Positions 1-32,143 of a DNA stretch of 32,143 bases are shown piece by piece (position 1 is the stretch's first letter; every line of letters begins with the position of its first letter). Both the position numbers and the translations under genes were made by a program. The DNA comes from Syntrophorhabdaceae bacterium. Its GTDB lineage: Bacteria > Desulfobacterota > Syntrophorhabdia > Syntrophorhabdales > Syntrophorhabdaceae. The notes below the pieces were generated by a model that worked only from the letters and a program-made list of their open reading frames with translations, was not told where the DNA came from and made no database searches. The DNA is taken from the NCBI GenBank assembly GCA_026415675.1, contig JAOAGQ010000051.1, positions 1 through 32,143 of the forward strand, in the 5' to 3' direction.

Positions 1-482
1 GGGTCTTTAAACTGAACGGTGATTTCAACTATATTGTCCTTCTGAATAAAATTTATCTTCGTTATCTTCTCGAGCCTCCTAATCCCCTTCCACATGAGCT
101 TATTTTCGTCCTTATCCTCTGGGGATGGCTTTTCTATCAGAATTGGCAAAAGGTTATATTTTTTTATGATCTTCTCCTTTAAGGTATTACTTTTTAAGGT
201 ATTTACTATCTCGGCAGAGAGATGAGTTGTAGGGGGTGCTATCCCGAACTGTGAGGCAAATAAACTCGCAGCGCCGGTATCTTTTGATACAACCCCCGAG
301 GGGATGATTACCGCCTTTGCCTCGTATATGGGGGTCATGATCAGGGAGACGATGGCGGTGGCCACAACAGCGATCACCACGATCCATATGATAAACCACC
401 GATGTCTCCAGATTACCTTTACAAGGTCGAGTAGATTTATCTCATCCGCATCTTCCACACACTGTCTTGCCCCTTCTTCCAT
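1..482 (-). CDS. Wzz-family polysaccharide chain-length determinant / co-polymerase, N-terminal part (partial)
   Basis: The frame opens at an ATG (480-482, read leftward) behind a GGGGGA ribosome site and stays open to the left edge, giving about 160 residues without a stop. The N-terminus has the Wzz layout: a short acidic cytoplasmic start containing EINLLDLVKVIW, then one hydrophobic segment (about residues 28-46, FIIWIVVIAVVATAIVSLI), then TPIYEAKAVIIP, which opens the periplasmic domain. Proteins of this family sit in the inner membrane and set the chain length of O-antigen or exopolysaccharide, or assist export (GumC/ExoP type). The C-terminus is outside the window, so I cannot tell whether a BY-kinase domain is attached. 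It is divergent from tig and has its own promoter-like sequence. Family assignment is by pattern recognition of the N-terminus. Confidence 0.82.
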   Translation of the reverse strand, partial: MEEGARQCVEDADEINLLDLVKVIWRHRWFIIWIVVIAVVATAIVSLIMTPIYEAKAVIIPSGVVSKDTGAASLFASQFGIAPPTTHLSAEIVNTLKSNTLKEKIIKKYNLLPILIEKPSPEDKDENKLMWKGIRRLEKITKINFIQKDNIVEITVQFKD

Positions 483-555
483 AAGGTATCCCCCAAAATG
501 TATTGTCCTTCTTAAGAATCAATTTGCGTAAAAGGTACAAACGAATAACCCTTTA

Positions 556-584
556 ATTATTCTCTGCCCGGCCCCAAAAGTCAA
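556..584 (-). promoter_or_regulatory. Sigma70-type promoter for the Wzz-family gene
   Basis: Read leftward, TTGACT (579-584) and AATAAT (556-561) are separated by exactly 17 bases, matching 5 of 6 bases at each box. Transcription would start near 549, leaving a leader of about 67 bases before the ATG at 482. Confidence 0.6.
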
Positions 585-647
585 GAGATTAATAAGACGA
601 TGGTCCTTTGATACAGGTACTCCACTTTATATCAATCGCCTTACATC

Positions 648-676
648 TTGATAATTTGCGAGGTTATGTTTATAAT
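648..676 (+). promoter_or_regulatory. Sigma70-type promoter for tig-clpP-clpX
   Basis: TTGATA (648-653), a 17-base spacer and a perfect TATAAT (671-676) precede tig. The predicted start near 683 gives a leader of about 20 bases that includes the GGAGG ribosome site. No heat-shock (sigma32) signature or CIRCE repeat was seen here. Confidence 0.75.
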
Positions 677-691
677 AAGGCAACTGAATAC

Positions 692-696
692 GGAGG
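692..696 (+). promoter_or_regulatory. Ribosome binding site deciding the tig start
   Basis: GGAGG at 692-696 lies 6 bases before the ATG at 703 but only 3 bases before an in-frame TTG at 700, so ATG 703 is the likelier start. Confidence 0.7.
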
Positions 697-702
697 AACT
701 TG

Positions 703-1980
703 ATGAAGGTAGAAGTGACGGAGATCGACAGGATAAGAAAAAAAGTGGATGTCCTCTTTTCCGATGATGAGATTGCAAAAGAGAGAAGCCATGTGTACGA
801 TGAATTGAACAGGAGGGTAAGGCTAAAGGGCTTTAGGCCAGGGAAGATACCGAGGGATATTCTCAATCTATATTACAGGGATTATATAGATGAAGAGTTG
901 AGAAAAAGGCTTATTGAGACCTATATGGGAGATGCCTTATCTGAGGCAAAGATAGAACCCCTCGTAGAACCTTACGTCGATTTCATAGACGATGATAACC
1001 GTTTTGGGTATTCCCTCGAATGCGAGGTTATCCCCGATATCTCTCTTCCCGAATATAAGGGTATAGAGGTAGAGACGGAGCAGGTTGTTGTCACCGATGA
1101 AGAAGTAGACAACAGGCTTATGTCGTTGAGGCAGATGCATGCGGAGATTATATCGAAAGATTCCCCTGAAGGGGCAAAGAGCGGGGATCTTGTGATTATA
1201 AGCTATCAGGGATACGAAGAGGGGAAACCATTAAAGGATGTTTTCCATGACTCATACCCCCTTGAACTCGGTGTGTCGGGGATCATGCCCGAATTTGAGA
1301 TGTCCATTGTCGGGATGAAGGTCGGGGAGGAGAAGGATATTACCATAGATTTCCCCCAAGATTACCCGGATAAGGCGTATGGGGGCAAATCCATCCTGTT
1401 TAAGGTGAGGCTGAAGGATATAAAGGAGAAGAGGCTTCCCGAGGTGGACGATGATTTTGCAAAAGATTTGAACTTTGAAAACGTCGAGCGTTTAATGGAG
1501 GGCATAAGGGAGGAGATCAGAAAAGAAAAGGAGAAGGAAAGGGAGAGGGCGATCTCCGAGAAGATTATAAACAAAATACTCTCTAACGCAGAGATCCCTG
1601 TCCCTGAAAGGACTTTGAAGCGACGGATAGACAGAATGGTGGAGGATGCCCTATCGAGGTACGATACGGAGCGGTTTACTTCGGAGGAAAGGAAGAAGCT
1701 TGAGGATAATTACAGAAAGGATTTTGAAAAAATAGGGGAAGAGAAGCTAAAGGCGGAGATTCTCCTTTCGAAAATCGCACAGACCGAAGGTATAAAGGTG
1801 GAAGATGGCGATGTGGAAGAAAGGATAAAGAAGACGGCCATGGAATTTAACAGGTCCTTCGATGAACTGATCGATTTTTATGAAAAGAATAACATGTTGG
1901 AATATTTAAAAAATGGTATACTCCAGGAAAAGACGATGGCATTCTTGAAGGAACATGCCATAATTAAGGAGAAGACATGA
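703..1980 (+). CDS. tig: Trigger factor (ribosome-associated chaperone / prolyl isomerase)
   Basis: Trigger factor binds the ribosome near the exit tunnel and shields nascent chains. The 425-residue product has the three usual parts: an N-terminal ribosome-binding domain with the GFRPGKIP signature (about residues 43-50), an FKBP-type PPIase domain (about 150-245, with [11 protein letters not shown] and [18 protein letters not shown]), and a charged, helical C-terminal chaperone domain. Length is close to the family norm (about 430). The start is ATG 703, chosen by ribosome-site spacing over the TTG at 700. The stop overlaps the clpP start (ATGA), so the two are translationally coupled; tig-clpP-clpX is a classic bacterial order. 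A consensus promoter lies just upstream. Confidence 0.95.
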
Positions 1981-2561
1981 ACCTTGTACCCATAGTCATT
2001 GAGAGGGACGGCAGGGGGGAAAGGGCTTACGACATATACTCCAAGCTCCTCAAGGAGAGGATAGTCTTTCTCGGGACAGCGATAGACGATAATGTGGCGA
2101 ATAGCATCATCGCCCAGCTTCTATTTCTCGAATCGGAGGATCCCACAAAGGAGATATACCTGTACATAAATTCTCCGGGGGGTTATATCACAAGCGGTCT
2201 TGCGATCTATGACACGATGCAGTACATTAAACCTCCGGTGATTACTATGTGTATTGGGCAGGCGGCGAGTATGGGGGCGGTTTTACTCGCCGGAGGTGAA
2301 AGAGGGAAGAGATATGCCCTCCCCCATTCGAGAATACTCATCCATCAACCCTTAGGGGGTGTTCAGGGTCAGGCCACCGATATAAACATCCAGGCAAAGG
2401 AGATATTGAGAATAAGGGATGAGATAAACAAGATCTTCGTGAAACATACCCAGCAGCCCATAGAAAAGATCGCCCAGGATACGGAGAGAGACTTTTTTAT
2501 GAATGCAGAGCAGGCCAAGGAGTATGGTATCATAGATGAAATCGTGGAGAAGAGGAAATAA
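1977..2561 (+). CDS. clpP: ATP-dependent Clp protease proteolytic subunit
   Basis: ClpP forms the double-heptameric serine protease chamber that degrades substrates unfolded by ClpX or ClpA. The 194-residue product contains the nucleophile motif GQAASMG (Ser98), [10 protein letters not shown] (His123) and the third triad residue Asp172 (DTERDFFM), at the spacing expected for ClpP. INSPGG and [11 protein letters not shown] are also family hallmarks. The ATG at 1977 overlaps the tig stop by four bases, and clpX begins two bases after the clpP stop, so the chaperone, protease and unfoldase appear to be made together. No long propeptide is visible. Confidence 0.97.
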
Positions 2562-2563
2562 TC

Positions 2564-3817
2564 ATGATTAAAAGAGGTAACGGAAGGGCGATGAAACTTT
2601 ACTGCTCTTTTTGCGGAAAGAGCCAGGATGAGGTGAAGAAACTGATAGCAGGGCCAATGGTATATATATGCGATGAATGCATAGGCCTCTGTAACGAGAT
2701 TATCCAGGAAGAGGTAAAAAAGGAAAGGTTTGACTACATCAAGACATCGATACCCAAACCAAATGAAATTAAAAAACTCCTCGATGAATACGTGATAGGC
2801 CAGGAACAGGCAAAAAAGACGCTCTCCGTGGCCGTGTATAACCATTACAAAAGGATAGAGGCAAAGACCACCTTCGATGATGTCGAGATACAGAAGAGCA
2901 ACATCCTCCTGATAGGCCCTACAGGCTCAGGGAAGACCCTTCTTGCCCAGACCCTTGCGAAAATCCTCCACGTTCCGTTTACTATAGCGGATGCCACAAC
3001 CCTTACGGAGGCAGGTTATGTAGGGGAGGACGTAGAAAATATCATCCTCTATCTGCTCCAGGCGGCAGACTATAATGTGGAGAAGGCCGAAAAAGGTATA
3101 GTCTATATCGATGAGATAGACAAGATCTCGAGGAAGACGGAGAGCCCTTCTATCACAAGGGATGTATCAGGAGAGGGTGTCCAGCAGGCGCTTCTGAAGA
3201 TCATAGAGGGTACAATAGCGAACATACCTCCCAAGGGAGGGAGAAAACACCCCCAGCAGGAGTACATAAAGGTGGACACCACAAACATCCTCTTCATCTG
3301 CGGAGGGGCATTCAACGGTATAGACTCTATAATAGCGAACAGGATAGGGAGAAGAGGGATAGGCTTTGGTGTCGATGTAGAGGGTGGTAGAGACAAGAGA
3401 TACTCGGAGTTAATAAAGGAGATCCAGCCTGAAGACCTCCTCAAGTACGGGCTTATTCCCGAATTTATAGGGAGACTTCCCATTATCTCAACCCTCGACG
3501 AGTTAAGTGAAGAGGCCTTGGTTGAGATATTGAAGAGGCCGAGAAATGCGATAATCAAGCAGTATAGAAAACTCTTTGAACTCGAAAACGTGAAACTCAC
3601 CTTTACGGAAGGGGCGATAAGGGCTATCGCAAAAGAGGCGATGAAGAAGAAGACAGGGGCGAGGGGTTTAAGATCCATACTGGAGAAGGTAATGCTCGAT
3701 GTGATGTACGAGGTCCCTTCCATATCAAACGTGAAGGAATGTGTGATAAACGAGGATGTGATTGTAAACAAGGACAGACCCATAATCGTATACGAAGAAG
3801 AGGCGGAGAGCGCATAG
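2564..3817 (+). CDS. clpX: Clp protease ATP-binding unfoldase ClpX
   Basis: ClpX is the hexameric AAA+ unfoldase that feeds ClpP. The N-terminal zinc-binding domain has Cys14, Cys17, Cys36 and Cys39. The Walker A motif GPTGSGKT lies at 118-125, the pore-loop motif GYVG at 151-154, and Walker B YIDEID at about 181-186. A ClpP-docking IGF loop is present (RRGIGFG), and the sensor-2 region GARGLRS lies near the C-terminus. The 417 residues match the family. ATG 2564 has AGAGG eight bases upstream; an internal ATG at 2591, also after a GGAAG, would shorten the protein by nine residues and cannot be excluded. No lon gene follows; the next gene, comEC, is on the other strand. Confidence 0.96.
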
Positions 3818-3820
3818 GTC

Positions 3821-6091
3821 TTACTCGATATAAGTCTTGTAATATATTTTCCTGCCATCGGTACAGATGCTTATAAAACCATCCTTGTCGGTCCTTAAGA
3901 CGGGGATAGAGAGTACCCTGTATCTTTCTATAACCTCCCGGGAAGGAAGACCTGTTATTCCTTTTCCTGTGCTCAATACCGCAAGGTCCGGTCTTACGTT
4001 TAATAGAAAGGGGAGGCTACTTGAGCTTCTGCTGCCGTGATGGGGGATTTTGAGGATATTTGCCTTAAGCGGTGTCTTTGAATCGATGAGCATCTCTTCC
4101 ACCTCTTTTTCAATATCCCCGGGGAGGAGAAATGACACCCCTTTATAGGTGAGTTTCATGACAACGGAGGCATTATTCAGGTTGCTATAGAACATGCCTC
4201 TTACAGGATTTAGTACCTCGATTGTGGTATTACCCTCGAGGTATATTTTATCCCCTCTATTTAAAAGGAGAAACCTCCCCCCTCTTTCCTCGACATCCCT
4301 TATAATCCCCATGAATCGTTGATCTTCTGTATATATCCCCCCGGCGGCGAATCTCTTTACGTTAAAGTATCTCGCAATATAGGGGAGCCCCCCTATGTGG
4401 TCTATATGGGGATGGGTATTTATGAGATAGTCGATGGTCAGGATCTTTTTAGATAAGAGAATAGGGGTTAAGACAGACTTCCCGATATCATAGTCGAGGT
4501 TATAGAAGCCTCCCCCGTCTATCAAGAGCCTTACCCCCGATGGTGCCTCAACAAGCATTGCCTCTCCGGGGCCTACATCGATGAAGTGGAAGCAGAGGTT
4601 ATCGTTGTATCTATCTTTATAGACCGTATAGGAGTGAAAAATTGAAAGGGGTATGATTAACCCAAAAAGGAGGATGGCAACGGGGCGCCTCCTTATATAG
4701 ACGATGGAGAAGAGAAAAGCGAAATAGAGGAGGATCTCCGTAAGGTTAGGTCTTATCACTGGGTATATGTATCCAAAGTTCAGGTGTTTAAGTAGCCAAA
4801 GGGATATATCGATGACCTCCCCTGCAATCTTCAAAACATAAGTGCCATAGGGGGCTACTATTCCTATTAAGGCCAAGGGGAGGGCGATGATGCAGATAAG
4901 AGGGATGGCAAAGAGATTGTGGATGATCGAGAAGGGGTTTATGCCATAGAAGTGATATATTACTATGGGCATTGTGCCGAGAAAGGCGAAAAGTGTTATG
5001 GCAGCGGTCGTAATCACCCATTTTACCAACAGGTTTTTTATCTTGAAGAAGGGGGACAACCTTTCGGCAAATATGGTGATAGAGATGACACTTACAAAGG
5101 TAAGCTGGAATTTAGCGGTAAAAAGGGAGTGGGGGAATAGAAGGAGTATAACAAGTCCGCTCAAGGCGATCGTATTGAGTAGGCTTTTGCCCCTTTCAAA
5201 AAAGATGGAAAGCATAAATATGACGACCATGATCGTGGCCCTGACAACAGGGGTATCGGCCCCTGCCGTCAACATGAAGAGGAAGGCGAAGAGTATGGTG
5301 GTGAGAGAGGCGTATCTTTTATCGTTGCCATTTAAGCGGAAGATATAATACCTTCCCCACAGCCATTTTGAGAGAAAAAAGAAAAAGGCCGTTATAATCC
5401 CTATATGGGAGCCCGATATGGAGAGTATATGGGATGTCCCTGTGGTTAAAAAGAGGTTTCTCGTCTCTTCCTTGAGGCCTGTTGTATCCCCGATCGTAAT
5501 GGCCGATATGATCTCAGGCGATTTTGCCCCTGACCCCTCTATCCTTTTTTTCAAAAAATTACGCCACATATGGGCATAGTTTTTCCCTTTGTATAGGGCA
5601 ACCACATCCCCTTTTAATTCATAGAACACCCCTTCAGTTCTTTTCATCCATTTCCATGAGGGGGTATAGGGGTTTTTGAACGTCTCACCGATTGGGGAGA
5701 GGGACCCTGTAATCTCTATCGTATCGTTGATTTTATAGTCTTTCTCCGACCTGTAGAGTACCCTTAACCTTTTATATGGCGTGGGACTTACAATCTCGAC
5801 TATCTTTGTTTTCGGGGAGGACTGAACAACGATACATCTATATACACCTTTTGAACCATCTATCTGTATATCGTTGCCTTTCATTGTGATACCCATCCTT
5901 ACCATACCGGTGCAGAAAAATAGACAGAGGAGGGAGATCCCACATAAAGGGAAAAGGCCCTCCCTTTTCATCATGAAATAAAGGGCAGGTATGAGGATCA
6001 CCAAAGATAAAAAAGGAAATAAAAGGGGTGGGGCAAATACTGCCTCGATGTATATACCAAGCAGAAAGGCGAGTATGGAGGCAAAGAGCAA
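3821..6091 (-). CDS. comEC: ComEC/Rec2-family DNA-uptake channel protein with metallo-beta-lactamase domain
   Basis: ComEC carries single-stranded DNA across the inner membrane in natural transformation. The 756-residue protein has the full family layout: N-terminal membrane segments and a DUF4131-like soluble region (to about residue 175), a competence domain with many transmembrane segments (about 190-480, starting with SHILSISGSHIGII), and a C-terminal metallo-beta-lactamase domain (from about 500: DVGPGEA, LLIDGGG, then THPHIDH with His560, His562, Asp564 and His565). The start is TTG at 6091 with AGGGG about ten bases upstream; an in-frame stop two codons further upstream rules out extension. 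It converges on clpX with only three bases between stops. No other competence gene is visible, so use for DNA uptake is inferred from family only. Confidence 0.9.
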   Translation of the reverse strand: MLFASILAFLLGIYIEAVFAPPLLFPFLSLVILIPALYFMMKREGLFPLCGISLLCLFFCTGMVRMGITMKGNDIQIDGSKGVYRCIVVQSSPKTKIVEIVSPTPYKRLRVLYRSEKDYKINDTIEITGSLSPIGETFKNPYTPSWKWMKRTEGVFYELKGDVVALYKGKNYAHMWRNFLKKRIEGSGAKSPEIISAITIGDTTGLKEETRNLFLTTGTSHILSISGSHIGIITAFFFFLSKWLWGRYYIFRLNGNDKRYASLTTILFAFLFMLTAGADTPVVRATIMVVIFMLSIFFERGKSLLNTIALSGLVILLLFPHSLFTAKFQLTFVSVISITIFAERLSPFFKIKNLLVKWVITTAAITLFAFLGTMPIVIYHFYGINPFSIIHNLFAIPLICIIALPLALIGIVAPYGTYVLKIAGEVIDISLWLLKHLNFGYIYPVIRPNLTEILLYFAFLFSIVYIRRRPVAILLFGLIIPLSIFHSYTVYKDRYNDNLCFHFIDVGPGEAMLVEAPSGVRLLIDGGGFYNLDYDIGKSVLTPILLSKKILTIDYLINTHPHIDHIGGLPYIARYFNVKRFAAGGIYTEDQRFMGIIRDVEERGGRFLLLNRGDKIYLEGNTTIEVLNPVRGMFYSNLNNASVVMKLTYKGVSFLLPGDIEKEVEEMLIDSKTPLKANILKIPHHGSRSSSSLPFLLNVRPDLAVLSTGKGITGLPSREVIERYRVLSIPVLRTDKDGFISICTDGRKIYYKTYIE

Positions 6092-6114
6092 GTCTTTTTA
6101 TCCCCTTCAGAGGT

Positions 6115-6143
6115 CTTTTATCAGAGACATGCTTAAGAGTCAA
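6115..6143 (-). promoter_or_regulatory. Possible promoter for comEC
   Basis: Read leftward, TTGACT (6138-6143), a 17-base spacer and TAAAAG (6115-6120). The -35 is good and the -10 moderate. It sits in the 105-base divergent region shared with parA. Confidence 0.45.
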
Positions 6144-6162
6144 CGAACTTTAACTCTTTTAC

Positions 6163-6181
6163 AACACAAAAGTTTTGTGTT
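6163..6181 (+). promoter_or_regulatory. Perfect 9+1+9 palindrome upstream of parA, putative operator
   Basis: AACACAAAA and TTTTGTGTT are perfect inverted arms around a single G. The palindrome ends 15 bases before the parA ATG and lies upstream of the comEC promoter. It does not resemble the known parS consensus (TGTTTCACGTGAAACA). A weak parA promoter (TTTACA 6158-6163, 17 bases, TAACCT 6181-6186) would overlap it. A role as repressor site, possibly for ParA/ParB autoregulation, is inference. Confidence 0.45.
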
Positions 6182-6196
6182 AACCTATTCACCGCC

Positions 6197-6955
6197 ATGG
6201 TGATCTCCATAGCAAACCAAAAAGGTGGGGTCGGGAAGACCACAACCACGGTGAACCTTGCTGCCTCTGTCGCTGTTTCCGAGCGGAAGACCCTCATCGT
6301 GGACATGGACTCCCAGAGCAATGCCACAACGAGCTTCGGCATATCTTACAGTGGCCTATACGGCCACCTCTATCACGTGTTGATCGGGAAGAAATCTCCC
6401 CGGGAGGTGATAAGAAAGACAGAAGTCCCCTACCTCGAGATACTCCCTTCCCACCCGGACCTCATAGGTGCAGAGGTGGAGCTCCTCGATATAGATGAAA
6501 GGGAGTATGTGTTGCATAAAGCCCTTGCCACGATCAAGGACACATACAGATATATGTTTATCGATTGCCCCCCCTCTTTGGGTCTCCTCACCATAAACGC
6601 CCTTGTTGCTTCAGATTTTGTTATCATACCACTCCAGTGTGAGTATTTTGCTTTAGAGGGCCTTGCCCTCCTTTTAAGGACGATAACGATTATCAAGAAG
6701 AGGCTCAACCCGAAATTGGAGATACTGGGCGTACTTCTCACCATGTTTGACAGGAGAAATAATCTTTCCTACAGGGTCCTCGATGAGGTAAAGAGCTATT
6801 TCAACGAGAGTGTCTTCAAGACCGTAATCCCCCGGAATGTAAAACTGAGTGAGGCCCCAAGTTATGGAAAACCCGTGTTGCTCTATGATATATGTTCTAA
6901 GGGCGCGGAGAGCTATCTCGAACTCGCCTCTGAAATACTTGAAAAGGGTGTGTGA
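6197..6955 (+). CDS. parA: ParA/Soj chromosome-partitioning ATPase
   Basis: ParA-type P-loop ATPases form dynamic gradients on the nucleoid and move ParB-bound origins. The 252-residue product begins MVISIANQKGGVGKTTT, with the deviant Walker A lysines in place, followed by the A' motif VDMDSQSNAT and Walker B FIDCPPSLG. Downstream family blocks include PLQCEYFALEGL and TVIPRNVKLSEAPSYGKPV. The ATG at 6197 is the only usable start: the frame runs open upstream to a stop near 6134 without another ATG, GTG or TTG. No Shine-Dalgarno-like sequence precedes it. parB overlaps the stop. Absence of a variable DNA-binding N-terminus fits the chromosomal Soj type. Confidence 0.95.
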   Translation: MVISIANQKGGVGKTTTTVNLAASVAVSERKTLIVDMDSQSNATTSFGISYSGLYGHLYHVLIGKKSPREVIRKTEVPYLEILPSHPDLIGAEVELLDIDEREYVLHKALATIKDTYRYMFIDCPPSLGLLTINALVASDFVIIPLQCEYFALEGLALLLRTITIIKKRLNPKLEILGVLLTMFDRRNNLSYRVLDEVKSYFNESVFKTVIPRNVKLSEAPSYGKPVLLYDICSKGAESYLELASEILEKGV

Positions 6956-7767
6956 TGACAAAAAAGGACCCACTGGGAAAAGGATTATCTGCCATACTTA
7001 AGGATGTTGAGGAGAAGGGCACCACAAGACTTATACCTGTTGTTGATATAAGCCCCGGGGAGATGCAGCCAAGGTTGGATATGAAGGAAGAGACCCTCCT
7101 TGAGCTTGCCTCCTCGATCAGAGAGAAAGGGGTACTCCAGCCTATAATACTAAGGAGAAAGGGTGGGGGCTACGAGATCATCGCAGGGGAGAGGCGTTAC
7201 AGGGCTGCCGTTATGGCAGGATTGAATGAGGTACCTGCAATAATAAAGGATGTGGATGACAAAGAGGCCCTTGAACTCGCCATGATAGAAAATCTCCAGC
7301 GAGAGGACCTAAACCCCATCGAAGTGGCAAGGATGTATGAAAGGTTTGCCGATGAATTCGGTTATACCCACGAAGAGATAGGGAAAAGACTGGGTATTAA
7401 CAGGAGTTCTGTTACAAATTTTATAAGACTTTTGAAACTTCCAGAATGGATACAGGGTCTCATCAAAGAGGGGAAACTCACCTATGGCCATGGGAGGGTT
7501 CTTATAAATCTAAAAAACGAGGACGAGCAGAGGAGATTCGTAAAGAGGGTGGTCCAGGATGGGATTTCCGTCAGGGAGCTTGAGAGGGCGGTAAAAAAGA
7601 AGGAAGAGAAGAAGACGGACTTCCCTAACCTCGAAAGGATAATGGGGGATGCCCTCGGGACAAAGGTGACGATAAAGTATACAAAAAATAGGGGCACCAT
7701 AGTGATCAATTTTTATTCAAAAGAGGACTTAGAAAGGATAGCAGCATTGATTTCAAAGGATTTATAA
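6955..7767 (+). CDS. parB: ParB/Spo0J chromosome-partitioning protein
   Basis: ParB binds parS sites near the origin and spreads as a CTP-dependent clamp. The 270-residue product has the PLGKGLSAIL N-terminal ParA-contact motif, the CTP-binding boxes GERRYRA (78-84) and ENLQREDLNPIE (from 112), a helix-turn-helix (about 137-160, THEEIGKRLGINRSSVTNF), and a C-terminal dimerisation region. The ATG at 6955 shares its A with the parA TGA stop; an in-frame GTG at 6952 is a less likely start. parAB directly upstream of atpF'/atpF is a common order in Desulfobacterota. No parS-like sequence was noticed nearby by eye. Confidence 0.95.
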   Translation: MTKKDPLGKGLSAILKDVEEKGTTRLIPVVDISPGEMQPRLDMKEETLLELASSIREKGVLQPIILRRKGGGYEIIAGERRYRAAVMAGLNEVPAIIKDVDDKEALELAMIENLQREDLNPIEVARMYERFADEFGYTHEEIGKRLGINRSSVTNFIRLLKLPEWIQGLIKEGKLTYGHGRVLINLKNEDEQRRFVKRVVQDGISVRELERAVKKKEEKKTDFPNLERIMGDALGTKVTIKYTKNRGTIVINFYSKEDLERIAALISKDL

Positions 7768-7889
7768 AAAATAGTGCAATACTTCACAAATAAAAATTGA
7801 AAATTTTGTATATTTATGATACTAAAATTCATAGTCTCTTTGCAGTTGAAATTTAATAATCATTGATACCCGTTACGAGGTAGAAACGC
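7768..7889 (+). promoter_or_regulatory. AT-rich leader of the ATP synthase operon
   Basis: The 122-base gap is very AT-rich and probably holds the atp operon promoter. No box pair is convincing: TTGAAA at 7797-7802 has only GATACT (7818-7823, 15-base spacer) as a partner, and TTGTAT (7807-7812) pairs weakly with CATAGT (7830-7835) over 17 bases. A moderate ACGAGG ribosome site lies near 7876-7881. Confidence 0.35.
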
Positions 7890-8318
7890 ATGATAGAATT
7901 CAACTATACGATCCTGGTACAATTCTTAAATTTTTTGATCCTCATGATTCTTCTGAACCAATTCCTCTTCAAGCCATTGTCAAAGGCCATCTCAAAAAGA
8001 GGGAAGAAGATAGACTCTTTCTTCGAAACATCGAAGGCGTATAGAGAAGAGGCGGAAGGTCTTTTGAAGACCTATGAAGAGACGATGAGGGATAAAAAGA
8101 GACCTGTCGTTGAAATGAAGGACTCTCTCGTCTCCGATGGGAGAAGAAGGTCTATGGAGCTTATAGATCAGGCAAAATCGGAGATGGCAGAAGAATTATC
8201 GAGACTGAGGGAAACAATAGAGATCGAGAAGAAAAAGACCTATGAAGCCTTACAGGCAGATCTCGATAGACTTTCAGCGGATGCTGCAAAGAAGATATTG
8301 AAAAGGAGTCTCACATGA
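7890..8318 (+). CDS. atpF': ATP synthase F0 subunit b' (second b-type stator subunit)
   Basis: The b and b' subunits form the peripheral stalk that holds F1 against rotation. The 142-residue product has one N-terminal membrane segment (about 5-28, FNYTILVQFLNFLILMILLN) followed by FLFKPLSKAISKRGKKI and a long charged coiled coil. It is shorter than the adjacent b subunit and has the lysine-rich segment after the membrane helix. Paired b genes are known from Desulfobacterota, Alphaproteobacteria and photosynthetic bacteria. Its stop overlaps the next start by four bases. The assignment as b' rather than b rests on order and length. Confidence 0.88.
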   Translation: MIEFNYTILVQFLNFLILMILLNQFLFKPLSKAISKRGKKIDSFFETSKAYREEAEGLLKTYEETMRDKKRPVVEMKDSLVSDGRRRSMELIDQAKSEMAEELSRLRETIEIEKKKTYEALQADLDRLSADAAKKILKRSLT

Positions 8319-8809
8319 CAGGAGGTTCTGAATCGTGGCTCTCCATTGGTTTTAAGTTCTTTAACTTTGCAATCCTCGTCGGTATCCTCGTTAAATTCAT
8401 CAGAAAACCCCTTAAAAATTACCTTGAATCGAGACAAAAGGAGATAAAGGAGAGACTTGAAGAAGGGGAGAGAAAGTTAAAGGAAGCTATGGAACTCAAG
8501 GCGGAATACGAACAGAAGCTTGCCAATCTCGAGAGAGAACTGGAACTCTTCAAGAAGGCAACGATGGAGGAGGCGGAGAGGGAGAGGGATAAGATCATAG
8601 CCGAGGCAAAGGAATTTGCATCAAAAATAAAGGAGCAGGCCCGTTTTACATATGAGCAGGAGGTAAGGGAGGTCAGGGTTAAGCTGAAAGAGGAGATGGC
8701 AAAACTCATAACGGAAAGGGCCGAGAAGCTTATAACTGAGAGCATGACCCGGGAAGACCACAGAAGGATGGTGGAAGACTTTATAGATAAGGTGAGGAGT
8801 CTCAATTGA
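8315..8809 (+). CDS. atpF: ATP synthase F0 subunit b
   Basis: The 164-residue product has an N-terminal membrane helix (about 8-28, LSIGFKFFNFAILVGILVKF), the typical RKPLKNYLESRQKEIKERL transition, and then a long Glu/Lys/Arg-rich coiled coil that would pair with b' as the stator stalk. The C-terminal stretch (LITERAEKLI) ends in [13 protein letters not shown], the usual delta-contacting end. It starts with an ATGA overlap with atpF' and ends overlapping the TTG start of atpH, consistent with tight translational coupling and defined stoichiometry. Confidence 0.92.
   Translation: MTGGSESWLSIGFKFFNFAILVGILVKFIRKPLKNYLESRQKEIKERLEEGERKLKEAMELKAEYEQKLANLERELELFKKATMEEAERERDKIIAEAKEFASKIKEQARFTYEQEVREVRVKLKEEMAKLITERAEKLITESMTREDHRRMVEDFIDKVRSLN
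8794..8799 (+). promoter_or_regulatory. Ribosome binding site supporting a TTG start of atpH
   Basis: GAGGAG (8794-8799) is 6 bases upstream of TTG 8806, which supports this rare start codon; no in-frame ATG lies near. Confidence 0.65.
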
Positions 8810-9348
8810 TAAGCCAATCTATTGCCAAACGTTACGCAAACGCACTTTTTGCCGTCGGGGTGAAGGATGGCAAATATATGGAGTACCTCGATGAACTGGA
8901 AGGGATATTAAAACTCTTTCTCGAAGAGCAGAGGATAGGAAAGGCGTTGATGCTCCCTATAATAGAGATGGAGAAGAGAAGGGAGATACTTACGGAACTC
9001 ATGAGGTCGTTGAAGACCTCTTCCGCCGTGGCAAACCTATTCACTATGCTCCTTGAAAAAAACAGGATGTCCTATCTCAACATGATAAAGGATATTTACA
9101 GAGAACTGGTCGATGAGAAGGAGGGGAAGGTCAGGGGAGTTCTATACACCCCATACCCCGTTGAGGATGAACTTAAGGGCCGTATCGAGGAGGAGCTCAC
9201 GAAGAAGTTCCAGAAGGACGTGATACTGAATCAGGTGGAGGATAGGGGTTTAATAGGGGGCATAAAGGTGATGATCAAAGGTACTATAATAGATGGAAGT
9301 GTAAAAAGGCAACTCGAAATATTGAAGGAAAACATTTTGAAGGAGTGA
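8806..9348 (+). CDS. atpH: ATP synthase F1 subunit delta (OSCP)
   Basis: Delta joins the b stalk to the top of the alpha3beta3 hexamer. The 180-residue product has the N-terminal signature [14 protein letters not shown] and the C-terminal family signature [25 protein letters not shown]. The length matches the family. The start is TTG at 8806, overlapping the atpF stop and preceded by a good GAGGAG. The low-efficiency TTG may help keep this single-copy subunit at low level; that is inference. atpA begins just after. Confidence 0.93.
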
Positions 9349-9353
9349 TATTT

Positions 9354-10862
9354 ATGGAGATAAGGGCAGACGAGATAAGTAGGATAATAGAGCAGAAGAT
9401 CATGGGTTTTGAAAGGGAGGTCAACCTCCAGGAGACAGGCGTGATCATCTCCATAGGTGACGGTATTGCAAGGATATACGGACTTGAAAAGGCAATGGCA
9501 GGGGAACTCCTCGAATTTCCCCACGGTATCGCAGGGATGGTTTTGAACCTTGAGGAGGATAACATAGGGGCCGTTGTTTTTGGTGAAGATTACAAGATCA
9601 AAGAAGGTGATCTGGTAAAAAGGACAGGGAAGATCGCCCAGGTCCCTGTGGGGGAAGCACTCATAGGAAGGGTTGTAGATGCCCTTGGAAACCCCATAGA
9701 CGGTATGGGGCCTATAGAGGCTAAAGAATTCAGACCTGTGGAGCAGATGGCCCCTGGGGTGGTTGTTAGGCAGCCCGTTAAAGAACCTCTCCAGACAGGT
9801 ATCAAGGCGATAGATGCCATGATACCCATAGGAAAGGGACAGAGGGAGTTGATCATCGGGGACAGAGGTACGGGTAAGACGGCCATTGCCCTTGATACTA
9901 TCATAAACCAGAAGGGAGGGGATGTATTCTGCATATATGTAGCGATAGGGCAGAAGAGGTCCTCTGTAGCAAGAACCGTAGATATACTTAGGACATACGG
10001 TGCCATGGAGTATACAACCGTTGTCGCAGCAACGGCGAGCGACCCGGCCCCCCTTCAGTATATAGCCCCCTTTGCCGGCTGCTCAATGGGGGAGTATTTC
10101 AGGGATACAGGACGACATGCCCTAATCGTGTACGATGACCTTTCAAAACATGCGGTGGCGTACAGGCAGATATCCCTTCTTTTGAGACGTCCCCCTGCGA
10201 GGGAGGCCTACCCTGGAGACATCTTCTATCTCCACTCAAGGCTCCTTGAGCGTGCCTCAAAATGGGACGACGCCCACGGGGGCGGTTCTTTAACGGCCCT
10301 CCCCATCATTGAAACCCAGGCTGGAGACGTCTCCGCATACATACCTACGAATGTGATCTCCATAACCGATGGCCAGATATACCTTGAACCTGAACTTTTT
10401 TATGCAGGTATAAGACCTGCCATCAACGTAGGTATCTCCGTTTCAAGGGTCGGGGGAAATGCCCAGACAAAGGCCATGAAGCAGGTCGCCGGCCGTTTAA
10501 GATTGGAGCTTGCCCAGTACAGGGAGATGGCCGCATTCGCCAAGTTCGGCAGTGACCTCGATAAGGCAACCCAGGCACTCCTTGCGAGAGGTTCGAGACT
10601 GACGGAACTCTTGAAACAGGGTCAGTATGTGCCCATGCCTGTTGAAAAGCAGGTGGTTCTCCTCTATGCCGGGGCCAACGGTTTCATAGATACATACCCT
10701 GAGGGTGTCCTGAAGAGATACGAGCAGGAGATGTTATCGTTTATCGAGGAGAAACATCCTGATATACTATCGGATATCAAGGAGAAAAAACAGATAGATA
10801 CCGGGATAGATGAAAAATTGAACAAGGCCTTAAGCGAGTTCAGGGAAATCTTTAAATATTAA
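9354..10862 (+). CDS. atpA: ATP synthase F1 subunit alpha
   Basis: Alpha carries the non-catalytic nucleotide sites of F1. The 502-residue product has the P-loop GDRGTGKT at 169-176, the N-terminal [30 protein letters not shown] with the arginine finger that completes the beta active site, and the QMAPGV block. The ATG at 9354 has AGGAG eight bases upstream; a GTG in frame at 9345 lies inside that ribosome site and is rejected. Every motif expected of an intact alpha subunit is present. Confidence 0.97.
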
Positions 10863-10871
10863 GGAAGAGTT

Positions 10872-11732
10872 ATGGCAACACTTAGAGACATCAAGAGAAA
10901 AATAGGGAGTATCCAGAGTACCCAGACGATCACAAGGACGATGAAGATGGTCTCTGCCTCCAAGCTGAGGAGGGCCCAGGAAGAGCTGGAGAAGATCACT
11001 TCTTATGCAACGAAGCTTGAAGAGATGACCGACAGGATCATCGCCTGGTTGCCAAAGGAGAGCCACCCTCTGCTTTCTGAAAGGGAAGAGATAAAAAGGG
11101 TATTGGTTGTAGCCATCGCATCGGATAGAGGTCTCTGCGGTGGTTTTAATATGAACGTGAGTTTGAGTGTTGAAAATTTTATCGCCCGGAACAAAAGCCA
11201 GTATGAGAGAATAGGTGTATATGTCTTTGGGAGAAAGATAAGGGAGTATCTCCAGAGGAGAAAGCTCGATATAGTGAGGGAATGGACGGATGTCAAAAAG
11301 GTCGATGATGAGGTTGTCCTTACAATAACGGATGAAATCACAAGGCTATACCAGGAGGGGGAGTTCGACAGAGTCTACCTCGCCTACAACCATTTTGTGA
11401 CACCTGTAAAACAGACCCTCATCTTCGACGAGTTTATTCCGATTAAGAGTTCTTCTCAACAGGAAGGACTCGACTATCTCTATGAACCGAACAGGGAGAG
11501 CATTATAAACTTACTGATCCCCAAGTACATAAAGACGAGGCTATACTATGCGATCCTTGATTCGCAGACCGCAGAACATGCGGCAAGGATGGCAGCCATG
11601 GAGAATGCGACGAACAACTGCGGTGAGATGGTAAGTACCTTAACCCTCGCTTATAACAAAAGGAGACAGGAGAGCATCACCAGGGAGATGATGGATATCG
11701 TGGGAGGGGCAGAGGCCCTAAGGGGTGAATGA
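10872..11732 (+). CDS. atpG: ATP synthase F1 subunit gamma
   Basis: Gamma is the central rotor shaft. The 286-residue product starts with ATLRDIKRKIGSIQSTQTIT and KMVSASKLRRAQ (the N-terminal helix of the shaft) and ends with MENATNNCGEMV and TLAYNKRRQESITREMMDIV (the paired C-terminal helix). SDRGLCGGFN in the middle is a family signature. The ATG is preceded by GGAAG. A 62-base gap separates it from atpD, the longest gap inside this operon. Confidence 0.96.
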   Translation: MATLRDIKRKIGSIQSTQTITRTMKMVSASKLRRAQEELEKITSYATKLEEMTDRIIAWLPKESHPLLSEREEIKRVLVVAIASDRGLCGGFNMNVSLSVENFIARNKSQYERIGVYVFGRKIREYLQRRKLDIVREWTDVKKVDDEVVLTITDEITRLYQEGEFDRVYLAYNHFVTPVKQTLIFDEFIPIKSSSQQEGLDYLYEPNRESIINLLIPKYIKTRLYYAILDSQTAEHAARMAAMENATNNCGEMVSTLTLAYNKRRQESITREMMDIVGGAEALRGE

Positions 11733-11742
11733 CGAAGATTTA

Positions 11743-11760
11743 TTGATAAATATATATCAA
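11743..11760 (+). other. Small AT-only hairpin between atpG and atpD
   Basis: TTGATA (11743-11748) and TATCAA (11755-11760) can pair around a six-base AT loop. It is too weak for a terminator and has no T-tract. It might affect mRNA stability or atpD translation, but that is speculative. Confidence 0.25.
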
Positions 11761-11794
11761 AGGTCGATGAAATTTCCATAAGGAGGAGCAATAG

Positions 11795-13213
<1,419 letters not shown>

Positions 13214-13215
13214 TC

Positions 13216-13623
13216 ATGGCAACGCTCAGTCTTGAGATCATAACCCCTGAGAGGGTTATGGTAAAAGAGGAAGTAGATATGGTTGAGGCAAAGGGGGAGT
13301 TGGGGGAGTTCGGTATACTACCCGGTCATATAAAATTCTTAACAACCCTTGACATAGGAGAGGTAAGGTATATAAAAGGGGATAAAATAAGGCGTATAGC
13401 GACGAGTGGTGGTATAGGGGAGGTTGTAGACGACAGGGTGATCTTTCTCCTTGAGACCGCTGAATTTTCAGAGGAAATAGACATAGAAAGGGCAAAGAGG
13501 GCAAAGGAGAGGGCCGAATCCGCCTTGAAAGAGATCCCTATGGATACAGAAGAGTATAGAATCTACGAACTGGCCTTGCTCAGGGCCATATCGAGGATCA
13601 GTGTAGCGTCCAAGGGAGCTTAA
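13216..13623 (+). CDS. atpC: ATP synthase F1 subunit epsilon
   Basis: Epsilon caps the rotor foot and can inhibit ATP hydrolysis. The 135-residue product has an N-terminal beta-sandwich (LEIITPERVMVKEEVDMVEAK, GELGEFGILPGHIKFLT) and a C-terminal two-helix domain (about 85-135, DIERAKRAKERAE onward). It starts two bases after the atpD stop. Its own TAA stop shares a base with the ATG of the next gene, suggesting that translation continues into the B3/B4-domain protein. Confidence 0.95.
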   Translation: MATLSLEIITPERVMVKEEVDMVEAKGELGEFGILPGHIKFLTTLDIGEVRYIKGDKIRRIATSGGIGEVVDDRVIFLLETAEFSEEIDIERAKRAKERAESALKEIPMDTEEYRIYELALLRAISRISVASKGA

Positions 13624-14321
13624 TGCGTTTTTCCGTTGACAATAGGCTCTTCGGAATCTTTCCTGGTCTTAAAATAGGTGTACTCGTCGCAAAAATAGAA
13701 AACAGAAGTTACGGGGACGACAGGTTAGAACGTACAATAGAAGAATTTCGAAAAAGCTTCCGATATGAAAGACCCCAGGAACACCCCCATATAAAGGCCT
13801 GGCGGGATGCCTTCAGTAAGGTAGGTATCTCTCCCTCAAAATATTACAGTTCCATCGAATCCCTCGTAAGGAGAATTCTAAAGGGAGGGCCTTTCCCGAG
13901 GATAAACCCTGTTGTGGACCTCTATAACGCAATTTCCCTTAAATATCTTGTACCTATGGGTTGTCACGCCCTCGATAACATAGAGGGAGATATAAGACTC
14001 TGCTTTGCCAAAGGGGGGGAACCTTTTATCCCTATTGAGGGAGGGGAGACCGAATTTGCGGAAAGTGATGAGGTTGTTTACAAAGATAACAGAGAGATCC
14101 TAACGAGACGATGGGTATGGAGGCAGAGTCACAAAGGAAAGATAGAGGCAGATACAAGGGATGTCTTTATGCCTATCGATGTGCTGGAAGGTCTTCCAGA
14201 AGGTATATGCGAGAATATAATGGCAGAACTGGAACAGGGTTTACATGAAAATGGCTACGGTATTATAATCCACAAGGACATCCTCACAGAGAAGAAAAAA
14301 GAAACGGTATTCACCTTATAG
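13623..14321 (+). CDS. B3/B4 tRNA-binding-domain protein
   Basis: The 232-residue product resembles free-standing B3/B4-domain proteins, related to the B3/B4 editing domain of the phenylalanyl-tRNA synthetase beta subunit. Supporting motifs are HPHIKAWRDAFSKVGISPSKYYSSIESLVRR, RINPVVDLYNAISLKYLVPMG and DEVVYKDNREILTRRWVWRQSHK. Such proteins are thought to bind or edit tRNA or free amino acids; the function of this one is not known to me. The ATG overlaps the atpC stop by one base (TAATG), which looks like translational coupling, and a possible hairpin follows its stop. There is no metabolic link to ATP synthase that I can name, so it may simply ride on the operon. Confidence 0.8.
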   Translation: MRFSVDNRLFGIFPGLKIGVLVAKIENRSYGDDRLERTIEEFRKSFRYERPQEHPHIKAWRDAFSKVGISPSKYYSSIESLVRRILKGGPFPRINPVVDLYNAISLKYLVPMGCHALDNIEGDIRLCFAKGGEPFIPIEGGETEFAESDEVVYKDNREILTRRWVWRQSHKGKIEADTRDVFMPIDVLEGLPEGICENIMAELEQGLHENGYGIIIHKDILTEKKKETVFTL

Positions 14322-14335
14322 CCCCGATGAGGGCT
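14320..14335 (+). terminator. Possible bidirectional terminator between convergent genes
   Basis: AGCCC (14320-14324) and GGGCT (14331-14335) form a five-base-pair stem with a six-base loop, between the ends of the B3/B4 gene and the ModE-type gene. The following sequence is only partly T-rich, so termination strength is uncertain. Confidence 0.35.
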
Positions 14336-14346
14336 TATCCTCTTTC

Positions 14347-14673
14347 CTACTCAAAATGTCTTTTGTAGGCCGCTTCAAGGGCAGCCTTCACCTCTTCCCT
14401 GAACTTCTCGTATCGTTCAAGAAAGGATTTTCCCTGAGGGGTGATCACGGACCCACCCCCTGAAGTCCCCCCTATCCTCTTTTCGAGAAAGGAAAAACCA
14501 AGCCTCTTTTCTGCCTTATTAATTACGGCCCAGGCCTTTCTGTAGGATATGTTTAAGTCGGAGGCGGCCTGGTGGAGGGAGCCCGATTTCTCTATCTGCT
14601 TCAATATCCGGTATGGACCTTCTCCGAAGGCCTTACCATTGTTTTCAAGCCAGACCTTATAGGCGATATTCAC
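14347..14673 (-). CDS. ModE N-terminal-type winged helix-turn-helix protein
   Basis: The 108-residue product matches the LysR-like winged-helix DNA-binding domain of ModE: KVWLENNGKAFGEGPYRILK, the helix-turn-helix SLHQAASDLNISYRKAWAVI (about 32-51), a wing with GGTSGGGSVITPQG (68-81), and a C-terminal helix. The molybdate-binding TOBE (MOP) domains of classical ModE are absent, so molybdate sensing cannot be assumed. Stand-alone proteins of this kind are common in anaerobes and poorly characterised. It is the last gene of the leftward group, starting four bases after the symporter stop. Its DNA target is unknown. Confidence 0.8.
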   Translation of the reverse strand: MNIAYKVWLENNGKAFGEGPYRILKQIEKSGSLHQAASDLNISYRKAWAVINKAEKRLGFSFLEKRIGGTSGGGSVITPQGKSFLERYEKFREEVKAALEAAYKRHFE

Positions 14674-14677
14674 CAGG

Positions 14678-16033
14678 TTACCCCTTTCTTTTTGAAAGTA
14701 GACCCAATGCCATCACCCCTAAGACAAAGACCGTGACAGGCCACACAGGATGGAGCACCTTATGTAGACCTGTAAGAAAAAAGAAAAAAAGGAGAAAGGA
14801 GGAACCGATAAGGGATACCGTTGGGTATATCCCCTCTATCTTTTTTACCCACCCAAAGAAGACGATATAGACCGTTGCACTCAAGAGAACACCAATCCAC
14901 GTAACCTCTCTCAAAATCTCCTTTACGAAAAAACCGAGGAGAAGGGATATTAGACCCAGCATAAATGTAGTCATCTTGGATAGGTAGAGGAGCCTTCTAT
15001 CCCCCCCTGATTTGATGAGAGGGGCTATGAAGCCCTTCACAACAAGGGCTGTGGCCCCCATAAGAAAAGGGGAACCGCAACTTAAAAGGGGTGCCCACAT
15101 ACTGATGAGAAAGAAGACGCCGATATAAGGGGGCACGAGGGATAAGAGGGAAGGGAGGGCGGAGAGGGACGGTATCTGGGGAAATAATGCCTTTGCCATA
15201 ATACCGCAGAGGGCTGCGAGCATGACAACAGGGATCGATATAAAATTTCCCGCAAGGATACCAATTTTACCGTCTCTGATGCTCCTCGCAGAAGATGCCG
15301 TTGTTATCACAGGCTGGGCAAGGATCCCGAGGGTAAAATTGATAAAGCACCAACTCAATGCCTGTAGCGCACCTAAATCACCGAAGGGGGTAAAATAATG
15401 GTCGTATGGCGGGAGGTTTCCGAGGATACGGGAGTTGAAAAAGACGTATAAACCTCCTGAGAAGAGTCCTATGATAATCGCTGCCACATGGATTAGGTTT
15501 GTGTATGCCGTTGCAACAAAGCCCCCTATGGTGTTGTATAAGACGAATACGAGGGCTGTTAATGCCATTGCCTGGTTGAAGGTAATCTGTTCTCGAAACA
15601 CATAGGATAAAACAGCCCCTCCCCCTGCAATCTGCATGGTAACACACCATACGAGAAAGATAAGCTGCATGACCCCCGCTATCCGGGCAGTTCTTCTGTC
15701 GTAAAGCCCTGCCACAACATCGAGGATGGAGAATGTTTCACCGTTTCTCAGGATCTTTTCAAGGAGGAGGCTACTTGCAATCATGGCAAGCCATATGCCG
15801 ATCTGAAACCAGAGGGCACTTATCCCGTGGAGATAGGCCCCCTGGGCCATACCTACGATTGCAACGCCTCCCATCCAGGTACCGGCAATGAGTACCGATA
15901 CAAGGGGGATGGGTAAGTTTCGGGAGGCGACGAGGTAAGCCTCCGAGGATCTCGCCCTTTTAGCTATAGAATAACTGGTCAACCAGAGTAGAAAGATGTA
16001 GCCTACAAGGGAGAGGAGAAAGAGAAGCTTCAT
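14678..16033 (-). CDS. Sodium:solute symporter (SSS) family transporter
   Basis: The 451-residue protein is strongly hydrophobic, with roughly 12-13 membrane segments. It has SSS family blocks: the N-terminal YLVASRNLPIPLVSVLIAGTWMG, GNGETFS-like RNGETFSILDVVAGLYDR, and VLYNTIGGFVATAYTNLIH, the usual helix-5 region. SSS proteins import substrates such as organic acids, amino acids, sugars or vitamins with Na+. The substrate cannot be read from sequence. The neighbouring crotonase-fold enzyme suggests a carboxylic or aromatic acid, but this is inference from context. It starts ten bases after the crotonase stop. Confidence 0.88.
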   Translation of the reverse strand: MKLLFLLSLVGYIFLLWLTSYSIAKRARSSEAYLVASRNLPIPLVSVLIAGTWMGGVAIVGMAQGAYLHGISALWFQIGIWLAMIASSLLLEKILRNGETFSILDVVAGLYDRRTARIAGVMQLIFLVWCVTMQIAGGGAVLSYVFREQITFNQAMALTALVFVLYNTIGGFVATAYTNLIHVAAIIIGLFSGGLYVFFNSRILGNLPPYDHYFTPFGDLGALQALSWCFINFTLGILAQPVITTASSARSIRDGKIGILAGNFISIPVVMLAALCGIMAKALFPQIPSLSALPSLLSLVPPYIGVFFLISMWAPLLSCGSPFLMGATALVVKGFIAPLIKSGGDRRLLYLSKMTTFMLGLISLLLGFFVKEILREVTWIGVLLSATVYIVFFGWVKKIEGIYPTVSLIGSSFLLFFFFLTGLHKVLHPVWPVTVFVLGVMALGLLSKRKG

Positions 16034-16043
16034 GGTGCCATTT

Positions 16044-16799
16044 CTACTTCTTTTTCAGGAACTGTACGATCCTCTCCTTGAAAAGGGGTTTAGATGCCAT
16101 CTGGGCCACATAGAACCTTTCCTTATCGAGCATTATATCGAGATCAGGAAATAGGGAGGCATTCACTAGATCCTTAAAGTATTTGATCGTCTCCAGAGGG
16201 AGGGATAAGAGTTCTTTAATCGTCCCCTCGAGGGTCTTATCTATCTCTTCTGCCTCGCACACGATATTTACAAGGCCCATCTCAAGGGCCTTTGCCATAT
16301 CTATATTCTTTGAGAAGAGATAGAGTTCATTGTATCTTTTGAGGCCTATTATCCTCGGAAGGAAGATACTGCCCCCTCCGTCGGGAGTTAACCCTATTCT
16401 CCTGTAGCCCATGTTCATGATGGTATTCTTTGTGGCGATGGAGATGTCACATGCAAGGGCAAGCCCCATCCCTGCACCAACAGCAACCCCTTCAACAACG
16501 GCTATCACTATCGAAGGTGATTTCCTTATGATCTTTATACTATCGTTCAGGACGGCCGCCTCTTTGTCAATCAGGGATTCGGCATCATCGGCATCCCTGA
16601 ATGCAATGATATCACCCCCCGAACAGAAGGCACCCCCTGCCCCTCTGATCACGATCACCTGGGGGTTATCTTCCTCGGCTTTCTTTAACGCCTCGTTTAA
16701 ACCCTTAAGTAGCTCATAATCCATGGCATTTTTCTTTTCCGGCCTGTTTAGTGTGATTGTCGATACCCCACCATCATGGGAATAAAGGACAACTTCCAT
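16044..16799 (-). CDS. Enoyl-CoA hydratase/isomerase (crotonase) family protein, PaaG-like
   Basis: The 251-residue product has both oxyanion-hole regions of the crotonase fold: GAGGAFCSGGD (about 53-63) and VEGVAVGAGMGLALACD (102-118). In classical hydratases a glutamate lies four residues before the next conserved Gly; here that place is Tyr132 (GYRRIG). Instead an aspartate, Asp140, occurs in GLTPDGGGS, the pattern of PaaG-type isomerases and some enoyl-CoA isomerases. It may therefore be an isomerase or ring-acting enzyme rather than a hydratase; the substrate is unknown. The ATG has GGAGG five bases upstream. It lies 18 bases after the DUF4412-like gene and ten bases before the symporter. 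Confidence 0.85.
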   Translation of the reverse strand: MEVVLYSHDGGVSTITLNRPEKKNAMDYELLKGLNEALKKAEEDNPQVIVIRGAGGAFCSGGDIIAFRDADDAESLIDKEAAVLNDSIKIIRKSPSIVIAVVEGVAVGAGMGLALACDISIATKNTIMNMGYRRIGLTPDGGGSIFLPRIIGLKRYNELYLFSKNIDMAKALEMGLVNIVCEAEEIDKTLEGTIKELLSLPLETIKYFKDLVNASLFPDLDIMLDKERFYVAQMASKPLFKERIVQFLKKK

Positions 16800-16817
16800 C
16801 AGAACCTCCAGTTTTTT

Positions 16818-17453
16818 TTATTTTTTCCCTCCCCCGATTCCATTAGGGGAAGGGGGTTTTATATCATCATCTTCCGGTATACCGGGAAAACCAGGGGGTA
16901 GCGGAACCGAGATCTTTTCAAATTTATCAGGTATTTCAAAGAGAGAGTCGGGGACTTTTTTCTGTAAATTTTTGTATTCTACACTCCAGAATCCCTTCGG
17001 GTGTCCTGTCTTTATGGCTATATCCATGTCCTTTAACACCCACTGGAATATGACCTCGTTTTTATCCTTCCCCTTGATAACAACCTCGTATTTATAAGTA
17101 TCGTAACCGTTTACCTTTTCTTCACCGATGGCCTTCCTTGATACCTCATCCTTTATCTTCGGACTTAAATCTATCTTTTCGATTGCCCCTTGTCCCACAG
17201 GAAACTCTAAGTATGATCTCTCCTCAGGGAAGAGGATATATGCGATTTTTTTAACCCCGATGATAATTGTGACCGGTTCCCCCTCAACCTCAATCCTCTG
17301 ATTTTCCCCTTTAATATATACCTTCCCCTGCTTCGTCGTATTTGAAACCTTAATGAGGGAGTCGGCGGAGAACTCAATGGAAAAAGAGGGGGAGATAAGA
17401 AGAGAAGACATAAAAAAAAGAAAAGAAAATAATGCCAATACAAATGGTTTCAC
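16818..17453 (-). CDS. Secreted DUF4412-like protein
   Basis: The 211-residue product begins with a clear signal peptide (about residues 1-25, hydrophobic core VLALFSFLFFMSSLLI, cleavage near SFS-IEF). The mature part has the short beta-strand pattern of DUF4412/LolA-like periplasmic proteins: EFSADSLIKVSN, GKVYIKGENQRIEVEGE, and later VNGYDTYKYEVV and FEIPDKFEKIS. It lacks a lipobox Cys. The C-terminal 30 residues are rich in Pro and Gly (PPGFPGIPEDDD, then PPSPNGIGGGKK), possibly a disordered tail. Start is GTG at 17453 with AGGGG seven bases before. The family is uncharacterised; lipid or envelope binding is only suggested by fold resemblance. Confidence 0.75.
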   Translation of the reverse strand: MKPFVLALFSFLFFMSSLLISPSFSIEFSADSLIKVSNTTKQGKVYIKGENQRIEVEGEPVTIIIGVKKIAYILFPEERSYLEFPVGQGAIEKIDLSPKIKDEVSRKAIGEEKVNGYDTYKYEVVIKGKDKNEVIFQWVLKDMDIAIKTGHPKGFWSVEYKNLQKKVPDSLFEIPDKFEKISVPLPPGFPGIPEDDDIKPPSPNGIGGGKK

Positions 17454-17498
17454 AGGGCAACCCCTTTTTTAGAATTTATTCACATTATCTTTCTATTT

Positions 17499-18284
17499 TC
17501 ACAAACTGTCAATACTAAAGCTAAAGGGATATTTTAGCTGGGATAACCTATCCGTTATCTGTTTTGCCGTCTCTTTGATCTGGTCGATGATAAAAGGGAT
17601 CTTTCCATCGTGCATAGAGGTTGAGAAACCTACCACACAGACAGCCCCTGCCGGTATACCCTCTGAATAGATAAGGGCGGCAACAGCCCTGATTCCTTTT
17701 AGGTATTCTTCGAAGTCTATACTGTAACCGTTTTCCCTTGTCTTCTGTATCTCCTTCAAAAAAGTTTCGATGTCGGTGATGCTGTTCTCCGTATACTTTG
17801 GCAGCCCTTTTTCCTTAAGGAACGCCTTTATCTCGTCATCCGTTAAAGGAGACAAGAAGGCTTTACAGGTTGCAGAGGCGGTGATGGGAAAGGTGACCCC
17901 AACGGGAAAGGATATTTTAAAGGGCTTTTTCTTTTCTACCGTATCGAGAACCCTCACCATGTCCCCCTCTTTAACACATAGAAAGGCCGTTTCATCTACT
18001 GTTGCCACGAGTTTTTCAAGGAAGAATCTGACGGTGGCTATTAATTCCCCGGCCTTGAACACTTTTTTTGAGAGTTCAAAAAGGCTTGGGCCTATAACAT
18101 ACTTTTTCGTCTTTCTATCCTTTATTATTAAACCTTCTTCTGTTAAGGCCTTCAAAATCCCATAGACGGTACTTTTGCTTATCGCAAGCCTACTCGATAT
18201 CTCGGTAACCCCTAAGGGACCTGGGTTATTTACGATAAAATGGAGTATCTGGAATGTCTTTTTAAGTATAGGCGCATTGTACAT
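17499..18284 (-). CDS. IclR-family transcriptional regulator
   Basis: The 261-residue product has an N-terminal winged helix-turn-helix (about 8-66, with GVTEISSRLAISKSTVYGILKALTEEGLI) and the C-terminal IclR effector-binding domain (about 75-250), including FPVGVTFPITASATCKAFLS, TRENGYSIDFEEYLKGIRAVAA and GAVCVVGFS. IclR proteins often control acetate, aromatic acid or sugar-acid metabolism and frequently repress themselves. It is first of a leftward group of five closely spaced genes and has its own near-consensus promoter overlapped by a palindrome. Control of the downstream crotonase and symporter is likely but inferred. Confidence 0.93.
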   Translation of the reverse strand: MYNAPILKKTFQILHFIVNNPGPLGVTEISSRLAISKSTVYGILKALTEEGLIIKDRKTKKYVIGPSLFELSKKVFKAGELIATVRFFLEKLVATVDETAFLCVKEGDMVRVLDTVEKKKPFKISFPVGVTFPITASATCKAFLSPLTDDEIKAFLKEKGLPKYTENSITDIETFLKEIQKTRENGYSIDFEEYLKGIRAVAALIYSEGIPAGAVCVVGFSTSMHDGKIPFIIDQIKETAKQITDRLSQLKYPFSFSIDSL

Positions 18285-18289
18285 AATTT

Positions 18290-18297
18290 ACTATAGT
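18290..18297 (-). promoter_or_regulatory. Short palindrome just upstream of the IclR start codon
   Basis: ACTATAGT (18290-18297) is a perfect 8-base palindrome flanked by imperfectly symmetric T/A bases. It lies between the -10 box and the ATG and could be part of an operator. Confidence 0.3.
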
Positions 18298-18301
18298 GAA
18301 C

Positions 18302-18330
18302 TTTATATGACACAAGAGACAATTTGTCAA
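18302..18330 (-). promoter_or_regulatory. Near-consensus promoter of the IclR-led operon with overlapping palindrome
   Basis: Read leftward, a perfect TTGACA (18325-18330), a 17-base spacer and TATAAA (18302-18307). The 11-base palindrome GACAATTTGTC (18318-18328) overlaps the -35 box, placing any protein bound there in direct competition with RNA polymerase. Autorepression by the IclR protein is an inference from family habit. Confidence 0.7.
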
Positions 18331-18375
18331 TAAATAAAATAAATGGGCCTGTTTATTATTATGAATAATAAGGCC
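18330..18375 (-). terminator. Rho-independent-like terminator of degQ
   Basis: Read leftward, GGCC plus TTATTATT (18364-18375) pairs with AATAATAA and GGCC (18346-18360) around a three-base loop, with a three-base bulge. It is followed by a T-rich run (18330-18345). It begins 9 bases after the degQ stop and ends over the IclR promoter, insulating the two units. Confidence 0.6.
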
Positions 18376-18383
18376 TTGCTAAC

Positions 18384-19811
18384 CTATGGGATCTTCACAT
18401 ACCCCGTGCTTCCTGTCCTGAAGTCGATCACAAGGAGTGTTAACTGTTGCTGACCGAATGTGGCCATTAAATCGTTGAAACCCTTCACTCCCTCCACGGC
18501 CCTGCCGTTTATCTCAAGGATGATATCCCCCGGTTCAAGCCCTATTCTGGCAGCAGGGGAGTTTGCATATACCTTAGCTATCGCCACCCCTTGCTCCTTT
18601 TCGAGCCCGAATCGGGCAGCCTCTTTGTCTCTTACCTTTCTCACCTCGATGCCGAGGCGTTCCTTTGTGGATAAGGCGGATACCTTGGCCATCTCCTGGG
18701 GATTACCTATTTTTAGGCTGACATCTATCTTTTTCCCTTCCCTCAATACCGTGACCGTTACGTTACTCCCTATGGGGTATAACGAAACCTCATTCCTGAA
18801 AGATGTGGAATTTACCACCTCTTTACCCTGGAAGTGGGTAATGACATCCCCCTTTTTTATGCCTGCCTTATCCGCCGGCCCTCCTTTTATGGTATCCTCG
18901 ATATATGCCCCCTTTGGGGCCTCGAGTTTTAATGCCTTTGCCTGCTCCGGTGTCAGATCCCTTACGGTAACCCCTATCCATCCTCTCTCTACCTTGCCGT
19001 GGGCGATAATCCTTTCAGCCACATGGGTCGCAATCTTGCTCGGTATCGCAAAACCTATGCCTTCGTAACCTCCAGAGCCTGATATGATCGCAGTATTTAC
19101 CCCTATCACCTCTCCCTGAAGATTGAGTAGAGGACCTCCGCTATTACCGGGGTTTATCGCAGCGTCCGTCTGGAGGAAGTCCTCATACCCCGTGGGGTCT
19201 GTGATACCCTGTCTGTGTTTGGCGCTTATGATACCCTGGGTTACCGTCTGGCTTAACCCTCGGGGATGACCTATGGCGACCACCCACTCCCCCACCTCTA
19301 CCCTATCGGAGTTACCGAACGTTACATAGGAGAGTTTTTCCTTCGCGGATATCTTTATGACGGCGAGATCCGTTTTCGGGTCAGTCCCTACGAGTTTTGC
19401 CGTGTATTTGTTTCCATTTGAGAGTTGCACCTCAATCTTTGTTGCACCCCCGACCACATGGTAGTTTGTGAGTATATGCCCCTGCGGGTCTATGATCATG
19501 CCCGTTCCCATGCCCCTCAACTCCCTTTTATATTTTCTCGGAGCCCTGGGGGTACCGAAAAAGAAGTTGAAGAAAGGGTCGTTTTCAAAAGGAAAAGAAG
19601 GTACAACCACCTCCTGCTGTCCTGTAACCTCGATATTTACTACGGCGGGGATATTCTTCTTTGCGACCTGGATAATGGCCGTTGTTAAATCGACCGTATT
19701 TTTTGTCTTTTCCGCGGCAGGGGCGGAAAGGATCGATGCCATAAGCAGTATAACCGATACACATAGGATCGAAAGACTCTTATATGATCCCCTATCGAAT
19801 ATGCAGGCCAT
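18384..19811 (-). CDS. degQ: DegQ/HtrA-family periplasmic serine protease
   Basis: Deg proteases degrade or refold misfolded envelope proteins. The 475-residue product has an N-terminal signal peptide (about 1-33), a trypsin-like domain with the triad His118 (ILTNYHVV), Asp148 (KTDLAVI) and Ser224 (NPGNSGGP), and two PDZ domains (about 277-368 and 385-465, with GPADKAGIKKGDVI and SPAARIGLEPGDII). The ATG at 19811 follows AAGGAGG. It has its own promoter and terminator. Signal removal near LSA-PAAEK seems likely. DegP, DegQ and DegS types cannot be separated firmly here; two PDZ domains exclude DegS. Confidence 0.94.
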   Translation of the reverse strand: MACIFDRGSYKSLSILCVSVILLMASILSAPAAEKTKNTVDLTTAIIQVAKKNIPAVVNIEVTGQQEVVVPSFPFENDPFFNFFFGTPRAPRKYKRELRGMGTGMIIDPQGHILTNYHVVGGATKIEVQLSNGNKYTAKLVGTDPKTDLAVIKISAKEKLSYVTFGNSDRVEVGEWVVAIGHPRGLSQTVTQGIISAKHRQGITDPTGYEDFLQTDAAINPGNSGGPLLNLQGEVIGVNTAIISGSGGYEGIGFAIPSKIATHVAERIIAHGKVERGWIGVTVRDLTPEQAKALKLEAPKGAYIEDTIKGGPADKAGIKKGDVITHFQGKEVVNSTSFRNEVSLYPIGSNVTVTVLREGKKIDVSLKIGNPQEMAKVSALSTKERLGIEVRKVRDKEAARFGLEKEQGVAIAKVYANSPAARIGLEPGDIILEINGRAVEGVKGFNDLMATFGQQQLTLLVIDFRTGSTGYVKIP

Positions 19812-19847
19812 GGTTTCCTCCTTGCGCTTTAAATCAAACGATGTTTT

Positions 19848-19876
19848 AATATAAAACCTTACACACCATCAATCAA
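19848..19876 (-). promoter_or_regulatory. Sigma70-type promoter for degQ
   Basis: Read leftward, TTGATT (19871-19876), a 17-base spacer and TATATT (19848-19853). It lies 37 bases upstream of the degQ ATG. No sigmaE-type (GAACTT/TCTGA) boxes were noticed. Confidence 0.6.
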
Positions 19877-19937
19877 CTGTTAATTGAAAAAATTTATACA
19901 GGGCAAATAATTTACAGCAAATGAGTAGACATTTTTG

Positions 19938-19967
19938 TTGAAAACGATTGGGGAAAAGTTGTAATTA
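19938..19967 (+). promoter_or_regulatory. Possible promoter of the acs (CODH/ACS) cluster
   Basis: TTGAAA (19938-19943) is followed after 18 bases by TAATTA (19962-19967), with TATAAA overlapping at 19966-19971. It is the best pair in the 175-base region divergent from degQ. No sigma54 motif was seen. Confidence 0.4.
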
Positions 19968-19986
19968 TAAATAGGATAAGCAAGTA

Positions 19987-21960
19987 ATGAACAGGTTCAA
20001 AGTAAAGTTTCTTCCCTTAGACCGGATTTACACTACCGATGGAGATGAAACCATCCTCGATGTTGCCATGAAATTCGGGGTCCATATAAACGCCTCCTGC
20101 GGTGGGAACGCCTCCTGCGGTAAATGTAAAATAAAGGTCGTAGAAGGTAATATATCTTCTCCCCTCCACCCGAGGATACCGAAATGGGAATACGATGCGG
20201 GGTTCAGGCTTGCCTGTATGACAAGGCCCAAATCCGATGTGGTTATAGAGATACCCTTTGAATCCCAGATAGATAGATATGCCTTGAAGCAAAAGGAGAG
20301 GGCCTCCCTCATACTATCCCCCTCAGACCTGGGGGAACTCGTCAAGGGGTGGGAGGTGGATCCTGCGGTCTTTAAAAGGTATCTCGAACTTCCGCCCCCC
20401 TCTGGGGAGGATAACGTATCTGATCTCGATAGGCTGACAAGGGAGTTGAGGCAGACATTCAATGGTATCTCTGTTGATTTCAGGGTTATCACAAAGATGA
20501 GTAGAATTTTAAGGGAGGCCAACTGGAAGGTCACGGTCACCCTTGTCTTAACGAGAAAGGGTTACAAACTTATTAATATTGAGCCGGGGAATACGGCGGA
20601 TAAAAACTACTCGATAGTGATAGATATAGGGACAACAACGGTATGCGGCCAGCTCCTCGACCTTGCAAACTGTAGTGTCTTCAGCCTTAAAGAGACAACG
20701 GGCAACGGAAGGGATGTATGTACCCTTGCGGAATCCTCCGACTATAACGCCCAGATCAGTTACGGCGAGGATGTGATCTCGAGGATCATGTACTCCCAGA
20801 AGAAGGGGGGGTTGAAAAAGCTGCAGGAGTCGGTGGTGAATACGATAAACGGGGTGATAAAGGAACTCCTCGATATAAGCGGGGTGGACGTGGGGTATAT
20901 ATCCCACCTTGTATTTGCAGGAAATACGACGATGACCCATCTTGCGCTCGGGCTCGACCCCAAATATATCATGCTCTCCCCTTATACACCCACCGCAACA
21001 TTCATACCCCCTGTAAGGGCTATCCATCTCGGGATAAACGTGAAAGACCACGTCCATATATACATCTTTCCCTGTGTTGCATCTTATGTGGGAGGGGATA
21101 TCGTTGCCGGGGTTTTAGGCTCAGGGATCTTCCAGAGGGACAAGACCACCCTTTTCATGGATATTGGAACGAACGGAGAGATAGTCCTTGGAAACAGAGA
21201 CTGGCTTTTATGTACATCGTGTTCCGCAGGGCCGGCCTTCGAGGGGGGTGGAATAAAATTCGGAATGAGGGCCGGAAGGGGCGCTATAGAGCAGGTAAGG
21301 ATAAACCCGAGCACGTATGAACCCATGATACTGACCATAGGGAGGAGTAAGCCCATGGGTATCTGTGGTTCGGGATTGATAGATATCGTCTCTGAACTTA
21401 CCGAGACAGGCCTTATAGACCAGAGGGGGAAATTTATAAGGGATAAAGGTATAAAAAGGATAAGGGAGGGGGAAAGTGGGTATGAGTATGTGCTCTGTTA
21501 TGCCCCCGAGACCCAGATAAACAGGGACATTGTCCTGACAGAGGCCGATATAGACAATCTTATAAGGGCAAAGGCAGCGATATACGGAGGGTGCAAGATA
21601 CTCCTTGAGAGTGCTGGGCTTACCTTTCAAGACCTCGATATGGTGATAATTGCCGGTGGTTTTGGCCATTATATCAGTCTTGAAAAGGCGATTATGATAG
21701 GTCTTCTTCCGGAATTGGCGGAGGATAAGTTCCTCTTTGTGGGGAATGGCTCCCTTTTGGGCGCGAGGCTACTCTCCTTCTCCCAGGGTTTTTTGGGAGA
21801 GACGGAAAGGATAGCGAGGACGATGACCAATGTTGAGCTTTCAAATAATACAAGGTTCATGGATGAATATATCGCTGCCATGTTTATCCCCCATACAGAC
21901 CAAGGGGCGTTTCCGAAGGTAATGGAGCGTTTGAGGGCAAATAGGGAAAAGGAGATATAG
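19987..21960 (+). CDS. acsV: Reductive activator of the corrinoid iron-sulfur protein (RACo/AcsV)
   Basis: RACo uses ATP hydrolysis to re-reduce the corrinoid of AcsCD from inactive Co(II) to Co(I). The 657-residue product begins with a [2Fe-2S] ferredoxin domain with Cys38, Cys44, Cys47 and Cys77 (ASCGGNASCGKCK, then LACMT). After a linker and middle domain, the C-terminal half is an ASKHA-type ATPase: DIGTTT (213-218), FAGNTTMTHLALGL, FMDIGTNGEIVLGN and IIAGGFGHYISLEKA. ATG 19987 has only a weak AGGA about ten bases upstream. It is the first gene of the acs cluster, divergent from degQ. Length and domain order match the family. Confidence 0.92.
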   Translation: MNRFKVKFLPLDRIYTTDGDETILDVAMKFGVHINASCGGNASCGKCKIKVVEGNISSPLHPRIPKWEYDAGFRLACMTRPKSDVVIEIPFESQIDRYALKQKERASLILSPSDLGELVKGWEVDPAVFKRYLELPPPSGEDNVSDLDRLTRELRQTFNGISVDFRVITKMSRILREANWKVTVTLVLTRKGYKLINIEPGNTADKNYSIVIDIGTTTVCGQLLDLANCSVFSLKETTGNGRDVCTLAESSDYNAQISYGEDVISRIMYSQKKGGLKKLQESVVNTINGVIKELLDISGVDVGYISHLVFAGNTTMTHLALGLDPKYIMLSPYTPTATFIPPVRAIHLGINVKDHVHIYIFPCVASYVGGDIVAGVLGSGIFQRDKTTLFMDIGTNGEIVLGNRDWLLCTSCSAGPAFEGGGIKFGMRAGRGAIEQVRINPSTYEPMILTIGRSKPMGICGSGLIDIVSELTETGLIDQRGKFIRDKGIKRIREGESGYEYVLCYAPETQINRDIVLTEADIDNLIRAKAAIYGGCKILLESAGLTFQDLDMVIIAGGFGHYISLEKAIMIGLLPELAEDKFLFVGNGSLLGARLLSFSQGFLGETERIARTMTNVELSNNTRFMDEYIAAMFIPHTDQGAFPKVMERLRANREKEI

Positions 21961-21973
21961 AAAAGGGGTTGAG

Positions 21974-22741
21974 ATGCAGAAGGTGATAGCGGTAGCTGGA
22001 AAAGGGGGGGTTGGAAAGACGACGATGGCCGGTCTTATGGTGAGGTATCTCGTAGAGGAGTTAGGGTCGAGGTCTGTCCTCGCCGTCGATGCAGACCCCA
22101 ATTCAAACCTCAACGAGGTCCTCGGTATGGAGGTGAGGGTTACCATCGGTGATGCGAGAGAGGTGATGAAGAAGGAAGTACCCATTGGTATGACGAAGGA
22201 TGTATGGTTTGAGTATAAGGTCCATGAGGCGGTGATCGAAGGAAATGGTTTCGACCTCCTTGTGATGGGACGGCCTGAGGGTCCAGGCTGTTACTGTGCC
22301 GCAAATACCCTTGCGAAAAAATATATAGACACTTTGAGGGAAAACTATGCCTATGTTGTTGTGGACAACGAGGCAGGTATGGAGCATATAAGCAGGCTTG
22401 TAACCCAAGACATAGATACCCTCTATATCTTTTCAGATGCCACAAAAAGGGGGATAATAACCGCAAAGAGGATAGAGGAACTGATCCTGAACCTAAACCT
22501 TAATATAAGAGAACACTACGTAGTTGTGAACAGGATAAAAGCTAAGGAGGAAGGGGAATTAGAGGCCTATGCTCGACAGATCGGGATAAAGATAGAAGGG
22601 TTTATAAGAAATGACGATGTGTTGGCGGAGAACGATATATCAGGAAGGACTGTTTTTGAGTTGAGCAAAGATTCACAAGCCCTTTCAGATGCTTATAGAA
22701 TCTTCGAAGCGACAATAAAAAAACAAAAAGAAGAAAATTAG
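21974..22741 (+). CDS. cooC: CODH nickel-insertion accessory ATPase CooC
   Basis: CooC is a P-loop ATPase (MinD/NifH type) needed to mature the Ni-Fe-S cluster of CO dehydrogenase. The 255-residue product has the deviant Walker A motif GKGGVGKTT (9-17), VDADPNSN (38-45) and the Walker B-like YVVVDNEAGMEHISR. Cys106 and Cys108 form the CYC version of the CXC motif, which in CooC proteins binds metal between two subunits. The gene starts 13 bases after the acsV stop behind AGGGG. The position beside acsV and acsA fits this role over a ParA-like function. Confidence 0.93.
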   Translation: MQKVIAVAGKGGVGKTTMAGLMVRYLVEELGSRSVLAVDADPNSNLNEVLGMEVRVTIGDAREVMKKEVPIGMTKDVWFEYKVHEAVIEGNGFDLLVMGRPEGPGCYCAANTLAKKYIDTLRENYAYVVVDNEAGMEHISRLVTQDIDTLYIFSDATKRGIITAKRIEELILNLNLNIREHYVVVNRIKAKEEGELEAYARQIGIKIEGFIRNDDVLAENDISGRTVFELSKDSQALSDAYRIFEATIKKQKEEN

Positions 22742-22766
22742 TGATGAAAATTTAAATTTTTTTATG

Positions 22767-22794
22767 TTAAATTAGAGAGTTTAAGAATTATTAT
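22767..22794 (+). promoter_or_regulatory. Possible internal promoter before folD
   Basis: The 89-base gap is very AT-rich. TTAAAT (22767-22772), 16 bases and TATTAT (22789-22794) form a weak pair; the -10 is good and the -35 poor. An AT palindrome with a T-run at 22747-22763 could act as a weak attenuator. Confidence 0.3.
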
Positions 22795-22830
22795 GTTGAA
22801 AATTGAAACAGAAGAAGGAGGGGTGTTATT

Positions 22831-23718
22831 ATGAGTGCAAAAATCATAAGCGGCACCGAGATTGCGTCTCAGATTAGAGAGGAGATCAAATCGGAGACGG
22901 AGAGGTTAAACAGGGATTACGGTATATCCCCCGGACTTCTCACCATCATTGTAGGGAATAACCCCGCATCGGTCAGTTATGTAACGGCAAAACAGAAGAC
23001 CGCCAAAGAACTGGGTTTCTATTCTGTACAGGAGGATTTACCGGAGGATACATCGGAGGAGACACTTCTTAGTGTAATAGACAGATACAACAGAGATCCA
23101 AAGATACACGGGATACTTGTCCAACTCCCCCTGCCTAAACAGATAAACGAAAACAAGGTGCTCTATGCGATCGACCCCGATAAGGATGTGGATGGATTCC
23201 ACCCTGTGAACGTGGGCAGACTCATGATAGGGGAGGGCCGTTATTATCCGTGCACACCCTACGGTATCCAACAGATGCTGATAAGGAGTGGCGTAGAGAT
23301 CGATGGGGCAGAGGTGGTTGTGGTGGGTAGGAGTAACATAGTTGGAAAACCCATCTCAATGATGCTCGTCCAGAAGGCAAAAGGGGCAAATGCCACGGTG
23401 ACCATGTGCCATACGGGCACAAAAAATCTATCTTCCCACACAAAAAGGGCAGACATACTCATTGTTGCAGCAGGCAGACCGAAGGCGATCACAGCGGATA
23501 TGGTAAAAGAAGGGGCCGTCGTGATAGATGTAGGGGTAAACAGGATAGGGATGACCCCGGAAGGAAAGGCAAAACTATGCGGTGATGTAGATTTTGATGC
23601 TGTAAAAGAGAAGGCTTCTGCCATAACCCCTGTACCTGGAGGTGTAGGTCCCATGACCATTACCATGCTCATGTTGAATACACTGAAGGCTGCAAAGTTT
23701 GCCCACAACATCACATAG
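22831..23718 (+). CDS. folD: Bifunctional methylenetetrahydrofolate dehydrogenase / methenyltetrahydrofolate cyclohydrolase
   Basis: FolD interconverts 10-formyl-, methenyl- and methylene-tetrahydrofolate with NADP(H), two steps of the methyl branch of the Wood-Ljungdahl pathway. The 295-residue product has the active-site segment SYVTAKQKTAKELG with Tyr50 and Lys54, ILVQLPLP, PDKDVDGFHP, and the nucleotide-binding VVVVGRSNIVGKPI, as well as PGGVGPMTITML near the end. The ATG follows a very strong AAGGAGGGG. It lies inside the acs cluster between cooC and a small unknown gene, linking folate and CODH/ACS chemistry. Confidence 0.97.
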   Translation: MSAKIISGTEIASQIREEIKSETERLNRDYGISPGLLTIIVGNNPASVSYVTAKQKTAKELGFYSVQEDLPEDTSEETLLSVIDRYNRDPKIHGILVQLPLPKQINENKVLYAIDPDKDVDGFHPVNVGRLMIGEGRYYPCTPYGIQQMLIRSGVEIDGAEVVVVGRSNIVGKPISMMLVQKAKGANATVTMCHTGTKNLSSHTKRADILIVAAGRPKAITADMVKEGAVVIDVGVNRIGMTPEGKAKLCGDVDFDAVKEKASAITPVPGGVGPMTITMLMLNTLKAAKFAHNIT

Positions 23719-23764
23719 AGAAGTCTATTTACCGTTACTCCAAGATAAAGATCAGGAGGTCTTT

Positions 23765-23980
23765 ATGAACAACTATCAATACGAGGAGAAAGAGAGTTTC
23801 GATGGGAGAAAGGTTAAAGTCTTGGGTCCCACCTATGAGGAGGGAAAACCCCAGGGTATGCAGGACTGGAAGGTAAAGCTCGGGGGCAGGGAGGAGATAC
23901 TTGGCTACCTTAAAACGGCGTTGAGATATTGGTATAGCAAGGACTGGTTCGGTAGCGAGAGGAGAAAGCAAGAGGCGTAA
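23765..23980 (+). CDS. Unrecognised 71-residue protein inside the CODH/ACS cluster
   Basis: The frame begins at ATG 23765 behind a strong AGGAGG (23754-23759, five-base spacing). The frame is open further upstream but lacks a ribosome site there. The product is soluble and highly charged, with no signal peptide, membrane segment, Cys or His, so cluster or Ni binding through thiols or imidazoles is unlikely. The first 35 residues (MNNYQYEEKESFDGRKVKVL onward) look extended and polar. The C-terminal half contains DWKVKLGG, a likely amphipathic helix (EEILGYLKTALRYWYS) and KDWFG, with Trp35, Trp56 and Trp61. It lies 46 bases after folD and 26 bases before acsD. I do not recognise the family; a small partner of the corrinoid protein or CODH/ACS is a guess from location. 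Confidence 0.75.
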   Translation: MNNYQYEEKESFDGRKVKVLGPTYEEGKPQGMQDWKVKLGGREEILGYLKTALRYWYSKDWFGSERRKQEA

Positions 23981-24006
23981 ATAAAGAGAAATAAAGGGAG
24001 GCATAC

Positions 24007-24951
24007 ATGGCTTTTGAGATACCAAAGATAAAATATACAGGAAAGATAAGGGAAGTGACCATAGGGATACCCCCAAATGAGGTCACAATCGGGGGAGAGA
24101 GTTGTTATCCCTTCTATCTTTTTGAAGGGGATATGCCCTATAAGCCGAGGGTTGCCTTTGAGGTATGGGACCATGAACCTCAGGAATGGCAGAGCTGGGC
24201 GGTGGAACCCTTTGCGGATGTGATACATAGCCCTTCTGCATGGGCAAAAAAATGTGTGGAATCATACGGTGCGGAAATCATAGCCCTCCAGCTTAAAAGT
24301 GCAGACCCAAACGGTATGAATAGGGATGTGGAAGAGGTTGTCTCTGTAGTAAAGGATGTGATAAATAGCGTCAATGTTCCTGTTATTGTATGGGGTACTG
24401 CAAACGACGAGAAGGATACCGCCCTTTTAAGGAGGGTGGCAGAGGTCTGTGAGGGTAAAAATGTTGCCATAGGGCCTGTCACAGAGAAGAACTACAAGCA
24501 GATAGGGGCCATGGCAATAGGGTATAACCAGGTTGTCCTTGCCTCCACCCCGATAGATGTCAACCTCGCAAAGCAGCTTAACATACTCCTCGGTAATCTT
24601 GGCGTAAAAGACGATAAACTCGCGGTGGACCCAACAACAGGGGGTCTCGGCTACGGCCTTGAATACACCTATTCTGTGATAGAGAGAGACAGGATGGCGG
24701 CCTTGACCCAGGAGGATGTGAAACTACAGTATCCCATAGTCTGCAACCTCGCCAATGAGGTATGGAAGACAAAGGAGACAAAGGTAACGAAAGAGGAAGA
24801 CCCTAAAATGGGGGATGAGAAAAAGAGGGCCATCCTGATGGAGGGGGTTACGGCGATGACTCTTTTGATCGCAGGGGCCGATATCGTGATCATGAGACAT
24901 CCCGATAGTGTGGCCCTGGTTAAAGAAATGATAAAAGAATTGACAGCTTAA
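24007..24951 (+). CDS. acsD: CODH/ACS corrinoid iron-sulfur protein small subunit (delta)
   Basis: AcsD pairs with AcsC to form the corrinoid iron-sulfur protein that carries the methyl group. The 314-residue product is a TIM-barrel protein. Family segments are MAFEIPKIKYTGKIREV, VAFEVWDHEP, AEIIALQLKSADPNG, VPVIVWGTANDEKD, and the C-terminal DPTTGGLGYGLEYTYSVIE. It has no [4Fe-4S] motif, as expected for the small subunit. The ATG has GGGAGG five bases before. It lies nine bases before acsA. Length agrees with the bacterial family. Confidence 0.95.
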   Translation: MAFEIPKIKYTGKIREVTIGIPPNEVTIGGESCYPFYLFEGDMPYKPRVAFEVWDHEPQEWQSWAVEPFADVIHSPSAWAKKCVESYGAEIIALQLKSADPNGMNRDVEEVVSVVKDVINSVNVPVIVWGTANDEKDTALLRRVAEVCEGKNVAIGPVTEKNYKQIGAMAIGYNQVVLASTPIDVNLAKQLNILLGNLGVKDDKLAVDPTTGGLGYGLEYTYSVIERDRMAALTQEDVKLQYPIVCNLANEVWKTKETKVTKEEDPKMGDEKKRAILMEGVTAMTLLIAGADIVIMRHPDSVALVKEMIKELTA

Positions 24952-24960
24952 GGAGGAGGT

Positions 24961-26907
24961 ATGTCTGAGGAAAAAGTGAGAAGCGTTGATAAGGCGACTC
25001 TTGAGCTCATCGAGAAGGCGCAGAGTGATAAGATAAGCACTGTGTTCTCAAGGGCAGATGAGATAAAACCATGTCCGATAGGGGTTGAAGAGAGCTGCTG
25101 TAAGATCTGTGCGATGGGGCCATGCAGGCTTCCAAGGTCCAAAAAGGAAGAGCAGAAGGAGCGCCGGGGGGTATGCGGGGCAACGATAGAGACGGTCGTT
25201 GCAAGGAACTTTGCGAGAAAGGTGGCTGCAGGAGCGGCCTCCCATAGTGACCACTCGAGGGAAGTTGTGGAGACGTTCATAAAGGCGGCAAAAGGGGAGG
25301 CACAGGGTTTTGAGATAAAGGATGAGGTGAAACTCCTCGAGGTTGCCCTTGATTTCGGCATAGAGATAGAGAACAGGGATCCGAAGGAGATAGCCCTTGA
25401 ACTCGGAGAAAAGGCCTTACAAGAATTCGGAAAACAGCACGGAGAGCTCACCTATATAAAGAAGGCACCTTTAAGAAGGCAGGAGATATGGAGAAAATAC
25501 GGCGTTGTCCCGAGGGGTATAGATAGGGAAGTCGTTGAGATTATGCACAGGACCCATATGGGGGTGGATCAGGATTACAAACATCTCCTCCTCCAGGCTA
25601 CGAGATGTGCCCTTGCCGATGGTTGGGGTGGTTCCATGATCTCAACAGACCTCCAAGATATCATGTTTGGAACCCCCGTTCCTGTTCTCGGTAATATAAA
25701 CCTCGGTGTTTTAAAGGAAGACCATGTGAATGTTGTGGTCCACGGGCACGAGCCCCTTCTGCCGGAACTCCTGGTTGTTGCAAGTAAAGACCCTGAGATA
25801 AAGGCGATGGCGGAGAAGGTGGGGGCAAAGGGTATTAACCTTGCCGGCATGTGCTGTTCTGCCAACGAGGTGTTGATGAGACACGGGATACCCTGTGCAG
25901 GTAATTTCCTCCAACAGGAACTTGCCCTTATAACCGGGGCCGTTGAGGTGATGACCGTCGATGTCCAGTGCGAGATGCAGGGGTTAAAGGATGTGGCGGA
26001 ATGTTTCCACACGAGACTTATAACCACTTCAAACAGGGCAAAGATAGAGGGGGCAGACCATATAGAGTTTCACCCCGAAACAGGTCTTGATACGGCAAAG
26101 AGGATACTGAAAATCGCAATAGAAAATTTCCCCAACAGGAAACATACCGTCCATATACCTGCCTACAGCCAGGATACCGTTGTGGGGTTTAGCCATGAAA
26201 CGATCAACTATCTCTTAGGGGGTTTATTCAGGGCGAGTTACAGACCCCTAAACGACAACATTATAAACGGTAGGATTAGGGGTGTGGCAGGGGTAGTGGG
26301 TTGTAACAACGTCCGTACCACCCATGATTCCGCCCATTTGACCATGATTAAAGAGCTTATAAAGAACGATGTGATCGTCCTGACCACCGGTTGTGCTGCC
26401 ATGGCATGCGGCAAGGCAGGTTTACTTACCCCTGAGGCGGCGGCACAGTACGCCGGTTCAGGCCTTGCCGAGGTCTGTGAGGCGGTGGGGATCCCTCCTG
26501 TGCTCCATATGGGGGCCTGTGTGGACAACTCGAGGATTCTGATTGCGGCAACCGCTATGGTAAAGGAAGGGGGCTTAGGAGATGATATAAGTGACCTCCC
26601 CGCTGCGGGGGCGGCCCCGGAGTGGATGAGCGAGAAGGCCTTGGCAATAGGCCAGTACTTCGTTGCATCAGGGGTTTTCACGGTTTTCGGTACAACGTGG
26701 CCTACCCTCGGAAGTGAACGGGTAACCCGCCACCTCTTTGAAGAACTCGAAGATATGTATAAAGGCAAATGGGCCTTTGAACCCGACCCTGAAAAGGCGG
26801 CGAAATTGATGTTAGAGCATATCGACAAGAAGAGGAAGGCCTTAGGTATTGACAAGGCAAGGGAAAGGGTACTCTTCGACATGGCCATGAGAAGGGCACT
26901 CGCATAA
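24961..26907 (+). CDS. acsA: Carbon monoxide dehydrogenase catalytic subunit of CODH/ACS
   Basis: This Ni-Fe-S enzyme interconverts CO2 and CO and passes CO to AcsB. The 648-residue product has the N-terminal D- and B-cluster cysteines Cys38, Cys46, Cys47, Cys50, Cys55 and Cys72 (CPIGVEESCCKICAMGPC), and the SHSDHSR histidine segment (95-101) implicated in proton relay. C-cluster segments follow: NLAGMCCSANEV, DVQCEMQG, GVVGCNNV, TTGCAAMACGK and HMGACVDNSR. All expected metal ligands are present. Its place beside acsB and acsD supports a CODH/ACS role over a stand-alone CooS. The ATG has AAGGAGG just upstream. Confidence 0.97.
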   Translation: MSEEKVRSVDKATLELIEKAQSDKISTVFSRADEIKPCPIGVEESCCKICAMGPCRLPRSKKEEQKERRGVCGATIETVVARNFARKVAAGAASHSDHSREVVETFIKAAKGEAQGFEIKDEVKLLEVALDFGIEIENRDPKEIALELGEKALQEFGKQHGELTYIKKAPLRRQEIWRKYGVVPRGIDREVVEIMHRTHMGVDQDYKHLLLQATRCALADGWGGSMISTDLQDIMFGTPVPVLGNINLGVLKEDHVNVVVHGHEPLLPELLVVASKDPEIKAMAEKVGAKGINLAGMCCSANEVLMRHGIPCAGNFLQQELALITGAVEVMTVDVQCEMQGLKDVAECFHTRLITTSNRAKIEGADHIEFHPETGLDTAKRILKIAIENFPNRKHTVHIPAYSQDTVVGFSHETINYLLGGLFRASYRPLNDNIINGRIRGVAGVVGCNNVRTTHDSAHLTMIKELIKNDVIVLTTGCAAMACGKAGLLTPEAAAQYAGSGLAEVCEAVGIPPVLHMGACVDNSRILIAATAMVKEGGLGDDISDLPAAGAAPEWMSEKALAIGQYFVASGVFTVFGTTWPTLGSERVTRHLFEELEDMYKGKWAFEPDPEKAAKLMLEHIDKKRKALGIDKARERVLFDMAMRRALA

Positions 26908-26912
26908 GGAGG
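26908..26912 (+). promoter_or_regulatory. Ribosome binding site deciding the acsB start
   Basis: GGAGG (26908-26912) is 8 bases before ATG 26921 but only 2 before ATG 26915, favouring the second start. Confidence 0.65.
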
Positions 26913-26920
26913 TAATGGAT

Positions 26921-29128
26921 ATGTCAAAGATAATCGCATCCGCAGCAATAAGAGGAGCACACAAGATATACAACAGGGCGGAGGAGATGTATAAGATGGC
27001 CCTGGAAAAATATGGACCGGATCAAGAGGTGGGCTTTCCTAATACCGCTTACTATCTCCCTATCATATATGCCATCACAGGCATAGGGGTATCGAAAATA
27101 GGAGAGATGGGGAAGATCCTCGAGATATGCAGAAAACTGATACCCCCACCTGTAAAAGAAAGGACCCACCTGCCCTATCTCGCCCCTGCCCTTGACGCAG
27201 GGATGGCGACGTTTTTTGCCGAGGAGATCATAGAGTCTATAAGGTATCTCGAAGAACCTAATCTCTATCTTGCAAACAGCGAGGATGTAACTGAAACCAA
27301 CATATGGCTCGGGGCGGCGAATGACCTGATATTCAGGAAAAGGGGTGTTGAATTCGTAGATGGTACGGCCCCGGGTTTTGCCGCAATAGTAGGGGCCGCC
27401 CCTGACCCCCAGACAGCGGCCAAGATCGCCCTTGAGCTTCAGGAGAAGAATCTATACGTCTTTATGTGCGCGGAGCATGAGGGGAAGAGGTTTGCAGAAC
27501 AGCTTATAGAGTCAGGGACGCAGATCGGATGGCCCACAAGGCTTGTATCCTTTGGCCCTGATATCTCTGCCGCTGTCTTTGCGATAGGTTTTGCATGCAG
27601 GGTCGCCATGGCCTTCGGGGGTGTGAAACCAGGGGATTTCAGAAAAAACCTCATTTACAACAAGGACAGGACATATGCCTTTGTTCTTGCCATGGGTACG
27701 GTGACGGATGAGTGGTATGCGAATGCCGCAGGGGCGATAAACTGGGGCTTCCCCACAATAGCGGATACACCTATCCCCCAGGTATTGCCTACCGGCATAT
27801 GCACGTACGAACACGTTGTCTCCAATGTGCCCCATGACCATATCACACAGAAGGCCGTTGAGGTGAGGGGCCTAAAGGTGCAGGTCTCAAAGGTTCCCGT
27901 CCCCGTTGCGTATGGTCCTGCCTTCGAAGGGGAGCGGGTGAGGGGAGAGGATATATACGTTGAGATGGGGGGAGGAAAGACCATCGCCGTAGAATGGACC
28001 ACGTCGAAAAGGATGGAAGAGGTTGAGGATGGTAGGGTAGAGGTGATAGGTAAGGATGTGACGGATGTACCTCCAGGTTCAAGGTTACACTTTGCCATGG
28101 TGGCGGAGGTGGCAGGAAGGAATTTTCAGGAGGACTTTGAGCCAATTTTGGAGAGGCAGAACCACCATTTGATAAACCAGGCGCAAGGGGTGATGCACAT
28201 CGGACAGAGGGATATCGCATGGATCAGGATTTCAAAACAGGCGGTGGAGAAGGGGTTCAAGCTTGAGCACATAGGGAAGATTATCCACGCAAAATACCAC
28301 CAGGATTTCGGTGCGATTTTCGATAAGGTACAGGTGAAGATTTATACCGATGAAGAGAAGGTGAGGGAGATCCTTGAGAAGGCAAGGGCATCCTACGAAC
28401 ACAGGGACAACAGGATAGAGGGCATGACAGACGAAGGGGTGGATGTATTTTACTCCTGCGTGCTCTGCCAGTCCTTTGCCCCTAACCACGTATGTATTGT
28501 GAGTCCGGAGAGGACAGGGCTATGTGGGGCATACAACTGGCTTGATTGTAAGGCCTCATACGAGATAAACCCCGAAGGGCCAAACCAGCCCGTTCAGAAA
28601 GGGGAGTGTATAGATGAGAAGTACGGCCAGTTTAAGGGGTGTAATGACTTTGTCTTTAAGGCGTCAAGGCAGAAGATATCGAGTGTGAGTTTTTATAGCC
28701 TCATGGTTGACCCCATGACCACATGCGGTTGCTGCGAGTGTATCGCTGCCGTTCTCCCCATGTGCAACGGGATTATGACCGTGGACAGGGACTATCTCGA
28801 TATCACCCCCTGCGGTATGAAATTCACAACCCTCGCAGGCTCTGTGGGTGGTGGTGCCCAGACCCCTGGTTTTGTAGGTCACAGTAAATACAATATAACC
28901 CAGAGGAAATACCTAAAGGGTGACGGTGGTCTTTTAAGGATGGTGTGGATGCCGAAAAGACTGAAAGAGGAACTCGCAGACAGGCTAAAAAAGAGGGCGG
29001 AAGAACTGGGTATTCCAGACCTCATAGACAAGATAGCGGATGAGACCGTTGCAAAGACAGAAGAAGAGGTGCTGGCATATATAACAGAGAAGGGCCATCC
29101 GTGTCTCACCATGGAGCCGATTATATGA
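26921..29128 (+). CDS. acsB: Acetyl-CoA synthase (ACS), CODH/ACS beta subunit
   Basis: ACS condenses a methyl group, CO and CoA into acetyl-CoA at the Ni-Ni-[4Fe-4S] A-cluster. The product has 735 residues from ATG 26921, the full bacterial three-domain form including the N-terminal CODH-contacting domain missing from archaeal CdhC. A-cluster ligands are Cys513, Cys516, Cys525 and Cys535 (SCVLCQSF, HVCIV, TGLCGAY, LDCKAS), and Cys602 and Cys604 in TTCGCCECI. Compared with the Moorella residues I recall (506, 509, 518, 528, 595, 597), each is shifted by exactly seven, so there is no net insertion or deletion between them. An alternative ATG at 26915 adds two residues. Confidence 0.97.
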   Translation: MSKIIASAAIRGAHKIYNRAEEMYKMALEKYGPDQEVGFPNTAYYLPIIYAITGIGVSKIGEMGKILEICRKLIPPPVKERTHLPYLAPALDAGMATFFAEEIIESIRYLEEPNLYLANSEDVTETNIWLGAANDLIFRKRGVEFVDGTAPGFAAIVGAAPDPQTAAKIALELQEKNLYVFMCAEHEGKRFAEQLIESGTQIGWPTRLVSFGPDISAAVFAIGFACRVAMAFGGVKPGDFRKNLIYNKDRTYAFVLAMGTVTDEWYANAAGAINWGFPTIADTPIPQVLPTGICTYEHVVSNVPHDHITQKAVEVRGLKVQVSKVPVPVAYGPAFEGERVRGEDIYVEMGGGKTIAVEWTTSKRMEEVEDGRVEVIGKDVTDVPPGSRLHFAMVAEVAGRNFQEDFEPILERQNHHLINQAQGVMHIGQRDIAWIRISKQAVEKGFKLEHIGKIIHAKYHQDFGAIFDKVQVKIYTDEEKVREILEKARASYEHRDNRIEGMTDEGVDVFYSCVLCQSFAPNHVCIVSPERTGLCGAYNWLDCKASYEINPEGPNQPVQKGECIDEKYGQFKGCNDFVFKASRQKISSVSFYSLMVDPMTTCGCCECIAAVLPMCNGIMTVDRDYLDITPCGMKFTTLAGSVGGGAQTPGFVGHSKYNITQRKYLKGDGGLLRMVWMPKRLKEELADRLKKRAEELGIPDLIDKIADETVAKTEEEVLAYITEKGHPCLTMEPII

Positions 29129-29168
29129 GACTCGTTGAGAATAAATAATATCAAGAAAGGAGAATATC

Positions 29169-30506
29169 ATGGCACTTTCGGGGATTCAGATATTCAAACT
29201 CCTCCCAAAGACGAACTGCGGAGAGTGTAAATTTCCCACTTGCCTTGCCTTTGCCATGGCCCTTGCGGCAGCCAAGGCAGAGCTCGATGCCTGCCCATAT
29301 ATTTCAGACGAGGCGAGGGAGCAACTTTCCGATGCCAGTGCCCCTCCCATAAGACAGCTATCCATAGGTTCGGGGGATTATGAGGTAAAAATTGGTGGCG
29401 AGACCGTCATGTTCAGACACGAGAAGACGTTTTTCAATAAACCGGGTCTTGCGATTTTGATTACAGATACGATGGATACGGTGGAGGTGGAGAACCGCTT
29501 TTTAAAGCTTAAGTTATTCCAGTATGAGCGGGTGGGTCTGACCTTAAAGGCCGAGATGGTCGCCTTAAAATACACGGGGAACAAGGAGAATTTTATCAAC
29601 CTTGTGAAAAAAGGCTGTGGTGAACCCTATAGTCTCATACTCATGGCGGAGGATGCCTCTGTTATGAGAGAGGCCCTTGAGGTAGCGAAGGGGAAGAAAC
29701 CCCTCATATATGCGGCAACAACGGAAAACTGTGATGCCTATGGTGCCCTTGCAAAGGAATACTCATGTCCCCTTGCTGTAAAAGGCCAGGGACTGGAAGG
29801 GGTATCTGTTTTGACGGAAAAACTATCCGCTATGGGTCTAAAAGACCTTGTGATCGATACCTCCACAAGGACATTGAAAGAGGCATTTCAGGAGCAGATC
29901 ATCATCAGAAGGGCGGCCCTTGTAAATAAATATAAGCCCTTTGGCTATCCCACGATAGTGTTCCCATCGGACATGGCGGATGACCTGATGAAGGAGACGA
30001 TGATCGCCTCCTGTTTTATCCCCAAATATGCAGGTATCGTTGTGATGAGCAATTTTGAAGGGGAGAGCCTCTTTCCATTACTCCTCCAGAGGCTAAATAT
30101 CTACACGGACCCCCAGAGACCCATGACAACCCAGCAGGGTATCTATCCGATAAACAACCCCGATGAGAACTCCCCTGTCCTTGTGACCTGCAATTTTTCT
30201 CTCACCTATTTTATCGTGAGCGGTGAGATTGAAAACTCAAGGGTTCCGAGCTGGCTTCTTGTGATGGACACCGAAGGACTCTCCGTCATGACCGCATGGG
30301 CTGCCGGTAAGTTCGTAGGGGATGTGGTCGGCCCTTTTATTAAAAAGAGCGGTATTACCGATAAGATAAAACACAGGAAGGTGATCATCCCGGGCTATGC
30401 CGCGGCCATCCTCGGGGATCTGGAAGAGGAGTTGCCCGGATGGGAGATACTCATTGGACCGAGGGAGGCTGCCCATATTCCGTCGTTTTTGAGGGGGCTG
30501 GTCTGA
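29169..30506 (+). CDS. acsC: CODH/ACS corrinoid iron-sulfur protein large subunit (gamma)
   Basis: AcsC binds the cobamide and a [4Fe-4S] cluster and accepts the methyl group from AcsE. The 445-residue product has the N-terminal cluster motif with Cys17, Cys20, Cys25 and Cys42 (TNCGECKFPTC, then DACPYIS). A TIM-barrel region follows (about 90-320), then the C-terminal B12-binding domain (about 325-445, with GEIENSRVPSWLLVMDTEGLS and GYAAAILGDLEEELPGW). The ATG follows AAAGGAG. It lies 40 bases after acsB and 42 before acsE, completing the corrinoid protein together with acsD. Confidence 0.96.
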   Translation: MALSGIQIFKLLPKTNCGECKFPTCLAFAMALAAAKAELDACPYISDEAREQLSDASAPPIRQLSIGSGDYEVKIGGETVMFRHEKTFFNKPGLAILITDTMDTVEVENRFLKLKLFQYERVGLTLKAEMVALKYTGNKENFINLVKKGCGEPYSLILMAEDASVMREALEVAKGKKPLIYAATTENCDAYGALAKEYSCPLAVKGQGLEGVSVLTEKLSAMGLKDLVIDTSTRTLKEAFQEQIIIRRAALVNKYKPFGYPTIVFPSDMADDLMKETMIASCFIPKYAGIVVMSNFEGESLFPLLLQRLNIYTDPQRPMTTQQGIYPINNPDENSPVLVTCNFSLTYFIVSGEIENSRVPSWLLVMDTEGLSVMTAWAAGKFVGDVVGPFIKKSGITDKIKHRKVIIPGYAAAILGDLEEELPGWEILIGPREAAHIPSFLRGLV

Positions 30507-30548
30507 GAGGTTTTTTTAATATGTCCACACTTATAACAGGAGGCGAAT

Positions 30549-31427
30549 ATGTTACTCATCGGTGAGAACCTAAACGTAATCTCCAAGAAGATCGGGGAGG
30601 CCTTAAAGCAGAGGGACCCTGAACCGATAAGGGAGATGGCGATAAAAGAGGCTAAGGCAGGGATGGATCTTATAGATATCAACCTCGGACCTGCGAGAAA
30701 AGAGGGCCCTGATCTGATGGAATGGGTGGTAAATATAGTCCAGGAGGTGGTAGATATACCCCTCTGTCTCGATACGACAAACATAGAGGCCATGGAGGCT
30801 GGCCTTAAGGCATATAAAGGAAAGGCGCTTATAAATTCCATCTCTGCAAGGCCGGAGAGGATTGAGGCGTTGATGCCCATGGCAAAGAAGTATAACGCCT
30901 CCTTCATCGCCTTAACCTTGGGGGTTGAAGGTATACCAAGGGATGCCAACGAGAGGGGACTCCTTGCGGCCCAACTCATAGCAGAGGCTGCAAACTACGG
31001 TCTTTCTGAAGAGGATATGTGGATAGACCCCATAGTATTGCCGATTAACACCCAACAGATACAGGTTCAGGGCTGTACTGAGTTTGTGATGATGCTCCCG
31101 GAGATCGCGCCAAACTCAAAATCAACCTGCGGTTTATCCAACATCTCGAACGGGGCACCGGGTCATCTAAGGGGTATACTAAACAGGACATACCTGATTA
31201 TGCTCAAGAGATACGGTATGTATTCCGCTATAGTCGATGCCTTCGACGAGGAGTTATATGCGATAGCAAAGGGTAAGATGCCCGAGATTGAAAACCTTGT
31301 CTATAAGGTGATGGACGGGGAGGATATAAGCTATGAAGGTCTCTCCAAAAAAGAGATAGACTATGTAAAGACCGCAAAGGTCCTACTGGGTCAGACCCTC
31401 TATTCTGACTCATGGCTTGAACTATAA
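30549..31427 (+). CDS. acsE: 5-methyltetrahydrofolate:corrinoid iron-sulfur protein methyltransferase
   Basis: AcsE (MeTr) moves methyl from methyl-tetrahydrofolate to the Co(I) centre of AcsCD, joining the folate branch to acetyl-CoA synthesis. The 292-residue product is a pterin-binding TIM barrel with LLIGENLNVI, GMDLIDINLGPAR, Asp75 (CLDTTN), Asn96 (LINSISA), Asp160 (WIDPIVLP) and Asn198 (CGLSNISNG). These sit at or within one residue of the folate-binding positions known for the Moorella enzyme (75, 96, 160, 199). The C-terminus is about 30 residues longer than the Moorella protein. The ATG has AGGAGG six bases before. It is the last gene of the cluster. Confidence 0.95.
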   Translation: MLLIGENLNVISKKIGEALKQRDPEPIREMAIKEAKAGMDLIDINLGPARKEGPDLMEWVVNIVQEVVDIPLCLDTTNIEAMEAGLKAYKGKALINSISARPERIEALMPMAKKYNASFIALTLGVEGIPRDANERGLLAAQLIAEAANYGLSEEDMWIDPIVLPINTQQIQVQGCTEFVMMLPEIAPNSKSTCGLSNISNGAPGHLRGILNRTYLIMLKRYGMYSAIVDAFDEELYAIAKGKMPEIENLVYKVMDGEDISYEGLSKKEIDYVKTAKVLLGQTLYSDSWLEL

Positions 31428-31442
31428 ACAGTTCTCTCTTTA

Positions 31443-31489
31443 ATACGGCAGGTTCTGTCGGAGGGGCCTGCCGTATCTTATATTTTTTT
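31443..31489 (+). terminator. Strong rho-independent terminator after acsE
   Basis: ATACGGCAGG (31443-31452) pairs perfectly with CCTGCCGTAT (31467-31476) around a 14-base loop, followed by a T-rich run ending in seven T (to 31489). It ends the acs cluster 15 bases after the acsE stop and separates it from ileS. Confidence 0.9.
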
Positions 31490-31514
31490 CATTCTTCTTG
31501 CATGGATAGCCTCT

Positions 31515-31545
31515 TTGTGTTAATTTCTTAACCATAAGTTTTAAT
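31515..31545 (+). promoter_or_regulatory. Possible promoter for ileS
   Basis: TTTAAT (31540-31545) is a 5 of 6 match to the -10 box, with TTGTGT (31515-31520) 19 bases upstream as a long-spaced -35. The 90-base gap holds no T-box-like leader. Confidence 0.35.
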
Positions 31546-31579
31546 GCTCTTTAAGAAACAACGATCAGAAGGACGATAT

Positions 31580-32143
31580 ATGGAATACAAGGACACCCTG
31601 AATTTACCGAAGACACCCTTTCCCATGAAGGGGAATCTCCCGGTAAAAGAAAAAGAGATTTTGAAATTCTGGGAAGAGGCAAGAATATACGAGAGGCTCT
31701 TATCGGAGAATAGGGACAGACCCTCCTTTATTCTCCACGATGGCCCTCCCTATGCGAATGGAAACATCCATCTCGGAACTGCCCTTAATAAGATATTGAA
31801 GGATATCATCATAAAATCGAAATTCTTAGCAGGCTACAGGGCCGATTATGTCCCTGGCTGGGATTGCCATGGTCTGCCCATCGAGCATCAGGTGGAAAAG
31901 GAGACAAAAGAGAAGGGTTTATCTCTGTCAAAAATAGAGATAAGGAGTAGATGCAGGGCCTATGCGAACCATTTCATAAACGTACAGAGGGAAGAATTCA
32001 AGAGATTAGGAGGCATAGGAGACTGGGACCACCCTTATATCACAATGGATTTTGAGTATCAGGCCACAATAATAGAGGAGATATCGAAATTTTTTGAAAG
32101 GGGAGAGGTTTACAGAAAAAAGAAGCCTGTCCTGTGGTGTATA
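31580..32143 (+). CDS. ileS: Isoleucyl-tRNA synthetase, N-terminal part (partial)
   Basis: IleRS charges tRNA-Ile and edits valine. The first 188 codons lie in the window, starting at ATG 31580 with AAGGA eight to nine bases before, and the frame runs off the right edge. The N-terminus shows TLNLPKTPFPMKGNLPVKE, the class I signature PPYANGNIHLGTALNKILKD (HLGT in place of HIGH, a variant known among bacterial IleRS), VPGWDCHGLPIEHQVEKE, and IGDWDHPYITMDFEYQA. The KMSKS motif, editing domain and any C-terminal zinc region lie beyond the edge. It follows the acs terminator and is probably its own unit. Confidence 0.95.
   Translation, partial: MEYKDTLNLPKTPFPMKGNLPVKEKEILKFWEEARIYERLLSENRDRPSFILHDGPPYANGNIHLGTALNKILKDIIIKSKFLAGYRADYVPGWDCHGLPIEHQVEKETKEKGLSLSKIEIRSRCRAYANHFINVQREEFKRLGGIGDWDHPYITMDFEYQATIIEEISKFFERGEVYRKKKPVLWCI

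Follow-up and report, generated by a model that had tools for sequence, protein, structure and literature searches.

The window analysed here, a stretch of 32,143 nucleotides from a Syntrophorhabdaceae bacterium, contains a CODH/ACS operon in which the genes, all but small assigned by Pfam and NCBIfam matches, are arranged in the order acsV-cooC-folD-small-acsD-cooS-acsB-acsC-acsE. The short gene between folD and acsD is called small and its product Small. The features of the region are listed below, and the stem-loop behind acsE likely marks the operon end.

19987-21960, plus strand: acsV-like corrinoid activator gene (NF040756 below cut-off, 663.6 bits)
21974-22741, plus strand: cooC-like ATPase gene (family match)
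22831-23718, plus strand: folD, the inconstant upstream neighbour of small (PF02882)
23754-23759, plus strand: Shine-Dalgarno sequence AGGAGG of small, 5 nt before the ATG (sequence)
23765-23980, plus strand: small, encoding the 71-aa protein Small, a predicted adaptor subunit of CFeSP/CODH-ACS (ORF, 46-member alignment, dN/dS, synteny)
23777-23824, plus strand: N-terminal part of Small, about residues 5-20, a predicted weak beta-hairpin (AlphaFold2 model)
23924-23968, plus strand: signature tail of Small, RYWYSKDWFGSERRK, residues 54-68 (alignments A2 and A3)
23996-24001, plus strand: Shine-Dalgarno sequence GGGAGG of acsD (sequence)
24007-24951, plus strand: acsD, small subunit of the corrinoid iron-sulfur protein (CFeSP), putative partner of Small by adjacency and gene fusion (PF03599; NF003377)
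24961-26907, plus strand: cooS/acsA, CODH catalytic subunit, whose type predicts whether small is present (PF03063, TIGR01702; trees)
26915-29128, plus strand: acsB, acetyl-CoA synthase (ACS), whose N-terminal domain holds most sites separating genomes with and without Small (NF040764)
29169-30506, plus strand: acsC, CFeSP large subunit (NF003195)
30549-31427, plus strand: acsE, methyltransferase (PF00809, NF005719)
31443-31476, plus strand: terminator-like stem-loop 3' of acsE (sequence)

The small ORF has an ATG start and a TAA stop and encodes 71 amino acids, with a spacing of 46 nt from folD upstream and 26 nt to acsD downstream. Purine-rich sites like its AGGAGG were also found upstream of the small gene in most homologous loci. 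Among close relatives the median dN/dS of the gene was 0.15 (72 pairs unsaturated at synonymous sites), and two overlapping minus-strand ORFs were unsupported; selection acts on the plus frame. The original prediction had described a real gene with a ribosome site, encoding a protein without Cys or His and with three Trp. The position of the ribosome site, the homologs in three phyla and the low dN/dS agree with the former, while the translation, with zero Cys, zero His and Trp at 35, 56 and 61, matches the latter. Judged from sequence conservation, small is a real, conserved gene common to many anaerobic bacteria, belonging to an ancient system of carbon-fixing enzymes.

The genome samples were drawn from three phyla, and most sources were MAGs. 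Within the same order, homologs of Small were detected in 43 of 46 genomes at E ≤ 1, including 39 strong ones (E < 1e-8) in exactly the genomes with a close acsD; without Small were five genomes lacking acsD and two with a distant acsD (41-43% identity). In the phylum sample Small was present in 44 of 297 genomes, and acsD in all 44 of these versus 193 of 297 overall (P = 8e-10). Two further phyla, entered via MAGs labelled Dehalococcoides and Spirochaetes, yielded Small in 6 of 400 and 9 of 296 genomes, respectively. AcsD was found in 28 genomes of the Spirochaetota sample (296); the nine with the 63-67% AcsD type were exactly the nine with Small, which occurred in 0 of the 19 with the distant (35-44%) type (P = 1.4e-7). 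A plasmid collection gave no match to Small. Because many bacteria with CODH/ACS have no Small, the protein is not essential to CODH/ACS chemistry. In several Spirochaetota homologs (L117, L125, L127, L128, L130 and L131) the profile match crosses a stop codon; the gene at L004 ends in GSEKRK, and the last residues (xPA/QEA) seem absent from such Spirochaetota homologs.

Across 46 Small sequences, G27, W35, R54, Y55, G63, S64 and E65 were invariant, and W56, W61, K66, R67 and K68 nearly so. The tail of residues 54-68, with the pattern RYWYS.(D/E)W(F/Y)GSEKRK, is the best-conserved part of the protein, is present in all fusions described below and always stands at the extreme C-terminus. The mean charge was -2.3 in the N-terminal part versus +3.7 in the C-terminal part. 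AlphaFold2 run on the Small alignment gave a hairpin (6-10/16-20) and helices at 35-38, 42-52 and 54-57, with a mean pLDDT of 70 and a pTM of 0.33. The amphipathic C-terminal helix proposed at first is matched only in part by the short helices of this model. Since the tail takes no firm predicted structure, it would be compatible with folding upon contact with a partner. Three AcsD fusions (F7-F9) have an eroded N-terminal half and keep W35 and the tail, and we infer from these losses that the N-terminal half normally attaches the protein to AcsD and is dispensable once the two are covalently joined.

No credible match to Small was obtained in Pfam, NCBIfam, PADLOC, PDB sequences or PDB folds, using the single sequence and, where tried, the alignment. 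The best Pfam E value was 0.003, reached by few members only and to inconsistent families, and Foldseek with the AlphaFold2 model of the 71-aa protein, which is weak, returned nothing below E 2.9. PF03599, the TIM barrel of AcsD/CdhD, was absent from Small and 46 homologs in a Pfam scan at the gathering score. In the open-access literature no paper describing Small was found, and term searches found no description of it in the Chloroflexi Wood-Ljungdahl paper (PMC5736913) or the D. autotrophicum genome paper (PMC2702500). The family had been put forward as undescribed, with which the blank results from Pfam, NCBIfam and PDB are in accord. Three observations had been named in advance as speaking against the prediction, namely an absence of acs-linked homologs, non-coding substitutions and a match to a known family, and none was made.

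CODH gene clusters also encode the nickel maturation proteins CooT, CooJ and CooC, which are small proteins or ATPases. Small differs from them in having no conserved metal-binding residues and no sequence match, and no metal-ligand His or Cys of the CooJ/CooT metallochaperone type is conserved across the 46 sequences. A metallochaperone, against which the original prediction had already argued, is ruled out by the absence of conserved ligands.

In the sequences compared, Small was associated exclusively with AcsD, by adjacency or fusion. In 59 of 59 distinct stand-alone loci from the three phyla, small was followed immediately by acsD in the same orientation; six of these pairs overlap or abut, 35 are separated by 1-60 nt, and the gaps extend up to 232 nt. 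In some loci the acsD Shine-Dalgarno sequence is inside the small ORF. In 10 genomes Small is the C-terminal domain of an AcsD of about 500 aa, joined through a linker of about 130 residues that AlphaFold2 predicted at low confidence and that is probably flexible. The PF03599 and NF003377 matches end at residues 296-298 and 337-415 of these fusions, before the Small domain. When a natural AcsD-Small fusion was modelled, the barrel was confident, the linker disordered and the tail low-confidence, so that docking was unreadable from the model. No divergent Small was found upstream of bare acsD genes. The question raised at the outset, whether homologs always sit beside acsD, is thereby answered by 59 adjoining loci and 10 genomes with a fusion, and constant adjacency together with fusion supports the suggestion of a small protein-protein partner near AcsD.

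Other AcsD architectures were also seen. AcsD tails of about 180 aa, rich in Ala, Lys and Glu, occur in many genomes without Small (L096-L103 and L172-L180), and most of them terminate in a short conserved motif, for example ILEKLNRIHGR. They were considered as divergent Small and rejected, having no profile match and another C-terminal motif; their ends are possibly an analogous docking tail. MetF (MTHFR)-AcsD fusions of about 1050 aa were found at L112:3609-6749, confirmed by Pfam, and at L113:3334-6567, recognised by sequence resemblance only. An ACS-AcsD fusion is encoded at L143:1480-3864 (Spirochaetota), with the distant AcsD type and no small gene.

The presence of Small followed CODH type rather than AcsD type in the trees compared. 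In 74 genomes, the changes between presence and absence numbered 2 on the CODH tree, 3 on the ACS tree and 5 on the AcsD tree, a modest difference on quick maximum-likelihood trees; in the 66 genomes with AcsC the counts were 2 for CODH, 3 for ACS, 3 for AcsD and 4 for AcsC. On the ACS tree, built from 56 loci where the run cooS-acsB-acsC is intact, one branch split loci with Small from those without it (99% SH-aLRT), and no AcsD site separated the two groups. The original prediction had also offered AcsA as a partner, and this option gains independent support because Small follows CODH type and not AcsD type.

The CODH argument rests on three loss events only, in lineages where Small is missing and AcsD/ACS are akin to those of relatives with Small, but the CODH is another one. 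Families are given here by anonymous labels from the genome search (f1, f22 etc.), and Desulfobacterales-type is our own name for the clade L172-L180, not a tool-assigned taxonomy. The first loss lies in family f22, in genomes G136 and G164, with CooC and AcsD typical of the family (71-82%). In G164, AcsD is 80-82% and AcsC 84-88% identical to relatives with Small of its own family. The CODHs of both genomes, however, share 82-88% identity with the nearest CODHs of Desulfobacterales type versus 61-66% with their own family (64-66% for G164). In G164 the foreign type extends to the N-terminal and middle domains of ACS (up to 82% vs 63-69%) but not to the C-terminal domain (87-91% vs 65-72%); the breakpoint is near residues 471-499. 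No remnant of Small was found between CooC and AcsD in either genome. The AcsD-CODH junction of G164 recurs in the separate genome G136, about 96-97% identical at the protein level. At L196:1003-5404 of G164, cooS and acsB (its first two thirds) are swapped for another type, and ACS is split into an ORF of 510 aa and a second one for the C-terminal domain. The swap is apparently a recombination, and the junction within ACS could be an assembly error. A further CODH of G164, encoded at an unlinked site, belongs to the clade found with Small, yet the genome has no Small.

The second loss comprises families f20, f7, f31 and f80, with an unlinked cooS in a separate clade (100%). The third is family f4, whose unlinked cooS is Desulfobacterales-type in two of three genomes and belongs to another clade without Small in the third. 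In G200, cooS is likewise unlinked, yet of the type found with Small, and Small is kept as a fusion; therefore linkage alone is not the explanation. Two genomes with Small, G070 and G144, have AcsD fused to CODH in one polypeptide. These fusions (L163:6425-9874 and L164:416-3784) contain a long Pro/Ala-rich linker, with a stand-alone small gene just upstream. One further locus, L181 of G115, a genome scored as 100% complete, has folD, acsD, acsB, acsC and acsE and no CODH match to the CooS of the window.

The sites separating ACS of genomes with Small from ACS of those without it numbered 15 in the N-terminal, 4 in the middle and 1 in the C-terminal domain. Most other deep splits of the ACS tree were more even or C-terminal-rich, the exception being a nested split among genomes without Small, which was also N-terminal. 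The ACS N-terminal domain binds CODH in acetogens (PMC11474084) and contacts AcsD, the CFeSP beta subunit, in an AlphaFold3 model (PMC12289521). A position of Small at or near the junction of ACS N-terminal domain, CODH and AcsD would fit, because Small appears to be tied to AcsD and to have been selected jointly with CODH. Since both CODH and the ACS N-terminal domain are exchanged in G164, either could be the partner. The median number of residues before PCxIG in CODH was 36 in genomes with Small, 54 in Desulfobacterales-type and 45 in other genomes without it. Separately, AcsB of family f39 (L187, L188 and L190), which has no Small, carries an acidic Trp/Glu/Gly end, EWGEEEGEAEWGSGEGEDEGW, absent from the other AcsB sequences compared; considered as a relocated Small, this tail was rejected as non-homologous.

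We propose, at a probability of roughly 0.58, that Small is a CFeSP-CODH/ACS adaptor, associated with AcsD and docking CFeSP through its C-terminal tail on the cognate CODH/ACS core. Small would associate with AcsD, the CFeSP small subunit, and its conserved aromatic-basic tail would dock the cognate CODH, possibly with the ACS N-terminal domain. As CFeSP has to leave and rejoin ACS in every cycle, a flexible tail borne by AcsD and gripping CODH/ACS could raise the local CFeSP concentration and still allow the swing, and in this way Small might keep CFeSP at the enzyme for methyl transfer. Tethering could also help electrons pass from CODH to the corrinoid, perhaps in reductive reactivation; with conserved cofactor ligands absent, Small itself is probably not a redox carrier. 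The binding of Small to AcsD and CODH/ACS, the assignment of each half to a partner and the functional benefit are what we infer from sequence comparison.

Constant adjacency and fusion to AcsD, along with co-occurrence, would also suit a third structural subunit of CFeSP only, one that stabilises AcsD/AcsC and makes no contact with CODH/ACS. We regard this as unlikely, since G164 and G136 kept AcsD and CooC of their own family (G164 also AcsC), yet lost Small with the exchanged CODH (in G164 with part of ACS as well), since the AcsD and AcsC trees fit its presence worse than the CODH tree, and since AcsD has no separating site. A factor that matures or assembles the cognate CODH/ACS, by nickel insertion or folding, and is co-translated with acsD would account for the tracking of CODH type, and the cluster also encodes the maturation ATPase CooC. 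Such a role appears rather improbable for a protein with no conserved Cys or His; in 10 genomes, moreover, it is covalently joined to AcsD, as would be expected of a permanent subunit more than of a transient chaperone.

The overlapping or abutting stop and start codons in 6 of the 59 loci, and the acsD Shine-Dalgarno sequences within small, recall a regulatory leader ORF with translation coupled to acsD and a nearly idle product. This has hardly any probability left: the amino acid sequence is strongly conserved, the gaps to acsD can be long, and the same sequence occurs as a C-terminal domain of AcsD, so that the fusions and the dN/dS rule out a leader peptide. Least probable of all is a FolD partner channelling methylene-THF into the pathway; FolD had been one of the partners offered by the original prediction, and in this respect it did not hold. 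Although folD precedes small here and in many loci, the genes upstream of small vary (folD, cooC and others), and folD was not found beside small in L015, L017, L021, L030-L032, L034 and L037-L046, among others, while acsD was always adjacent. No FolD-Small fusion was among the matches in the samples of the order, the phylum and the two other phyla. Non-adjacency in so many loci excludes FolD as an obligate partner.

The adaptor reading may be set beside known systems. Small resembles AcsD/CdhD, the CFeSP small (beta/delta) subunit, in being its C-terminal domain in some genomes and its gene neighbour elsewhere, and likely belongs to the same assembly; it differs in lacking a TIM barrel and any similarity to the region matched by PF03599 or NF003377, and the PDB search matched no Small-like domain in solved CFeSP structures. 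In methanogens, ACDS forms a stable 2.2 MDa complex (PMC11474084). The proposed outcome, CFeSP held at CODH/ACS, would be alike. The parts differ: the archaeal complex includes an epsilon subunit, its ACS lacks the A1 domain, and Small, seen here in bacterial samples, is not known from it. The N- and C-terminal extensions of Moorella CODH bind ACS (PMC11474084) and, as is proposed for Small, are lineage-specific additions at the CODH/ACS core that mediate docking. However, they belong to CODH, while Small is separate or on AcsD, and CODHs accompanying Small have a shorter N-terminus.

Going further, we tentatively consider, at somewhat under even odds, that Small is an undescribed subunit, obligate in one CODH/ACS class, and a docking module specific to CODH that would hold CFeSP at the core or time its swing in Thermodesulfobacteriota, Spirochaetota and the Dehalococcoides-labelled phylum, giving a methanogen-like integrated complex instead of free CFeSP. 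The natural AcsD-Small fusions are ready-made constructs fixing Small to CFeSP, and the CODH-exchange genomes point to the candidate partner. If a conserved subunit lies outside the searched family databases, the bacterial parts list of the textbooks (AcsABCDE) would be missing a component for an entire class of anaerobes.
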